Shown: in pieces, positions 1 to 64,000 of the stretch
How the letters are laid out: the number at the start of each line of letters is the position of its first letter
Numbering within the stretch: position 1 is the first letter of the stretch
DNA from: Methanoplanus limicola DSM 2279
GTDB taxonomy: Archaea; Halobacteriota; Methanomicrobia; Methanomicrobiales; Methanomicrobiaceae
DNA: 64,000 nucleotides
NCBI RefSeq assembly: GCF_000243255.1
Contig: NZ_CM001436.1
Location: forward strand, 780,077-844,076
Reading direction: 5' to 3'
Notes under the pieces: generated by a model
Databases searched by the model: none
What the model was told of the DNA's origin: nothing
The model's input: only the letters and a program-made list of their open reading frames with translations
Translations under genes and position numbers: made by a program

Positions 1-2
1 CG

Positions 3-1049
3 GATATAAGGCAAAAAGTTACTGAGGTATTAAGAGCAATGGGCAAACCCGGATATTCCGCAATAAATGAGGCCCTTAAATCAGATAACCCAATGATGAG
101 AAAGAGAGCGGCAGAAGCAGCGGCAGTGATAAAAAAGAAGGATTCAGCCCGGAAAAATGATGCAGATAACAGAAGCAGAAGTATTTCCGGTCAGGAGAAT
201 ATCGAGGAGGAATTACTGAGAAGAAGAGAGGACTTAAAAAATAAGGGCCTTAAATCCAGTGATGCCTGGTTATTGATACTGAAAAAAAGCGGGATAAGGC
301 CTTTCGCAGCGGAAAAACTCTCAAAAGCTTTAAGCAGTGAAAATGAGATGGTCAGGTCATCTGCGGCGGAGAAGCTTGCAGGCATGGAATCAGCTTCTGA
401 AGAACCGCTTCTCCATCTCTTAAAAGACAGAAAACCAAGTGTTAAAATTGCAGCGATAGAATCTCTCGGAGAACTTCAGTCAAAGAGATCAGTGCCATAT
501 CTGGTAAATCTTCTCAGGCATGAGAACAGATCTACATGCATAACTGTTATTGAAGCACTTGGCAAAATAAAGGATCCTAAATCGATAATACCAATGCTCA
601 GGATCTCGGCAGAGGGTGACAGTGAACTTAAGAAGAAAGTTTCTGCTGCTGTATCCGGTATGGATACTGCAGCAATTCCAACCCTGAAAGGTGCCCTTGA
701 AGAGTCAGACAGAAAGATCACAATTGCAGCCATAGAGGCGCTTGCAGGAATAAGACATAACCTCTCAATTTCATATGCAGTACGGATGTTAAATGATTCA
801 GAACCGCGGGTGAGGGAGTCAGCCATAAATGCAATAAAAGAGATGAGCAATTATATGTTCAACAATATCATGGATGAATCGGGGCGTCTTGCAACACAGG
901 GAACAGAAAAGGAAAAAACAGGTATTATTGAGGCTTTATCAGGAATAAATGATTTAAGGGCGAAGCAGGCAATAACGCTCTTTACAAAAGACAAAAATGA
1001 GACTGTCAGGAGAAAGGCTCTCCTCTCCTGCACAGAAGAGTTACTTTAA
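3..1049 (+). CDS. HEAT-repeat protein (5' partial)
   Basis: The reading frame is open to the left edge: the codons before the first ATG (position 39) read DIRQKVTEVLRA, which continues the repeat pattern, so the true start lies outside the window. The protein is a chain of HEAT/PBS-lyase-type helical repeats of about 30 residues, with units such as AAIESLGELQSKRSVPYLVN and AAIEALAGIRHNLSISYAVR. Such solenoids bind proteins, and no catalytic residues are visible. Partner and pathway cannot be told. It converges on the methyltransferase gene with only 9 bases between stop codons. Confidence 0.85.
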   Translation, partial: DIRQKVTEVLRAMGKPGYSAINEALKSDNPMMRKRAAEAAAVIKKKDSARKNDADNRSRSISGQENIEEELLRRREDLKNKGLKSSDAWLLILKKSGIRPFAAEKLSKALSSENEMVRSSAAEKLAGMESASEEPLLHLLKDRKPSVKIAAIESLGELQSKRSVPYLVNLLRHENRSTCITVIEALGKIKDPKSIIPMLRISAEGDSELKKKVSAAVSGMDTAAIPTLKGALEESDRKITIAAIEALAGIRHNLSISYAVRMLNDSEPRVRESAINAIKEMSNYMFNNIMDESGRLATQGTEKEKTGIIEALSGINDLRAKQAITLFTKDKNETVRRKALLSCTEELL

Positions 1050-1058
1050 AGCATAACA

Positions 1059-1886
1059 TCAGCAGAAACAGACCCAGCGGTCATATATAGGATCATTCTC
1101 ATTCTCAAATATTTCCGGAGTTCTTCCGGCATTCTCGCACCATTTTCTGATAAGCATGGACTCCTTCTCGGTTGCAACCGTAATGAGCGTTTTTCCGGTC
1201 AGCATTAACATCTGGGCAACAATCCCCTGCCAGAGATCAGAGTTAAAACCGGTTATGTCTCCGAGCATAAGTCCTGTGCCGACATCAGATTCCGGACAGA
1301 AATACGCGGAGACGGAGGCATCAATACAGAGAGTCTTCTTTGGATTCAGCCTGCCCTTATGAAGACCAACAGACAGAAGATATGGATCGTTATCCATAGA
1401 GAGAGGCAGATATCCGGAGGAGAGGAGAGCTTTGGATACTACACCCGAGCCACAGCAGAAGTCTATTGCAGACTGACCTTTGCAAACGCCTATAGTATCC
1501 TTAAAGAGAGCTGTGACCATCTCATATCTCCCCTCTCTGTTGTCCTCACTAACCTCAGGATATTCCCCGGTTATTTTCCCGCAGTAATATTCCCTCAGTG
1601 CAGACTCATAATCGTCCCTCCTCTCCTGATAAATTTCCCCGGCACAACCCTCAAATTTACCGATTATATCATATGTAATATTTCTGTAGAGATATGAGGA
1701 TATGACCCAGCCACTGTCACATCTCCAGGCAACTGCAAGAGGCATCTCATTCTCATCAACAAGAAGACGCGCATCCCCGGCACTCAAAGCCAGAAATGAA
1801 CTGCTGTAATAATCATCAATATGATCAAATAATGAAGGTTCGATGCATTCCGCAGCATCAATCTCAAAAAAATCTTTTAACTTCAT
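1059..1886 (-). CDS. SAM-dependent methyltransferase-like protein
   Basis: 275 residues. A class I SAM-binding motif I (IDFCCGSG, residues 141-148) is followed by an acidic loop (SMDNDPY) that would contact the ribose of SAM. The first 130 residues are a separate N-terminal region I do not recognise. The substrate is unknown. The start ATG overlaps the stop of the upstream bactofilin-like gene by four bases (ATGA), so the two are probably one transcript and translationally coupled. CC in place of the usual second and third motif-I residues is common in archaeal methyltransferases of unknown target. Confidence 0.75.
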   Translation of the reverse strand: MKLKDFFEIDAAECIEPSLFDHIDDYYSSSFLALSAGDARLLVDENEMPLAVAWRCDSGWVISSYLYRNITYDIIGKFEGCAGEIYQERRDDYESALREYYCGKITGEYPEVSEDNREGRYEMVTALFKDTIGVCKGQSAIDFCCGSGVVSKALLSSGYLPLSMDNDPYLLSVGLHKGRLNPKKTLCIDASVSAYFCPESDVGTGLMLGDITGFNSDLWQGIVAQMLMLTGKTLITVATEKESMLIRKWCENAGRTPEIFENENDPIYDRWVCFC

Positions 1887-2731
1887 CTCTTTCTCACTAT
1901 CTTAACTCCTTCCGGAGCCTTAATTGTCCCGTCAAGCCTTGCATCCTCATCAAGAATAACTGAACTGCATCTCACGTTGCCAAGGACATGAACACCTGGC
2001 ATAAATGTAACCTCTCCTGAAGAACTTGTGACAGCACCATGCACTACCGAATCTCTCTCGATCACAATCTCAGAGTCAGCAGTCAGACTTCCAAATATCG
2101 TATTATTTTCATGAATATGTACAGATGATGCCCTTATATTGCCATGCATCCTGCACCCCTTACCTATTGTCAGGCTCTTTGGAACGGAGAATAACTGCAT
2201 ATTTAGGACTGAACTCGGAGGAATTACAAGAGGAATTCTTTTTTCTTCAGTTTCATCTTCACTGAAAAGCTTTCTGAAGAAATCAGAGATCTCTTCTTCC
2301 TTCTCAAGACCAAGCACTGCAACAAGATAAAGAAGAAGATATGTAATAACCGGCATAGGATTTCTTATGGAGATCCAGCCTTTTGCCTCAAATCCTTCTG
2401 TTATGGAGACATTGTCACCAAGGTCAAGGTCACCCTCAACCACAAGGCGCCCTTTTATCTTTACACCTTCACCGATATAGGCATCAGCACCACAGTGAAT
2501 ATCACCGTTAATCTCAGTCCAGTTATCAAGTCTCAGATCATTTTCAGAATTGATATTGCCGTTTATTGATGTAAATTCACCTACAATTATCTCATCACCG
2601 AAGAGGCCATAATCTATTTTACAGCGATCTCCGATTATCAGGACCCCTTCTGTCTTTAAAAAATGCTCCTGTAACTCAGTGCCTTCGGGTATTGTACACT
2701 GCCAGAACCACTCAACTCTGTTATCATCCAT
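1883..2731 (-). CDS. Bactofilin-like polymer-forming beta-helix protein
   Basis: 282 residues. Two stretches (about 25-120 and 180-280) are made of short hydrophobic repeats of hexapeptide/bactofilin type, for example IGEGVKIKGRLVVEGDLDLG and GSLTADSEIVIERDSVVHGA, expected to fold as right-handed beta-helices. Between them is one hydrophobic segment (PVITYLLLYLVAVLGL), possibly a membrane anchor or buried helix, followed by a charged linker. Bactofilins polymerise into cytoskeletal or cell-surface scaffolds. No acyltransferase catalytic histidine stands out, so a scaffold is favoured over an enzyme. It is first in a two-gene unit with the methyltransferase. Confidence 0.7.
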   Translation of the reverse strand: MDDNRVEWFWQCTIPEGTELQEHFLKTEGVLIIGDRCKIDYGLFGDEIIVGEFTSINGNINSENDLRLDNWTEINGDIHCGADAYIGEGVKIKGRLVVEGDLDLGDNVSITEGFEAKGWISIRNPMPVITYLLLYLVAVLGLEKEEEISDFFRKLFSEDETEEKRIPLVIPPSSVLNMQLFSVPKSLTIGKGCRMHGNIRASSVHIHENNTIFGSLTADSEIVIERDSVVHGAVTSSSGEVTFMPGVHVLGNVRCSSVILDEDARLDGTIKAPEGVKIVRKR

Positions 2732-2968
2732 CGGAAAATATGCCTCTTATCATAAGATAGATTAAATCTGAAATACTATCATAGTTTTTGATCATAATTC
2801 AATATCAATGAAACCTCAGACCACAGATTCAGTATTGACATTTCAGGATATATAGTACAGTTTTTGAATTTCAGAATATTTCGGCAGGATAAACTGACAA
2901 TAGTCCGTACCCGGATAAATCAGAAGATAAAAAAGGGATGAAGGATGTGAAATACCGGCAGTTCCGGA

Positions 2969-4666
2969 TTATAATGCCGGAACATCCCTCCGGTAGACAT
3001 CCATATTCAGGCTGCCGACCTTTGCATCCCTTGTAAAGTAATATAATCCGATATTTTTAAGGTCATTGCCTAAAGTCTCAAAATATCCGGGACCTCCGGG
3101 ATTAAGGCCGGACCAGGGCGTTTTTACAAGATCATAGACACTGAACCAGTAGTGCTTTTTGTATGTATTCTTATCATAACCGGAAATTGCTGCCGGAGAT
3201 TCGGCATCATGCAGAATTATAAGATCAAAGTCACCATTCAGCACATAGTCACTGTGGTCCTGATAACCATTGAAATATGAGATCTTATCCGGCCAGTCAT
3301 TACGATAATACCAGACAAACGGCCAGCGGACATCGTTTGAGATTGCTACATTCTCTGAGGCATCCACCATCGTGAATACCTCCCTCAAATCCTCTGAATT
3401 CTGAACCTGAACGATAGGTTCGGCGATATCTGCCGGAGTAAATACCACATGAACCGTCATTAAAATAAGAAACAGAGCAGCAATTGCAGGAACATAGCTC
3501 TTATAATTATCAATGCGATAAACTGCCACAAATATCATCGGCAGCAGCTGATGAAGGATAAGCCAGGGCACTTTCTCCCCGATATAACCATAAAGGACAA
3601 CTGACAATACCATCCAGAAAATACAGAATCTTGTAAACTCCACATTTTTAAGTGAGCCGGGGAGATCTCTGATAAGTTTTGGGGCAGCCGGAGACAAAAC
3701 GCAATCTGAACAATTAACAGTTGCGTCATCATTATCCGGCAATATTTTGGAATCTGAAATGTTATCAACGGAATTATTGTCTTTAACCTTCCGGTACATA
3801 ACAAACCTGTAAACCCCAATTATCGCAAGAATCATGACGGGAAGCTCATAAAGTATAAAGAGCAGGATATATGTATAAAACGGACCTCCAAGCCTCTCCT
3901 CGCCGTGTACTGATGTCCAGTGTTCAATTGCCTTTAACCAGCCGTCCATAAGAACTTCCGGATGGGTTCCCATTGAAGAGTAGAAAAAAGCCAAAATTCC
4001 GGTTGCGACAATAATTCCAAGGGCTAAATCACGCCACCATAATTTTGGGAGCTGTATTTTACCCCGGAATAAAAGGTAAAGGATATACAGCCCGAAAATA
4101 CCGATCACAATGGGCATATTCTCTTTTGAGGACATACCAAGTCCGGCCGCCGCACCCGCCAGGAGTGCAAACTTCAGCTCATATCTCTCGAAATAACAGA
4201 GCAGGGCAACCAGAAGAAGCATTGTAAAGAACAGTATGAATATATCATTTCTAAGAAAGCGCGAGAAATATATCATATCGGGAGACAGCGCAATAAAAAG
4301 GGCTGCAACTATAGTCTGCCTTTTATCGAGATAACCGAGCCTGTTCACCGCATATACGAGCGGAATTATTAAAGCGCCCAGAAGTGCAGGGATAAACCTT
4401 GCGACAAAATCCGACTCCCCAAAAAGAGAGAAAACTCCGGCTGTGATATAATATAAAAACGGACCGTGATATACGGGATCATAAACATACTCCCCCGTTG
4501 TCAGGAGGGTCCATGAAAACCAGGCATGTATTGCCTCATCATGGTGAAACAACTTCAGATCCAGGAATGCAAACCTGAACACCAAAGAGAATAGAAATAT
4601 AATTATAAAAGCCCTCTCAAAGGTAAGGCTTTCCTTAAATTGAGAGGAAATATCTGCGGCTCTCAT
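2969..4666 (-). CDS. Agl23-type GT-C membrane protein (TIGR03663-like)
   Basis: 565 residues with about ten hydrophobic helices and a C-terminal soluble domain. Near the N-terminus the first external loop carries HHDEAIHAW (41-49); an acidic pair at this place is typical of GT-C/GT39 mannosyltransferase-like proteins. Overall layout matches the archaeal family described as flippase-associated Agl23, linked to lipid-linked glycan handling for N-glycosylation. A GGAGG Shine-Dalgarno sits five bases before the ATG. It starts 18 bases after rpsJ, so it is probably read from the tuf promoter as a third gene, which is unusual for a glycosylation gene. Confidence 0.75.
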   Translation of the reverse strand: MRAADISSQFKESLTFERAFIIIFLFSLVFRFAFLDLKLFHHDEAIHAWFSWTLLTTGEYVYDPVYHGPFLYYITAGVFSLFGESDFVARFIPALLGALIIPLVYAVNRLGYLDKRQTIVAALFIALSPDMIYFSRFLRNDIFILFFTMLLLVALLCYFERYELKFALLAGAAAGLGMSSKENMPIVIGIFGLYILYLLFRGKIQLPKLWWRDLALGIIVATGILAFFYSSMGTHPEVLMDGWLKAIEHWTSVHGEERLGGPFYTYILLFILYELPVMILAIIGVYRFVMYRKVKDNNSVDNISDSKILPDNDDATVNCSDCVLSPAAPKLIRDLPGSLKNVEFTRFCIFWMVLSVVLYGYIGEKVPWLILHQLLPMIFVAVYRIDNYKSYVPAIAALFLILMTVHVVFTPADIAEPIVQVQNSEDLREVFTMVDASENVAISNDVRWPFVWYYRNDWPDKISYFNGYQDHSDYVLNGDFDLIILHDAESPAAISGYDKNTYKKHYWFSVYDLVKTPWSGLNPGGPGYFETLGNDLKNIGLYYFTRDAKVGSLNMDVYRRDVPAL

Positions 4667-4684
4667 TGCCGCCTCCTATCCATA

Positions 4685-4993
4685 TTAATTCTCAAGTACA
4701 ATCTCAATGCCAATGTCCTTTGGCACCTGAATGCGCATAAGCTGCCTTAATGCACGCTCGTCAGCATCGAGATCGATAAGTCTTTTGTGTACGCGCATCT
4801 GCCAGCGATCCCATGTGGCAGTTCCTTCTCCGTCAGGACTCTTGCGGATAGGTACAACCATCTTCTTTGTCGGAAGAGGTACCGGTCCTGCAAGGTTTAC
4901 ACCTGTACGTTCGGCTATTTCCCTGATGCGGTCACAGACATGCTCTACTTTCTCAAAATCTGTTCCCGTAAGGCGGATTCTTGCTTTCTGCAT
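4685..4993 (-). CDS. rpsJ: 30S ribosomal protein S10
   Basis: 102 residues, full length for archaeal S10 (uS10). It begins [20 protein letters not shown] and contains the conserved core GPVPLPTKK, followed by the segment that contacts 16S rRNA in the 30S head. It lies 32 bases behind the EF-1alpha gene, the usual archaeal arrangement, and is surely co-transcribed with it. Confidence 0.97.
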
Positions 4994-5025
4994 AATTGAT
5001 TCACCAAAAAATATTGAGATTTAAA

Positions 5026-6303
5026 TTATCTCATCTGCTTGGCATCTACAGCTATGCACATTCCGGCTGCGACAGTTGATCCCATATCACGGATTGCGAA
5101 ACGTCCGAGCTGTGGGATATCCTTGAAGTTCTCAATGACCATCGGCTGAACCGGGCGGAACTTAACGATTGCGGCATCTCCTGCCTTGAGGAATGTTGGG
5201 TTCTCTTCCTTGACCTGTCCTGTGCGTGGGTCAAGTTTCTTTAAGAGTTCAACAAAGGTGCATGCAACCTGAGCTGTGTGGCAGTGGAATACAGGTGTGT
5301 ATCCGACTGTGATTGCGCTTGGGTGCTGGAGAACAACTACCTGTGCAGTGAATTCCTCTGCAACGGTCGGCGGCTGCTCTTCAGGACCGCAGACGTCACC
5401 GCGGCGGATATCGTTCTTTCCGATACCACGGACGTTGAATCCTACGTTGTCACCAGGCTGTGCCTGTGGAACTTCCTCGTGGTGCATCTCAATGGACTTG
5501 ATTTCTCCGGACTTGTTTGCAGGCATGAATGAAACTTTCATTCCCTTCTTCATGATACCTGTCTCAACACGTCCGACCGGAACTGTACCGATACCGGAGA
5601 TTGAGTAAACGTCCTGAATTGGAAGGCGGAACGGAAGGCCGGTTGGGAGTTCAGGCTGCTCAAGATCATCAAGTGACTCAAGGAGTGTAACGCCCTTGTA
5701 CCATGGTGTGTTCTCAGAGTGCTTTGAGATGTTATCTCCGGCAAATGAGGACATTGGAATGAATGGTATATTTGCAGGGTTGAATCCGACCATCTTGACG
5801 AGATCGGAGATCTGTGCCTTGACTTCCTCATAGCGCTTCTCATCGTACTTTACAGCGTCCATCTTGTTGATACCAACGATGAGCTGGTTGATACCGAGTG
5901 TCTTTGAAAGGAAGACGTGCTCTTTTGTCTGCTCCATTGCGCCGTCAGGTGCTGCAACAACGAGAAGTGCTGCATCTGCCTGTGAAGCGCCTGTGATCAT
6001 GTTTTTAACAAAGTCACGGTGTCCAGGGCAGTCTACAATTGTAAAGTAGAACTTGTCAGTGTCAAACCTCTTGTGTGCAATATCGATTGTGATACCGCGC
6101 TCACGCTCTTCCTTGAGGTTATCCATAACCCATGCAAACTCAAAGGAACCCTTACCCTTTGATTCAGCTTCCTTGCGGTAGTTCTCGATGATGTGTGCCG
6201 GTACAGCACCGGTTTCGAACAGTAGACGTCCAACTGTTGTGGACTTTCCGTGGTCGATGTGCCCAACCACGGCCAGATTCATGTGTGGCTTGTCAGATGC
6301 CAT
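5026..6303 (-). CDS. tuf: Translation elongation factor EF-1 alpha (aEF1A)
   Basis: 425 residues, normal length. It delivers aminoacyl-tRNA to the ribosome as a GTPase. G1 motif GHIDHGKST is at 14-22, followed by the DCPGH (G3) and NKMD (G4) motifs, then two beta-barrel domains ending with the conserved [13 protein letters not shown]. It is first gene of tuf-rpsJ-agl23. A TATA-like box at 6363-6373 and a perfect 6-bp hairpin at 6329-6342 precede it. Confidence 0.98.
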
Positions 6304-6328
6304 AATCCTAACCTCTTATTTTAAATTC

Positions 6329-6342
6329 GACGGGAACCCGTC
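6329..6342 (-). promoter_or_regulatory. Hairpin in the tuf leader
   Basis: A perfect inverted repeat GACGGG-TT-CCCGTC (minus strand), 26 bases before the tuf ATG. With the TATA-like box at 6363-6373, transcription should start near 6340, so the mRNA would begin with or inside this hairpin. A 5'-terminal stem could stabilise this highly expressed message. The function is inferred. Confidence 0.5.
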
Positions 6343-6362
6343 CTATCGCATTGAAACGAGTA

Positions 6363-6373
6363 TCTTATATATG
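6363..6373 (-). promoter_or_regulatory. TATA-like box of the tuf operon
   Basis: The minus strand reads CCATATATAAG, a good archaeal TATA element, about 60-70 bases before the tuf ATG. It places the start site near 6340, giving a leader of about 35 bases. Confidence 0.5.
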
Positions 6374-6485
6374 GAAATCAGTAGTATAAAAGATTTCGTT
6401 GCAGGCCTGAAATGATATACACAGCGTCTTTTCCCTGAGGTTACGCAGATAGGTATTTTACCCAAAAAAAACCAAAATTCCTTTC

Positions 6486-6788
6486 ATGAAGACACTCCCA
6501 ATGAAGCGTGATCAGAGCGGTCAGAAAGTGACAGTCGCATGCGCAGATAAAGAAGTTTCAGTCTACAGCCACTGCGCATACTGTAAACACTGTGAAGGCG
6601 TCCAGATTAGAAAGAGAGTCATTTCAACGCCGCAGAAAGAGAAGATAAGCGGCATATCAAAGGGTACTTCAGAAGATGATGACCTGCTTAATTCCCAGAT
6701 GATGTTTAACACCCTGATTCGTGACGGGGACTCGATTGTGTGCAGCGATGATGAAAATCAGGGCTACACTTCAATGTACAGCTATTAG
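6486..6788 (+). CDS. Small cysteine-cluster protein of unknown function
   Basis: 100 residues, not recognised. Four cysteines, C19, C30, C33 and C36, form a C-x10-CxxCxxC cluster (SHCAYCKHCEG) that could bind zinc or an iron-sulfur cluster. A basic segment IRKRV follows, then an acidic serine-rich tail. No signal peptide or membrane helix. The gene stands alone, divergent from tuf, and codon use looks like its neighbours. A nucleic-acid-associated zinc protein is possible but unproven. A dispersed 59-bp repeat begins about 100 bases after its stop. Confidence 0.7.
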   Translation: MKTLPMKRDQSGQKVTVACADKEVSVYSHCAYCKHCEGVQIRKRVISTPQKEKISGISKGTSEDDDLLNSQMMFNTLIRDGDSIVCSDDENQGYTSMYSY

Positions 6789-6889
6789 ACAGAAGAAAGG
6801 AGAGATAAACAGTAATTTGCCATACAGGAAATTCAGACATTTTTTTAATATGCCCTGCGGCAACAGCGCATGTTTCCTGGAGATCTCCT

Positions 6890-6948
6890 ATGAAACAGTG
6901 CACTGTTTCATTCATTATCTGTGAACCCGCAGGCTCATGAGTGACTAT
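6890..6948 (+). repeat. 59-bp dispersed palindromic repeat, copy 1
   Basis: Matches the minus strand of 45982-46040 at 53 of 59 positions. It begins with an exact 18-bp palindrome GAAACAGTGCACTGTTTC (6892-6909) and is followed by a second imperfect inverted repeat (CATTCAT..ATGAGTG outside, TGAACC..GGCTCA inside). It lies in the convergent gap between the small Cys protein and the siroheme protein, about 100 bases past the stop of the former. Confidence 0.8.
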
Positions 6949-7023
6949 ATTAAAACCAATTTTTTTCAGAAAAAAAAGAGAAAATTTGCTATTAAAACGT
7001 CAATTACGCACCTGAAGCACAAT

Positions 7024-7890
7024 TTATGGCATTGCAGACCCTGAAAGCATTTCAGCCTTAAATTCCTCAAACTTAATATCGTCAAGCTGATCTGAGAGAA
7101 GTCTGCCCGACCATGCCCGCCTGTAAACATAGTAAACTAGGCGGTCAACAACATCAATAACCTCCTCTTCAGTCTTCACTTCCATAAACTCTCTGCCGAT
7201 TTGAGGGTGCCTGCCGCGCCTGCCACCGACAGTAATCAGATACCCCGAGGCGCTTGCCTGTATAAGATCAAAGGGGCAGGATTCAATGCAGACTCCACAC
7301 CGGATACATTTTTCGTGATCAACTTCTGCAATTCCACCTTTTACCTTTATTGCCTCCTCCTTACAGTACTCAGTGCAGCTTCCACAGCCAGTACAGAGTC
7401 CTGGCGACCTGAAAGGAGTTACAACGCCGGTTATTCCAACTTCATTCAATGTCGGACTTGTGCAGGCATAAGGGCATGCAGAAACAGAAATTCTCATTTT
7501 AACCGGCATTGATTTTCCGAATAACTTCTCATCAAGCCTTAGTGCTAAGTTAATTGAGTCAATATTGGCAAACTTGCATCTGTCAGTACCCGGGCAGGCG
7601 ACAATATTAACGACCTCATCCTTTTCAGAACCTATCGGTGTATTAATTGAGGCAAGATCCTTCTCAATCTCTTCCAGCCTTGAGTTATGAATATGTGAGA
7701 TCTCAAGAGTCTGACGGGTAGTCAGATGAACATTCTCCTGACCGTATTTGTCAGCAATATCAGCCAGCCCTCTCATCTTCTCAACCGAAAGAACACCCGC
7801 AGGGACTCTTATTCTCAAAGTACAGTGCTTACCATCCTTTTCTGTGATTACACCCCCGGATGTGTGGATTCCCTGAAAAAATTCATTCAT
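7024..7890 (-). CDS. Sulfite reductase-like siroheme/4Fe-4S protein with fused ferredoxin
   Basis: 288 residues. The siroheme-4Fe4S cysteine signature is complete: C-x5-C (CPGTDRC, 99-105) and C-x3-C (CPYAC, 139-143). A double 4Fe-4S ferredoxin insert follows (C166, C169, C172, C176; C195, C198, C201, C205), then the conserved GGRRGRHP. This is the layout of the short Dsr-like proteins of methanogens, which resemble the reductase half of F420-dependent sulfite reductase but lack the F420 domain. True substrate (sulfite, nitrite or other) is unknown. It is a single gene, transcribed toward the small Cys protein. Confidence 0.85.
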   Translation of the reverse strand: MNEFFQGIHTSGGVITEKDGKHCTLRIRVPAGVLSVEKMRGLADIADKYGQENVHLTTRQTLEISHIHNSRLEEIEKDLASINTPIGSEKDEVVNIVACPGTDRCKFANIDSINLALRLDEKLFGKSMPVKMRISVSACPYACTSPTLNEVGITGVVTPFRSPGLCTGCGSCTEYCKEEAIKVKGGIAEVDHEKCIRCGVCIESCPFDLIQASASGYLITVGGRRGRHPQIGREFMEVKTEEEVIDVVDRLVYYVYRRAWSGRLLSDQLDDIKFEEFKAEMLSGSAMP

Positions 7891-8097
7891 GATATAAATT
7901 AAAGTGACTATTACAGGTATATATACTGATTCAAAACTGCAAAGGTAAATTATTCAGGCATTACGGACTGTAAAAGAAATAATTTCCAGGCATTTCTCAC
8001 CTGAGCAGAGATAATAAATGAAATGACGTAGCGCCGGAAGATAATATCCTGCGGGACAAAAAAACAGAGAGGGGAATAATAAATTCAGGCAATTATT

Positions 8098-8868
8098 TCA
8101 CAAAACCAGTGCAAGGCAGGCAATAACTGCCATCCGGGAGATCTCAACAGACGCGCCATCCATATCCCCGTTCACACCGCCAAATATTTTTTTAAATACA
8201 ACCAGAAGAAAGAGCGGAACAGCGATTGACGCAATGCCGGCGGCCATAAAACCAACGCCACCCGGCGCAAGAAAGAGAGCCGGAACACACAGAGCAAACG
8301 CGGCATAAGGGAACCATTTTTTTCCGAAATCATGTGTGTATGAATGCATGCCTTCCTTTATCGGTTCCCCGAAAGTCAACAGAAATACCGGGCTGAACCG
8401 TGAGAGAACCTCGGCAATAAGTATGGCGTAAGGAACCATCGCAATTGACATAAGCCCAGCATATGCAAGCAGTATGACAAGCATTCCGGAAGCAATGCCA
8501 CCCGCGCCCACATTCTGATCAGAGAGCGCCTTTAACCTCTTTTCACGGCTGCCATGTGCCATCATCCCGTCCCCGAGGTCCAGCAGTCCGTCAAAATGAT
8601 GAAAACCGTTCAGGATCATAACAGCTGCAAGCGCAACTGCCGCAGAAAGCGCAGGATCAGATACGAGCATTGTAAGAAGCGCCGCAATACCTCCGGTGAC
8701 ATAACCCACAAGCGGGAACAGATAAAACCGCCGTGCGTACGAGTCATAATCTGAGCTGTCGCCAAGAGGAAGAATGGTGCAGAACTGAAGAGTGGATCTT
8801 ACGGATTTGAGATATCCCGGCATGTAATCAACATATCTTAATCTCCAAAACAGTTTATTTTTTCCCAT
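8098..8868 (-). CDS. cobS: Adenosylcobinamide-GDP ribazoletransferase (cobalamin synthase)
   Basis: 256 residues with several membrane helices. It joins the lower-ligand nucleoside to adenosylcobinamide-GDP, the last step of cobamide nucleotide-loop assembly, at the membrane. The family motif HHFDGLLDLGDGMM is present, as is the N-terminal LQFCTILPLG. cobT, for the companion phosphoribosyl transfer, is encoded 1.2 kb away on the other strand. Methanogens need cobamide for methyl transfer by Mtr. Confidence 0.93.
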   Translation of the reverse strand: MGKNKLFWRLRYVDYMPGYLKSVRSTLQFCTILPLGDSSDYDSYARRFYLFPLVGYVTGGIAALLTMLVSDPALSAAVALAAVMILNGFHHFDGLLDLGDGMMAHGSREKRLKALSDQNVGAGGIASGMLVILLAYAGLMSIAMVPYAILIAEVLSRFSPVFLLTFGEPIKEGMHSYTHDFGKKWFPYAAFALCVPALFLAPGGVGFMAAGIASIAVPLFLLVVFKKIFGGVNGDMDGASVEISRMAVIACLALVL

Positions 8869-8995
8869 TCAGACAGCATAGGAGTTGCAAAAGAAGTAAT
8901 CAGCCGGGGATCAAATGACCGTTTCCGTCACCGGAGAGGAAGTGAGGAAAGCAATTTAAGGTTATGAAATTACTTTCATCCATTGAGGGTGGAGA

Positions 8996-9691
8996 ATGAG
9001 AAGAGAGATACAGATCGTCATAATAGCAGCAATCCTGATAACAGCAGTTATTTATGCCATAGATTTTGCCGGACATACCGGATTTGGCCCCTATGAAGAC
9101 AAAAACCCGGAGAACAGCAGATATACTGAAATCCGCGAATATGAAGGGGAAAAACTTTCTTCAGTGAATGACTTCCGGGAAAATTCTATCAGGGGGCCGG
9201 TTTATCCCGATATGAGTACATACAGGCTAAAAATATCAGGACTTGTAAAAAAACCGGCATCATACACCTACAGTGAGGCAGTATCCGGATTCACAAACCA
9301 TTCAGAGGTTACAACTCTGTACTGCGTTGAAGGGTGGCAGGTTACAATTCTCTGGGAAGGGATATCTGTATCAGACCTGATTGATATTTCCGGACCTGAA
9401 GATCAGGCAGACACCGTTATATTTCATGCCTATGACGGATATACCACATCATTCCCTCTGGAATACATTACCGGCAATGAAATAATTCTGGCCCATTCGA
9501 TGAACGGAATATCACTTCCGCCTGAACGCGGATTTCCTTTCCAGCTTGTGGCAGAAGACAGATGGGGATACAAGTGGATTAAATGGGTAACAGAGATTGA
9601 ACTCTCGGATGACGGGAACTACAGGGGCTACTGGGAGAGCCGCGGATATTCAGATTCAGCAGAACTTGACGAAAGTTTCTTCGGAACCTGA
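8996..9691 (+). CDS. Membrane-anchored molybdopterin oxidoreductase (sulfite oxidase fold, YedY-like)
   Basis: 231 residues. One N-terminal hydrophobic helix (5-24) serves as anchor or uncleaved signal. The rest is a sulfite-oxidase-type molybdopterin-binding domain: LKISGLVKKPASYTY, then TTLYCVEGW with C110 as the expected Mo ligand, and a conserved WGYKW near the end. There is no C-terminal dimerisation domain, as in YedY/MsrP. The substrate is unknown; methionine sulfoxide or another S- or N-oxide are options by analogy. A two-helix His-containing membrane protein follows 29 bases later and may be its redox partner. A GAGGGTGGAGA stretch precedes the ATG. Confidence 0.82.
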   Translation: MRREIQIVIIAAILITAVIYAIDFAGHTGFGPYEDKNPENSRYTEIREYEGEKLSSVNDFRENSIRGPVYPDMSTYRLKISGLVKKPASYTYSEAVSGFTNHSEVTTLYCVEGWQVTILWEGISVSDLIDISGPEDQADTVIFHAYDGYTTSFPLEYITGNEIILAHSMNGISLPPERGFPFQLVAEDRWGYKWIKWVTEIELSDDGNYRGYWESRGYSDSAELDESFFGT

Positions 9692-9720
9692 GCACCTGAA
9701 ACAGATGAAATACAGGAGTC

Positions 9721-9954
9721 ATGATTAACATGAAAGTATACCGGATTAAAAGAATTATTGCTATCCTTCTGCTCATAATGACGCTGGTTCTGCTTATCAG
9801 CGGTTTCGGGATTACGCATTACAACATAATAGGTCCCCTGACTTTAGGAATCCTGGACAAACCCCTTTCATACAGAATTCATACCATGACGTGGGGAATT
9901 TTTGTAATACTCTTTATTCTGCATGTTTACTTCCCTTTCTCAAAGAAAAAATAA
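9721..9954 (+). CDS. Two-helix membrane protein, possible mini b-type cytochrome (DUF4405-like)
   Basis: 77 residues (the second ATG, M4, is an alternative start). Two hydrophobic helices lie at about 11-33 and 51-71. The second carries two histidines in the pattern H-x13-H (HTMTWG..ILH), and a third histidine sits in the loop (GITHYN). The same H-x13-H spacing is found in the 85-residue protein at 40505-40762. In cytochrome b-like and DUF4405 proteins such histidines bind heme or quinone-type partners. It is encoded directly after the molybdopterin enzyme, so a role in feeding it electrons is a fair guess. Heme binding is not shown. Confidence 0.6.
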   Translation: MINMKVYRIKRIIAILLLIMTLVLLISGFGITHYNIIGPLTLGILDKPLSYRIHTMTWGIFVILFILHVYFPFSKKK

Positions 9955-10045
9955 TATCAGAACTTCAGATACCCGGATAAAACAACCAGACCTGATTTAA
10001 ATCCAGATCATATTTCTTATTATAATTGACCGGAAAAATACTACA

Positions 10046-11056
10046 ATGAATTTTCTATCAGAAAAACCCGACATTGAATTTAAAAAGCCAATAATCGGAA
10101 TGGTTATAGGCAATTCAGTCCTCTCAACAATTCCGGGGCTTTCAGCTGCCGGCGCAACGCCCGAGTCAACACTCATGACACCGGCACTGGACGCCTTTCT
10201 GATACAAAACGGCCCCCTTCCCGGAATGGAGATACCCCTGAGCCCGCTTGGCTGCGCAACACCTGCAACGGTTACAAGGGCCATGCTCGAACTCTGCGGG
10301 CTTGATCCGGTCATTGTAAATGCAGGACTGGCACAGAACCCTATTACGCCCTGCTATGATGTTTACGGAGCACCGGGAAAGGACCCAAGAGTGGAGGACG
10401 CGATAAAAGATCCCGAAAGGCTCTACGAATTCGGACGAAGAATCGGAAAACAACTCTCAGAAGCAGGTGACCTGCTGGTGCTGGGAGAGAGCGTGCCCGG
10501 AGGTACCACAACCGCACTCTGTGTCTTAAGAGGACTTGGATACAGTGTCGGTGTATCAAGCAGTTACAGTGAAAACCCGCATTCACTCAAGAACGAGATC
10601 TGTGACGCGGCTCTTGGTAAGATAAACAGCCTTAAGGAGAAGACCCCGATGGATGTCATCAGAATTGCAGGAGATCCTATGATGCCGGTCGTAGCCGGAA
10701 TTTCAAAGGGGTATACCGGAACACTCGTCCTCTCCGGCGGCACACAGATGCTTGCCGTGGCAGCACTCATAAAACATCTCGGCGACAATGTCCCGCCGAT
10801 TGTCACAACCGAATATGTGCGTGCGGATAAATCCGCAGAGATCGAAAAAGCAGCCGAAGAAATCGGGATAAAAGCCTGGTTTGTCGATCCTGACTTTGGA
10901 AATATAGGGGATGAGAGCCTTGCACGGTACTGCGGCGGTGAGGTTAAGGAGGGCGCACTTCTTGCAGGGTCAATGTGGCTTGCCTATATGACAGGTCACT
11001 CCAAAGAAGAGATATGGGCCGCAATTAAGACATTTCTCGAAAATTTCGGGAAATAA
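10046..11056 (+). CDS. cobT: Archaeal nicotinate-nucleotide phosphoribosyltransferase CobT
   Basis: 336 residues. It matches the archaeal CobT family: GNSVLSTIPGLSAAGATPE near the start, then AGLAQNPITPC and LGESVPGGTTTALCVLRGLG. It transfers phosphoribose from NaMN to the lower-ligand base, making the nucleotide used by CobS. Methanogens usually use 5-hydroxybenzimidazole. It stands after the molybdopterin cassette and before guaAA, on the same strand. Confidence 0.9.
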   Translation: MNFLSEKPDIEFKKPIIGMVIGNSVLSTIPGLSAAGATPESTLMTPALDAFLIQNGPLPGMEIPLSPLGCATPATVTRAMLELCGLDPVIVNAGLAQNPITPCYDVYGAPGKDPRVEDAIKDPERLYEFGRRIGKQLSEAGDLLVLGESVPGGTTTALCVLRGLGYSVGVSSSYSENPHSLKNEICDAALGKINSLKEKTPMDVIRIAGDPMMPVVAGISKGYTGTLVLSGGTQMLAVAALIKHLGDNVPPIVTTEYVRADKSAEIEKAAEEIGIKAWFVDPDFGNIGDESLARYCGGEVKEGALLAGSMWLAYMTGHSKEEIWAAIKTFLENFGK

Positions 11057-11142
11057 CCGGCCCCATAATCAGCACTTTTTTTTGAAGACAAAACCGTCAC
11101 CTATGAAAAATCTATAGCCTTTCCGGTATAAACAAGTATTAA

Positions 11143-11703
11143 ATGCAGCCGATATATCTGGTTAACAATTTCGGACAGTCAAACCATCTCATCAAAAGAA
11201 TGCTAAGAGATCTTGAAATTGATGCAGTGATGATAAAGAACGACACACCTGCTGAAGAAGTTGAAGGCAACTGTCGCGGCATTATTCTCAGCGGAGGGCC
11301 GTCACTTGAAAGGGCAGGTTCCGGACCGGAATATGTGGACCTGGGAGTGCCGGTTCTCGGAATATGCCTCGGCCTTCACATCATAGCCACAAGGCGCGGA
11401 GGAAGTGTTCAGCCCGGAAAAATGGGCGGTTTTGGCGGAGTTGAAGTTAAAATTCTTGAAGACAACCCGCTCTTTGAAGGATACCCCGATAAGATCAGTG
11501 TATGGGCCTCCCATGCCGATGAAGTAAATAAAATCCCTGAAGGATTCACCCTTGCCGCAGTATCAGACATCTGCCCTGCTGAAGCCATATCAAAAGTTGA
11601 TGAAAATATATATGGCATACAGTGGCACCCGGAAGTGAGCCACACATTCGAAGGAAGCAGAATTTTTGAAAACTTTGACAGAATCACAAGGGAAAACCTC
11701 TAA
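11143..11703 (+). CDS. guaAA: GMP synthase, glutamine amidotransferase subunit
   Basis: 186 residues. It provides ammonia from glutamine to the separate ATP-pyrophosphatase subunit, which is not in this window; the two-gene form is typical of archaea. The class I amidotransferase triad is visible: nucleophile C75 in LGICLGLH, and the His-Glu pair in QWHPEVSHT. The oxyanion strand SGGPS is present. It is followed after 7 bases by the Cys-cluster protein gene. Confidence 0.95.
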   Translation: MQPIYLVNNFGQSNHLIKRMLRDLEIDAVMIKNDTPAEEVEGNCRGIILSGGPSLERAGSGPEYVDLGVPVLGICLGLHIIATRRGGSVQPGKMGGFGGVEVKILEDNPLFEGYPDKISVWASHADEVNKIPEGFTLAAVSDICPAEAISKVDENIYGIQWHPEVSHTFEGSRIFENFDRITRENL

Positions 11704-11710
11704 TTTTTTT

Positions 11711-12277
11711 ATGACCCGTTTTTCAGAAAAATCAGAAGAGATTAAACTAAAAATATTAAAGACAGGGTTTAAATGTAAACTCTGCGGGGACTGCTGCCGC
11801 AGAGTATCCGAAGATTCAAATCTGGTCCTGGTAAGTGCTCCGGAGATAAGAAAAATCATGGAAAATACCGGACAATCTTGGTCTGAAATTGCAGAACCAT
11901 ACCCGGATTTTTTAAAACAGGAAGACGGAACTGAATATACCTTTAACTGGGCACTAAAAAGAGAGGGCAGCAGATGTATCTTTCTGAATGAATCAGGGAG
12001 ATGCAGAATATATGATATAAGACCGGACATCTGCCGGACTTATCCTTTCATGATTCAGGATGGTGAACTTTTGGCCTTTGAATGCCCCGGCATAGGAGAA
12101 GAGAATAACAGTAAGAAAGATACCAGGATACTGGCTGAAGACCTGATCTGCCGGGAGGAGAACGAGGATGAGGACTTCCGGAAGATAGAGGAGAACTATC
12201 TGCTGTTTAACGGGGACTGCAATAAAAAAAATAAAAAATATGTCATAGACAGTGAAGGGGCAAAAATAATTGAGTGA
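11711..12277 (+). CDS. YkgJ-family cysteine-cluster protein
   Basis: 188 residues from the ATG at 11711. A longer frame opens at a TTG inside guaAA (11666), but the ATG just past the guaAA stop is more natural. It has the family signature CxxCxxCC (C22, C25, C28, C29) and the later CRIYDIRPDICRTYPF, the pattern of YkgJ/FliB-like proteins that bind a metal or iron-sulfur centre. The biochemical role is unknown. Its stop overlaps the TTG start of the TraB gene by eight bases, suggesting coupled expression. Confidence 0.82.
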   Translation: MTRFSEKSEEIKLKILKTGFKCKLCGDCCRRVSEDSNLVLVSAPEIRKIMENTGQSWSEIAEPYPDFLKQEDGTEYTFNWALKREGSRCIFLNESGRCRIYDIRPDICRTYPFMIQDGELLAFECPGIGEENNSKKDTRILAEDLICREENEDEDFRKIEENYLLFNGDCNKKNKKYVIDSEGAKIIE

Positions 12278-13481
12278 AATAAAACTTGTCGGGACAGCGC
12301 ATGTATCCCGGAAAAGTATAGATGAAGTAAAGGCAGCGATAGAAGAGTTTGAACCGGATGTCATTGCAGTCGAACTGGACAGACCAAGATTTGAGGCAAT
12401 AAAGAACAAAGATACAAGAGCACCCGATGTAAGTGAGATATTATCCGGCGGGAACTTTTCAGAACTTCTTGTCCAGTGGCTCCTGGCATATGTCCAGAAG
12501 AAGATAGGCATGGATGTCGGTGTTGAACCGGGTGCGGAGATGCTTGCGGCAATAAATGAGGCTGAGGAGAGAGGCATACCAATTGCGCTTGCTGACCGGG
12601 ACATCAGGATCACACTCTCAAGGTTTGTAAGCGGCATGACACTCTTTGAGAAGGTTAAACTTCTTGTTGCACTTGCAGGCGCTGTTACAGGCAAAGATGG
12701 CGGTGAGGAGATTGATATTGATGAACTCTCGCAGAACAAAGACCTCATTGAGGCTGCTATTGAGGAGTTCGGCCGGTTCTCACCCGGAGGTGCAAAGGCG
12801 CTGATAGCAGAGAGGGATGCCTACCTCACTCACTCTCTCCTTAACCTTTCAAGGAATAATGAGAAGGTCCTCGGTGTGGTTGGTGCCGGGCATGTGAAAG
12901 GCATCCGGAAATATATGGAAGACCCCTCTTCCCTGCCGGAGATGGCATCGCTTGTACAGAAGCCAAAACCCTTCCCGTGGGCAAAAATACTCGGCGTCGG
13001 GTTCATCGCCCTCTTTGCCTTCCTGATAATACTGATAGCCTTTTCAGGTGTTGGATGGGGAGTACTCCTGGAGGCAGTGCTGTACTGGGTTATAATCAAC
13101 GGAGTGCTTGCAGCAGGATTCACCCTGGCCGCCGGAGGCCATCCGCTTTCAGCCCTCACTGCATTTGCAGTTTCATGGATGACTTCTTTAAATCCGATGC
13201 TTGCAGCAGGATGGTTTGCTGCAATTACGGAAGCGAAGGTCAGAAAACCGGGAGCGCTGGATTTCAGGAAGATAATGGAAGCTGAAAATTTCACGGAGAT
13301 GAGGAAGGTTCCACTCTTCAGGGTTGTGCTTGTCGCAGCAATGGCAAATGTAGGAAGCACAATAGGAACTTTTGCATATTTCATATTCATCTTCCCGATC
13401 CTTGGCATTGACCCGAAAGTTGTTTTACTTGACGGCCTTTCAAATTTCTCTGCCTTTATCGGCTCTCTTCTCCCATTTTAG
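12270..13481 (+). CDS. TraB-family membrane protein
   Basis: 403 residues, starting at a TTG inside the end of the previous gene. The soluble N-terminal domain begins IKLVGTAHVSRKSIDEV and has the conserved GVVGAGHVKGI around residue 205-215: the GTAHVS and GAGHV motifs of the TraB/PrgY/GumN fold, proposed to be metalloprotease-like. The C-terminal third holds four to five hydrophobic helices. The bacterial relative shuts down a sex pheromone; in archaea the role is unknown. No separate promoter is visible, so it is likely co-transcribed with the YkgJ-like gene. Confidence 0.85.
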   Translation: MSEIKLVGTAHVSRKSIDEVKAAIEEFEPDVIAVELDRPRFEAIKNKDTRAPDVSEILSGGNFSELLVQWLLAYVQKKIGMDVGVEPGAEMLAAINEAEERGIPIALADRDIRITLSRFVSGMTLFEKVKLLVALAGAVTGKDGGEEIDIDELSQNKDLIEAAIEEFGRFSPGGAKALIAERDAYLTHSLLNLSRNNEKVLGVVGAGHVKGIRKYMEDPSSLPEMASLVQKPKPFPWAKILGVGFIALFAFLIILIAFSGVGWGVLLEAVLYWVIINGVLAAGFTLAAGGHPLSALTAFAVSWMTSLNPMLAAGWFAAITEAKVRKPGALDFRKIMEAENFTEMRKVPLFRVVLVAAMANVGSTIGTFAYFIFIFPILGIDPKVVLLDGLSNFSAFIGSLLPF

Positions 13482-13561
13482 GGAAAAATCCGGTTATTCG
13501 CCATTTTTTTAAATTCTTGTCCCTATTTAAGAGATATTTACAGATCATTTCAGTCCGCCGG

Positions 13562-13603
13562 AATCTGACTCAGAATCAGATCTGATTGCGTAATTCAATC
13601 TGA
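13562..13603 (+). promoter_or_regulatory. Cluster of TCAGATT half-sites upstream of the nitroreductase gene
   Basis: A 14-base exact palindrome AATCAGATCTGATT at 13574-13587 is flanked by two more AATCTGA copies at 13562-13568 and 13597-13603. The group ends about 50 bases before a TATA-like ACTATAACA (13650-13658), which fits the promoter of the gene at 13693. The arrangement looks like a regulator site upstream of a promoter; the regulator is unknown. Confidence 0.4.
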
Positions 13604-13692
13604 AAGTGAAGGGCAGGTCATCCGTCAGAGAACTACAGTTTCCGCCAATACTATAACAAGAGTTTTTTTATTGAAAATACTATATAGGTAGC

Positions 13693-14199
13693 ATGAATCT
13701 TGGAATGACAATTCTTAAGGGAAGAAGGAGCATCAGGAAATACAAAGATGAAAAAGTATCTGATGAAATAATCAGCGCTGCTATTGAAGGTGCCAAATTA
13801 GCCCCTACTGCAAGAAATGCCCAGCCATGGATTATCGGGGTAATCAAAGAGAAAGAGACCCTGAATAAACTTTCAGAACTTGCAACCCACGGGAAATTTA
13901 TAAAAGATGCCAATGTCTGCTTTGCTGTCTTTACTGAAAAAGACCATAAGTTCTTTGTTGAAGACGGGTGTGCGGCAACAATGCAGATAATTCTTGGATT
14001 GTGGTCATATGGTGTTGGTTCATGCTGGATTGCCGGAGACAAGATGGAATATGCAGATGATGTAAGAACACTTCTGGGAGTTCCTGAGAGATATACACTT
14101 ATTTCACTCATACCCGCAGGATACCCTGCTGACGTTACAATTCCGTCCAAAAAGAGTGCTGAAGAGATCTCTTTCTTTGAAAAGTACAGAGAAGATTAA
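13693..14199 (+). CDS. Nitroreductase-family FMN protein
   Basis: 168 residues, a short single-domain member. The N-terminal RRSIRKYKDEKVSDE and APTARNAQPW are the FMN-phosphate binding elements, and the C-terminal LISLIPAGYPAD is also typical. Such enzymes reduce nitro compounds, quinones or flavins with NAD(P)H or F420H2; the natural substrate cannot be told. The gene stands alone, with its own promoter region and a half-site cluster upstream. Confidence 0.88.
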   Translation: MNLGMTILKGRRSIRKYKDEKVSDEIISAAIEGAKLAPTARNAQPWIIGVIKEKETLNKLSELATHGKFIKDANVCFAVFTEKDHKFFVEDGCAATMQIILGLWSYGVGSCWIAGDKMEYADDVRTLLGVPERYTLISLIPAGYPADVTIPSKKSAEEISFFEKYRED

Positions 14200-14313
14200 T
14201 TTAAAAGGATTTGTAATTAAAACGTGTTTTTGGAAGAGATCAAATCCGTTTATTTTTGAACAGATTTCAGATTAATTCAATATCAATAAAATATCAATTA
14301 TTATAACTGTCAT

Positions 14314-14341
14314 CCGGGAATTTAATCGGTTAAAATTCCGG
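14314..14341 (+). promoter_or_regulatory. Inverted repeat upstream of the HPS-RraA gene
   Basis: CCGGGAATTTAA-TCGG-TTAAAATTCCGG: 12 base pairs with one A/A mismatch, one G-T wobble and a TCGG tetraloop. A TATA-like TTATTATAACT lies just before (14298-14308), so the repeat covers the expected transcription start. It may be an operator or the first hairpin of the leader. Confidence 0.4.
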
Positions 14342-14389
14342 CAATAAATAAAACCCGCCTGGCTTTGAAGAAATCAGGGTGAATAAAAT

Positions 14390-15676
14390 ATGTCCGGACC
14401 ATTGCTTCAGGTTGCACTTGACCTGACAGAATTAACAAGAGCGATAGAGATTGGAAAAGAAGCCCTTGCAGGAGGGGCTGACTGGATAGAGGCAGGAACT
14501 CCTCTCATCAAAAGTGAGGGAATGGAGGCTGTGAGAAGGCTGAAAGCAGAATTTCCCGGGACTGAGATCGTTGCGGATATGAAGGTCGCCGATACAGGCG
14601 GAATTGAGGTCGAGATGGCAGCCAAAGCAGGAGCTACAGTCGTATGTGTCCTTGCTGAAGCGGATGACTCGGTAATTGAGGAGTCTGTCCGTGCAGCACG
14701 TCTCTATGGCATAAGAATAATGGCTGACCTCATCAATACAGAAAATCCGGTTAAGAGAGCCAGAGAGCTTGAAAAACTGGGTGTGGACATCATAAACGCC
14801 CATGTGGGAATTGACCAGCAGATGACCGGAAAAAGTCCGGTTGACCTGATAAAAGAGATCTCAGGGGAAGTATCACTGCCTGTCGGCGCAGCAGGCGGAC
14901 TCAATGCAGAATCAGCCGCAGAAGCGGTAATCGCAGGTGCAGACATCCTCCTTGTCGGGAGCAGCATCACAAAATCGGCAGATGTACGGAAGGCCACAGA
15001 GGAGATCAGAAAGGCAATTGATGACCCGAAACTCCCTGCTAAAACAGCAAAAAGCCATGATGATGAGATAAGGGATATTCTCATGCAGGTGTCAGCACCG
15101 AATGTAACGGATGCAATGTTTCGGAAAGGTGCAATGTCAGGCCTGATCTCACTATGCGGCGATGTCAAAATGTCAGGTAAGGCAATAACGGTTGAGACTG
15201 TCGCAGGAGACTGGGCAAAACCTGTTGAGGCAATTGACATTGCAGAAGAGGGTGATGTCATTGTGATAAACAACGGAAGGGCCACCCATGTTGCACCCTG
15301 GGGTGAACTTGCAACACATTCTGCAAAGAACAAAGGCGTTGCAGGCATTGTAATTGACGGCGCTGTCAGGGATGTTGATGATATAAAAAAGATCGGAATT
15401 CCGGTCTTCTCAACCGCAGTATCACCCAATGCAGGCGAACCAAAGGGATTTGGTGAAATAGGTGCAGAGATCGTCTGCTGTGGGCAGACTGTCAGAAACG
15501 GGGACTGGCTTATAGGGGATGAATCCGGCGTTGTCGTGATACCAAAGGAGAGGGCATATGAGATTGCAAGGCGTGCCCTTGAGGTCAAAAAGCATGAAAT
15601 CAGGGTCCGCGAGGAGATTCTTCAGGGAAAAACCCTCTCAATTGTTATGGAACTGAAACGCTGGGAGAAGAGGTAG
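14390..15676 (+). CDS. Bifunctional hexulose-6-phosphate synthase / RraA-like protein
   Basis: 428 residues. Residues 1-205 are 3-hexulose-6-phosphate synthase, an OMP-decarboxylase-fold barrel with the metal/catalytic motif DMKVAD (D63, K65, D68) and phosphate loop VGAAGGLN. Residues about 220-428 are an RraA/HMG-aldolase-like domain (APNVTDAMFR, VIDGAVRDVDD, PVFSTAVSPNAGEP). This fusion is known in methanogens. In archaea lacking the oxidative pentose phosphate path, the synthase runs in reverse to give ribulose 5-phosphate and formaldehyde. The task of the RraA part is uncertain. Confidence 0.92.
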   Translation: MSGPLLQVALDLTELTRAIEIGKEALAGGADWIEAGTPLIKSEGMEAVRRLKAEFPGTEIVADMKVADTGGIEVEMAAKAGATVVCVLAEADDSVIEESVRAARLYGIRIMADLINTENPVKRARELEKLGVDIINAHVGIDQQMTGKSPVDLIKEISGEVSLPVGAAGGLNAESAAEAVIAGADILLVGSSITKSADVRKATEEIRKAIDDPKLPAKTAKSHDDEIRDILMQVSAPNVTDAMFRKGAMSGLISLCGDVKMSGKAITVETVAGDWAKPVEAIDIAEEGDVIVINNGRATHVAPWGELATHSAKNKGVAGIVIDGAVRDVDDIKKIGIPVFSTAVSPNAGEPKGFGEIGAEIVCCGQTVRNGDWLIGDESGVVVIPKERAYEIARRALEVKKHEIRVREEILQGKTLSIVMELKRWEKR

Positions 15677-15995
15677 ACAGTTACGGATACCCCCTCAGGA
15701 TTCCCCAAATAACAATAATTCAGATTTCCCGGAGTAATCTCCACAATATTGCCACAGCAGCAAAAAGGTAAGTTCTAAATTATCTGAAATATCAATACTA
15801 CTGGTGTTATTCACTATAACGCGAATAACGCCCATGAGGGAGGCGGCTCAGTACACACACCAATTGCTGCCTTTCTCATGAAAATTCTGAATTTTAAAGA
15901 TGGTTACGACTCTTTTAAACAGACATTCAATCCATACTGCAAAGTTTAGAGATTTTTCATAAGATATTACAGGCATCAGAACCAATAATCCTGAA
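15677..15995 (+). other. 319-base gene-free gap holding a hairpin cluster
   Basis: No ORF is supported. The first 120 bases show nothing clear apart from a weak TATA-like CTAAATTAT at 15775-15783. From 15803 to 15919 there are four inverted repeats in a row (separate entry). The last 75 bases, AT-rich, lead to the dCTP deaminase-family gene. Confidence 0.6.
15803..15919 (+). ncRNA. Candidate structured RNA (four consecutive hairpins)
   Basis: Hairpin 1 (15803-15832) pairs GGTGTTATTC with GAATAACGCC. Hairpin 2 (15833-15880) pairs CATGAGGGAGGCGGC with GCTGCCTTTCTCATG, 15 pairs around an 18-base loop. Hairpin 3 (15881-15895) is AAAATTC-T-GAATTTT. Hairpin 4 (15893-15919) pairs TTTAAAGA with TCTTTTAAA with one bulge, and shares three bases with hairpin 3, so 3 and 4 exclude each other. 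All four non-Watson-Crick pairs in hairpins 1 and 2 are G-U if read on the plus strand but A-C on the minus strand, which points to a plus-strand RNA. A weak TATA at 15775 would start it at hairpin 1. It may be a small RNA or the leader of the next gene. Confidence 0.45.
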
Positions 15996-16424
15996 ATGAT
16001 AATATCCGGTTATGAGATTATTAGCAGGGTTAATTCAGGAGATCTGACTCTTGAGCCATATTCCAAAGATTCACAGCAGCCTGCATCATATGACCTGAGG
16101 GCAGGCGAGGACTATATCCTGAAGAAAGGCGAATGCACTCTTGTCCATTCCATGGAGAAGGTAGGACTTCCGGCAGACATCGCAGCAACCCTGATGTGCA
16201 GGTCGTCATTCGGAAGAAGAGGTGTTTTAATCGGCGGAGGATACGTTGACCCGGGATTCCGCGGCAATCTCACACTATGCCTTGTCAATATGGGGCCTGA
16301 GGATGTTCCGCTTAAAAAAGGTGAGAGATGCGTCCAGATAATAATGCATGAGGTCAGAGACGGAAAAATCCTCTATGACGGACGGTATCAGGACAGTGAA
16401 GGGTCAGTTGAAGCGAGAAACTAA
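15996..16424 (+). CDS. dcd: dCTP deaminase/dUTPase-family protein
   Basis: 142 residues, shorter than usual Dcd (about 180-200). Family motifs are present: the Q/SYDLR strand (ASYDLRAGEDY), MCRSSFGRRG and GGYVDPGFRG. In dCTP deaminases the strand after this carries a catalytic glutamate (E. coli ..VLEFYN..); here the equivalent LTLCLVN has cysteine (C95). The aspartate of dUTPase motif 3 (D85) is kept. So dUTP hydrolysis is more likely than dCTP deamination, though annotation pipelines will call it dCTP deaminase. It sits alone, convergent with the next gene, behind the hairpin cluster. Confidence 0.82.
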   Translation: MIISGYEIISRVNSGDLTLEPYSKDSQQPASYDLRAGEDYILKKGECTLVHSMEKVGLPADIAATLMCRSSFGRRGVLIGGGYVDPGFRGNLTLCLVNMGPEDVPLKKGERCVQIIMHEVRDGKILYDGRYQDSEGSVEARN

Positions 16425-16468
16425 ATTAAAATCAAAACCTAAACAGCAGATAATTTCAGATAAGTCAT

Positions 16469-16486
16469 CCGGATACAAATATCCGG
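16469..16486. terminator. Hairpin in the convergent dcd / 16499 gap
   Basis: CCGGATA-CAAA-TATCCGG is a perfect 7-bp stem with a 4-base loop, centred in the 74-base gap between two converging genes. It could end transcription from either side. The flanking T runs are short, so this is a structural call only. Confidence 0.45.
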
Positions 16487-16498
16487 GAGACTGGAAAT

Positions 16499-17656
16499 TC
16501 ACTTCTTTTTTCCCGGCATGCAGAGGAAATAATCTGCATAATATTCTGTGACCTTTGCCCCAAGTGAAGGTGAGAGGTCTTCAAGCCAGATATAAAATCC
16601 TGTCATCTGCGGGGTTCTCTTGCTCTCGACTTTCAGTTCACCGGACTTTTTCCTGACAACCTTCAGGTACTCATTCTTCTTCTTTGACCGGAGGTAGATA
16701 ACCGGCTCATAATCAGGAATATCAACAGCAAGAACAACCTTTGAAAAGTCCCTCAGCACCATATCATAATCATACACCTGCCCCTTCATAGAAAAGGTGC
16801 GGTCCCTCATAAGGGCCTTTATCCCCGACGGATAAAGAGCACCAAGAATTACCTTCTTTGATACAGGAGGGATCTCATCCTTCTTCATAATCTCAGACAT
16901 CGGCTTTTCAGCCATCATAAGGCCAATAAGACGATCCCTCTTCCGGTCATGAAGTACCTTGTAATCAAAGGGCCTCTTAACCGGAATTTCCGCAAGATCA
17001 ATCGCCTTTGGATGACTGATCGGTTTTCTTGGCACGCCTCTAATAGAAGCCGGTCTAATCTGGGTCTTAATCTCCTCAACAGGCCTTGTAATAATCAGCG
17101 CACTCTCAGTCTCCCGGACAAGCCGCCTCATGATAGAGGAACGTGAAATATCAACAGATGAGAAGAGTATAAAAGGCACAATTACCTGCCCGTACAGATA
17201 ACCAAGAAGTGCCTTTTTGTACCTTACCTCCTCTTCCATATCCTTAAGATCGGATGCCGAGGTAACAATCTCGGCAAAGCAGACTCTGTCCTGATCATCG
17301 ATGAGCATTATATCAAATTCAGCGATATCCTGACCATTGCCCCTGACATTGATGTCACCCCTGTTTGAGTAGTAGAGGCCGTTTTGGCCCATCACAACAT
17401 TTTCCGGGGGAAAAGGAGCATCTGCACCCTTTTTGACAACATATTTTATTGTATCAGTCTTTCTGGAGATGTCAAGAACCATCTCGTATATCAGGGATTC
17501 ATACCATCTCCCTTCAGCCGCCCGCATCTGTGAGAGATCCTTTGAAAAAAGCTGCCCCTTCTCAATCTTCTTGAGGTGCCTTATTGAGCTTCTCGCAACC
17601 GACCTCTCCGGTTTGGCTTTTGGAAAATTCGCCCTGAGCCAGTATATTGTATCCAT
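16499..17656 (-). CDS. Uncharacterised archaeal protein with a PD-(D/E)XK-like core
   Basis: 385 residues, not assigned to a named family. Residues about 135-160 read AEFDIMLIDDQDRVCFAEIV, resembling the core of the restriction-endonuclease fold (acidic residue, hairpin, then E-x-K), but valine stands where the catalytic lysine would be. The following helix (MEEEVRYKKALLGYLYG) fits that fold. The rest is rich in basic residues and has no membrane helix. It could be an inactive or divergent nuclease, or a nucleic-acid-binding protein. It is encoded on the minus strand 87 bases downstream of the tRNA methyltransferase gene. Confidence 0.7.
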   Translation of the reverse strand: MDTIYWLRANFPKAKPERSVARSSIRHLKKIEKGQLFSKDLSQMRAAEGRWYESLIYEMVLDISRKTDTIKYVVKKGADAPFPPENVVMGQNGLYYSNRGDINVRGNGQDIAEFDIMLIDDQDRVCFAEIVTSASDLKDMEEEVRYKKALLGYLYGQVIVPFILFSSVDISRSSIMRRLVRETESALIITRPVEEIKTQIRPASIRGVPRKPISHPKAIDLAEIPVKRPFDYKVLHDRKRDRLIGLMMAEKPMSEIMKKDEIPPVSKKVILGALYPSGIKALMRDRTFSMKGQVYDYDMVLRDFSKVVLAVDIPDYEPVIYLRSKKKNEYLKVVRKKSGELKVESKRTPQMTGFYIWLEDLSPSLGAKVTEYYADYFLCMPGKKK

Positions 17657-17743
17657 TAAATCTTCAAACCTATAAATTTCAATATGATATTATTATTTGT
17701 GATATGTTTTATCTTATAATAAAAAAACCATTCTTCAGGAATT

Positions 17744-18697
17744 TTATTCAAGCACCATAACCCTTCTTGTCAGACTCTTATGAACCCTCTGTTCAAAATA
17801 GTCCTTTACTGTAAAATACTCCTCTGCCACTCCCCTCACATCATTATGTGTGACAACAACCGCACGCCTCTTCGGTTTAAGTATCCTTCTGATCTCTGAT
17901 AGTGAACTGTCATATAATTTATCAAGTGATCCCCCCATTATGCATACCGACTGGCCGTACGGCAGATCAGTTGCCACAGCATCAAAAGTTTCATCACCAA
18001 AGGGCATTGATGACGCATCAGTCCTGAAAAGTTCTGCATCAGGCAGATTCTGGCGGCAGCCTCCAAGCATGAGAGGGTCCATATCCCCGCCGAATATCCT
18101 GCATCCAAGAAGTTTTGCCTCAAGCATTATCCCGCCTGTGCCGCAGAAGGGGTCATAAAAATGATCATACGGCATTGCAAGCGAGAGATTGACCATTGTA
18201 CGTGCAAAGAGAGGCATCATAACTCCGGGATGGAAGAACGGCCTCCTCATAGGATTCCTGCATGAAAAACCGCCCCTGTCAATCCTGCATATGACCTTCC
18301 CGAAAAAACACCGCTCCCCTGAAAAAACCGCACGATATTCATACTCAGGATTATTCAGAGATACAGGCCCGTTTATCTTAGAACCGATTATCTTTTCAAG
18401 AGTCAGCTGGGACTCAGAAACAAAAGTTCCTGCAATCTTCTTCACCCGTCCCGCAAAGGAACCTTCTGATGACAGGCTTAGTGAATCCAGCAGGTCTCCA
18501 AAAGAACCGGCATCAGCATGGCATTCGCCGAGGTATTCCATCACGTTATGAGTCATTGCAAGACGCCCGGCATCAGCAGGATTGACGCATTCTGCAACCG
18601 CCACCTGCACCTCACGGTCAGTTATAATGCCTACAGATTCAATCTCAGCAAAGGGTATCTCCGGGTGCTCACCGGAAAGTTCAAAGATCAGACGCAT
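17744..18697 (-). CDS. tRNA (guanine-10) N2-methyltransferase, TrmG10 type
   Basis: 317 residues from the ATG at 18697. A GGAGG motif lies five bases before it, so the longer frame opening at 18760 is rejected. The N-terminal half corresponds to a THUMP-type tRNA-binding region. The catalytic half has FYDPFCGTGGIMLEA (SAM motif I) and DLPYGQS, the N2-guanine methyltransferase motif characteristic of archaeal Trm-G10. It makes m2G and m2,2G at tRNA position 10. It is a single gene or loosely linked to the downstream nuclease-like gene. Confidence 0.88.
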   Translation of the reverse strand: MRLIFELSGEHPEIPFAEIESVGIITDREVQVAVAECVNPADAGRLAMTHNVMEYLGECHADAGSFGDLLDSLSLSSEGSFAGRVKKIAGTFVSESQLTLEKIIGSKINGPVSLNNPEYEYRAVFSGERCFFGKVICRIDRGGFSCRNPMRRPFFHPGVMMPLFARTMVNLSLAMPYDHFYDPFCGTGGIMLEAKLLGCRIFGGDMDPLMLGGCRQNLPDAELFRTDASSMPFGDETFDAVATDLPYGQSVCIMGGSLDKLYDSSLSEIRRILKPKRRAVVVTHNDVRGVAEEYFTVKDYFEQRVHKSLTRRVMVLE

Positions 18698-18874
18698 ATT
18701 TCCTCCGAATATTTGTATAGATAAGAGATTAACAGTTGGCATTAATGCGGGAAGGACCATTCCACCGGACCAAAAAAAAGAATTCAGATTTGATAAAAAA
18801 ATATCACCTGATTTAAGATAAATATAAGCGGATATCCCGGATATTTCCGGGATTATTTTCAGGCACTGCCGGAC

Positions 18875-20014
18875 TTATTTCATTGAATCCTTCACTTTTC
18901 CCATCACATCAGAGAAGAAGCCATGCTTTTTATCCTTTTTATTGCTCTCAAGCTCAACAATACGGTTGTAAAGCTCCTTCTCCTCCTCAGTAAGATGCTT
19001 TGGAATGACAATTTTTATCCTGGCAAGCAGATCGCCGGGCCTTCCGCGCCTTCTTACACCCTCTCCGGGTATCTTAAGTGCAATTCCGTGCTGCACACCC
19101 GCCGGAATCTTAAGCTCGACATCACGATCATCTATAGTCTTTATATCAACTTTAGATCCTACCGCAGCACGTGCAGCGGAGATCTCAACTGAAGTTTCAA
19201 GGTTATCCCCGATTCTTCTGAAATTTTTGTCCGGAAGAACCTCAACTTCAATGAAGAGATCGCCGTTGGGTGCACCCGGATCTCCTGCCTCACCATATCC
19301 CTCCATCCGAAGGCGCATGCCGCTCTCAACACCGGCAGGGATATTTACGGTTATTGTGCGTTTTACCCTTGTATGTCCCGATCCATTACAGGACTTGCAG
19401 ACCTCTTCAGGGATTTTGCCGCGTCCGCTGCACATTGAACAGGTGACCATGGATACAAAGTTCCCAAACGGAGTCCTGTTTTCACGCTTTTCCTGACCGC
19501 TTCCGCCACAGCGTGGACATACTCTTGTTTTTTTGGTTTTACTGCCCGTACCGTCACATTCAGGACAGGGTTCGGTATGCATGACATCGGCATCTCTTGA
19601 AGAACCAAGAACAGCATCCTTCAGAGAGATCTGTATCCTCATCAGGAGATCAGCACCTGGCTGAGGGCCTCTCGGCCCACGCCGTGGCCCGCCTCCAAAG
19701 AAGGCATCAAATATATCTCCAAAGCCACCGAAATCGGCTGTAAAACCGCCGCCTCCGAATCCTCCACCAGAGTACTGCCCTTTTGAGGCACTTGTAAAGG
19801 TATCATGGCCCATATGGTCATACTGAGCCCTCTTCTGGGAATCGGAGAGAACGCTGTAGGCTTCATTAATCTCCTTAAATTTCTCCTCAGCGCCCTCATC
19901 CTTACAGACATCCGGGTGGTACTTCTTTGTCAGGGTGCGGTAGGCTTTCTTAATCTCCTGTTCGGTCGCATTCTTTGGGATGTTTAAGACATCATAATAA
20001 TTTTTCGCACCCAT
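18875..20014 (-). CDS. dnaJ: Chaperone protein DnaJ (Hsp40)
   Basis: 379 residues, a complete type I DnaJ. J domain with YHPDV (HPD), a Gly/Phe-rich region (about 80-115), four zinc-binding CxxCxGxG repeats ([32 protein letters not shown]) and the C-terminal substrate-binding barrels. It stimulates the DnaK ATPase. It starts 22 bases after the dnaK stop and is third gene of grpE-dnaK-dnaJ. The Hsp70 system is absent from many archaea and is believed to have come from bacteria. Confidence 0.97.
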
Positions 20015-20036
20015 GATTCATACCGCCATTGAAGAA

Positions 20037-21890
20037 TTATTCCTTCTTCTCTGAATCATTCTTTACTTCATAATCGGCATCAAAGACGGTGTCGTCCCCG
20101 GCCTCTGCACCGTAAGCGTCTTCCTGCCCTTTTTCCGCTTCTGCTTCAGCTGCTGCTTTCTGATATAACTTTGTTGATGCTGCAAAGACAGCCTCAGTAA
20201 GTTCTCCGGTGTCCTTCTTGATCACCTCAATGTCGTCCTCTTCAATGCTCTTCTTCAGCTTTTCAACAGAGGTCTCAATCTTTTCTTTATCTTCGGCATC
20301 GAGCTTATCTTCACTCTCCTTTAAGAGCTTTTCAGCTGCAAAGACACCATTGTCAGCGGCATTGCGAACCTCAATCTCCTCACGCTTCTTCCTGTCCTCT
20401 TCCTCAAAGTCCCTGGCTTTCTGAACCATATCTTCAATCTCATCATCTGAGAGTTTTTTATCACCGGAGATTGTTATGGCCTGACTGTTGCCTGTGCCTA
20501 AGTCCTTTGCAGAGACATTGATTATACCGTTTGCATCAATATCAAACGTAACCTCAATCTGAGGAATGCCGCGTGGCGCAGGAGGAATTCCTGTAAGCTG
20601 GAATTTTCCGAGTGTGAAGTTGTCCGCCGCAAGGGCACGCTCACCCTGGACAACGTGAATCTCTACACTTGTCTGATTGTCAGCTGCGGTTGTGAAGATC
20701 TGACTCTTCTTTGTCGGGATTGTGGTGTTTCTCTCAATGAGCTTTGTTGCAATGCCGCCCATTGTCTCAATGGAGAGTGTAAGCGGAGTTACGTCAAGAA
20801 GGACAATATCCTTTGCCTCCCCTGTAAGCACACCGCCCTGAATGGATGCACCGACTGCGACACATTCGTCAGGGTTTATGCCCTTATCCGGCTCTTTTCC
20901 AAGAAGGTTTTTAATTCTCTCCTGAACGAGCGGCACGCGGGTTGAACCTCCGACAAGGAGGACATGGTCGATATCATCAGCATTAAGCCCTGCATCCTTG
21001 AGTGCCTGCTTAACCGGCCCGATTGTCCGGTCAACAAGATCACCTATGAGCTGTTCAAACTTTGAACGTGTCAGATCCATGTCAAGGAATTTCGGCCCTG
21101 AAGAATCGGTTGTGATATATGGAAGATTAATGTTTGTCTTCTGGGTTGAGGAGAGTTCCTTCTTTGCATTCTCCGCTGCGTCACGGATGCGCTGCATTGC
21201 CATCTTGTCTTTGGTGAGGTCAATGCCTTCCTTCTTCTTAAACTCCCCGACAATGTACTCAACGACCCTCTGATCAAGGTCATCTCCGCCGAGATGGTTG
21301 TCTCCTGCTGTTGACTGGACCTCAAATACACCATCTCCAAGTGTCAGGATTGAGACATCAAATGTTCCGCCGCCAAGATCATATACGAGAATTGTTGCGT
21401 CATTCTCCTTGTCAATGCCATACGCAAGTGCACTGGCTGTAGGCTCATTGATGATGCGGAGAACTTCAAGTCCGGCGATCTTACCTGCATCCTTTGTCGC
21501 GTTTCTCTGCGCATCATTAAAGTATGCCGGAACTGTAATTACAGCTTTTTTTACCTCTTCACCAAGATATGCCTCGGCATCCACCTTGAGCTTCTGGAGG
21601 ATCATTGCAGAGATCTCCTGAGGGGTATACTCCTTGTCGTCAATTCTGACTTTTCTGTCAGTGCCCATATCACGCTTAATTGAGCTGATGGTCTTGTCAG
21701 GGTTTGTCACAGCCTGGCGTTTTGCAAGACTGCCTACAAGCCTCTCTCCGTCTTTGGAGAATGCTACAACAGACGGTGTTGTCCTTGTTCCTTCCGTGTT
21801 TGAAATTACAACCGGTTTTCCACCCTCCATGACGGACATGCAGGAGTTGGTTGTTCCAAGATCAATGCCTATTACTTTATTTGATACCAT
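20037..21890 (-). CDS. dnaK: Chaperone protein DnaK (Hsp70)
   Basis: 617 residues, full length. N-terminal ATPase domain: [39 protein letters not shown] and [13 protein letters not shown]. The linker and beta-sandwich follow ([19 protein letters not shown]), then a helical lid and an acidic tail. Folds proteins together with DnaJ and GrpE. A strong Shine-Dalgarno AAGGAGG lies eight bases before the ATG. It starts five bases after the grpE stop. Confidence 0.98.
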
Positions 21891-21895
21891 GATTC

Positions 21896-22495
21896 TTATT
21901 CCTCCTTACCTTTTGATACGGCAACCTTTGCGCATCGGATGACCTTGTCATCCATGCAGTAGCCGCAGATAATTTCATCAATGACTGTACCTTCTTCATT
22001 TCCCGACGGAACATAGGCGATTGCCTCATGTATGTTCGGGTCAAATTTTTTGTTCACAGACTCCATAGGCGTTATGGAGTGGGACTTCAGGACTTTTTCA
22101 AGAATTTTTTGGATCTGCTCAAGACCTTCCCTCAATTTACTGTCATCGTCTGACTTTAAGGCGCGGTCGATGTTGTCTGAAACTTCAAGGATATCAACAG
22201 CAAAACTCTCAACTGCACGCTTTGAACGGTCAGAGATCTCTTTTGAACTTCTCTTTTTATAATTTTCAAAATCTGCTGCAAGTCTGAGATATTTATCTTT
22301 TAACTCCGCATTCTCTGCAATAAGTTTTTCCTCAGCAGAAACCTCTCTGCATTCGTCTGCATCAGCAGAAGCGTCTTTGCCGTCTTCCGAAGATTTCCCC
22401 CCCAAAATATCAGGTCCTTCGCAGGGACCTGTATCCGGATTTTGCCTGAGATCTTCCTCTGGAATTTTTTCTTCCGAATTATCCTTTTTCATCAT
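21896..22495 (-). CDS. grpE: Nucleotide exchange factor GrpE
   Basis: 199 residues. An acidic unstructured N-terminus (to about 60) is followed by a long coiled-coil helix ([23 protein letters not shown]) and the beta domain with [12 protein letters not shown]-like sequence ([19 protein letters not shown]). It releases ADP from DnaK. First gene of the Hsp70 operon. A GGAG lies shortly before the ATG, and two near-identical TATA-containing boxes lie 55-100 bases upstream. Confidence 0.95.
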
Positions 22496-22548
22496 CCATT
22501 CTCCAAAGAGTCCTGATTATACTCGTAATACCATAATAGATGGATTGT

Positions 22549-22597
22549 AGTTCTATATAATGATTTCTGATTGCCTGTTAGCAGTTCTATATAAGCA
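22549..22597 (-). promoter_or_regulatory. Twin TATA boxes of the grpE-dnaK-dnaJ operon
   Basis: AGTTCTATATAA occurs twice as a direct repeat (22549-22560 and 22582-22593), 33 bases apart, three helical turns. The minus strand of each gives TTATATAG, a TATA element. The nearer copy would give a start near 22530 and a leader of about 35 bases. The repeat may be two promoters, or a promoter plus a heat-shock operator using the same sequence. Confidence 0.5.
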
Positions 22598-22800
22598 TAT
22601 CTTTTTTGGAGATGAGAGGTTAAGGAGAAAATTAAAAATATTTCCTGACAAATATGGAAATATACTCTGAGATTTAGCCTCAAAGAACGCATCTGGATTA
22701 TTTTTTAGCCGCAAAAATCTTCCTCCGGGTTCAGAATTTAAAAGCGCACCCAGCCAGAATCAAAAATACTCTTCTCTACGCTGTAAAACATACAGAATAT

Positions 22801-23002
22801 CAGGTATAATAGTATAATGCAGGATCTTCCGGAATGGTCCGGAAAGTTTGCTTGTTACTATGCAGTGCAATATGAAAAGACCGGAAATCACCGGCATCAG
22901 TACAGGGTGTTACACTAATACCTGCGACCCGTCTGTCACCCCGGATGAAGAAAATCTGTTTTTTCGCACAGCTTTTTAGATTCCAAAATTAAATAATATG
23001 GT
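22801..23002 (+). promoter_or_regulatory. Promoter and long structured leader of purH
   Basis: TATA-like GTATAATAGTATAATG (about 22804-22819) is followed by a perfect TTCCGGA-ATGG-TCCGGAA hairpin at 22827-22844 at the expected start site. About 150 bases of leader remain before the ATG, long for an archaeon. They contain GC patches and, at 22959-22977, CTGTTTTTTCGCACAGCTTTTT-like sequence with two U runs that could act as an early terminator. Regulation by purines is only a guess. Confidence 0.35.
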
Positions 23003-24490
23003 ATGAAATACGCACTTCTTTCTGTCTGGGACAAGACCGGAATTATCCCTCTTGCACAGGCACTTAATGATAACGGATATAAAATACTCAGTTCAGGCGG
23101 AACGGCCAAAATACTAAAGGAAGCAGGGCTTGATGTAACCGAAGTCTCCGAATATACCGGTGCTCCGGAGATGATGGACGGCAGGGTAAAGACACTTCAT
23201 CCAAAGATTCACGGCGGGCTTCTTGGAAGAAGAGGAAAAGACGATGCAGTGATGGCGGAAAACGGAATAGGCCCAATCGACATCCTTGCAGTAAACCTCT
23301 ACCCGTTTGAGGAGATGTCAGGCAGGGACCTCCCGCTTGATGAACTCATAGAATACATAGACATCGGCGGACCGGCAATGATAAGAGCGGCTGCAAAGAA
23401 TTTCAGAGATGTTGCAGTCGTCATCGAACCGGCAGACTACGACAAAGTAATCGAGTCCTTAGGAAAAGAGGGGCTTACATATGATGACCGGAAATACCTC
23501 GCAGCAAAGGTATTCACAAGAATGGCAGCATATGACGGTGCGATAAGCAATTACCTCAATTCAGAGGGCAGGGCAGTGCCGACATCATACACAGTTCAGT
23601 TCAGAAACGGAAGAGAACTCCGGTATGGTGAAAACCCTCACCAGAGCGCCGCAGTCTTCGGAGAGACCGGAATTGCAGGACAGGTCCCGCTTCAGGGTAA
23701 AGCCATGTCATACAACAACTACCTTGACACTGATGCGGCAACCGGACTATTAAGGGAATTTGATGAGACAGCAGCAGTGATTGTAAAGCACAACAACCCA
23801 TGCGGTGTCGCCACCGGAGATTCACTCCTTAAGGCATATCTTCAGGCAAGGGACGTCGATCCGGTCTCTGCATATGGCGGAATTGTCGCTCTCAACCGTG
23901 AAGTCGGTGCAGATTTAGCAGAAGAACTTGCATCCACCTTCATTGAAGTTGTCATTGCACCGTCCTATACAAAAGAAGCTCTTGGAATTATGAAGAGAAA
24001 GGAGAATATGCGCGTACTCATTCTTCCGGAAGAGAACGAAAAAGATGAATTAAGGACAATTGACGGCGGCGCACTGCTCCAGAGAACTCCAAAGGTTGTT
24101 CAGGAGAACTGGGAGGTTGTTTCGGAACGTGACCCGACACCTGACGAGATTGACGCAATGAAATTTGCAATGAAGATCTGCAAGCATACAAAGAGCAATG
24201 CAATCATATTTGCTAATAAAAATTCCGCACTCGGCATAGGCGCCGGACAGATGAACCGCGTCAATTCAGCAGAAATTGCAATTAGTAAATCAAACTTCCC
24301 GCTTAAGGGTTCTGTCGTTGCATCTGATGCCTTCCTTCCGTTTGCAGACACACTTGAAACCGCTGCAAAGGCAGGTGCAACGGCACTCATCCAGCCCGGA
24401 GGTTCGATCCGTGACCAGGAAGTCATTGACGCTGCCAACAGGCTCAATATCGCAATGATCTTTACAGGCATCAGATATTTCAGGCATTAA
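23003..24490 (+). CDS. purH: Bifunctional AICAR transformylase / IMP cyclohydrolase PurH
   Basis: 495 residues. The N-terminal MGS-like domain (1-150: LLSVWDKTGIIPLA, MMDGRVKTLHPKIHGG) is the IMP cyclohydrolase. The AICAR transformylase follows (RYGENPHQSAA, VIVKHNNPCGVA, ending LIQPGGSIRDQEVIDAAN and GIRYFRH). These are the last two steps of IMP synthesis, using formyl-tetrahydrofolate in bacteria. Many methanogens use formate-dependent PurP and PurO instead, so a full PurH is notable. Confidence 0.96.
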   Translation: MKYALLSVWDKTGIIPLAQALNDNGYKILSSGGTAKILKEAGLDVTEVSEYTGAPEMMDGRVKTLHPKIHGGLLGRRGKDDAVMAENGIGPIDILAVNLYPFEEMSGRDLPLDELIEYIDIGGPAMIRAAAKNFRDVAVVIEPADYDKVIESLGKEGLTYDDRKYLAAKVFTRMAAYDGAISNYLNSEGRAVPTSYTVQFRNGRELRYGENPHQSAAVFGETGIAGQVPLQGKAMSYNNYLDTDAATGLLREFDETAAVIVKHNNPCGVATGDSLLKAYLQARDVDPVSAYGGIVALNREVGADLAEELASTFIEVVIAPSYTKEALGIMKRKENMRVLILPEENEKDELRTIDGGALLQRTPKVVQENWEVVSERDPTPDEIDAMKFAMKICKHTKSNAIIFANKNSALGIGAGQMNRVNSAEIAISKSNFPLKGSVVASDAFLPFADTLETAAKAGATALIQPGGSIRDQEVIDAANRLNIAMIFTGIRYFRH

Positions 24491-24562
24491 TCAAAGCCTG
24501 TTAATCAAATATCTATTTTTTACCTTCAATCCCCTGATGATAACTCAGGATTTAAACGATCG

Positions 24563-24597
24563 TGTTATATGATAGCATGCTACATAATAGCATGGAG
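24563..24597 (+). promoter_or_regulatory. Promoter and operator-like palindrome of the symporter unit
   Basis: TATA-like TGTTATATGA at 24562-24571 is followed at once by the palindrome TAGCATGCTA (24573-24582). A further copy of the ATAGCATG core lies at 24587-24594. A GGAG (24594-24597) precedes the small ORF at proper spacing. A repressor bound just downstream of the TATA box would block transcription. Confidence 0.4.
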
Positions 24598-24606
24598 TTT
24601 TGATTT

Positions 24607-24717
24607 ATGTTATTCGGATTGCCCGATACAACCTTCTTTGCAGTATCAGGTGCCACGGCATTGATATTGCTTGCCCTTTTATTATGGGGCCTTACCTTTA
24701 AGGGGGCAGATATTTGA
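24607..24717 (+). CDS. Symporter small accessory protein
   Basis: 36 residues: begins MLFGLPDTTFFAVSGATALI and ends KGADI, with a single hydrophobic helix (about 11-30). A GGAG Shine-Dalgarno lies nine bases before the ATG. Its TGA overlaps the TTG start of the sodium/solute symporter (TTGA), so the two are translationally coupled. Tiny one-helix proteins with an FGLPD-type start are known next to SSS symporters in archaea and bacteria and are thought to assist them. This match is from memory of the family, not a search. Confidence 0.72.
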   Translation: MLFGLPDTTFFAVSGATALILLALLLWGLTFKGADI

Positions 24718-26246
24718 ACGGAGATTTTCTGACTATCGGAATTATTGCCATTTATGCACTTGGCCTCATCCTTATAGGCGGATGGGCATCAAGGAAAGTT
24801 CATAATACCGAGGATTATGTCCTTGCCGGAAGATCGCTCGGATTCTGGGTATTTACAATATTAATGGTCGCTTCGGTGTGCAGTGGAATGACACTTGTAG
24901 GGGTCAGCGGTTTTGGTTATGCATCCGGATGGCCGGGTATATGGGAGCAGCTTGCCGTACCACTTGCAGCGTCATTCGCAATAATTGTCTTCGGGGTAAA
25001 ACTACATTATATCGGTAAAAAAGCTGGATATATGACAGTAGAAGACTATTTTGCCCACAGGTTTGAAAGCCCCAAAATGGTGAGGGGGATCTCAGCCATT
25101 GCAGGCATTGTCGTATCCTTAATCTACCTTGTCGGGCAGTACACCGCCATAAGCATCGTTCTTGTCTGGCTCTTTGACATTGATCACAGGATTGCCCTGA
25201 TCATTGCCGCCGTCATAATTACGGTGTACACAGTCATAGGCGGAATGTATGCAGTTTCATGGACAACCCTTATACAGGGAGGAATTCTTATCGCCGGTGT
25301 TTTCATCATGGCACCGCTTGTGATCATATCTGCCGGCGGACTTGAGCACATAAATGAAGTCCTCTCATCCATCGATCCCAACATGGTGCAGCCCTATTAC
25401 CCGTCTGCATATTCAGCTTATGCCTACTGCACCCCGGAATTTCTGGTATCCTTTGTAGTGCTGCTCACAGTCGGGCTTGCCTGCGCACCGCATGTCGTGA
25501 ATAATGTGCTTGCGGCAAAGGACGATAAATTCTTCAAATGGTCACCCCTGATCGCATTCGGACTTTACATGGTTGTAATGTTCCTTGTAAAATTTACAGG
25601 ATTTGCCGTTCGGGTGCTCGTTGAAGAAGGGAAACTTGTTCTTCCGGATGCAGTCAATGCACAGGACTTTGCATTTATGTATGGTGTTGAATATGCCGCA
25701 CCAAATGTATTTGTATGGGCGCTCTTTGCAGTTATTGTCCTGTCAGCAGTTATGTCAACGACTGACAGGCTTATGCTTACAATAGGGACAATGTTTTCAT
25801 GGGACATATACAAAAATCTCTTAAAACCTGAGGCAACAGACAGGCAGATCCTGAGATTGAGCCAGATCTGCGTATTCATATCCGCAGCAGTATCCCTTGT
25901 CCTGGCGTTAAACCCGCCCGAAATGCTCGCATTCCTCATATGGATGGGTATAGGAGTTATGCTCTCAACATTTGCAGTTCCGTTTATTGCCGGACTATAC
26001 TGGAGAAGGGCAAACTCATACGGTGCAATTGCAGCTATGTTAACCGGACTTATAGCTTCAGGAGTATTTGGGTACTATCACCAGTTCATTGACAAACTGC
26101 CGATGCACTTCTCGATGTATTCACTTGTATGTGCCGCCATTGCAATGATTATTGTAAGCCTGCTCACACCGAAAAACTCAGAGGAAGTTTTAGACCTGAC
26201 ATTTACAGGACCATACATCCAGCCAAAAGAACTCAAACAACAATAA
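24714..26246 (+). CDS. Sodium:solute symporter (SSS family)
   Basis: 510 residues, TTG start coupled to the small accessory ORF. About thirteen membrane helices. Family features: GGWASRKVHNTEDYVLAGRS after the first helix, VGVSGFGYASGWPG, and the STTDRLMLTIGT stretch in the helix that carries the second sodium-site Ser/Thr residues. The closest named group would be PutP/PanF-like carriers of proline, pantothenate or other organic acids, but the substrate cannot be fixed from sequence. No enzymes are encoded next to it. Confidence 0.9.
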   Translation: MNGDFLTIGIIAIYALGLILIGGWASRKVHNTEDYVLAGRSLGFWVFTILMVASVCSGMTLVGVSGFGYASGWPGIWEQLAVPLAASFAIIVFGVKLHYIGKKAGYMTVEDYFAHRFESPKMVRGISAIAGIVVSLIYLVGQYTAISIVLVWLFDIDHRIALIIAAVIITVYTVIGGMYAVSWTTLIQGGILIAGVFIMAPLVIISAGGLEHINEVLSSIDPNMVQPYYPSAYSAYAYCTPEFLVSFVVLLTVGLACAPHVVNNVLAAKDDKFFKWSPLIAFGLYMVVMFLVKFTGFAVRVLVEEGKLVLPDAVNAQDFAFMYGVEYAAPNVFVWALFAVIVLSAVMSTTDRLMLTIGTMFSWDIYKNLLKPEATDRQILRLSQICVFISAAVSLVLALNPPEMLAFLIWMGIGVMLSTFAVPFIAGLYWRRANSYGAIAAMLTGLIASGVFGYYHQFIDKLPMHFSMYSLVCAAIAMIIVSLLTPKNSEEVLDLTFTGPYIQPKELKQQ

Positions 26247-26272
26247 TATTAATAATAATGATAATAACAATA
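26242..26272. repeat. AT-rich trinucleotide-like run
   Basis: A run of AAT/AAC-type triplets (AATAATATTAATAATAATG and on) spans the last codons of the symporter gene and the following gap. It is simple sequence and probably has no function beyond being AT-rich intergenic DNA. Confidence 0.6.
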
Positions 26273-26419
26273 CCATACAAATTTAAACTTTTTTGCATAT
26301 CTACCGTTGCAGAAGTAATCTACGTTTCTGCATGCCTATAAACTGACAATTCTTAAAGATCCGGCAGATAAATATTCTCAGATACAGAAAATGTGATTAC
26401 AGGAGAAACCCCGTTTTCT

Positions 26420-27514
26420 ATGAATGAAGATGAAGAGAGAAGAATAATATTTCATATAGACATGGACAGTTTCTACGCTTCAGTGGAGATGAGGGACCGA
26501 CCGGAACTTGCCAAAAAACCGGTTGTAATCGGCGCTGATCCAAAAGAGGGGCACGGAAGAGGGGTTGTAAGCACATGCTCATACGAAGCAAGGGAATTTG
26601 GCATACGATCTGCCATGCCGGTATCCACCGCCTACCGGATATGTCCGGAATGCATATTTCTCCCGGTAAATATGCCCCTTTACAGGAAAGTTTCTGAAAA
26701 TGTCATGGAAATCCTGAGGCAGTACTCTGAAAAATTCCAGCAGGTGAGCGTTGATGAGGCCTATCTTGACATGAGCCACCTTGCTGACTACGGGGCTGCT
26801 GAGGATACGGGATACAGAATTAAAAATAAAATAAAGCAGGAAGAGAGGATCACATGCTCGGTCGGAATCGGTCCTTCAATGGTCATAGCAAAGATAGCCT
26901 CCGATTACCGGAAACCGGACGGGCTTACCATTGTAAAACCGGAAGATGTAATGGATTTCCTTGCACCCCTGCCGGCCGTGAAAATACCCGGCATAGGCAG
27001 AAAATCTGCTGCAAAACTTGAGAGAAACGGCATAATTACAATTGCCGACCTTAGAAAATGTGACATTCAGAGCCTCATATCTGCATTCGGCAGGCATGGT
27101 GAGGCGATGTACCGGATGGCAAGAGGAACCGACAACCGTGAAGTCAGAGAGAGGGAGGGCAGAAAATCAATAGGCAGGCAGACGACCTATGAAGAAGATG
27201 TATCTGATACAGATGTAATTATGAAGAGCCTTGACTGGATATGCAGGGATATTCACAGAAGAATGTCTGAAAGGGGTTACAGGTGCCGTACTGTGACGGT
27301 TAAAATCAGGTATTCAGGATTTATTGACAGGGCAAAATCAAAATCCCTTAGTCACCATACAGACAGCCTCTCAGAAATTATGAATAACGCAAAGGAAATA
27401 TTTACAGATTTATACGAAAACAAGCCGGTCAGGTCATTCGGAATTACCATATCAGGATTTGAAGGCGGAAATTCTCATCAGACAAGTCTTGACGAATATA
27501 TATCACTCAGGTAG
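26420..27514 (+). CDS. dinB: DNA polymerase IV (Y-family)
   Basis: 364 residues from the ATG at 26420; a GTG at 26393 would add nine residues, and an AGGAGA lies between the two, favouring the ATG. Palm motifs FHIDMDSFYASVE and SVDEAYLDMS carry the three catalytic acidic residues. Fingers (ARE.GIRSAMP), thumb with helix-hairpin-helix (KIPGIGRKSAAKLERNGI) and little-finger domain follow. It copies past damaged bases with low fidelity. The end LDEYISLR may hold a weak sliding-clamp binding segment. Single gene. Confidence 0.93.
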   Translation: MNEDEERRIIFHIDMDSFYASVEMRDRPELAKKPVVIGADPKEGHGRGVVSTCSYEAREFGIRSAMPVSTAYRICPECIFLPVNMPLYRKVSENVMEILRQYSEKFQQVSVDEAYLDMSHLADYGAAEDTGYRIKNKIKQEERITCSVGIGPSMVIAKIASDYRKPDGLTIVKPEDVMDFLAPLPAVKIPGIGRKSAAKLERNGIITIADLRKCDIQSLISAFGRHGEAMYRMARGTDNREVREREGRKSIGRQTTYEEDVSDTDVIMKSLDWICRDIHRRMSERGYRCRTVTVKIRYSGFIDRAKSKSLSHHTDSLSEIMNNAKEIFTDLYENKPVRSFGITISGFEGGNSHQTSLDEYISLR

Positions 27515-27555
27515 CTAAGGAGAGTCAGATATTCGGAGTAATGCAGAATTAATGT

Positions 27556-27591
27556 AATACCCTAATCCGGGGACATCCGCTATTGGGTATT
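27556..27591. terminator. Stem-loop in the convergent dinB / helicase gap
   Basis: AATACCC..GGGTATT pairs perfectly over 7 bases and can extend by AAT/ATT past one bulge. It is about 40 bases past the dinB stop and 48 bases past the helicase stop. A short T run follows on the plus strand. Probable transcription end structure. Confidence 0.4.
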
Positions 27592-27639
27592 TTGCTGCGG
27601 AATATACATTTTTCCGGGTAAAAAAATATAGAGAATAGA

Positions 27640-29229
27640 TTAGTATTCAGCTTTTTTTGCGGGTTCAAATTTGATATCACAGCCCTTTATCGTGCGACCG
27701 CCCATTATATTGTGAACCTCTTTTGCAAATTTAAGCGGGATGTCAACAAATGAGAAATTCTCATAAATGTCAATAGCACCTATTGAATTGCCCGGAATTC
27801 CGGTCTCACCAGCTATTGCACCGACTATGTCGCCCGGCTTAATCCTCTTGTTCTTTCCGATGCTGATAAAGAACCTGACCATGCCGGACTCTCCGCCGGT
27901 CTCTTCATAGCTCTCCTCGTCACTCTGAATTTTATGTGAACCCATATAGATTTTGAGCATTGCAGCGGCAACATCTGAGGCGTCACAGTCATTCTCTTCC
28001 AGGAAGCGCTCGATGACGGTGAGGTAGCATCCGGAATCCTCCTCAGACATTACATCCTTTACATTCTCGATATATCTCTCAACACGGCTGTTTTCGACAT
28101 CTTTTAAGCCAGGTTTCTGGATCCTCTTAAGTCCGGACTGTGAGATCCTCTTGAGCATCTTTAATTTGCCGTATTCCCTTGGGCCTACAAATGTGTATGA
28201 AGCGCCGGATTTTCCTGCACGCCCTGTCCTTCCGATTCTGTGCACATAGTACTCAGTATCCTGAGGGACATCATAATTGTAAACGGTCTCAATATCTTCA
28301 ACATCAATACCTCTTGCCGCAACATCGGTTGCGATAAGGATATCAATAGTTCCGTTCCTGAACTTACCCATGACGCGATCTCTCTGCTGCTGTTTGAGAT
28401 CACCGTGAAGTCCTTCCGCAAAATAACCGCGTGAACGCATAATTGATGAAAGTTCATCTACTCTCTTTTTGGTGTTGCAGAATACAATTGACTGTCCCGG
28501 ACCTTTTATATCAATGAACCGGCAGAGAAGATCAGCCTTCTCGCTCTCCCGTACCTCAATATAGAACTGTTCAATTGAAGGTACTGTAAGCGTCTTTGGA
28601 GTAATGCTTACAAATTCCGGATTGTGCTGGAATGATTTTGAAATCCGGAGAATCGGGGCAGGCATTGTTGCTGAAAAAAGAACAGTCTGGCGCTCTTTAG
28701 GTGCATAACCCAGGATTTCCTCGAGGTCTTCCCTAAATCCCATATCAAGCATCTGGTCAGCCTCGTCAAGAACAACAAAGTTAACCTCAGACATTGACAG
28801 TGTCTTTCTTCCGAGATGGTCAATAACCCTTCCCGGAGTACCGATGATGACCTGAACCCCACGCCTCATAGCGGATATCTGCCTCTCAATCGGCTGACCT
28901 CCGTATATTGGAAGGATTCTGATGTCAGCCATATATTTAATCAGGCGGTTGAATTCTTCTGCGATCTGGATTGTAAGCTCTCTTGTAGGTGCAAGAACAA
29001 TTGCCTGAACAGCTAATTTATCAGTATTTATCTTCTCAAGAAGAGGGATTGCAAACGCTGCTGTTTTCCCTGTACCTGTCTGTGCCTGGGCGGTTATGTC
29101 CTTTCCGGACATGATCAGCGGTATTGATATATTCTGTATGGGTGTCGGTTCTTCAAAACCCATATCTTCTATAGCTTTAAGTATTTCGTTTGAAATATCT
29201 AGTTCGTTAAATTTCAAAAAAGAAGACAT
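27640..29229 (-). CDS. DEAD-box RNA helicase with DbpA-type RNA-binding domain
   Basis: 529 residues. Q motif (FEEPTPIQ), motif I AQTGTGKT, motif II DEAD, motif III SAT, motif VI HRIGRTGR. After a linker, the C-terminal 75 residues (VRFFISIGKNKRIKPGDIVG..) form the DbpA/CsdA-type domain that in bacteria binds 23S rRNA or other structured RNA. It remodels RNA, in ribosome assembly or cold adaptation. The fusion is the bacterial DeaD/DbpA layout and may have been acquired. The ATG is followed at once by SSFLKFNELDIS; the gene stands alone. Confidence 0.93.
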   Translation of the reverse strand: MSSFLKFNELDISNEILKAIEDMGFEEPTPIQNISIPLIMSGKDITAQAQTGTGKTAAFAIPLLEKINTDKLAVQAIVLAPTRELTIQIAEEFNRLIKYMADIRILPIYGGQPIERQISAMRRGVQVIIGTPGRVIDHLGRKTLSMSEVNFVVLDEADQMLDMGFREDLEEILGYAPKERQTVLFSATMPAPILRISKSFQHNPEFVSITPKTLTVPSIEQFYIEVRESEKADLLCRFIDIKGPGQSIVFCNTKKRVDELSSIMRSRGYFAEGLHGDLKQQQRDRVMGKFRNGTIDILIATDVAARGIDVEDIETVYNYDVPQDTEYYVHRIGRTGRAGKSGASYTFVGPREYGKLKMLKRISQSGLKRIQKPGLKDVENSRVERYIENVKDVMSEEDSGCYLTVIERFLEENDCDASDVAAAMLKIYMGSHKIQSDEESYEETGGESGMVRFFISIGKNKRIKPGDIVGAIAGETGIPGNSIGAIDIYENFSFVDIPLKFAKEVHNIMGGRTIKGCDIKFEPAKKAEY

Positions 29230-29699
29230 TTGATTATTATATGATCTATGGCTTTATTATCTTTTAGTGTGTGACACAATTATTAAGTACAAAATGCCGG
29301 AGCACACCCACTCCCGGATATATAACGAAAAATGCATACTCCGACATCTGAAAGAGCACAAAAATCAGAAATATGACCATAAAATAAAAATCAAACGGAA
29401 ATATGACGAAATATAACAATATCCAGAATAGAGAATAGTCCGCAGGGATTACATCAGATATAAGCAGACAAAGTAAAGAAAATACATACACGCATAAAAG
29501 GGTGTCAAAAACAGATAAAATGCAGACGTGATGCGCCACACATATTAATTGTCCGGAGAAGAATATCCACAGGAGACACAAAAATCATAATCTCCAATAT
29601 ATCCGGCCATTAAGGCAATACCGGATAATCTGTGTTAACGTGACCCGGAAATACAGAATCTCCTGACAGATAAAATAGGGTAAGAGCCAGAAAATTAAA
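29230..29699. other. 470-base gene-poor gap
   Basis: Between the helicase start and the pcm stop, both on the minus strand. An imperfect stem CCGGAG..CTCCCGG lies at 29293-29315. A TATA-like stretch near 29235-29245 may serve the helicase. A hydrophobic frame on the minus strand (29264-29581) is not accepted. I see no RNA gene. Confidence 0.5.
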
Positions 29700-30347
29700 T
29701 TATAACATTCCCTTCTTACCTGTCAGAGGAACAAAACGGACCCCTCCATATGATGAAATAAAAGGCTCCCCGTTTATCATTCTGACTTTCATCAGTGTCT
29801 GGGAGTAATAGTCACCCACAGGGACAACCATCCTCCCTCCTTCTTTAAGATTTACAAACAGATAGTCAGGCATCTGAGGAGATGCGGCAGTGACAACTAT
29901 GCAGTCAAACATGCCATACTCCCGTGCAGCCTCAGCTCCGTCTGCACATATAACCTTAACATTATATATTCCGGCCTTCCGGAGGTTATCTGTGGCTGCT
30001 TTCGCAAGTTCAGGAATAATCTCAACCGAAATAACCTCATGAACAATCTCTGCAAGTACCGCAGACTGATATCCTGAACCTGCGCCAAGTTCCAAAACCC
30101 GGTCAGATTTACAGGGTTCAAGAAGTTCAGTCATTACACCTACGATATATGGCTGCGAGATCGTCTGTCCGTACCCGATAGGCAACGGCTGATCGCTGTA
30201 GGCATGCCTTCTGAGATCTTCAGGGATGAAGATATGCCGGGGCACCTTCTCCATTGCCTTAAGGACATTCTCATCTTCAACCCCCCTCTGCCGAATCTGA
30301 TAATCAACCATATCCATGCGGAGTCTGCGGTAATAGTCCTCATCCAA
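29700..30347 (-). CDS. pcm: Protein-L-isoaspartate O-methyltransferase
   Basis: 215 residues from a TTG at 30347. A perfect Shine-Dalgarno GAGGTGAT occupies 30359-30352; the longer frame would start at a GTG inside that motif, so TTG is chosen. SAM motif I is VLELGAGSGYQSAVLAE, preceded by the family motif GYGQTISQPYIVGVMTE. It methylates L-isoaspartyl residues in aged proteins so that they can return to aspartate. A TATA-like box at 30385-30393 would give a very short leader. Confidence 0.93.
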   Translation of the reverse strand: MDEDYYRRLRMDMVDYQIRQRGVEDENVLKAMEKVPRHIFIPEDLRRHAYSDQPLPIGYGQTISQPYIVGVMTELLEPCKSDRVLELGAGSGYQSAVLAEIVHEVISVEIIPELAKAATDNLRKAGIYNVKVICADGAEAAREYGMFDCIVVTAASPQMPDYLFVNLKEGGRMVVPVGDYYSQTLMKVRMINGEPFISSYGGVRFVPLTGKKGML

Positions 30348-30384
30348 AATTATCACCTCTTAAATGAGTATAATGAGCAGGAAA

Positions 30385-30393
30385 GTATATATT
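30385..30393 (-). promoter_or_regulatory. TATA-like box of pcm
   Basis: The minus strand reads GAATATATAC. It is 38-46 bases before the TTG start of pcm, giving transcription from about 30363 with the GAGGTGAT ribosome site almost at the 5' end. Confidence 0.45.
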
Positions 30394-30489
30394 CTTTGAC
30401 CGGGCATTCAGTCAGATTTCAATGGGATATTAACAGAACTCTCCGTATAAAGACAGCCGGAAAACATAAACAGAACAATTGGATATTCT

Positions 30490-31848
30490 TCACCGGGATT
30501 TTGCAGAAGAAACAATTTTTCCGGATAGCAGTATGAAGATAAAAGCTGACATTATGACCGCAATACCAGAAAAGTGGTAATAAACACCAAGTCCGTATAT
30601 ATCAATAATAATTCCGCCGATGACAGGTGCGATCATATCACCCACACCCCTTACGGAGTTATAGATGCCCATCACAGCACCCATTCCGGCAATCCTTCCC
30701 GCCTCAACCATATATGCGTTTAAGGCAGGATATACAAAGAGTCCGCCCGCCGCATGCAGCAGTGCGAGCAGAAGCAGGACCGTGAGACTTCCTGCGCAGG
30801 AGACAGCAATGAATGCAGCCCCCATGATAAGACACCCGAGAGGCACAAGGTACATTCTGCCCCTGCGGTCTGCGATATTGCCAAATACCATCTGAAGTAT
30901 TCCGGCGGAGAATACATTCAGCGAGATGATAAGCCCGGCAGCTCCGGGGGACAGGCCAATTCCCGGAACATAAAGCGGGATGAATACCAGAAGGCCAATC
31001 ATGCCGAACTCCGTCACAAAAGTGACAAGCAGAACTCCGGCATATAGGGGATTTTTAAAGAGCAACCTTAAGGCTTCGGACGATAAAATCCCCGATATGC
31101 GGGACATCACGGATTTTAGAGAGAATCTGAATTTTCCGGCAGAATCACTATTTTTAACCACGGATTTTGGACCGCCGGCCACCGGGGGAGCATCTCCGGA
31201 TATTTCACTCCGGATTTTTAACTCTGACGGAAGAAAGAGCACCAGGACAAGAAATGCAACTGCTGAAAGGAGAGTCAGGGAGTAAAATGCCGCCTTAAAA
31301 CCTGAGAGGTCATAGAGGTAACCGCCTATGAGAGGCCCTGCACCGAATCCGAAGAGAATTGCAGCCTGAAATTTCGCCATAAAACCGGCTTCCTCCCCCG
31401 GAGATGCAATCTCTCCAAGGTATGCCATAGCAACCGGGGCAATCATTGCAGAAGAGATGCCGTGAACCAGTCTGACGGCAACAAGCGCCAGCACATCGCC
31501 GGAAATGATATAGCCAAGTGAAATTACTGCGTAGAGCAGAAGTCCGGCTCCGATAATCCTCTTCTTGTCACACCTGTCGGAGAGCGATCCAAAGTAAGGC
31601 ATAAAGACCGTCCGTGAGAATGCAAACGCACCAAAAACAATGCCGATCCAGAGTCCGGACGCACCAAGGTTGTCTGCATAAACACTGAAGAGCGGGACGA
31701 CTATGCCGATTCCTGCGAGGGAGATAAATACACACAGCGATAATATCAGAAGAATTCTCTGTTTATCCGGATTCCCCGGCGAATTACCACTGAGATTATG
31801 CTGACAGTTCCGGTCCGGATTATGGTTCTGATTATGGATTTTATTCAA
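30490..31848 (-). CDS. Major facilitator superfamily transporter
   Basis: 452 residues with twelve predicted helices. The loop between helices 2 and 3 has GSLSDRCDKKR (MFS motif A) and the second half repeats it as GNIADRRGRMY. Between the halves is a polar loop of about 60 residues. The TTG start has GGAG six bases before it and overlaps the end of the upstream 113-residue ORF. The N-terminus is unusual, rich in Asn and His (NKIHNQNHNPDRN). Drug or metabolite efflux is likely; the substrate is unknown. Confidence 0.88.
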   Translation of the reverse strand: MNKIHNQNHNPDRNCQHNLSGNSPGNPDKQRILLILSLCVFISLAGIGIVVPLFSVYADNLGASGLWIGIVFGAFAFSRTVFMPYFGSLSDRCDKKRIIGAGLLLYAVISLGYIISGDVLALVAVRLVHGISSAMIAPVAMAYLGEIASPGEEAGFMAKFQAAILFGFGAGPLIGGYLYDLSGFKAAFYSLTLLSAVAFLVLVLFLPSELKIRSEISGDAPPVAGGPKSVVKNSDSAGKFRFSLKSVMSRISGILSSEALRLLFKNPLYAGVLLVTFVTEFGMIGLLVFIPLYVPGIGLSPGAAGLIISLNVFSAGILQMVFGNIADRRGRMYLVPLGCLIMGAAFIAVSCAGSLTVLLLLALLHAAGGLFVYPALNAYMVEAGRIAGMGAVMGIYNSVRGVGDMIAPVIGGIIIDIYGLGVYYHFSGIAVIMSAFIFILLSGKIVSSAKSR

Positions 31849-32182
31849 TTAAAACTCCGGAATTAGAGCCAAACAGTTCAGCAAGTTTTTTTTTCAGCAG
31901 AACCGCATCTTCTTTTAAATTATCATCATCAACTAAAAGACAATCATCGTAAAGGAGACGGAGACTGTCATTAATGTCAAGCATCGCCTCCTTTAAGGCA
32001 GGAGCATGTACATGTATACCGAATTCCTCATTGAAAAGGACAAATATCCCGAATTCAGCATTCCATTTTACTGAGAACTCAACATTCCGGGAGAGAACCC
32101 TCACATCATCCCTTGAGAATATAACTTCGGACACCAGAATGGTTCCAAATTCAGATTCTGCCTCTTCAGTTTCTGAGCACAT
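31841..32182 (-). CDS. Uncharacterised small protein, coupled to the MFS gene
   Basis: 113 residues, acidic, with no cysteine cluster, membrane helix or known motif. The pattern is strand-rich in the middle (FSVKWNAEFGIFVLFNEEFGIHVHAP) and helical at the end (ALKEAMLDINDSLRLLYDDCL). Its stop overlaps the TTG start of the transporter by eight bases, so they are probably co-translated. Function unknown. Confidence 0.65.
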   Translation of the reverse strand: MCSETEEAESEFGTILVSEVIFSRDDVRVLSRNVEFSVKWNAEFGIFVLFNEEFGIHVHAPALKEAMLDINDSLRLLYDDCLLVDDDNLKEDAVLLKKKLAELFGSNSGVLIE

Positions 32183-32304
32183 TAAAGATTTTTCTCTCGA
32201 AGATTTTACATTATTTTACATTAATATGGCCGCAATATAGCCACAATCAATGTAATCATGATCCATATGACTACGATTTCTCTTCAAAAAGCAGAATATA
32301 ATCA

Positions 32305-32319
32305 GGTTACCGGGTAACC
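32305..32319 (-). terminator. Hairpin after enolase
   Basis: GGTTACC-G-GGTAACC, a perfect 7-bp inverted repeat, ends 16 bases past the eno stop. On the minus strand it is followed by an AT-rich stretch with CTTTTTG. Likely end of the eno transcript. Confidence 0.5.
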
Positions 32320-32334
32320 GGACTATTCACAGAT

Positions 32335-33684
<1,350 letters not shown>

Positions 33685-33812
33685 TTATACAATAAATATA
33701 CAATAAGCTGACCGGCACAGGATACCTCTAAGCCGGGCCGGAGATCCACACATGAAATTTGATCATGAGCAGTTGACAGGTTATTTGTAAACCAAAACCC
33801 AACCTGAATAAT

Positions 33813-35126
33813 GTGAAGACTGCAATACTCGGAGCAGGGCTTACCGGACTTGCCCTTGCAAGACTTTTAAAAGAGAAAGGACATGAAATAACAGTCCTTG
33901 AAAAAGAGAAAGATATTGGCGGGCTGTGCCGGTCAAAGACCGAAAACGGATTTACCTTTGACATCGGAGGGTCACACATCATATTCAGCCGGGATACTGA
34001 AGTCTATGATTTCATGTGCAATCTCTTAAAGGAGAACAGGGGAACCAGAAACCGCAATACAAAAATCTTCTATAAGGACAGTTACGTCAAATATCCCTTT
34101 GAAAACGGACTGTACCAGCTGCCACCCGATGACCGTTTCTTCTGTATAAACGAATTTGTAAAAAACCTCATATCACTTGAAAAAGGCGAATTAAAAGAGC
34201 CTGAGAATTTCCGGGAATGGGTATACTACACATTCGGGAAAGGCATTGCAGAGTCGTATATGATTCCCTACAATGAAAAAATATGGAATTTTCCGACAGA
34301 GAAGATGTCACACCACTGGGTTGACGGAAGAATCCCGCGCCCTCCGGTGGAAGATATCATAAAGGCATCAATAGGCATAGAAACTGAAGGCTATACACAC
34401 CAGTCAGTATTTTCATACCCGGTTAAAGGTGGAATTGAGGCGCTCATACATGCAATAGCAGAACCTGTAACAGATGACATTAAGACCGGATTCTGTGTCA
34501 GAACCATACGAAAAGAGGGGGAAATATTTGTAATCGGAGACGGCAATGAAGAGATCAGGTGTGACAAAATAATCTCCACCCTCCCACCCCAGATACTTCT
34601 GCCCTGCATGGAAGATGTCCCTGAGGAAGTCATCAACGCCTGCAAAAACCTGAAGTACAACTCTATCGCATGTGTCGGCATAGGTGTAAAAGGCGACTTA
34701 AATGATATCTCATGGCTTTATGTCCCACAGACCGAACTTGGGCCGGCAAACAGGATATCATTCCCGTCCAACTATTCTGTGGAGGCATCTCCGGACGGTC
34801 ATTCATCCATCCTTGCTGAAATTACATTCAATGAAGGCGATGCAGTATCAGGGATGTCTGATGATGAGATCGCAGACGGAGCAATAGATACATTATGCAG
34901 AATGGGCATAATGGAAAGTCCTGATGATGCAGTGTATAAAACCGTTGAGAGATTTGAATATGCATATGTCGTCTATGATACCGAATACCAGAAGAATGTA
35001 AAGACTGTCAGGGACTATATTGAATCGGCCGGAATCGACACTGTAGGAAGATTTGCTGAATTTGAGTACCTGAATATGGACGGCTGCATAAGAAGAGTTC
35101 TGGAATACGTAAAAGAACTCAGCTGA
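33813..35126 (+). CDS. FAD-dependent oxidoreductase, protoporphyrinogen oxidase / UDP-galactopyranose mutase-like
   Basis: 437 residues with a GTG start. The N-terminal dinucleotide fold is clear: GAGLTGLALARLLKEKGHEITVLEK (6-30) and the following GGLCRS. DIGGSHIIF and PYNEKIWNFPTEKM are typical of the amine-oxidase/UGM-like flavoproteins found in archaeal and bacterial glycan gene clusters. The exact substrate is unknown. An exporter and a family 2 glycosyltransferase follow on the same strand, which fits a polysaccharide or glycolipid task better than heme synthesis. Confidence 0.78.
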   Translation: MKTAILGAGLTGLALARLLKEKGHEITVLEKEKDIGGLCRSKTENGFTFDIGGSHIIFSRDTEVYDFMCNLLKENRGTRNRNTKIFYKDSYVKYPFENGLYQLPPDDRFFCINEFVKNLISLEKGELKEPENFREWVYYTFGKGIAESYMIPYNEKIWNFPTEKMSHHWVDGRIPRPPVEDIIKASIGIETEGYTHQSVFSYPVKGGIEALIHAIAEPVTDDIKTGFCVRTIRKEGEIFVIGDGNEEIRCDKIISTLPPQILLPCMEDVPEEVINACKNLKYNSIACVGIGVKGDLNDISWLYVPQTELGPANRISFPSNYSVEASPDGHSSILAEITFNEGDAVSGMSDDEIADGAIDTLCRMGIMESPDDAVYKTVERFEYAYVVYDTEYQKNVKTVRDYIESAGIDTVGRFAEFEYLNMDGCIRRVLEYVKELS

Positions 35127-35234
35127 AAAGACCGGCTTTAAACCGGGTCTGAATACATTCCGGGCACCAATATCAGACAATCAGCAGGACATAACCGAAA
35201 TATCTTTTTTTAACTGCCGGACCAAATATAAATT

Positions 35235-36656
35235 ATGGATAGCAGTCCGGCAAAATATCTCAGAGATGAAACCCTCCTTTTAGCTGTCATCTCCATCGGC
35301 GTCTTCATGGACGGGCTTGACGGTGCGATTGTAAACGTCTCACTCCCGCAGATTGCACAGGATTTCGGAGCGGAAATCGGACTGGCGTCCCTTGTAATTA
35401 CTGCATATCTCATCTTTCTGAGCGGACTGATGATAACCTTCGGGAAAATAGCCTCATACAGAGGTGCAAAAAAGATATATCTCGGTGGAATTGCGATATT
35501 TACAGCATCATCACTCCTCTGTGCACTCTCCACAGGCATTGAGATGCTTATAATTTTCAGGTCTCTTCAGGGTATCGGGGCGGCAATGATTGCACCGACA
35601 GCCATAGGCATCGTAGCAGCTGAAATCCCGGAAGAGAGAAGGGGAAAATCACTCGGAATTCTTGTCGCCGCATCATCATTCGCCTTTGCACTTGGCCCTG
35701 TGGCAGGCGGAATTCTGACAGAATATCTGAGCTGGCACTGGATATTTCTGATAAATATCCCAATCGGAGTGGCCGCAGCAGCCCTGTCCATGAAATACAT
35801 TCCGAAATCAGAGAATATTCCGGGTGATAACCCTAAACAAAGAGTTAATTTCGATTACGCAGGATCACTGTTATTTCTCATATCAGTCGGAATATTGATC
35901 ATAACCCTTGGAATGGCAGGAGAAGAAGGCCCCCTGTCACCATCCGTGATAATCTCACTGGCATTATGCGCAGCTCTTTTTTACCTGTTCTACAGAAGAG
36001 AAAAATCTGCTGCGGACCCTGTACTGGACATTAATATCTTCAGAATTCCGGCATTCAACAGCTCAACCGCAACCTATATGCTGATTATGGGTGCATTTGG
36101 AGGCGCGGTTTTAATGCTCCCTTTTTATTTTCAGTACATCAGATCCTGGTCGCCTGCAATGGCAGGACTTGCACTTCTGATACCGTCAGTTGTAATAACC
36201 ATATTCAGCCCGCTCGGCGGAATAGCTGCGGACAGATATGGTGCGCGTGTTGTCTGTATCATATCCGGAATTCTGGCCACATTAGGGTTTTTGCTTACTG
36301 CATTTTATTCAGAAACATCAACAATAATCTATATTGCAGCAACACTTCTCCTTCTCGGACTGGGCTGCGGCCCGGTTATGAGCGCGGGTGCATCAGGAAT
36401 TATCTCATCCGCACCAGCTGAAAAAAAGGAGATTGCATCGGGCATCATGAGCACTTCAGTCTATCTTGGAACTGCAATAGGGACAGCAGCTTTCACTGCC
36501 ATATTCAGTCTGTTTACCAGAGAAGCGGGCAGTTCAGTGAATCCCGGAACTGAGGCATTCATAGAGGGATTCATGGCCTGTTTCATAGCCGGAACTTTAT
36601 TCTGCCTCCTTGCAACCCTCCTTGCCTTTAAGCAGAGAACAAAAAGGATTACTTAA
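35235..36656 (+). CDS. MFS exporter, DHA2 (EmrB/QacA) type
   Basis: 473 residues with fourteen predicted helices. It shows MDGLDGAIVNVSLPQIAQDFG (motif D1 of 14-helix exporters), GKIASYRGAKK (motif A) and GPVAGGILTEYLSWHWIFLINIPIG (motif C). Proton-driven export of drugs, lipids or sugars; the substrate is unknown. It lies between the FAD enzyme and the glycosyltransferase. Confidence 0.9.
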   Translation: MDSSPAKYLRDETLLLAVISIGVFMDGLDGAIVNVSLPQIAQDFGAEIGLASLVITAYLIFLSGLMITFGKIASYRGAKKIYLGGIAIFTASSLLCALSTGIEMLIIFRSLQGIGAAMIAPTAIGIVAAEIPEERRGKSLGILVAASSFAFALGPVAGGILTEYLSWHWIFLINIPIGVAAAALSMKYIPKSENIPGDNPKQRVNFDYAGSLLFLISVGILIITLGMAGEEGPLSPSVIISLALCAALFYLFYRREKSAADPVLDINIFRIPAFNSSTATYMLIMGAFGGAVLMLPFYFQYIRSWSPAMAGLALLIPSVVITIFSPLGGIAADRYGARVVCIISGILATLGFLLTAFYSETSTIIYIAATLLLLGLGCGPVMSAGASGIISSAPAEKKEIASGIMSTSVYLGTAIGTAAFTAIFSLFTREAGSSVNPGTEAFIEGFMACFIAGTLFCLLATLLAFKQRTKRIT

Positions 36657-36732
36657 ACCTGAAATCCTTTTTTTAAGGAATATTACAGACCTATACCTAT
36701 ATTGCCTAAAAACCAGAAAATATTAAGAACAG

Positions 36733-37443
36733 ATGGAACCCAGAATTTCGGTTGTAATACCAACCTACAACGAGGAAGGCAATATTACTGCCTGCCTTGA
36801 ATCACTCTCAAAACAGACAATTCCAAGAGAGGAATACGAACTTATTGTTGTTGACGGCGATTCGGCAGACAGAACGCGGGAATTTGCCGAAAAATATGCT
36901 GACCGGGTGTTCATCCAGAAGAGCAAAAGGGTTGGCGGTGCGAGAAATGACGGTGCAGAGGCTGCAAAGGCCAAAATACTTGCAACAACCGATGCAGACT
37001 GCCTGATCCCTGAAAACTGGCTTGAAACTATTATCTCAATCTTTGAAAATAACCCGGATACCGTTCAGCTGTATGGGACTGTAGCTCCGATAGAGCCGGG
37101 GATAAAGCATAAAATATCGCTATTTCTCGCCAATGTCTTCTCAGGACTTGGATATTACACCCACACCCTGTATTATACACTTGGGTGTAATACCGCATTT
37201 CGGGCAGAGGCATATCACTCTATAGGTGGATATAAGTGCATTGACGCCGGAGATGACCTGGAAATCGCACAGAGAATGAGAAAAATCGGAAAAGTCAGGC
37301 TGAGCACTAAAATTAAGGTTCGGTTTTCTATGAGAAGATATGTTCAGTTCGGAACACTCAAATCACTCTACATATGGATCTATATTGTGATTAAAGGCGG
37401 TAATTCAGCCAAATACACATATGCAAGGCAGAAATACAAATAA
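36733..37443 (+). CDS. Family 2 glycosyltransferase
   Basis: 236 residues. A GT-A fold: VVIPTYNEEGNITACLESL at the N-terminus, VVDGDSADRT, and the metal-binding TDADC (DXD-like) near residue 88. A conserved GCNTAFRAEAYHSIGGY and ED-like GDDLE motif follow (acceptor/catalytic region). One weak hydrophobic segment near the end may touch the membrane. It would transfer a sugar from a nucleotide donor to a lipid or glycan; the sugar-nucleotide cluster at 53-60 kb could supply donors. Confidence 0.9.
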   Translation: MEPRISVVIPTYNEEGNITACLESLSKQTIPREEYELIVVDGDSADRTREFAEKYADRVFIQKSKRVGGARNDGAEAAKAKILATTDADCLIPENWLETIISIFENNPDTVQLYGTVAPIEPGIKHKISLFLANVFSGLGYYTHTLYYTLGCNTAFRAEAYHSIGGYKCIDAGDDLEIAQRMRKIGKVRLSTKIKVRFSMRRYVQFGTLKSLYIWIYIVIKGGNSAKYTYARQKYK

Positions 37444-37564
37444 TCATAAATGTATCTGTAAATCAGAAATAATCTTCAGGATTTTTTAGGGATATTACCG
37501 GAATTTTGCTTTTTTTATGCAACTAACCATACCTATTATACCCTCTGACAACATTCTATGTAAG

Positions 37565-37578
37565 GCAGACAAGTCTGC
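37565..37578 (+). promoter_or_regulatory. Leader hairpin of zinc-ribbon gene 1
   Basis: GCAGAC-AA-GTCTGC, a perfect 6-bp stem ending 12 bases before the ATG. The second gene copy has GCAGA-TAT-TCTGC at the same place: the bases differ but the pairing is kept. No Shine-Dalgarno is visible, so the hairpin may steer translation. Confidence 0.5.
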
Positions 37579-37590
37579 AAGAGTACTAAA

Positions 37591-37764
37591 ATGAACGGAA
37601 GAGATAATTTCGGTGGACGCAGAAACTTTGGCGGTCCAAGAGAGATGCACAAGACAACATGCTCAGACTGCGGAAAAGAATGCGAAGTACCATTCGTACC
37701 TACCGAAGGAAGACCTGTATACTGCAACGACTGCTTTCCAAAGCACAGAAAGCCTAGATACTAA
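37591..37764 (+). CDS. Zinc-ribbon protein, CxxC-x17-CxxC family (copy 1)
   Basis: 57 residues. C24 and C27, then exactly 17 residues, then C45 and C48, the spacing of the archaeal CxxC-x17-CxxC family; C31 is an extra cysteine. The N-terminus is Gly/Arg/Asn-rich (NGRDNFGGRRNFGG), like RNA-binding RGG tails, and the C-terminus is basic (KHRKPRY). It is probably a small zinc-binding nucleic-acid protein. Protein sequence is identical to copy 2; coding DNA differs at one silent base. It has its own terminator. Confidence 0.85.
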   Translation: MNGRDNFGGRRNFGGPREMHKTTCSDCGKECEVPFVPTEGRPVYCNDCFPKHRKPRY

Positions 37765-37781
37765 ATATCCGGGAGAAATAT

Positions 37782-37815
37782 TGACCGGATTTACGGTCAG
37801 TTTACTTTTTTATCA
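37782..37815 (+). terminator. Terminator of zinc-ribbon gene 1
   Basis: TGACCG-GATTTA-CGGTCA, a perfect 6-bp stem, followed by GTTTACTTTTTTAT, 18 bases past the stop. The second copy has a different stem sequence at the same site, so the structure rather than the sequence is kept. Confidence 0.6.
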
Positions 37816-38003
37816 GTTAATTTCATAATCTATAAATTTAAATCCAAATCAGCTATAATTTCTGAAACAACCACAACGTACGACAAAATATATTGTAGAA
37901 TTTATTTTTAACCAACAGCATTATTTAAAATTATAATAACAGCATTCTGTATTAAAGATTTTCACCACAGATATTATTAGCCTCTGCGAACATTGTATAT
38001 ATT

Positions 38004-38016
38004 GCAGATATTCTGC
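38004..38016 (+). promoter_or_regulatory. Leader hairpin of zinc-ribbon gene 2
   Basis: GCAGA-TAT-TCTGC, 5-bp stem, ending 12 bases before the ATG. It is the counterpart of the hairpin at 37565-37578; the shared context is TCTGCAAGAGTACTAA before both starts. Confidence 0.5.
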
Positions 38017-38028
38017 AAGAGTACTAAT

Positions 38029-38202
38029 ATGAACGGAAGAGATAATTTCGGTGGACGCAGAAACTTTGGCGGTCCAAGAGAGATGCACAAGACAACATGC
38101 TCAGACTGCGGAAAAGAATGCGAAGTACCATTCGTACCTACCGAAGGAAGACCTGTATACTGCAACGACTGCTTCCCAAAGCACAGAAAGCCTAGATACT
38201 AA
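38029..38202 (+). CDS. Zinc-ribbon protein, CxxC-x17-CxxC family (copy 2)
   Basis: 57 residues, the same protein as the gene 438 bases upstream (C24, C27, C31, C45, C48; glycine/arginine-rich N-terminus). The only coding difference is TTT versus TTC in Phe49. Promoter regions are related (ATTATTAG/ATTATACC TATA-like sequence about 50 bases before the ATG), but the flanks have diverged much more than the coding part. A frame starting at TTG 37993 also covers it but ignores the matching ATG. Confidence 0.85.
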   Translation: MNGRDNFGGRRNFGGPREMHKTTCSDCGKECEVPFVPTEGRPVYCNDCFPKHRKPRY

Positions 38203-38218
38203 TATCCGGGGAAATAAA

Positions 38219-38245
38219 GGCCGGTTTCCGGCCATCTTTTTTTAT
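38219..38245 (+). terminator. Terminator of zinc-ribbon gene 2
   Basis: GGCCGG-TTT-CCGGCC followed by ATCTTTTTTTATTTT, 16 bases past the stop. It looks like a bacterial intrinsic terminator. T-rich ends are also used by archaeal RNA polymerase. Confidence 0.7.
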
Positions 38246-38484
38246 TTTAAGACGACTGCACATACCGTACGGTAAAATCAATACGGAAATTAAAGCCGGG
38301 TGCGGTTCGGCGCTGACAAATTCAGGAAGAATGGATCCCGGCAGGCCATGCTGCCAAAATTATGGCATTAGGTTACAAAAAAATACCCGGCCAATTCTTC
38401 AGAAAAATCAAAAAATACGGGATTATAACCAAAACAATATATCCTATTCATTCTTAATCAGAAATATTCCACTGAAGTGTTATT

Positions 38485-40026
38485 ATGATTAAACTTAGCG
38501 CAAAACTTATGGATATCGATTACCGCGGAGTTATGCTCAACAGAGAGGACGCAAGAAAAACAGGAGTCCTTGACGGTGACCGTATCCAGATAATAAACCA
38601 GGAGAGGGGTGCCTCTGTACAGGCCGTAGTTACAACAACAGAGACAATTATCCAGGAAGGGACAGTCGGAATATTCTATGTCACAAATAAACGCCTTGAT
38701 GCAAAAGAAGGAGAAACATTTGAGATCAGGGTTGCAGACCGCCCGGTATCGATAGATTATATCAAGAAAAAGATGGACGGAGGGAAATTTACCTCAGATG
38801 AGACATTCTCAGTTGTAAAAGATATAGTAAATGATGTCCTCTCACCCGGAGAGGTAAGCGCATACATCACAGGGTCATATATCAACGGGCTTGATATGGA
38901 TGAGATTGAGTATCTGACACGTGCAATGGTCTCAACCGGAGAACAGATCTCATTCGGCTCCCATCCGATAGTTGACAAGCATTCAATAGGCGGAGTTCCG
39001 GGCAACAAGATCACTCTTCTTGTAGTACCAATCATCGCCGCTGCCGGACTTAAAATCCCGAAGACAAGTTCCAGAGCTATCACAGGTGCTGGAGGAACTG
39101 CTGATCTCATGGAAGCCCTCTGCCCGGTATCATTCTCAGCAGATGAAGTCAGAAATATGACAGAGAAAGCGGGCGCTGTTATAGTATGGGGCGGAGCTAC
39201 AAATATCGCCCCCGCAGATGACAGAATTATTACCCATGAATACCCGTTAAAGATAGATGCCAGAGGGCAGATGCTCGCAAGCGTTATGGCAAAAAAATAC
39301 GCGGTAGGCGCTGATCTGGTTGTTATTGACATTCCGGTTGGAGAGCATGCAAAAGTCAGAAATCCTGAAGAAGGCAGAAAACTTGCAAGAGAATTCATTG
39401 AACTTGGAGAGAGACTTGGCATGAGAGTTGAGTGCGCACTTACATATGGTGACTCGCCCATAGGTCATGCAATAGGTGTAAACCTTGAAGTACGTGAAGC
39501 CTTAAAAGCTCTAGAAGGGGCAAACATTCCGGGGTCTCTCATACAAAAAAGTACATCACTTGCCGGAATTGCTCTGGAGATGGCCGGAAAGGCTCAGAAC
39601 GGTGAAGGAGGAAAGTTAGCCGAGGAGATACTTAAATCAGGAAAGGCACTTGAGAAGATGAAGGAGATCATTAAGATTCAGGGTGGAAATCCGGATGTAA
39701 AATCAGATGACATCGTCCCGGGAAGCCATTCGTATGATATAAATGCGCCGGAATCAGGATATGTCGTTGAACTTAACAACAGTTCGCTCATAACCATTGC
39801 AAGAACCGCCGGAGCACCAAATGATCACGGTGCAGGTATATATATTCATAAAAAGAAGGGCAACCATGTCAAAAAAGGTGAACCGATCTTTACAATTTAT
39901 GCTGACAGACCATGGAGGCTTGAGAGTGCACTTGAGACAGGCAGACGCCTCATGCCGGTGATTGTTGAAGGAATGATGATAGACAGGATTCCTTCGGATT
40001 ACTGGAGAAATTCAAGACAATTATAA
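38485..40026 (+). CDS. deoA: AMP phosphorylase
   Basis: 513 residues, the archaeal form with an extra N-terminal domain (about 1-85) before the thymidine-phosphorylase fold. The family signature [13 protein letters not shown] is present, as are [12 protein letters not shown] and the C-terminal barrel with [14 protein letters not shown]. It splits AMP (also CMP, UMP) with phosphate into base and ribose 1,5-bisphosphate. The isomerase for the next step is encoded at 42080-43024; the type III RuBisCO that completes this AMP route is not in the window. Confidence 0.95.
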
Positions 40027-40081
40027 TATCTTTTCTGCTGACACTCCCGTTAAAAGAGCAGACGGATTATTGTCAGGGGAA

Positions 40082-40384
40082 TTAACCTCTGTCACAATAT
40101 CCGTCGTTGTCTGCATCCAGCCATAGTGAACAACCCGGGCATGAGCAGTGATTTCCAAAAGGGCATGTCCCGGCAGGTGAGTCATTGCCGGAATTATCAT
40201 TTATCTCAGAATAACCCGGATCACCGCTTCCCTGAACAGCGGCTGAACCCTCCTCGTCCTTTGCAAGAAAGGCATCCGGATTCTCCTCACGCACCACATC
40301 CCCTTCAAGACAGCCCGAAACACTACAGAATATGGAAATCAGGCAAACGACCTGTATAAACATTAAAAGCGGATTCTTTTTCAC
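40082..40384 (-). CDS. Lipoprotein with Cys-rich DxDNDGxCD tail
   Basis: 100 residues from the GTG at 40384; GGTGA five bases before supports this over the GTGs upstream. The N-terminus is a lipoprotein signal: KK, a hydrophobic helix, and lipobox SVSGC (C25). A polar linker leads to the last 27 residues, CPFGNHCSCPGCSLWLDADNDGYCDRG: six cysteines and a calcium-type DADNDGYCD loop. Similar tails occur in archaeal and bacterial membrane redox proteins together with 4Fe-4S or FMN domains (family memory, unverified). It lies downstream of the mini-cytochrome-like and FmdE-like genes. Confidence 0.7.
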   Translation of the reverse strand: MKKNPLLMFIQVVCLISIFCSVSGCLEGDVVREENPDAFLAKDEEGSAAVQGSGDPGYSEINDNSGNDSPAGTCPFGNHCSCPGCSLWLDADNDGYCDRG

Positions 40385-40504
40385 ATCAGTCACCACAACA
40401 TCATAAGATTAAATTATTTGGCTCAAAAACAGAGTATACATTCATATTCCGGAATTAACACAGAATTTTACAGTGCATAAAATATCCCGGATTTCTGACA
40501 ATGC

Positions 40505-40762
40505 TCAGTATTTCAGCTTATTCTTTGTCATAACAATGAGCCGTTTTCCGTGAAGAAACAGATGAATTAAACAGAATATAACAAATAATAATCCGGAATA
40601 ATCATGCAGAAGTGTAATTTCACGAAAAGTCAGCCCGTAAAATACAAAATTTACCGGATTTAAAAGACCCGGCCATTTTATAAAACCTGTCACAGCACAG
40701 GCAGCAAATGAAGCGAGCATTGCAATATCGGTATAATAAATGACATCTCTTCTTTTCATCAC
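40505..40762 (-). CDS. DUF4405-like two-helix membrane protein, possible b-type cytochrome
   Basis: 85 residues. Two hydrophobic helices (about 8-28 and 53-70). The second has HDYSGLLFVIFCLIH, again H-x13-H, and one more histidine (LFLHGKRL). The loop has the TGFIKWPG and REITLLH features of DUF4405/cytochrome b-like proteins. It starts 15 bases after the FmdE-like gene, so the two are co-transcribed. It may pass electrons across the membrane to the exported partners. Heme binding is inferred only from the histidines. Confidence 0.65.
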   Translation of the reverse strand: MMKRRDVIYYTDIAMLASFAACAVTGFIKWPGLLNPVNFVFYGLTFREITLLHDYSGLLFVIFCLIHLFLHGKRLIVMTKNKLKY

Positions 40763-40776
40763 ATTACCGGAAATGT

Positions 40777-41577
40777 CTATTTATTCTTACCCGCAGAGAT
40801 GAACAGCCCGACACAGCATACAATTATCAGGCAGAGGAATACAGCACCCGGAATAACGCCCGAATTATCCTCTTTTTCTTCAATTTCATTAAAGAGTTCA
40901 TAATCAGGACTCAATAAAAATTTGTCCCTGACAGTGCTGTAATCAGCGATAAACTGCTCATTCTCCTCATCACCTGCATTTTTGGAGAATTTGACTTTCT
41001 TTCTGAGTTCATGAAACCCTTCAGTGAAGACATCTTCTGAAACAGTCAGTACAACAGATTCTCCGGTTGAGAGCCTTTCTATCTCAAAATAATAATTATC
41101 AGTTGATCTCTCCTTTGCAATTTTACTCCTCGCCTGTTTTGAACAATTCGTCAGTACAGTTCTGTCAGGATTTAAAAGAGTCAGAGTGCCTGCATCTGCC
41201 TCATCCATATCCGGGCCGGTTCCGGTGATATACCAGGCGCAGTGCAGGGCACCATCGCTCACAAGGCCGCTTGAAAAACCAATATCCGACCTCTGCGGAA
41301 TTTCATCGCCCCAGATCTCATTTATGCCACATAAGAGTGCTCTGTACGTGCATCCGCCGCATACACAGACATCAGGTTCTGCACCGGACATCTTACCATG
41401 GTACGCCCCGATATCATCAATTGTAATCTCTACCGGCACCTCACCGTCAAGGAGAACAACTGGCCCCAGGTCTGTATCAGGTGCATCGGATGCACCCGGC
41501 ATATGGGCCTGCGCAATTCCACATGCCAGAACCATAACAAAAACCAATAAAACTGTAATTCTTTTCATAGAAATCAT
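40777..41577 (-). CDS. Exported FmdE-like protein with C-terminal anchor
   Basis: 266 residues. An N-terminal signal (KRITVLLVFVMVLACGIAQA) and a C-terminal helix (VIPGAVFLCLIIVCCVGLFI) place the middle outside the cell. The stretch IGAYHGKMSGAEPDVCVCGGC.. followed by SDIGFSSGLVSDGALHCAWY resembles the FmdE fold of formylmethanofuran dehydrogenase subunit E, where a His and Cys residues near the start bind metal. FmdE-like domains are often redox- or metal-linked. The function outside the cell is unknown. First gene of the cassette 41577 to 40082; its promoter is at 41615. Confidence 0.55.
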   Translation of the reverse strand: MISMKRITVLLVFVMVLACGIAQAHMPGASDAPDTDLGPVVLLDGEVPVEITIDDIGAYHGKMSGAEPDVCVCGGCTYRALLCGINEIWGDEIPQRSDIGFSSGLVSDGALHCAWYITGTGPDMDEADAGTLTLLNPDRTVLTNCSKQARSKIAKERSTDNYYFEIERLSTGESVVLTVSEDVFTEGFHELRKKVKFSKNAGDEENEQFIADYSTVRDKFLLSPDYELFNEIEEKEDNSGVIPGAVFLCLIIVCCVGLFISAGKNK

Positions 41578-41614
41578 CTCTCTGCCAAAATCCGGAAAGA
41601 AGAGAAACAGCCCT

Positions 41615-41623
41615 GTTTATATG
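41615..41623 (-). promoter_or_regulatory. TATA-like box of the FmdE-like/cytochrome cassette
   Basis: The minus strand reads GGCATATAAAC. It lies about 40 bases before the start codon, with transcription expected from about 41595. Confidence 0.45.
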
Positions 41624-41912
41624 CCAATGGTCAGGAATTGTGAATATTCAGTGAATAACGCAGAGAATATACGCTAAACCCTTCCACATACATAACCCGG
41701 TTCATGAAAGGAAGACCCAGGCATCCTGGCCCGTCAACTTTCAGATAACGGGCATAAACAGACCATAAACCATAACCAGAGCAGATGCTCTCTTTCCGTT
41801 TATTATACCGGATGAAAGGTCACCCGGTATTTCACGCAGAAATATTCATTATTTGGTAAAGATTAACAGAACCCCGAATAATTTTGACAGAATAAGCCAA
41901 ATGAAATTATTT

Positions 41913-41935
41913 TCGGAAATCTGAGTAATTTCCGA
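41913..41935. repeat. Inverted repeat in the 41.6-42.1 kb gap
   Basis: TCGGAAAT-CTGAGTA-ATTTCCGA, a perfect 8-bp stem with a 7-base loop. It is about 145 bases past the stop of the ribose-1,5-bisphosphate isomerase gene on the minus strand, too far for a simple terminator. Confidence 0.4.
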
Positions 41936-42079
41936 TGATATCTTATACAGGCTGACAAAAACTGCATTAAGATTAAAGGCAGTCCGGCAGACGGTGGCGA
42001 AAGCATCACAGGACAGTGCAGAGGATCATACCACCCTAAATGCAGATATATCCTGACAATTCACAACAGCAGCAAAAGA

Positions 42080-43024
42080 TTAGCGCTCATTATCAAAATC
42101 ACGGATCTTCCAGCCAAGATAATCTTTTATGATTATATATGCCATCTCAGGGGGAATAGCACCCTCCTCCGTCACGATAAGATCAATATATTCTGCCGGA
42201 GTAATATCAAATGCCGGGTTTCTGACAGTGACATTAGGCATTGCCGCTGCAATTTCCGGACTTAACACCTCGGAAGAGTCCCTCTCCTCTATCTGGATCA
42301 ATTCTCCGGTGAGTGTCTTAGGCGCAAATTTATAGGTCTCTGCGGCAACCATAACTCTAGTTCTTGCCTCATGGGCAGCAAGGGCAATCTGCGAGGTACC
42401 TATTTTATTCACAACCGAACCATTGACTGTTACTGCATCGGTTCCGATAACCACAATATCAACATCCTTCATAAAATACCGGGCAGCAGAATCAACAATA
42501 AAACTGGTTTTTATACCGGCGTCACTGAGAGATTTAATAGTCAGCAGTCCCTGGTTTCTTGGCCGGACTTCGGTTGCGAAGACCTCAATATCCTTTCCCT
42601 GCCTGTGAGCCTCAAGTATGCAGCCAATTGCAACCTGAGAATTGCAGTGGGTTAATACCACATCACCGTCACTGATACGCCGGGCCCCGATTTCACCGAT
42701 TCTCCTTACAGCGGAATTTGACCGCTCTATAAAACTGTCTGCCCTCCGGACGATTCCTGCCCTGATCTCACCGGCATCATCACTGCCGTCCATGCCTGAA
42801 AGAATAATATTGACTGCATTCGGCAGTGATACGGCAGTAGGTCTCGTCTTAAGCAGTATATCTCCGGCAGTTCTCATTTCAGATAAAAAATTACCGGAGT
42901 TTTGGGTATCAAGAGATTCTGCATGACTTTTCAGGGCAGAAGCGGCCTCACGTGCAATCTTTCCCGCCCCCCTAATCTCCATGGATTTTATCTTCAAAGC
43001 GGTATCAGCAAGTACGGATTTCAT
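42080..43024 (-). CDS. Ribose 1,5-bisphosphate isomerase
   Basis: 314 residues, a member of the eIF2B/methylthioribose-phosphate isomerase fold. DVVLTHCNSQ holds the catalytic cysteine (in THCNS); the catalytic aspartate lies in VVIGTDAVTVNGSVVNKIGT, also conserved. It turns ribose 1,5-bisphosphate into ribulose 1,5-bisphosphate, following AMP phosphorylase (38485-40026). The two genes are 2 kb apart on opposite strands, with the exported redox-like cassette between. Confidence 0.92.
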   Translation of the reverse strand: MKSVLADTALKIKSMEIRGAGKIAREAASALKSHAESLDTQNSGNFLSEMRTAGDILLKTRPTAVSLPNAVNIILSGMDGSDDAGEIRAGIVRRADSFIERSNSAVRRIGEIGARRISDGDVVLTHCNSQVAIGCILEAHRQGKDIEVFATEVRPRNQGLLTIKSLSDAGIKTSFIVDSAARYFMKDVDIVVIGTDAVTVNGSVVNKIGTSQIALAAHEARTRVMVAAETYKFAPKTLTGELIQIEERDSSEVLSPEIAAAMPNVTVRNPAFDITPAEYIDLIVTEEGAIPPEMAYIIIKDYLGWKIRDFDNER

Positions 43025-43126
43025 TACTGTGATGGTTATACCACCACAGTTTAATAATCCTGCCGGATTTTTACAAAGTCAAATATCAATTTACCGGAAT
43101 TTACTGACTGCGACTATAGCCTCCGG

Positions 43127-44890
43127 TCACTGATTATCCTCTCTGTTCCTCTTCGCCTCATCTTCATCATAGTTCATACCATGATATCTGACAAGATAAT
43201 CCCTTATCTTTAAGGATTCAAGCCAGCCCTTGTCAAGTTTATGGACGATAACGGTTATCTCTTCGATCTGATTTAGGATAACTTCAGGATTCCCGTCTTC
43301 ACCAAGCAGAACATGGCTCATAATCACCTGAAGCGGGTTTCTGAGATGATCATTAAGTACTGCAAGCTGTCCGATATTTTTTTCAAGCTGTTTGAGAGTT
43401 TCAGCCCTCATATTCTCATTCTCAACCCTTTCAGTAATATCACGGGCGATCATGAGAGTTGCAGGAGTGCCGAAATTATTGAATATATGGGCACTGACCT
43501 CAAAGGGAATCTCCCTTCCGTCTTTTGCAACGAAATATACCGTAAAAAAACTGTGTCCCTCCTTCATCCGGCGAAGAAACCCGGGATCATCCGGGATCTC
43601 CTCTCTGATAATCTCCTCCGGCCCCATACCTGAAAATTCTTCTTTGGAATATCCGAGAATATTAACGGCGGCATTATTAACCTCAATAAAACGGCCCGGA
43701 CCTTTGCCATTTCCACAGACAAGCACAATATCGTTACCACTGTTAAAGAATAGGCGGTATCTCTCCTCAGTAACATCAAGTTTAGTCCTGAGCTGTTTCT
43801 GGGAAGATTCAAGTTCCCCCAGCATCCCGTTTATTCCGTCAGAGAGTGACGATATTTCATCAGAACCTTCATCCACAACCCTCTGTGAAAAGTCGCGTTT
43901 TTTACCGATCTCATTTACGGACCTGCTCAGCTTAGACGTTCTTGAGAGAACAAACTTCTCAAGGAGAAGGAATATTACAACCTCCATAACTATTGCTGAA
44001 AGAATGAAAAGTAGAATTGAGAATATAACAGTGGATTTTCCCTGGAGATAGACTGCTCTTGGGATTGTTATCTCAAACAGGATCTTCTCATCACCATAGA
44101 CATCGTTTATAAGGATAGTTCCAAGGAGATTGTCCTCATCTGCCGGGGTGATATCCATCGGTGCAAAAAGATAAAGGAGATCGTTTTCATAGCGGGTAAC
44201 CAGGGGGTACGATGTCTCATCATAATCAGAAAAACGCTCCATCTTCTGATTGATCTCTTCTGAGTCGGTCACCGGAATTACAGGGAAATTAGTTATGGCA
44301 GAGAGACGGTCGAGCATCCGGTCATCAAAATATCTTGCCATAACAATCGTGCCGATAATTTCATCCCCGGAATCAGCACCGGCAACCGGCCTTGAAGTTA
44401 TCATAACCGGCCCTTTTGGAAGGATAATTATGCCCATCAGGCCATCTCTGTTCTCCGGAGAGTATGAATGGTAATTAAATTCCTTAATTGCAGATTCAGA
44501 AATATAATCCACGCCTTTAAACTCGTAATTTACAAGATCATATTCTGCACCGTCCAGTTTTTCCCCTTCTGCATTATAGAAATTTATCAGGTTAAACTGT
44601 AGCCTTTCAAAAGTTTCCGGTCCTAAAAGACCCTTAATATTCCCGGAAGATTCATCATTAAGATAATTCCTGACAGATTCAGTATTTGACCATTCAACGG
44701 CAACAGAATCAAGATGATTTATATCATCGCCAAACGCGGTTACAACCCTTTCCAGGTCCTGTTTAAGAATATTCTCCTCAACATCAGAGTAACTGCCAAG
44801 GATAAATAAGCCATATGTGGCAATATGCAGAACAATAAGAATTGAGAAGACCGTTGCTACGATAATTACAGTTTTCTGTCGGATATTCAT
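43127..44890 (-). CDS. CHASE4-HAMP-PAS sensor with histidine-box helix but no ATPase domain
   Basis: 587 residues. TM1 (about 7-30), external CHASE4-type sensor (30-285), TM2 (286-310), HAMP (312-366), then a coiled coil and a PAS domain (377-488). The last 90 residues form a dimerisation-type helix pair with LNDHLRNPLQVIMSH (H515), like the H-box of histidine kinases, but the protein ends about 60 residues later, with no N, G1 or G2 boxes. It therefore cannot bind ATP by itself. It may be phosphorylated by, or form mixed dimers with, another kinase. The gene stands alone. Confidence 0.85.
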   Translation of the reverse strand: MNIRQKTVIIVATVFSILIVLHIATYGLFILGSYSDVEENILKQDLERVVTAFGDDINHLDSVAVEWSNTESVRNYLNDESSGNIKGLLGPETFERLQFNLINFYNAEGEKLDGAEYDLVNYEFKGVDYISESAIKEFNYHSYSPENRDGLMGIIILPKGPVMITSRPVAGADSGDEIIGTIVMARYFDDRMLDRLSAITNFPVIPVTDSEEINQKMERFSDYDETSYPLVTRYENDLLYLFAPMDITPADEDNLLGTILINDVYGDEKILFEITIPRAVYLQGKSTVIFSILLFILSAIVMEVVIFLLLEKFVLSRTSKLSRSVNEIGKKRDFSQRVVDEGSDEISSLSDGINGMLGELESSQKQLRTKLDVTEERYRLFFNSGNDIVLVCGNGKGPGRFIEVNNAAVNILGYSKEEFSGMGPEEIIREEIPDDPGFLRRMKEGHSFFTVYFVAKDGREIPFEVSAHIFNNFGTPATLMIARDITERVENENMRAETLKQLEKNIGQLAVLNDHLRNPLQVIMSHVLLGEDGNPEVILNQIEEITVIVHKLDKGWLESLKIRDYLVRYHGMNYDEDEAKRNREDNQ

Positions 44891-44963
44891 GGCACTCAGG
44901 TAATATCTAATATATCTGCCGGATATAAAAACGTGCTGAAAATCAGAAGGAGAACACGAATAT

Positions 44964-44992
44964 TTTTTGGAAAATAATCAGAATTCCAAAAA
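44964..44992. promoter_or_regulatory. Inverted repeat upstream of the CHASE4 sensor gene
   Basis: TTTTTGGAA, 11 bases, TTCCAAAAA: a perfect 9-bp dyad. It is about 75-100 bases before the sensor start and upstream of its TATA-like boxes (44905-44930). The left arm with its flank (44957-44973) matches 47612-47628 ahead of feoA at 16 of 17 bases. Confidence 0.4.
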
Positions 44993-45154
44993 TAGTTCAG
45001 TGGAACCTCACATATCCAATCTCTTTTGGTGAGTGTTCATCACAACCGAAATACCAATAAAAATATAGCACAGCGGGGCGGCACAGCAGTGACAGAAACC
45101 CGCGTGCATGAGAACAGGAAATCAGCATTAACCACAGAAAGGAGAGTGTAAAAT

Positions 45155-45292
45155 ATGAGTACCAGATCATCAATATTCAGCATTGAAAAATTGAGCGAAG
45201 GAAAAAGTGAAGACAAAAAGGAGATATTGAGTCAGTTTTTTGGCATTTCCAGAGACAACAGCAGGTTTGCCGAAAAAAAGGCAGATAAATAA
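45155..45292 (+). CDS. Small ORF of unknown function
   Basis: 45 residues (begins MSTRSSIFSIEKLSEGKSED, ends AEKKADK): polar, lysine/glutamate-rich, with one short amphipathic part (EILSQFFGI). A GGAGAG lies about ten bases before the ATG and a TATA-like AAAAATATAG at 45059-45068, which supports real expression. No known motif. It stands alone, divergent from the CHASE4 sensor, followed by a long gene-poor stretch. Confidence 0.5.
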   Translation: MSTRSSIFSIEKLSEGKSEDKKEILSQFFGISRDNSRFAEKKADK

Positions 45293-46138
45293 ATCAGAAT
45301 AAGCATTAGCTGGTTTACAACCGGAAAAATCATCCAAAAATACAATAATAAGAACAAACCAGGAATAAAGGTGATAATGCGATAACCTGCAATAAGTGAA
45401 GTTTACATTACAAACAGACAAATCAGGTACATTAACCTGTCAGCCCGGACAAACCTTAAATAAAATCCATAATATTTAGGACCTCTAAACACGCAACGCA
45501 CGTACCGATCTCCGGGCACACAAAATAAAATACATACACACTACAATACCAATACAATAAATGCACAACACGATATAACCTTAAAGACGAATTTAAGAAG
45601 AGTTATAAATCATCCATTTTTTAACCAAAATACAAACAACAAAGGGCTCAGATTTATATCAAACGCCATCAGCCAAAAATAACATCCAAAATATAAACAA
45701 TTAAACATCATCTGTTTTGCAGAACTGCCAATAAATGCGGTTCGCCAAAAATATCAGGAAATTATAAACGGCAATACCAAATCCAGACCTCATATCAGAC
45801 CACATTTCAGAGTCAATATGCCTGCCCGGACAATAAAATATGAATTAAAAAATTTATCCTGAGCATTTCCGGCCGGAAAACGGCAGAATAAAAATCTGGC
45901 TGACATGAGCACAGACGCAATATTGCAGGCATGGATTTTTCAGTTACGAACCGAGAACTACCGGATTCACACAATAACAGAATAGTCATTCATGAACCAG
46001 CCGGTTCACAGATAATGAATGAAACGGTGCACTATTTCATATGAGAATTTATGAACCAAATATGAGCCAGCACATATCACAAATTACGATACAGAAAATA
46101 TGGGCATTAAATACCATATTTCAACATTTTGCCGGTCA
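45293..46138. other. 846-base gene-poor, strand-skewed intergenic region
   Basis: No ORF is credible. From about 45440 to 45760 the plus strand is very rich in A and C and poor in G (ACACACAAAATAAAATACAT-like). CCAAAA(A)TA recurs at 45334, 45625, 45673, 45686 and 45745; the 45625 and 45686 copies match over 14 of 15 bases. The end holds copy 2 of the dispersed 59-bp repeat. It could be decayed coding DNA, a non-coding RNA locus or a binding region. Confidence 0.5.
45982..46040 (-). repeat. 59-bp dispersed palindromic repeat, copy 2
   Basis: Minus-strand match to 6890-6948 at 53 of 59 positions. Here the second inverted repeat is perfect: CATTCAT..ATGAATG outside and TGAACC-GGCT-GGTTCA inside. 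The GTGCAC palindrome has two changes (GAAATAGTGCACCGTTTC). It lies about 100 bases past the stop of the response-regulator gene, on that gene's strand, as copy 1 does with its upstream gene. Confidence 0.8.
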
Positions 46139-47410
46139 TCACTCATCATCGGTCATAAACGGCAGAGGTTCATGGAGTTCGGCAAATATGCACTTAACGT
46201 CCCCTTCTGCATCCGAATAAGCTGTAGCATAAAGATAAACCGTTATCTCCTCACCAGATTTCTTCATAACCTTTAACCTGTGGTCCCTGATCGTCTTCCC
46301 AAAGTCCAGTGACCTAAAAACCTCTCCGATTCCCTCAGAGTCCGGCAGCCATTCACGAAGTTCACAGTTAACTATCTCTCCACGCCCGCATCCGAGAAGC
46401 TTTTCAGTAGCGGCATTGACATCAGTAATCCTCAGTTCAGGGGATAAGGTTACAAGAGGATCAATATGCGACTCAATAAGGGCCTTTCTGTACTCATTCA
46501 TCCTCAAAAGCTTCATCTCGGCAACCTTCCACTCAGTAATATCCCTGACAGATTCAATCGCACCGGAGATATTCCCGCAGCCATCATAGAGATACGTCCC
46601 CTTGGCACGCATGTAAGAGAGTTTACCCGATTTATCCTTAGAGACGTCTGCAATTATCATAGAACCGGTATTGGTTGTTGCGTTATAATCGTCAGGCATA
46701 ACCTTACCGGGGCTGAGCAGAATATCTGCAAGTGACGGCCTGCCTGACCCGTACAGTATTTCAGAAGGACGGATTCCGTACTTACCGGCAATATCACCGG
46801 CATTTACACCAGTCATCTCTTCAATGGCCCTGTTCCAGGCAATAACAACACCTTCTTTATTTACGGCATAAGTCGGGTCGGGCAGATGATGAAACAATCC
46901 GGAGATAAACCTCTCCGAATTCCCGGCACTCAACGCATATCTCCGTTTATCAACAGCTTCACTGATCACATGCGCCAGTTCGGCAAAGAGTGATTTCGGC
47001 TCACCACCTTTCCGGATATAATAATCTGCACCGTTATTGATTGCCTCGATTACAACATCCTCACGACCTTTCCCGGTAAAAATGACAAACGGAATATCGT
47101 TCCCAAGACTCCTGATCTCAAACAACAGTTCAAGACCATTCATCTCCGGCATCTCATAATCACATACAACTGCATCATAATTACCAACCTCAAGCTCTTT
47201 TAATGCTTCAGCTGCTGAATCACAGCATCCGACTATAAAATTTCCTGATCTTTCAAGGAATATCCCGGTAACGTCAAGGACACCAGGTTCGTCATCAACA
47301 AGGAGAACCCTTATTTTTTCATCATCCCTGCCTGAAATAGATTTCAGGCCGGAATATTCATTATTCATCCGGCATTCGCAGCCGGAATTCTGAGTTGTCT
47401 GTAAAAACAT
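46139..47410 (-). CDS. Response regulator receiver-PAS-PAS protein
   Basis: 423 residues. Receiver domain (about 34-155) with acidic pair D39/D40, phosphorylation site D84 (VVCDYEMPEMNG), T112 and K134. Two PAS domains follow (about 170-290, 300-415), the first with a PAC-type end (ESVRDITEW). There is no kinase, DNA-binding or enzymatic output domain. This receiver-PAS type is frequent in Methanomicrobiales. A second in-frame ATG (residue 15) is an alternative start. Divergent from the feo genes. Confidence 0.88.
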   Translation of the reverse strand: MFLQTTQNSGCECRMNNEYSGLKSISGRDDEKIRVLLVDDEPGVLDVTGIFLERSGNFIVGCCDSAAEALKELEVGNYDAVVCDYEMPEMNGLELLFEIRSLGNDIPFVIFTGKGREDVVIEAINNGADYYIRKGGEPKSLFAELAHVISEAVDKRRYALSAGNSERFISGLFHHLPDPTYAVNKEGVVIAWNRAIEEMTGVNAGDIAGKYGIRPSEILYGSGRPSLADILLSPGKVMPDDYNATTNTGSMIIADVSKDKSGKLSYMRAKGTYLYDGCGNISGAIESVRDITEWKVAEMKLLRMNEYRKALIESHIDPLVTLSPELRITDVNAATEKLLGCGRGEIVNCELREWLPDSEGIGEVFRSLDFGKTIRDHRLKVMKKSGEEITVYLYATAYSDAEGDVKCIFAELHEPLPFMTDDE

Positions 47411-47611
47411 GATCTCCGGGTATAATATTCATTCAGGATATACATTGGCCGAAAAGTATTTGGTTCAGTCAAAATATCCAAAAAAGATCAGTAGATATGA
47501 AAAATTCCACAAAATAGACGCGAACGCCCCCGAAATATCATATAAACAGACAATGAACCCTGTAAATTTCAGCCGAATATAAAGAAAACATTTAGATTTA
47601 AGAATATTTTC

Positions 47612-47628
47612 CGAATAGTTTTTGGAAA
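47612..47628 (+). promoter_or_regulatory. 17-base box upstream of feoA shared with the CHASE4 sensor gene
   Basis: CGAATAGTTTTTGGAAA differs at one base from 44957-44973 ahead of the sensor gene. Here it directly precedes the TATA-like TTTTTAAAAAC (47629-47639), where an activator or TFB would bind. It could be a shared control site or chance similarity in AT-rich DNA. Confidence 0.3.
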
Positions 47629-47644
47629 TTTTTAAAAACCTAAA

Positions 47645-47678
47645 TTTATTTGGACTCTGTTAATATCAACCAAATAAA
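47645..47678 (+). promoter_or_regulatory. Operator-like inverted repeat at the feo start site
   Basis: TTTATTTGG, 16 bases, CCAAATAAA: a perfect 9-bp dyad between the TATA-like box (47629-47639) and the feoA start. It covers the expected transcription start near 47660. An iron-dependent repressor of the DtxR type is encoded in the same cluster (50572-51015), a likely but untested ligand of this site. It could instead form an mRNA stem near the start codon. Confidence 0.45.
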
Positions 47679-47696
47679 AAATTTGATTGTGTGAAG

Positions 47697-47912
47697 ATGC
47701 ATCTCACTGAACTGCTCCCCGGAGAGTTTGCCAATATAATGGAGATAAACGGCGGAAGCCACCTGGTCCAGCAGCTTGCGCTCAGGGGACTTTGCCCCGG
47801 AAAAAGGGTGACTATGATTTCCGGACGATGCGGACCCATTGTTGTAAAAATCCATGGTGAATCTCTAGTCCTGGGCAGAGGAATGGCACACAAAATATTA
47901 GTAGATAGGTGA
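47697..47912 (+). CDS. feoA: FeoA-domain protein 1
   Basis: 71 residues from the ATG at 47697; a GTG two codons earlier is an alternative. An SH3-like FeoA fold: HLTELLPGEFANIMEINGGS, LRGLCPGKRVTMISGRCGPIVVKIHG and a final LGRGMAHKILV. FeoA binds or regulates the FeoB ferrous iron channel in the cytoplasm. First gene of feoA-feoA-feoB(G)-feoB(M)-49986; the TGA overlaps the GTG of the next gene. Confidence 0.92.
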   Translation: MHLTELLPGEFANIMEINGGSHLVQQLALRGLCPGKRVTMISGRCGPIVVKIHGESLVLGRGMAHKILVDR

Positions 47913-48139
47913 TTATTCTGGAGAAAAAATTATCAGAACTTGAGTATGGAGAAAGAGGAATTGTTCACGACATCCCGTGTTGTGAACATATTTTAAACTG
48001 CCTCGGTATAAGACCAGGGAAATCAGTAAAGATGGTTACAAAACAGCCAATCAAAGGCCCTGTTGTCGTCATAGTAAATGAAATCGAAGTGGCTGTCGAT
48101 TACGAAATTGCTGAAAAACTAAAGATTAAGACAGAGTGA
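47909..48139 (+). CDS. FeoA-domain protein 2
   Basis: 76 residues, GTG start overlapping the stop of feoA 1 (GTGA). The same fold: LSELEYGERGIVHDIPCC, LGIRPGKSVKMVTKQPIKGPVVVIVNEIEVAVDYEIAEKL. It has two adjacent cysteines (PCCEH) that the first copy lacks. Two FeoA proteins ahead of one FeoB suggest distinct roles or a heteromer. The stop overlaps the possible GTG start of the GTPase gene. Confidence 0.88.
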   Translation: MIILEKKLSELEYGERGIVHDIPCCEHILNCLGIRPGKSVKMVTKQPIKGPVVVIVNEIEVAVDYEIAEKLKIKTE

Positions 48140-48156
48140 AAGAATCGAGGATTCAG

Positions 48157-48771
48157 ATGGCTGGCAATAAAAATAAGAATAAAGAAAAAATTCTGATGGT
48201 CGGAAATCCAAACGTCGGAAAAAGTGCCCTCTTCAACAGACTTACAGGCGCAGATGCAACGGTATCCAATTATCCCGGCACTACCGTTGATTATACAAAA
48301 GGCGTCCTTGAGACATCTGAGATAATTTATGAAATAACCGATGTTCCCGGCATGTACTCACTTGAACCAAAAGACGGGGCAGAAGAGGTTGCATTAAAAA
48401 TTCTTGAAAATAACAGAGATGCAACAGTATTCATAGTTCTTGATGCAACAAGGGTTGAGAGAGGATTATATCTGGCTCTTGAAGTCATTGAAAGGGGCTA
48501 CAAATCGGTACTTGTCATAAACATGATCGATTCAGCCCATGAAAAAGGGGTTTCGGTCGATATATACAATCTTCAGAAGATACTCGGAATCCCGGTTATA
48601 ACCACATCGGCACTGAGCGGAGAGGGACTGCTGGACCTCACCGGCAAAATAAGATATGCACAGAAATCGGAGATAGATCTGATAGAAAAGAGGGCAAAAG
48701 GAGAGATTACCGAGGAGAAACCCAAAGGCGGCTGTGCCGGATGCGGACTCTGCGGCGGAGGTGGCCTCTGA
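48157..48771 (+). CDS. feoB: FeoB GTPase domain (stand-alone)
   Basis: 204 residues from the ATG at 48157, which has GAGG six bases before it; a GTG at 48136 is possible. G-domain motifs: G1 GNPNVGKSALFN, G2 (TVSNYPGTT), G3 DVPG, G4 replaced by NMID, G5 TSALSG. It ends with a glycine/cysteine-rich tail KGGCAGCGLCGGGGL, which could bind iron or an iron-sulfur centre. In most organisms this domain is fused to the FeoB channel; here the channel is the next gene, overlapping by TGATG. Confidence 0.92.
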   Translation: MAGNKNKNKEKILMVGNPNVGKSALFNRLTGADATVSNYPGTTVDYTKGVLETSEIIYEITDVPGMYSLEPKDGAEEVALKILENNRDATVFIVLDATRVERGLYLALEVIERGYKSVLVINMIDSAHEKGVSVDIYNLQKILGIPVITTSALSGEGLLDLTGKIRYAQKSEIDLIEKRAKGEITEEKPKGGCAGCGLCGGGGL

Positions 48772-49985
48772 TGACAATATCCACGGCAAAGAGATGGGAG
48801 ATTGTTGACCTTATTGCAAACCGGACAGTCACCACAGGAGAATATAAGCCCTCAGTTAAGGATTACCTCAGTGAACTTACAGTTAAGCCATTAACCGGAA
48901 TTCCGGTAGCACTGGCTGTCCTTTACGCATTCTGGAGTATATTCAGCTCCTTCGCAGGGGCACTTGTAACGGATGGCTTCATGGTGAAACTGTTTGACAA
49001 TTACTGGCTGCCATGGATTCAGAATGTATGGCCCGACCCCGACAGCGTGCTTTACTTCCTCTTTGTAGGCGACCCGCTTGCAGACAACTGTTTTGAGGCC
49101 TTCGGGATGCTCACTTCCGGACTTTTTGTCTCAATAGGAGTGGTGCTGCCGGCAATATTCATATTCTACCTCATGATGACTTTCCTTGAGGATTCCGGTT
49201 ACCTGCCAAGACTGGCAGTGCTGATGGATGGAATATTCCATAAGATTGGCCTTCACGGGTATGCAATAGTTCCTGCAATACTCGGACTCGGATGCAATGT
49301 TCCGGCTGTAACAGCAACAAGAAACCTTGAGACAAGGAAACAGAGATTTATCATGATGGTGCTTCTTGCAGTATTTATCCCCTGCGGAGCACAGCTTGGA
49401 ATAATGCTCGATGTAATCCCGGAGACTGTCGGGTGGGTGATGCTTTACCTGATAATCGGATTCTGCCTCTTTGGATTTATACTGGGAAAGATCATTCCGG
49501 GCGGGAACCCCGAAATTCTAATCGACATCCCACCATACAGAAAACCGACATTACAGAATATCTACAAAAAACTCTGGGTAAAAACGAAAGGATTTTTCAT
49601 AAATGCAATACCTTTCGTTCTGCTTGGAATACTCTTTGTAAATGTCCTTTACCTTCTCGGAGTCATTCAGGCTCTTGCCGATATACTGGCCCCGGTGTTT
49701 GTTACATGGTTTGGTGTCCCTAAAGAGACAGTAGGACCCCTGATTGCAGCATTCTTAAGGAAGGATCTTGCAGTAGCACAGTTGTCCACAATTGCCATGA
49801 CCCCATACCAGATGATAACAGCCGTTGTACTGATATCCATCTACTTCCCGTGTGTCGCAACATTTGTTGTCATGCTAAAAGAGGGAGTCAAAGAACTTGC
49901 CGCCGCAGTAGGACTGCTTGCAATAATTGTATTCCTGTATGGCGGACTGATACACCTCATCGGAATACTCCTGGGGGTAGCATAA
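48771..49985 (+). CDS. feoB: FeoB membrane domain (ferrous iron permease)
   Basis: 404 residues from the ATG at 48771, which overlaps the GTPase stop; a longer frame within that gene is ignored. Eight or so helices with the two FeoB gate repeats: LEDSGYLPRLAVLMDGIFHKIGLHG, AILGLGCNVPAVTATRNLETRKQRF, and later GPLIAAFLRKDLAV. The conserved GCNVPA cysteine expected for Fe(II) passage is present. It takes up ferrous iron with the separate GTPase. The cut between the parts is clean, not a recent frameshift, as both keep starts and overlap. Confidence 0.94.
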   Translation: MTISTAKRWEIVDLIANRTVTTGEYKPSVKDYLSELTVKPLTGIPVALAVLYAFWSIFSSFAGALVTDGFMVKLFDNYWLPWIQNVWPDPDSVLYFLFVGDPLADNCFEAFGMLTSGLFVSIGVVLPAIFIFYLMMTFLEDSGYLPRLAVLMDGIFHKIGLHGYAIVPAILGLGCNVPAVTATRNLETRKQRFIMMVLLAVFIPCGAQLGIMLDVIPETVGWVMLYLIIGFCLFGFILGKIIPGGNPEILIDIPPYRKPTLQNIYKKLWVKTKGFFINAIPFVLLGILFVNVLYLLGVIQALADILAPVFVTWFGVPKETVGPLIAAFLRKDLAVAQLSTIAMTPYQMITAVVLISIYFPCVATFVVMLKEGVKELAAAVGLLAIIVFLYGGLIHLIGILLGVA

Positions 49986-50444
49986 ATGAAAAATAAGAAT
50001 AATATATTAGAGTTATATACAGGAATTATAGGAATTGCAGCCCTTGCTGCCGGAATATTAAATATAATCGTATGGTCGGGAATATACCAGACAATAGATC
50101 TTGGTCTGTTCACTATCGGCGGAGATGACTTCTTCAGGTGGGTCTGGGGAAGTCTTGTTGTAATATTTGGCGGGATTATGCTGATTTCCGGAGCAAAAGA
50201 CATCCACAGGATTGAACAGTTCTCAAAATCATTTCTGGGCGCTGTAATGATCTGGATTGTCGCCGGTACAGACATATTTGCAACATTGTGTGAAAATATT
50301 CCGGCAGGAGAGGAATCGGCAGAATTCTTCAATTCACTGTCAGGTTTCATAAGTGCCTTTGCACCGCCATATGCACCGGCGGTAATTCTCCTTCCGTTCA
50401 CACTGGTATTCGCAGTTTATTACTTCAGACTTGAAGAGAACTGA
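49986..50444 (+). CDS. Four-helix membrane protein in the feo operon
   Basis: 152 residues; the ATG directly follows the FeoB stop with no gap. Four hydrophobic helices (about 10-32, 50-70, 80-100, 123-147). No catalytic motif. Position implies a subunit or helper of the iron transporter, comparable to the small accessory proteins of other Feo systems, but this is context only. Confidence 0.7.
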   Translation: MKNKNNILELYTGIIGIAALAAGILNIIVWSGIYQTIDLGLFTIGGDDFFRWVWGSLVVIFGGIMLISGAKDIHRIEQFSKSFLGAVMIWIVAGTDIFATLCENIPAGEESAEFFNSLSGFISAFAPPYAPAVILLPFTLVFAVYYFRLEEN

Positions 50445-50571
50445 TGGTGAATAAAAATAACTGCACATTGATGAAAAAATCTGTAGGTATATAATACATC
50501 TGAACAAAAACAGATAACCACAGATTAAATGATCAGAACCGGAATATGACCATAAACGGCAGAAGTGACTA

Positions 50572-51015
50572 ATGAAAGCAGAAAAAAAAGCATGCAACCT
50601 GTCAAGAAAAGTTGAGGATTACCTTGAATCAATCCTCAATGTCACCATTCAGAAAGGTTATGCAAGGACAAAGGACATAGCAGAGGAGATGTCCCTCAGC
50701 CCCTCAAGCGTTGTCGAGATGTTTAAAAAACTTGACAAACTGGGGCTTGTAGAGTACCGGAGATATGAAGGGGTTGTTCTGAAGGAGAAGGGCCGGGAGA
50801 TTGCCGAGGTCATAAAATATCGTCATGAGACACTCAAAAAATTTCTGATGCTGATAAAAGTTCCTGAAAAGACTGCAAACGAGGACGCATGCTTTATGGA
50901 GCATGAACTCCATCCCGAAACAGTACGGCAGATCAGAACCCTGATTGAAATCCTTGAGAACAACCGGACGATCTCCGAAGATATCAAAAGAATGATTGAT
51001 TCAGGAAAATACTAA
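50572..51015 (+). CDS. DtxR/MntR-family metal-dependent repressor
   Basis: 147 residues. Winged helix-turn-helix (about 10-72: VEDYLESILNVTIQKGYARTKDIAEEMSLSPSSVVEMFKKL), then the dimer/metal domain with H85, C107, E110 and H111 (DACFMEHELHPE) as metal ligands. There is no third SH3-like domain, so it is the short MntR-like form. Likely senses Fe(II) or Mn(II) and represses the feo genes; the dyad at 47645-47678 is a candidate site. It has its own TATA (GGTATATAATAC near 50486). Confidence 0.92.
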   Translation: MKAEKKACNLSRKVEDYLESILNVTIQKGYARTKDIAEEMSLSPSSVVEMFKKLDKLGLVEYRRYEGVVLKEKGREIAEVIKYRHETLKKFLMLIKVPEKTANEDACFMEHELHPETVRQIRTLIEILENNRTISEDIKRMIDSGKY

Positions 51016-51118
51016 CAGATAAACCATAAAATGGTTCTTACGAAAACCCTGAATTAAAATTACAGAAAGCCACTTTTTTTCAAACATTATAAATATCCTA
51101 AAAGATGATGTAAATCTG

Positions 51119-51670
51119 ATGTTCATCGAAAGCGAAGCAGTTGAGATTGTCGCAAAACTTATGGCAGTCTCTGCACGCACTGCACCAAAATCAAAGGGAA
51201 GCGATGTAATTGAGATTAAGATCGTTTCTAAGGATGAACTTGGTGCACTGGCCGCTTCGATGAGGAGTTTCGGAGAGGAGAATAACCTGAACTTCTTCCT
51301 CCGCGATGCCGGAAACATTGAAAAAAGCGACTGTTGTGTAATTATCGGCGTAAAAGGTGACGGCTCACTTGGCTTAAACTGCGGAGGATGTGGTTTTCCA
51401 ACCTGCTCCGGTATGCTCAGAGAGCAGAAAGCTATCCGGAATACAGGACGTGACACTGCATTTCATGGCCCAAACTGCGTATTAAGGCAGGCTGATCTCG
51501 GAATCGCAGTAGGTTCCGCAGCAAAGACTGCATCAATACATAACATAGACAACAGAATCATGTTTTCGGCCGGCGTTGGAGCACTGAAACTTGGCTGGCC
51601 CGGTGACTGCACCGTAGCATACGGCATACCGCTGTCAGCCTCAGGTAAGAGCATTTTTTTTGACCGATAA
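51119..51670 (+). CDS. DUF2148 ferredoxin-like domain protein
   Basis: 183 residues. The central LNCGGCGFPTCSGM provides a CxxC-x4-C cluster-binding motif like that of DUF2148 and of the small 4Fe-4S domains in corrinoid/CODH proteins. Further cysteines are at DCCV, HGPNCVLRQ and GDCTVAYG. Probably binds an iron-sulfur cluster; its reaction is unknown. It is encoded 103 bases after the metal repressor and 36 bases before the GHMP kinase. Confidence 0.85.
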   Translation: MFIESEAVEIVAKLMAVSARTAPKSKGSDVIEIKIVSKDELGALAASMRSFGEENNLNFFLRDAGNIEKSDCCVIIGVKGDGSLGLNCGGCGFPTCSGMLREQKAIRNTGRDTAFHGPNCVLRQADLGIAVGSAAKTASIHNIDNRIMFSAGVGALKLGWPGDCTVAYGIPLSASGKSIFFDR

Positions 51671-51706
51671 TAAATTAAGCTCTGTTTTGATAAAAAGAGG
51701 ATAATA

Positions 51707-52777
51707 ATGCCCAGACTTATGATCCGGGGCGGAGACCTGGATCTTGTCGAGTATGATTTTTCACCATTTGAAGTGGGTGAGAATATCAGAACTCGTGGTA
51801 TCGATAAAAGGAATTTCAAGCCGGAATTTTCAGAAAAGCCTGTAGAGGTCACAGTTCCGGCAAGAATCCATCTGACTGTCCTTGACATGAACAGGTTTGC
51901 ACCCAACAGGCCTGGCGGCGGAGGTATTGGGTTTGCAATCCAGTGCTACTGCAATTCTGTAGTTGAAGTCACAGACGGAAAAAACGAGATTGACTATAAC
52001 AGGGAACCTATAGTCAGGCACCTCATAGAGGTATTTAAGGAAGCTACCGGTTATTCCGGCGGATTTAAAATCTATGCAAAGGACCATGAAAAAAAGCATG
52101 TCGGCCTTGGTTCGACAGGTTCAGTACTCCTTGCAGTCTGCCACGGAATGAACCGGGCTATCGGATCACCGCTCAGCAATGAAGAGATCAGGTATCTCAT
52201 AGGGTGCAACTATGTCGAAGAGACAACCGACGGGAAAATAATCAGCGGGTTTGAAACAGGAGTCGGACCTGCAGCGGCGACATACGGGGGCATGGCAGTT
52301 TTAGGCGATGAACTGACCCTTGTATGTCATCATAGTTTTGCAGAAGACGAGAACGTCTATGTAATAATCCCCCCTACTGAAGCTAAGGCATCGGGAGAGG
52401 AGGAATTCAATATCCTGATGAACAGGGCAAGGACGCTTGACTCACGTGACAGGGAACTGAAGGCATATTTTGTACTGATGGATTTTATACCGGCGCTCTG
52501 CAGAAACGACATAAAAAAACTCGGAGAGATCATCTGGGAGATGGATTTTAGAGGATCAAAGCGTGCGGAAGTTGAGCACAATTCCTTCGAGATCTACTAT
52601 TACATGAGCCGGTTAAAGGAGGCAGGACTGGAATTTGTAGGCATGAGTTCAGTCGGCCCTTCAATTGCAGTAATCACAAAACTCAGAGAAGAGGAGATGA
52701 ATGATATACTAAGACCAATTGGTCTTGAGATTGCCATAAAAACAAAGGTTGACAACAGAGGAATACAGTTTGGATAA
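51707..52777 (+). CDS. GHMP-kinase family protein, ribofuranosylaminobenzene-5'-phosphate synthase-like
   Basis: 356 residues. A GAGG six bases before the ATG fixes the start. An extra N-terminal strand region (1-40) precedes VTVPARIHLTVLDMN, the start of the GHMP fold; the phosphate loop is VGLGSTGSVLLA and the third motif is MSSVGPSIAVI. In methanogens this family includes the first enzyme of methanopterin synthesis. This one lacks the classic GSGTQ loop, so another sugar-phosphate substrate is quite possible. Confidence 0.75.
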   Translation: MPRLMIRGGDLDLVEYDFSPFEVGENIRTRGIDKRNFKPEFSEKPVEVTVPARIHLTVLDMNRFAPNRPGGGGIGFAIQCYCNSVVEVTDGKNEIDYNREPIVRHLIEVFKEATGYSGGFKIYAKDHEKKHVGLGSTGSVLLAVCHGMNRAIGSPLSNEEIRYLIGCNYVEETTDGKIISGFETGVGPAAATYGGMAVLGDELTLVCHHSFAEDENVYVIIPPTEAKASGEEEFNILMNRARTLDSRDRELKAYFVLMDFIPALCRNDIKKLGEIIWEMDFRGSKRAEVEHNSFEIYYYMSRLKEAGLEFVGMSSVGPSIAVITKLREEEMNDILRPIGLEIAIKTKVDNRGIQFG

Positions 52778-52812
52778 ATATCCCACAAATTTCCGGATAA
52801 CCAGCCGAAATT

Positions 52813-52893
52813 CCGGAGATTAAAATCAGGACATCAGGATCTCCGGACATAATGTCAAAAATCCTGATGATAAAACAGAAATTAATTTTTTTT
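52813..52893. terminator. Overlapping stem-loops in the GHMP / galU convergent gap
   Basis: CCGGAGAT (52813-52820) pairs with ATCTCCGG (52839-52846). ATCAGGAT (52833-52840) pairs with ATCCTGAT (52861-52868). Both stems are perfect 8-mers and share two bases, so they exclude each other. A run of eight T follows at about 52886-52893 on the plus strand, consistent with the end of the GHMP transcript. Confidence 0.5.
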
Positions 52894-52897
52894 GAGA

Positions 52898-53767
52898 TTA
52901 TCTCTTTAAGGCCTCAGACATATACCCGCGTATGCTCTCCGAGATTTCAGGGTCATTCATCGCAAAGTCAAAGATAGCCTTTAGATAACCGAGTTTGTCA
53001 CCGGTATCATATCTCTTACCTGAAAAAGAGAAGGCATAGACATCCTGAATTCCGTTCAGCATCCTTATTGCATCGGTAAGCTGGATCTCACCGCCGACAC
53101 CTCTCTCAGTTTTTTTGAGGCACTCAAACAGTTCCGGTGTAAAGACATAACGGCCAATCGCACCAAGTCTTGACGGGGCCTCATTCAGTGCCGGTTTTTC
53201 AACGATGTCCAGTATCTTATAGAGGGATTCTTCGACAGTTTTTCCGTCAATGATACCATAGCTTGATACTTTCTCATCAGGCACCTCCTCAATGGCGATT
53301 ACTGAGCACCCGGTCCTGCAATAGACATCAATGAGCTGTCCTGTGCAGGGCTTTGAATTTTTAACGATATCATCACCGAGAAGAACTGCAAACGGGTCAT
53401 CACCTATATGCTTCTCAGCCCGGAGTACTGCATCCCCAAGCCCTCTCGGCTCTTTCTGCCTGATGTAATGAATATCAGCAATGTCTGAAATCTCACGGAT
53501 CAGATTCAGTTCATCAGTCTTCCCGTTCAGCTCAAGGTGCATCTCAAGTTCAGGAGAGTCGTCAAAATAATCCTCAATTGCCCTCTTGCTCCTTCCGGTG
53601 ATGATAATAATATCCTCAATTCCGGAATTGACTGCCTCTTCAACGACATACTGAATTATCGGCCGGTCAATCAGAGGGAGCATCTCCTTTGGCATGGACT
53701 TTGTCGCCGGAAGAAACCGTGTGCCAAGCCCCGCAGCAGGAATGACAGCCTTTTTTACAGATGTCAC
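52898..53767 (-). CDS. galU: UTP-glucose-1-phosphate uridylyltransferase
   Basis: 289 residues. The nucleotide-binding loop is AGLGTRFLPATKSMPKEMLPL; KPRGLGDA-like EPRGLGDAVLRAE and a lysine in VEKPAL complete the site. It makes UDP-glucose from UTP and glucose 1-phosphate. Its start overlaps the ugd stop by four bases (ATGA), so UDP-glucose is probably passed on to UDP-glucuronate. End of the sugar-nucleotide gene run on the minus strand. Confidence 0.95.
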   Translation of the reverse strand: MTSVKKAVIPAAGLGTRFLPATKSMPKEMLPLIDRPIIQYVVEEAVNSGIEDIIIITGRSKRAIEDYFDDSPELEMHLELNGKTDELNLIREISDIADIHYIRQKEPRGLGDAVLRAEKHIGDDPFAVLLGDDIVKNSKPCTGQLIDVYCRTGCSVIAIEEVPDEKVSSYGIIDGKTVEESLYKILDIVEKPALNEAPSRLGAIGRYVFTPELFECLKKTERGVGGEIQLTDAIRMLNGIQDVYAFSFSGKRYDTGDKLGYLKAIFDFAMNDPEISESIRGYMSEALKR

Positions 53768-55038
53768 CAGCAGACACCTTCGTATATTTCAGCAGTTTCA
53801 GCCGCTCTCCGAACTCTTCTGCCGTCAATCACAAGCTTCCCGGAGTAATCAAGGTTCTCAAACTCCGGCCATTCGGTTGTGATAAGCACAGCATCACATG
53901 CCATAACTTCACTAATCTCCTTTGCATAGACAACATCCGGGAAGAGAACTGACATATTCTCCGATGCAAGGGGATCATATCCTACAACTTCAGCGCCCAT
54001 ATCAGTCAGGGCTGAAATAACCGGAATTGCACGGCTCTCCCTTATGTCATCAGTATCGGGCTTAAATGCCAGGCCAAGAAGGCCAACTTTCCTTCCTTTA
54101 AGATCAGGAATATGCTTATTTAACAGGTCAATCATCACCAGAGGCTGGGCCTCATTTACATCAAGAACAGCTTTTAGAATTGCTGTATCCACTCCGGACT
54201 CCGCCGCACCAGACAGGAGTGCTCTGACATCCTTTGGGAAACATGACCCCCCAAAGCCTATTCCTGACCGGAAAAATGAGGGATTTATCCTTGCATCAAG
54301 CCCAACACCCTTAAAGACTTCTTCAGTATCAATGCCGGCCTTTTTGCAGATATTTCCAATCTCATTTGCAAAACTGATCTTGGTTGCAAGGAAAGCATTA
54401 CTTGTGTATTTGATCATCTCGGCGGTTTTGATACCTGTAATCACCTTAGGGCAGTCAAAGGAGGCATACAGTTCACTGAGGACTCTTCCCGCACCATCAT
54501 CATAAGAACCTATGACAATCCTGTCAGGATTCATGAAGTCCTCAATCGCAACTCCTTCCTTTAAAAATTCCGGGTTGCAGCCAAGATAAAATCCCTCACC
54601 CGCAGTTTTTCCGGACATCCTCTCAAGTGCATCCAGAACAACGGACTCCGTAGTTCCGGGAAAGACGGTGCTCTTCACTATAATGGTATGAATATCTTTC
54701 TTACCGGTGTTTTTAAGGGCTGAACCGATATTCTCAGCCGCAGATCTGACATAAACCGTATCAATTGTCCCGTTCTCCGCACAGGGAGTGCCTACAGAGA
54801 TAAAAGTCAGATCCGTAGCACCAATAGCTGAATTATAATCGTCTGTTGCAGAGATAAGATGTTTATTCTTCTCTAAAATATCAGCAAGCCCCAGTTCATA
54901 TATCGGGGGAATTCCTTTATTTAAGAGATCAATCTTCTTCTGATCGATATCTACAAAAATTATCTCATGCCCGAATTCCGAGAGGCATGCACCGGTTACA
55001 ACCCCCACATAACCTGATCCTATTATTGATATTTTCAT
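53764..55038 (-). CDS. ugd: UDP-glucose 6-dehydrogenase
   Basis: 424 residues. Rossmann start ISIIGSGYVGVVTGACLSEFGH; the catalytic cysteine is in GFGGSCFPKD, about residue 258; the C-terminal UDP-binding domain has GLAFKPDTDDIRESRAIP. It oxidises UDP-glucose twice to UDP-glucuronate with NAD. Coupled to galU. A 156-base gap separates it from glmS upstream. Confidence 0.94.
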   Translation of the reverse strand: MKISIIGSGYVGVVTGACLSEFGHEIIFVDIDQKKIDLLNKGIPPIYELGLADILEKNKHLISATDDYNSAIGATDLTFISVGTPCAENGTIDTVYVRSAAENIGSALKNTGKKDIHTIIVKSTVFPGTTESVVLDALERMSGKTAGEGFYLGCNPEFLKEGVAIEDFMNPDRIVIGSYDDGAGRVLSELYASFDCPKVITGIKTAEMIKYTSNAFLATKISFANEIGNICKKAGIDTEEVFKGVGLDARINPSFFRSGIGFGGSCFPKDVRALLSGAAESGVDTAILKAVLDVNEAQPLVMIDLLNKHIPDLKGRKVGLLGLAFKPDTDDIRESRAIPVISALTDMGAEVVGYDPLASENMSVLFPDVVYAKEISEVMACDAVLITTEWPEFENLDYSGKLVIDGRRVRRAAETAEIYEGVCW

Positions 55039-55194
55039 GAAAATTTCCTGTATTAATTATTTGTCGCCGGAGAAAAATGAAGTTAACCTCCGGCCTCCTG
55101 TACAGCAGAGTGATGCAGTGCCCTTATATTTCCGGCAGTGTGGGGATGAAACCACAATGCAGGAAAAAACGGATCAGAAAAATATATGGAATTT

Positions 55195-56934
55195 TCAGAT
55201 AACCGTAACACTCTTTGCCAGATTTCTTGGCTTGTCAATATCCCGGCCAAGAATCACGGCAGACTGGTATGCAAGCATCTGAAGCACAACAATCACAGCA
55301 AGCATCTCTCCAAGAGGAGTTGACTTCTTCACATAAATGCAGACATCTGCAACATCATCGAGGTCCTCATCACCCTCAGTGCCTACTGCAATTACAGGAG
55401 CACCCCTCGCCTTCATCTCCTTAATATTGGAGAGCATGACAGGATAGGATACATCCATTGTGCAGACCGCAACAATTGGTGTTTCTTCACATAAAAGAGA
55501 GATTGGCCCGTGTTTTAATTCTCCGGCGGCATAGCCCTCTGCATGAATATAGGTAATCTCCTTTATTTTAAGAGCACCTTCCAGCGAAACAGGATAATAT
55601 AAACCCCTCCCTACATAAAAAATGTCAGAAGCACCGGCACACATCTCAGCCCCTTCAGAGACATCAACCAAAAGGGCATCCTCAATAACCTTGTGAATCT
55701 CATCGAGGTCCTCTTTGATACTCCCGTTACAGAGTTCCCTCAGGACTGACATGAAGACTGCAACCTGGGCAGTATAGGACTTTGTTGCCGCAACACTGAT
55801 CTCAGGCCCGGCTCTTGTACATAATGAGTAATCCACAACCCTTGTAACCGAACTTCCGACCACGTTTGTGACCGCCGCAGTGGTGCAGCCGAATGCTTTT
55901 GCCATATTCAGAGCCGCAATAGTATCAGCAGTCTCACCTGACTGCGTGACTGCAATTACAACCGAACCTCTTCTCGGCCTGAAGAAACGGCATTCTGAAG
56001 CGACCTCGACCCGTACAGGAGTGTCACAGTGCATCTCCATTAGGTACCTGAATAAAAGACCTGCATTGTACGATGTCCCGCATGCAATTACGCAGATCTC
56101 TTCGGCAGACTTTAACTCGCTGATGAAATCAGGATCTATCTCACTGTTGAATGTCCGGTAAAAGACGTCAGGCTCTTCATAGATCTCCTTCTGCATATAG
56201 TGGTCAAAACCGCCCTTCCTGGCCGAATCGATCTCCCAGTCGATAACGTCGGTCACAATCGCCTTTGAAACTCCGGAATTAAAGACAGAAGCGCCATTGG
56301 AATCAATGGATATTATATCCCCGTCATCGACATAATAGACATTACGGGTATATTCAAGGATAGGGGTGACATCAGAAGAGGCAATAATCTCAGCATCGCC
56401 AATTCCTATAACAAGGGGGTTTTTATCCCTTGCAGCAACAATCCTGTCCTCCCCGGCAACAACCGATAAAAATGCATATGCGCCCTCAAGATACTCTGTC
56501 GCCCTTGTTACAGCTTCCAGCAGATCACCGTTATAATACTTCCCGATGAGATGGGCTATGACCTCACTGTCAGTATCCGATTTAAAGATGCAACCTTCCT
56601 TAATCAGCATTGATTTAAGGGACATATAATTCTCTATAATGCCGTTATGGACAATGGCAATCCTTCCGGTGCTGTCCGTATGAGGGTGGGCGTTAATCTT
56701 ATCCGGAATTCCATGTGTTGCCCACCGGGTATGCCCAATACATACAGTGCCTCCTGTACCGCAGATCTCACCGGATGACTCGGATATGCGTCCGGCGCAT
56801 TTGTAGACTTTCACCTCCTCATCCACAGTTGCAATTCCAAAAGAGTCATAACCGCGGTATTCAAGCTTTTTTAAACCCTCGATTACAACATCCGATGCAT
56901 TGCGATAACCAAAATAACCGACAATCCCACACAT
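55195..56934 (-). CDS. glmS: Glutamine-fructose-6-phosphate aminotransferase
   Basis: 579 residues from the ATG at 56934. This start puts the nucleophile cysteine second (MCGIVGYFG), as needed after Met removal, and has the perfect Shine-Dalgarno GAGGTGAT four bases upstream. The longer frame starts at a GTG inside that motif. Glutaminase domain 1-230 (HTRWATHGIP), then two SIS sugar-isomerase domains (CGTSYNAGLL, TQSGETADT) and end KSVTVI. It makes glucosamine 6-phosphate, the first step to UDP-GlcNAc. Confidence 0.96.
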   Translation of the reverse strand: MCGIVGYFGYRNASDVVIEGLKKLEYRGYDSFGIATVDEEVKVYKCAGRISESSGEICGTGGTVCIGHTRWATHGIPDKINAHPHTDSTGRIAIVHNGIIENYMSLKSMLIKEGCIFKSDTDSEVIAHLIGKYYNGDLLEAVTRATEYLEGAYAFLSVVAGEDRIVAARDKNPLVIGIGDAEIIASSDVTPILEYTRNVYYVDDGDIISIDSNGASVFNSGVSKAIVTDVIDWEIDSARKGGFDHYMQKEIYEEPDVFYRTFNSEIDPDFISELKSAEEICVIACGTSYNAGLLFRYLMEMHCDTPVRVEVASECRFFRPRRGSVVIAVTQSGETADTIAALNMAKAFGCTTAAVTNVVGSSVTRVVDYSLCTRAGPEISVAATKSYTAQVAVFMSVLRELCNGSIKEDLDEIHKVIEDALLVDVSEGAEMCAGASDIFYVGRGLYYPVSLEGALKIKEITYIHAEGYAAGELKHGPISLLCEETPIVAVCTMDVSYPVMLSNIKEMKARGAPVIAVGTEGDEDLDDVADVCIYVKKSTPLGEMLAVIVVLQMLAYQSAVILGRDIDKPRNLAKSVTVI

Positions 56935-56939
56935 ATTTA

Positions 56940-58100
56940 TCACCTCACTATCGAGTTTTCAGGAAGAATGCCCTCAATCGTCCTTCCGGTCTCTATTTTA
57001 CTGCCGGAACCTGAAATTGCACCTTTAAAGATTGTAAAAGGCGCCGCTTCAACACCGTCACCGAGAATAGCTCCAAACCTGCCATGTATCAGGCCGCTTT
57101 CGGTCTCAACGAGCGATCTTGTGCTGACTGTAGATATATGATCCAGAAGAATACAGCCGGAACCAATAACAGAATCCTTAACCAGCGAATGTGTTCCGAC
57201 AACACAGTCTTCCATCACAATCGAATTTTCAATGCAGGTGAATGCCCCGATCTTCGTCCGGTTGCCAACCGAAACTCCGGGCATGATACATGAATTAGGC
57301 CCTATCTCACAGCCCTCACCAATAATTGCAGGACCCTGGATAACCGCACCGGGAGCAATTGTTGTATCCTTACCAATGCTCACCTTTCCGCTTATAACAG
57401 CATTTCGGCTGATCTTTCCGGAAAGCTGAGGCGTTATCATCCTGAGAGTCCTCTCATTCATACGAAGGAGATCCCAGGGATATATGGCATCTCTCCAGCA
57501 TTCAGTGGTAATTGCCGTAAAAAGTTTTCCGCTTCTCTTCAGGTATTCTATAATCTCCGGTATTTCACACCTGTCAAGAAATCCGAATATTTCCCGGTCA
57601 AGGGAGAAAATTCCTGTGCTGACCAGGAAACTCTCAGTTTCGCCGGGTTTCTCACGTATGCCTGAGATTTTACCGTCTGATATCTTCACAACACCGAAAT
57701 TTGAGGGGTACGGATGTCTGGAGATTAAAACCGCATTTCTCTCATTTTTAATCCTGGAGACAGATTCAGCATCTATGTAATTGTCTCCCGGAAGAAGAAG
57801 GAAATGATCTTTAACCAGATCCTTTGCGCAGAGAAGTGCGTTTGCAGTTCCTATCTGCTTTTTCTGTGTGACAATCGTAACAGGATAATCTGTATTGTTG
57901 AGGTGGCGGATGAGCTGCTCACGCCTGTAACCCACAACAACAATAATATCATTGATTCCGTTTTTAACAAGGGCATCAAGGACATAGTCGATTATCGGTT
58001 TGTTCGCAACCGGAATCATAACCTTGGCAATTCCCCTTGTAAGCGGCCTTAACCTATGGCCTTCTCCTCCTGCCAGTACTACTGCCTGCATAAGTTTCAC
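56940..58100 (-). CDS. Bifunctional sugar-1-phosphate nucleotidylyltransferase/acetyltransferase (GlmU-like, paralogue 2)
   Basis: 386 residues. Nucleotidylyltransferase domain: VVLAGGEGHRLRPLTRGIAKVMIPV and the metal-binding LLPGDNYID. The C-terminal left-handed beta-helix (about 235-370) has hexapeptide repeats such as ISGKVSIGKDTTIAPGAVIQ. It overlaps its paralogue upstream by four bases. The two are about the same length and may divide the work: one for GlcNAc-1-P, the other for another sugar phosphate, or acetylation of GlcN-1-P. Confidence 0.88.
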   Translation of the reverse strand: MKLMQAVVLAGGEGHRLRPLTRGIAKVMIPVANKPIIDYVLDALVKNGINDIIVVVGYRREQLIRHLNNTDYPVTIVTQKKQIGTANALLCAKDLVKDHFLLLPGDNYIDAESVSRIKNERNAVLISRHPYPSNFGVVKISDGKISGIREKPGETESFLVSTGIFSLDREIFGFLDRCEIPEIIEYLKRSGKLFTAITTECWRDAIYPWDLLRMNERTLRMITPQLSGKISRNAVISGKVSIGKDTTIAPGAVIQGPAIIGEGCEIGPNSCIMPGVSVGNRTKIGAFTCIENSIVMEDCVVGTHSLVKDSVIGSGCILLDHISTVSTRSLVETESGLIHGRFGAILGDGVEAAPFTIFKGAISGSGSKIETGRTIEGILPENSIVR

Positions 58101-59299
58101 CGTCCGTATTTTGTATTGTCCGAAATTTTTCCTTCAACGAGGGTGCAGGGCGCTATTGCAGCACCGCTTCCGATTATCGCGCCCGGATTTACGGATGAGT
58201 TGATGCCGAAGAGAACACCGTCACCGACAACCGCACCGAACTTTCTCCTCTTTGTGTTTCTGTCGCCTGCCATGATGTCCCTCTTGTCATGCCTTAGATT
58301 TGCGATCTTTGAACCTGCCCCGAAGTTGCATTTTGAGCCGATTACACTGTCGCCAATATAATTGAAATGAGGGATTTTCGTATCCGGAAGAATTACCGAG
58401 TTTTTAAGCTCAGATGAATGGCCGACATGGCAGTTGTCACCAATTGAGGTTGCACCGCGGATATATGCATGAGGCCCGACTGTACAGTTTTCACCGATTA
58501 CACACGGCCCTTCAATATATGTCCCGGAACGTATTGTACTCCCTTTACCAAGGTATACCGCACCTTTCAGCACAACAAAGTCCTCAACCTCACCCTCAAT
58601 ATTTCCTTCTAAATTCTCAAGCATAGCAGCATTGGCATCGAGAAGATTCCAGGGTTCACCCACATCACCCCATTCAGAGAGAGCATAGGTTGTCAGATTT
58701 CCGGTTGATACATATTCCATAAGGGCATCGGTAAGCTCAAATTCACCCCTCTCTGAGAGTTCAAGATTGGAGATTATACCAAATATACCCGGTTCAAGGA
58801 GATATGCCCCCGCATTTATGAGATCACCCTTTGGTTCGGAAGTCTTCTCAAATATGCCGGTTACCCTTTTGCCCTCTGTTGTTATGACCCCGTAGTCCTG
58901 GGGATGAGAACTCTTAAATACGCCCATGCAGGGCGATACAGCACCTGAAAGTCCGGATATATCCTCTGCATTCATCACCATATCTCCGTTTAAGAGGAGA
59001 AAATCATCAGATACAAGTCCTTTTACGGCGTTTAAAGCATCCGCAGTACCTCTCTGGCTTCTCTGCACAGCATATCTTATATTTGCCCCGAATTCAGAAC
59101 CATCGCCAAAATACTCCCTGACAGCCTCTTCATGATAACCAACAACAAATATGAAATCAGTTATACCTGCCTTTATAGCTGAATTCATAAGATGCTCAAT
59201 CATCGGCCTGTTTGCCAGAGGCAGCATAACCTTTGGCCTTGAGGTCGTAAGCGGCCTCATTCTTTTGCCTTCTCCGGCTGCAAGAATCACACATTCCAT
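58097..59299 (-). CDS. glmU: Bifunctional UDP-GlcNAc pyrophosphorylase / GlcN-1-P acetyltransferase (GlmU-like, paralogue 1)
   Basis: 400 residues. N-terminal domain: VILAAGEGKRMRPLTTSRPKVMLPL, LLNGDMVM (metal site) and FEKTSEP. The beta-helix (about 240-390) has repeats such as IRSGTYIEGPCVIGENCTVG, and GGxxN-type acetyltransferase features near the end (NFGAGSKIANLRHD). Of the two neighbours this one is the better match to archaeal GlmU. It follows glmM by 28 bases. Confidence 0.9.
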   Translation of the reverse strand: MECVILAAGEGKRMRPLTTSRPKVMLPLANRPMIEHLMNSAIKAGITDFIFVVGYHEEAVREYFGDGSEFGANIRYAVQRSQRGTADALNAVKGLVSDDFLLLNGDMVMNAEDISGLSGAVSPCMGVFKSSHPQDYGVITTEGKRVTGIFEKTSEPKGDLINAGAYLLEPGIFGIISNLELSERGEFELTDALMEYVSTGNLTTYALSEWGDVGEPWNLLDANAAMLENLEGNIEGEVEDFVVLKGAVYLGKGSTIRSGTYIEGPCVIGENCTVGPHAYIRGATSIGDNCHVGHSSELKNSVILPDTKIPHFNYIGDSVIGSKCNFGAGSKIANLRHDKRDIMAGDRNTKRRKFGAVVGDGVLFGINSSVNPGAIIGSGAAIAPCTLVEGKISDNTKYGR

Positions 59300-59327
59300 A
59301 TTTAAATCCCTTAATTCCCTCTTAATA

Positions 59328-60581
59328 TTACTTCTTCGCTGCTGACTTCAAAAGGCCAAGGCCTCTCTCCTTCATCCTCTTCGCAGTATCCACTGTTCTC
59401 CCTTCGGCTGTAATCCTGACCTTTGGTTCTGTGCCGCTCGCACGGATTAGACACCACCCGTCTTCATCCTCTATCCTTATACCGTCTGTCGGATTTTCTG
59501 CGCCAAGTGCTGTCAGGACATCACGCCCGTTTTCACAGAAATAAGAACTCCTGAGTATCGGATAGTCAGGAAGTTCATCAACTGCCTCTGCAATGTCAGT
59601 CTCTGAGGCAATCCGGCAGAAAAGCGCCGCTGCATATATGCCGTCCGGACATAGTGAATTTTTCGGGAATATCCAGCTTCCGGAAGGTTCTCCGCCGAAA
59701 TCTCCCCATGAGAGAAGTTCTTCTGAGACATATGAGTCCCCTACAGGGGTTCTCCTGACTTCTGCTGACTCTTCAATTGCCATTGAGGCATCGGCAGTTG
59801 TTACAACCTTTTTTGCACCGGCATACTCTGCAAAAAGGACGAGGAGATGATCTCCTTTAATATAACGTCCCCTTCCGTCTATCGCCATAAAACGGTCTGC
59901 ATCACCGTCATGAATCAGACCGCCGGAAAAACTGCCGCCTTTAACCATTTTTTTGAGGTAATGAACATTCTCCTCAAGAGGTTCTGAAGGGCGTGGGAAT
60001 ATTCCTGATGGTGTACAGTTTATGCACCGTGCATCCACACCGGCCTCTCTCAGGAGGAGCGGTGTTATAACCGAACCTGCACCTCCCCCGCAGTCAAGAA
60101 TGACTGAAGTATCACCAATATCAACACTCTTTAAAATGTTCTCTATGTGAGGACGGATAATGTCAGTCTGACGTACTTCGCCCTGCCGTTTCCAGTCGGA
60201 ATTTTTGCAGGACTTAATATTATCTTCAATTTCGGCCTGCTGTTTCTTTGTAAATGCAGAACCGTCCGGATTTATCAGTTTTATTCCATTGTAATTTTCA
60301 GGATTGTGTGAGGCCGTAACTGAGCACCCCGCACCTGCACAACAGTAGTTGATTGCATTTGCGATTGTCGGAGTGGGAGCAATCCCGCCTGAGACAACTT
60401 CCGCACCTGAGAAGAGTACCCCTGCTGTAAAGGCATCAGACAACGCAGGGCCGGTTTTTCTGGTATCTGTACCGACAACGATGCTATCCACATTACTGCC
60501 GGCGGCAAAACCGGCTTTAAGTCCGATGTCTAAAAGTTCAGGGCCAAATGGGCGTCTTATCCCCGAAGAGCCGAAAAGCAT
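59328..60581 (-). CDS. glmM: Phosphoglucosamine mutase
   Basis: 417 residues. It interconverts glucosamine 6- and 1-phosphate. The active-site serine is in TASHNPENYNGIK, the metal loop is DGDADR, and the sugar loop is GGEPSGSW. The C-terminal phosphate site is RASGTEPKVRI. FGSSGIRRPFG marks the N-terminus. First of the minus-strand run glmM-glmU-glmU2-glmS. A weak AT-rich promoter region lies at 60582-60656. Confidence 0.94.
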   Translation of the reverse strand: MLFGSSGIRRPFGPELLDIGLKAGFAAGSNVDSIVVGTDTRKTGPALSDAFTAGVLFSGAEVVSGGIAPTPTIANAINYCCAGAGCSVTASHNPENYNGIKLINPDGSAFTKKQQAEIEDNIKSCKNSDWKRQGEVRQTDIIRPHIENILKSVDIGDTSVILDCGGGAGSVITPLLLREAGVDARCINCTPSGIFPRPSEPLEENVHYLKKMVKGGSFSGGLIHDGDADRFMAIDGRGRYIKGDHLLVLFAEYAGAKKVVTTADASMAIEESAEVRRTPVGDSYVSEELLSWGDFGGEPSGSWIFPKNSLCPDGIYAAALFCRIASETDIAEAVDELPDYPILRSSYFCENGRDVLTALGAENPTDGIRIEDEDGWCLIRASGTEPKVRITAEGRTVDTAKRMKERGLGLLKSAAKK

Positions 60582-60656
60582 AATTTATGTTTGATTTCAT
60601 GGATAAAATAACTTGGCGGACGGCCACCATTACAGGCAGCCGTACAGTAATAGGAA

Positions 60657-61265
60657 TTATTTATTCCCATAGGGGCAGAAGTGATTTAAATTCAGAATAT
60701 TGCAGATTCCGGCAGTTCCAGGACCTGTAAATAAAATTTCCTTCCTGTCCCGGTACTGATCTGTAATTTCAACGCCGCAGTCGCTGATAATACCGTCTGA
60801 GGAGATGATGATCAGATCGGACTCTTCAGGGGAGGCAACAGTCTGTGAACTGAGTTTTTCACTCAGAAATGGCATATTTCCGTTTAGGAAGACCTTTTTG
60901 TCCCCAATAATCTCCTTAAGCTTCTTGAGGCATTCAGATTCCATACCCTCACTGCAGGGCGAGGAAAGTCTTGTAAAGCACATAAAATTTGTCAGGGAAT
61001 TGACAAGTGCACAGGCAGCCGTTCGTTTAAGGCCGTCATTCAGTTCAGAATCATACATAAAGGATACCTTTGTCTTCACCTCAAACGGGCACCCGGTTGA
61101 CATATAAACGCTCTTTCCGCCATATGCAGACTCCAGACATCTGCCTGACGAAAAAGGACATATCCTCCCGCCCTCTTTTATACTGATTACCGCAACTCCG
61201 TCATCGCATCCGCTGCCAAATAATTTCTCTTCAAGTTTTTTTACTGCTTCTTCAATGATATTCAT
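60657..61265 (-). CDS. Cysteine-rich protein of unknown function
   Basis: 202 residues with about ten cysteines spread along the chain (GCDDG, RICPFSSGRC, TGCPF, FMCF, SSPCSEGMESEC, DCGVE, GICNI, NHFCPYGNK). The middle (AACALVNSLTNFMC) and the end (LIIISSDGIISDCGVEI .. EILFTGPGTAGICNIL) weakly recall the DUF4213/DUF364 fold tied to metal-chelate handling, but I am not sure. It overlaps the cyclase-family gene by four bases, so the two work together or are at least co-made. Confidence 0.6.
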   Translation of the reverse strand: MNIIEEAVKKLEEKLFGSGCDDGVAVISIKEGGRICPFSSGRCLESAYGGKSVYMSTGCPFEVKTKVSFMYDSELNDGLKRTAACALVNSLTNFMCFTRLSSPCSEGMESECLKKLKEIIGDKKVFLNGNMPFLSEKLSSQTVASPEESDLIIISSDGIISDCGVEITDQYRDRKEILFTGPGTAGICNILNLNHFCPYGNK

Positions 61266-61885
61266 AATAATTCATCCTCCGGGTCTGTGAGAATAACCCG
61301 TGCCGGGGAACCGTCAAGTCCATTCAGACGTAATGGAAGTGCATACATAAAATATGAACCGCTCTTAACATCCGAGAGGTTCAGCAGTTCAATTATCGGA
61401 ATATTTTCAGAGAGTATGATCCGGTGATTCTCTCCACTCCCCCCGTATGGATCAACTGACGGTGTGTCAATGCCAAACGAGAGCAGACCGGCATCAGCAA
61501 TCATCCGGGCGGCACCCTCAGAGAGATAGGGATAATCCTCCCGGAATTTATCCTCATACGAAAATCCGGTCTTTATAAGCAGTCTTTTGCAGTTTTCATT
61601 TCTCAGCTCAGACAAAAAACATTCTGCTGCAATCTCACCACATTTAACACCGGAATCCACCACAACAACCGGTCCGATCAGCCTGAAGGGATCTATCATA
61701 TCAACAGAACATCCTTTTGGCAGGTAATGCCTTGGTGCATCAATATGCGTACCGCTGTGCGAGCACATACTAATCTCTGATACCATGCAGTGATCTGTAG
61801 TCTGAGAATAAATTTCAGCCGCCGGATCTCCCGGATAAGCCATAAGTCTATCACAAACCTTCCGGGTCACATCATAAACTGCCAT
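61262..61885 (-). CDS. Cyclase-family (kynurenine formamidase-like) hydrolase
   Basis: 207 residues from the ATG at 61885; a TTG three codons before is possible. The metal-binding signature HSGTHIDAPRHY is intact (H, H, D), with MYPGDP-like AYPGDPAAE before it and a later DTPSVDP. Family members hydrolyse cyclic imides, formamides or lactones with zinc or manganese. The substrate is unknown. Followed by the overlapping Cys-rich gene; 69 bases downstream of sufB. Confidence 0.85.
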   Translation of the reverse strand: MAVYDVTRKVCDRLMAYPGDPAAEIYSQTTDHCMVSEISMCSHSGTHIDAPRHYLPKGCSVDMIDPFRLIGPVVVVDSGVKCGEIAAECFLSELRNENCKRLLIKTGFSYEDKFREDYPYLSEGAARMIADAGLLSFGIDTPSVDPYGGSGENHRIILSENIPIIELLNLSDVKSGSYFMYALPLRLNGLDGSPARVILTDPEDELL

Positions 61886-61953
61886 AAGACACAAGAACCA
61901 ATTTTTCCGAAAAAAAAGGAAATTACCAAATTAAAATAATAAATCAATACACT

Positions 61954-63072
61954 TTAAAATCCGGACTCTGACGCATCAATAGCATCATCTATCTGCTTCT
62001 GAAGCTGCTCAGGAAGCCCCTTTATCCTGACATCAAGGAAACCGCGGACGATAGTTGCCGTTGCCTCCTCTTCATCAAGACCTCTTGCCATAAGGTACTC
62101 AATCTCATCCTTTGCAATCTTTCCTACAGCCGCCTCGTGTGAAAGTTCGGTCTGCTTAAGCCGACCTTCAATTTCAGGAACAGCGTGGATAAGACCATCT
62201 TTTAGTATCAGACCCTTACACTCGATATGGCCCTTTGTATCCTCCTCTGCACCGATTATATGAGACCTTGATATGACGTCCCCTCCGGTTGTGATAACCC
62301 TTGAGATCAGTTCGGCACCTGAACCTTTACCGTCTAAAACAGCCCTCTGACCAAGGTCCAGTTTTGAGCCTTCAGGTGCAAGGATAACTGAATTAAACCT
62401 TGCCACTGAGTTTTCACCCTTAAGGTATGCAACCGGATACATCTGCACTTCACCGACCGGTTTTAAACTGACATAATTGGAGAGAAATGTCCCGCCTTCA
62501 CCAATCTCAGTGGCGCTTCTTGGGAATACATTGATATTCTCGCCCCAGGTGTGAATCATCGTATTGCTGACAAGGGCATCTTTACCCACATAAATCTCAG
62601 TAATGCCATAATGTGTCCCTTTCTGACGGCCAAGGCTGCTCGTACATCCTGTAATTAAATGAAGCTCAGCACCTTCCTCGGCAATAATTATATTATGAAC
62701 GGTCTGAATCTCAGATTTCTGCATAAAAAGACAGGACTGAAGAGGAAATATATTTCTGCTGCCTTTTTTGGCAATAACGGCAAAGCCCCTGACACCATCC
62801 TCAGCTTCTTTTCCGGCGACAAATTCGGTATACTGATCCTTATCCTTCTTCACCAGGTTCCAGCAGTAATTCTTCAGCCAGTCATATTTTTTAAGGGCAA
62901 TTTCAAGAGGGAGCATCTCTATCCCCTCTATCTTTGAAGAGGAATGATGAATGTGCTGATCTGTCTGGATGAATGTGCCGGATCTGTGTTCAGATGAGAA
63001 TTCAATCCCGGAAAGTTTGATTCTCTCCCGATCTTCCGCCGAAATATCCGGATTTATAATATCTTCTGGCAT
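61954..63072 (-). CDS. sufB: Fe-S cluster assembly protein SufB/SufD family
   Basis: 372 residues, the short archaeal form in which one protein stands for SufB and SufD. The beta-helix core has SKLDLGQRAVLDGKGSGAEL. The conserved cysteine region is HIECKGLILKDG, and the C-terminal helices start LSHEAAVGKIAKDEIEYLMARGLDEEEA. With SufC it forms the SufBC complex that builds Fe-S clusters. Overlaps the sufC end by 19 bases. No SufS, SufE or SufU gene is in the window, as in other methanogens that use sulfide. Confidence 0.93.
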   Translation of the reverse strand: MPEDIINPDISAEDRERIKLSGIEFSSEHRSGTFIQTDQHIHHSSSKIEGIEMLPLEIALKKYDWLKNYCWNLVKKDKDQYTEFVAGKEAEDGVRGFAVIAKKGSRNIFPLQSCLFMQKSEIQTVHNIIIAEEGAELHLITGCTSSLGRQKGTHYGITEIYVGKDALVSNTMIHTWGENINVFPRSATEIGEGGTFLSNYVSLKPVGEVQMYPVAYLKGENSVARFNSVILAPEGSKLDLGQRAVLDGKGSGAELISRVITTGGDVISRSHIIGAEEDTKGHIECKGLILKDGLIHAVPEIEGRLKQTELSHEAAVGKIAKDEIEYLMARGLDEEEATATIVRGFLDVRIKGLPEQLQKQIDDAIDASESGF

Positions 63073-63788
63073 CTAATGCACTCCTGGTAGCCTTTTTCCT
63101 GAATAACCTTTAAAATCTCTCTCGGATTGCCGTCACACTTAATCTCACCGTCACAGAGCATATGCCCCGCATCAGCATCAATATAGTCCAGAATATACCC
63201 GGTATGTGTAATAATCAGTCCTGATTTATGCCGGTTAATTATGTGTCTGTCCTTCTCCACAAGCATTGCAATAGACTTCCCGATGAGTGAGATATTTTCC
63301 AGATCCACCCCACTTTCAGGCTCATCAAGCATTACAAAATCCGGCTGCTGAATCATTAACTGGAGAACTTCACTTCTTTTTATTTCACCACCGGAAAAAC
63401 CTGAATTTACATCCCGGTCAAGGAAGTCATCCATATGCATCTTTTTTGCATATTCTTCAATAACCTTCCTTTCTGCACCGGAAAGGGCCTGCAGAAGTTT
63501 TCCAAGTTTCAGGCCTGAAATAGTCGGAGGGCGCTGAAACATAATTCCCATCCCATATCTGGCCCTCTCATGCATAGGGAGTTCAGTCACATCACGGCCC
63601 TTAAAAAATATCCGGCCCTCAGTGACATCATATCCTGAAAAGCCCATTGCTGCCCTTAGAAGAGTTGTTTTTCCGGAACCGTTCGGCCCCATAAGAACAT
63701 GTGTCTCTCCTTCCTTTATATGAAGGTTTAAGTCATGCAGGACTTCCCTGCCCTCAACATTCACATGGAGATTCTCAATTTTAAGCAC
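63054..63788 (-). CDS. sufC: Fe-S cluster assembly ATPase SufC
   Basis: 244 residues. An ABC ATPase: Walker A GPNGSGKTT (34-42), Q-loop FQRPP, signature SGGEIKRSEVLQL, Walker B FVMLDEPESGVDL and H-loop THTGYILDY. It drives SufB rearrangement in the cytoplasm. First gene of sufC-sufB, perhaps read on through the cyclase and Cys-rich genes. A TATA-like box with an adjoining perfect dyad lies at 63848-63874. Confidence 0.96.
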   Translation of the reverse strand: MLKIENLHVNVEGREVLHDLNLHIKEGETHVLMGPNGSGKTTLLRAAMGFSGYDVTEGRIFFKGRDVTELPMHERARYGMGIMFQRPPTISGLKLGKLLQALSGAERKVIEEYAKKMHMDDFLDRDVNSGFSGGEIKRSEVLQLMIQQPDFVMLDEPESGVDLENISLIGKSIAMLVEKDRHIINRHKSGLIITHTGYILDYIDADAGHMLCDGEIKCDGNPREILKVIQEKGYQECIRCQKIL

Positions 63789-63847
63789 TCATATCACATC
63801 CATTTCTCATCCGGAATATTTTTTCTTACTGCCCGTCCCTCATAAGC

Positions 63848-63874
63848 ATATATTTTTTCAGACATTGTCTGAAA
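63848..63874 (-). promoter_or_regulatory. suf promoter with adjoining dyad
   Basis: On the minus strand AAATATATGC (about 63848-63857) is a TATA-like box. Just upstream, and overlapping by about a base, is TTTCAGACA-T-TGTCTGAAA (63856-63874), a perfect 9-bp dyad around one base. It falls on the place of the BRE, so a bound regulator would compete with TFB. An iron- or redox-dependent regulator is expected at suf genes but is not identified. Confidence 0.5.
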
Positions 63875-63931
63875 TACTCTGCTTATTTGTGACTCTTATG
63901 AATAAAATTTCCGGCTGTAACATAAATCTCT

Positions 63932-63959
63932 TTAGTCTTTTTGAGACTAATAATATATC
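63932..63959 (+). promoter_or_regulatory. Outward-facing promoter with dyad at the right edge
   Basis: TTAGTCT-TTTTG-AGACTAA (63932-63950) is a perfect 7-bp dyad immediately followed by TAATATATC (63951-63959), a TATA-like box for a plus-strand gene beyond position 64000. A further TTAGTC half-site lies near 63970. It implies a divergent, controlled neighbour of suf. Confidence 0.4.
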
Positions 63960-64000
63960 CATGTCGTCATTTAGTCATAATTTAAGGTTTTTTTACTTTC

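Follow-up and report, generated by a model that had tools for sequence, protein, structure and literature searches.

The closest described systems are two intergenic, structured sRNAs of the methanogen Methanosarcina mazei. sRNA154 is a stable, verified and nitrogen-regulated RNA with two stem-loops and known targets, and one of its loops carries an anti-RBS sequence that pairs with ribosome-binding regions (PMC5867862). sRNA162 folds into three stem-loops over ~190 nt, has experimentally mapped ends and targets, and gives BLAST matches only in close relatives (PMC3510493). The candidate described here resembles sRNA154 in being an intergenic methanogen element with two stable stem-loops, and sRNA162 in its structured stem-loops and narrow distribution. 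It differs in being known from sequence alone, with the likeness to sRNA154 drawn from the published description and an RBS match limited to CACC. A literature search found no sRNA study for Methanoplanus.

The window, the whole 64-kb stretch of DNA that was analysed (G000:C1:780077-844076), belongs to a single-contig archaeal genome of 3.2 Mb. The candidate lies on the plus strand between two genes of the same orientation. Upstream is a fused hexulose-6-phosphate-synthase/RraA-type (HPS/RraA-type) gene (14390-15676), named from its own sequence, whose stop codon is 126 bases before the first stem; downstream, 116 bases past the end of the stems, is the start codon of a dCTP deaminase-family gene (15996-16424). 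A tRNA/tmRNA search of the window found none.

Folding models indicate that, as RNA, this stretch almost certainly forms two strong hairpins set back to back. Stem-loop 1 (15803-15832) has a 10-bp stem in which GGTGTTATTC (15803-15812) pairs with GAATAACGCC (15823-15832) around a 10-nt loop, while stem-loop 2 (15833-15880) has a 15-bp stem in which CATGAGGGAGGCGGC (15833-15847) pairs with GCTGCCTTTCTCATG (15866-15880) around an 18-nt loop holding ACACACCAAU. The 10-bp and 15-bp stems of the initial annotation are borne out: they abut with no base in between and all 25 pairs are standard on the plus strand, 21 being Watson-Crick and the four departures all G-U, as it had claimed. Together the two stems have a minimum free energy of -37.3 kcal/mol (z -7.4; 0 of 200 shuffles equal or better) and pairing probabilities of at least 0.99. 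The 117-nt interval 15803-15919 gives a fold z of -6.4 on the plus strand versus -4.0 on the minus strand, its raw folding energy being exceptional only given the low G+C content. In a scan for hairpins of at least 14 pairs with loops of at most 25 nt, stem 2 was the longest uninterrupted plus-strand stem in the window. The minus strand holds two more uninterrupted 15-bp hairpins with G-U pairs, at 36612-36652 and 36787-36821, which lie 135 bases apart.

Four consecutive hairpins had originally been read in this interval, the last two overlapping and mutually exclusive. Only stems 1 and 2 stand. Stems 3 and 4 (15882-15919) fold at chance level (-4.7 kcal/mol, z -0.5; 62 of 200 shuffles equal or better) and the counterpart region in the second genome of the genus, G001, folds differently; the small hairpins are not conserved and a switch-like fold built on them is not supported. 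The region that contains them (15881-15926, plus strand) is a probable 3' end region and, with its weak hairpins and a TCTTTT tract at ~15911-15916, a candidate termination zone in which CTCTTTTAA is kept in G001. The TCTTTT tract may mark the 3' end of the RNA; terminator scoring at the locus returned no terminator-like site and no strong terminator.

Comparison within the genus covers two genomes, the window genome (G000) and G001. A DNA search found one orthologous site, in G001, flanked by the same gene pair, and the locus is single copy in both genomes. Conservation across it is uneven. The first 69 bases after the HPS/RraA-type gene are 54% identical, excluding a mobile insertion in G001, and the stem arms are identical at 46 of 50 aligned positions. 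Within the RNA, conservation is lowest in loop 2 taken overall (11 of 18). This loop differs in length by 2 nt, which leaves no conserved reading frame across it; a small protein was rejected on these grounds.

Both stems are kept in G001, again with 25 of 25 pairs standard. A pair-by-pair count, in which the outermost pair of stem 1 was placed by hand, gives five paired-site differences: G-C to G-U, U-A to U-G (twice), A-U to G-U and G-U to A-U. The 5' arm of stem 1 is invariant and its 3' arm changes only from G-C to G-U and from U-A to U-G, and stem 2 carries the three other pair-preserving changes. All five keep pairing on the plus strand through wobble changes only; on the minus strand such G-U pairs would read as A-C mismatches. 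When five random substitutions were simulated, full pair preservation occurred in 0.4-2.8% of cases (about 0.004-0.03) at 50-80% transitions and in 8% when all were transitions. Read from the alignment, these changes support selection on a plus-strand RNA. The initial annotation had taken strand-specific wobble as the mark of such selection and had proposed a stand-alone RNA, and both ideas hold in part: every change preserves plus-strand pairing and both stems persist in G001, the one close relative in which the annotation's refuting outcome could have appeared, but the changes are one-sided wobbles, no two-sided covariation being seen because the genus sample comprises two genomes. On balance, the two-stem feature is probably real as RNA.

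Immediately before stem 1, the segment 15770-15802 (plus strand) is identical in G001 at all 33 positions. It opens with the TATA-like AAGTTCTAAATTAT (15770-15783), confirming that such a box precedes the stem, and continues as the spacer to stem 1. Placed at about -33 to -20 relative to 15803, the box fits the usual archaeal TATA-to-start spacing, from which a putative promoter with a transcription start near 15803 can be proposed. Two tRNA genes (loci L142 and L143) likewise have AAGTTCTAAA upstream. Gibbs sampling of tRNA genes for a promoter model did not settle on one motif, and thus only this common string was used. With one mismatch allowed, AAGTTCTAAAWT is expected to match about once by chance in the window, so a string of this type proves nothing alone; the invariance of the block, as a comparative observation, is the stronger point. 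A second block, at 15951-15995 (plus strand), lies directly upstream of the dCTP deaminase-family gene, is identical in G001 at 42 of 45 positions and, judged by this conservation, is likely that gene's own promoter.

Outside the genus the structure was not recovered. A covariance model built from the two sequences and run against 232 genomes of the order matched only the two genus loci at E <= 0.1, with a few matches at E 0.2-0.7 taken as noise. A class-level search drew the same number of genomes (232), probably the same set, and the other 230 genomes of the order or class gave no convincing match. The covariance search therefore recovers a site with both stems in G001 and none beyond the genus. 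The gap measures 62-128 bases in relatives that share the upstream gene (G002, G013, G019, G022 and Methanomicrobium records), and ~1.2-1.3 kb separates the two genes in G008 and G015. Four of the short syntenic gaps were folded and showed no stable structure, which, with model matches confined to the genus, places the origin or arrival of the structure in the Methanoplanus lineage. The HPS/RraA-type neighbour of the deaminase gene is itself particular to the Methanoplanus/Methanomicrobium side; most other genera of the order have an opposite-strand tRNA-like gene next to the deaminase gene (GGATCCAGCGGGAATCGAACCCGCGTCC on the deaminase strand; L033-L052).

Known RNA families did not account for the locus. 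Rfam, searched at gathering and relaxed thresholds, returned nothing relevant. An H/ACA guide RNA was rejected, there being by eye no ACA after either stem and no internal pocket, as was a C/D box guide RNA, for which no C box (RUGAUGA) could be seen; neither had an Rfam match.

The site in G001 carries a further sequence at the base of stem 2, an element of ~70-75 bases (L022 about 1322-1390/1396; G001:C1 about 1234721-1234795) that begins with GTCAACTACCCACGACTGAAGTCGTGGG. It recurs in G011, G006 and G026, each time with an unchanged left border, and the G026 copy adjoins a gene with a TnpB-type domain, which identifies it as an IS200/IS605-type end. In the window genome this site is empty; in G001, stem 2 continues to form despite the insertion. 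The right end of an IS200/IS605 transposon, or its TnpB omega-RNA, is a further described system for comparison, the G001 site carrying such an end at the base of stem 2. The two stems were rejected as part of an omega-RNA because they lie outside the element, whose border in G001, G006, G011 and G026 starts at GTCAACTACCC; the element's interior faces away from the stems in G001, and the window copy has no element at all.

These observations can be used to weigh what the stems are. A cis-acting leader of the deaminase gene, whether attenuator or switch-like, was one of the readings offered by the initial annotation. The stems lie on the same strand, 116 bases before the start codon, and are conserved together with the gene in the genus. 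We nevertheless regard a leader as distinctly unlikely: the gene has its own promoter-like block at 15951-15995, no mutually exclusive structure is conserved, and the gene is present in all 40 relatives, of which those sharing the upstream gene mostly have 62-128-base gaps without stems. Stable hairpins are frequent at RNA 3' ends, and this, together with a position on the same strand 126 bases past the stop codon, would fit a structured element in the 3' UTR or at the mRNA end of the HPS/RraA-type gene, serving in end protection or as a processing site. Such an element would not be expected to follow an invariant TATA-like block, nor does it suit the jump from 54% identity beside the gene to 100% right before stem 1, or the lack of stems in syntenic relatives; it is an unlikely explanation, if one to keep in mind.

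Two further readings place the function, if any, in DNA. The stems could be a decayed hairpin-type mobile element, a MITE or another structured DNA insertion from the genus ancestor that was kept by chance and has no RNA function. That other genera lack them in this gap agrees with such an origin, as does the abundance of IS200/IS605-type ends in these genomes, one of them inside the G001 site. However, each of the two genomes has a single copy of the locus, both stems lie beyond the border of the G001 element, and neither strand-specific, pair-preserving changes nor an invariant upstream block is expected of a relic, which makes this origin rather unlikely. Stem 1 is near-palindromic as DNA (GTTATTC..GAATAAC), as it would be if the two dyads were protein-binding operators, but a DNA-level site does not predict that every asymmetry, in either species, should be a G-U on the one strand; we consider operators very improbable.

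An independently transcribed intergenic sRNA of this genus, extending from 15803 to ~15880 (3' end perhaps 15915-15926), is the best reading given the separate conserved block upstream of the deaminase gene, and we give it a little better than an even chance. A separate transcript is also likelier than a leader because the stems and the deaminase gene are each preceded by a conserved block of their own, the one before the stems being invariant, and because that gene is universal among the relatives while the stems are confined to the genus. We infer transcription, the RNA ends and a trans-acting function. Transcription would start near 15803 from the invariant TATA-like box, and the RNA would open with stem-loop 1 stacked on the stable stem-loop 2, the stems giving stability and the second displaying the constant ACACACCAAU loop.

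By analogy with Methanosarcina sRNAs, the loop would most likely pair with mRNAs, for example at GGUG-containing ribosome-binding regions. The stretch CACACCAAT (15856-15864, plus strand) is single-stranded and invariant in both genomes, which makes it a candidate interaction site. Its CACC is able to pair with a Shine-Dalgarno GGUG or with the RNA's own 5' UGGUGU. A loop-complement target search gave no candidate, and no exact complementary 10-mer at start sites was common to both genomes; away from the locus, the sole 10-mer common to both falls within a conserved coding sequence and, with codons read by eye, appears identical rather than complementary to the mRNA. Within the RNA, ACACACCAAU is complementary to the invariant 5' UGGUGU over 6 bp (duplex -8.4 kcal/mol). 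A simple switch was rejected since forcing UGGUGU:ACACCA into nested pairs makes the fold 22 kcal/mol worse. There is a slim chance that a new Methanoplanus-only sRNA family is at hand in which the 5' UGGUGU pairs either with its stem 1 partner or with the loop ACACCA, in a cis pseudoknot or between two molecules, and so switches or dimerises.

Archaea commonly have structured sRNAs restricted to one genus, and for this reason the general interest of the proposed sRNA is modest. Should it prove to be transcribed, Methanoplanus would have a clear candidate sRNA gene, undescribed so far, and the transposon end at the foot of stem 2 in G001 provides a ready natural experiment. That insertion is a solo IS200/IS605-type end with hairpin CCCACGACTGAAGTCGTGGG, located after TTTTCAC (minus strand). 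It looks like a MITE-like minimal element, and a similar solo copy is found in G006 (C1:536746-536820). The TnpB zinc-ribbon domain family has 22 matches in G001, 5 in G000 and 22 in G026; G001 and its sister G000 show a large recent difference in transposon load.
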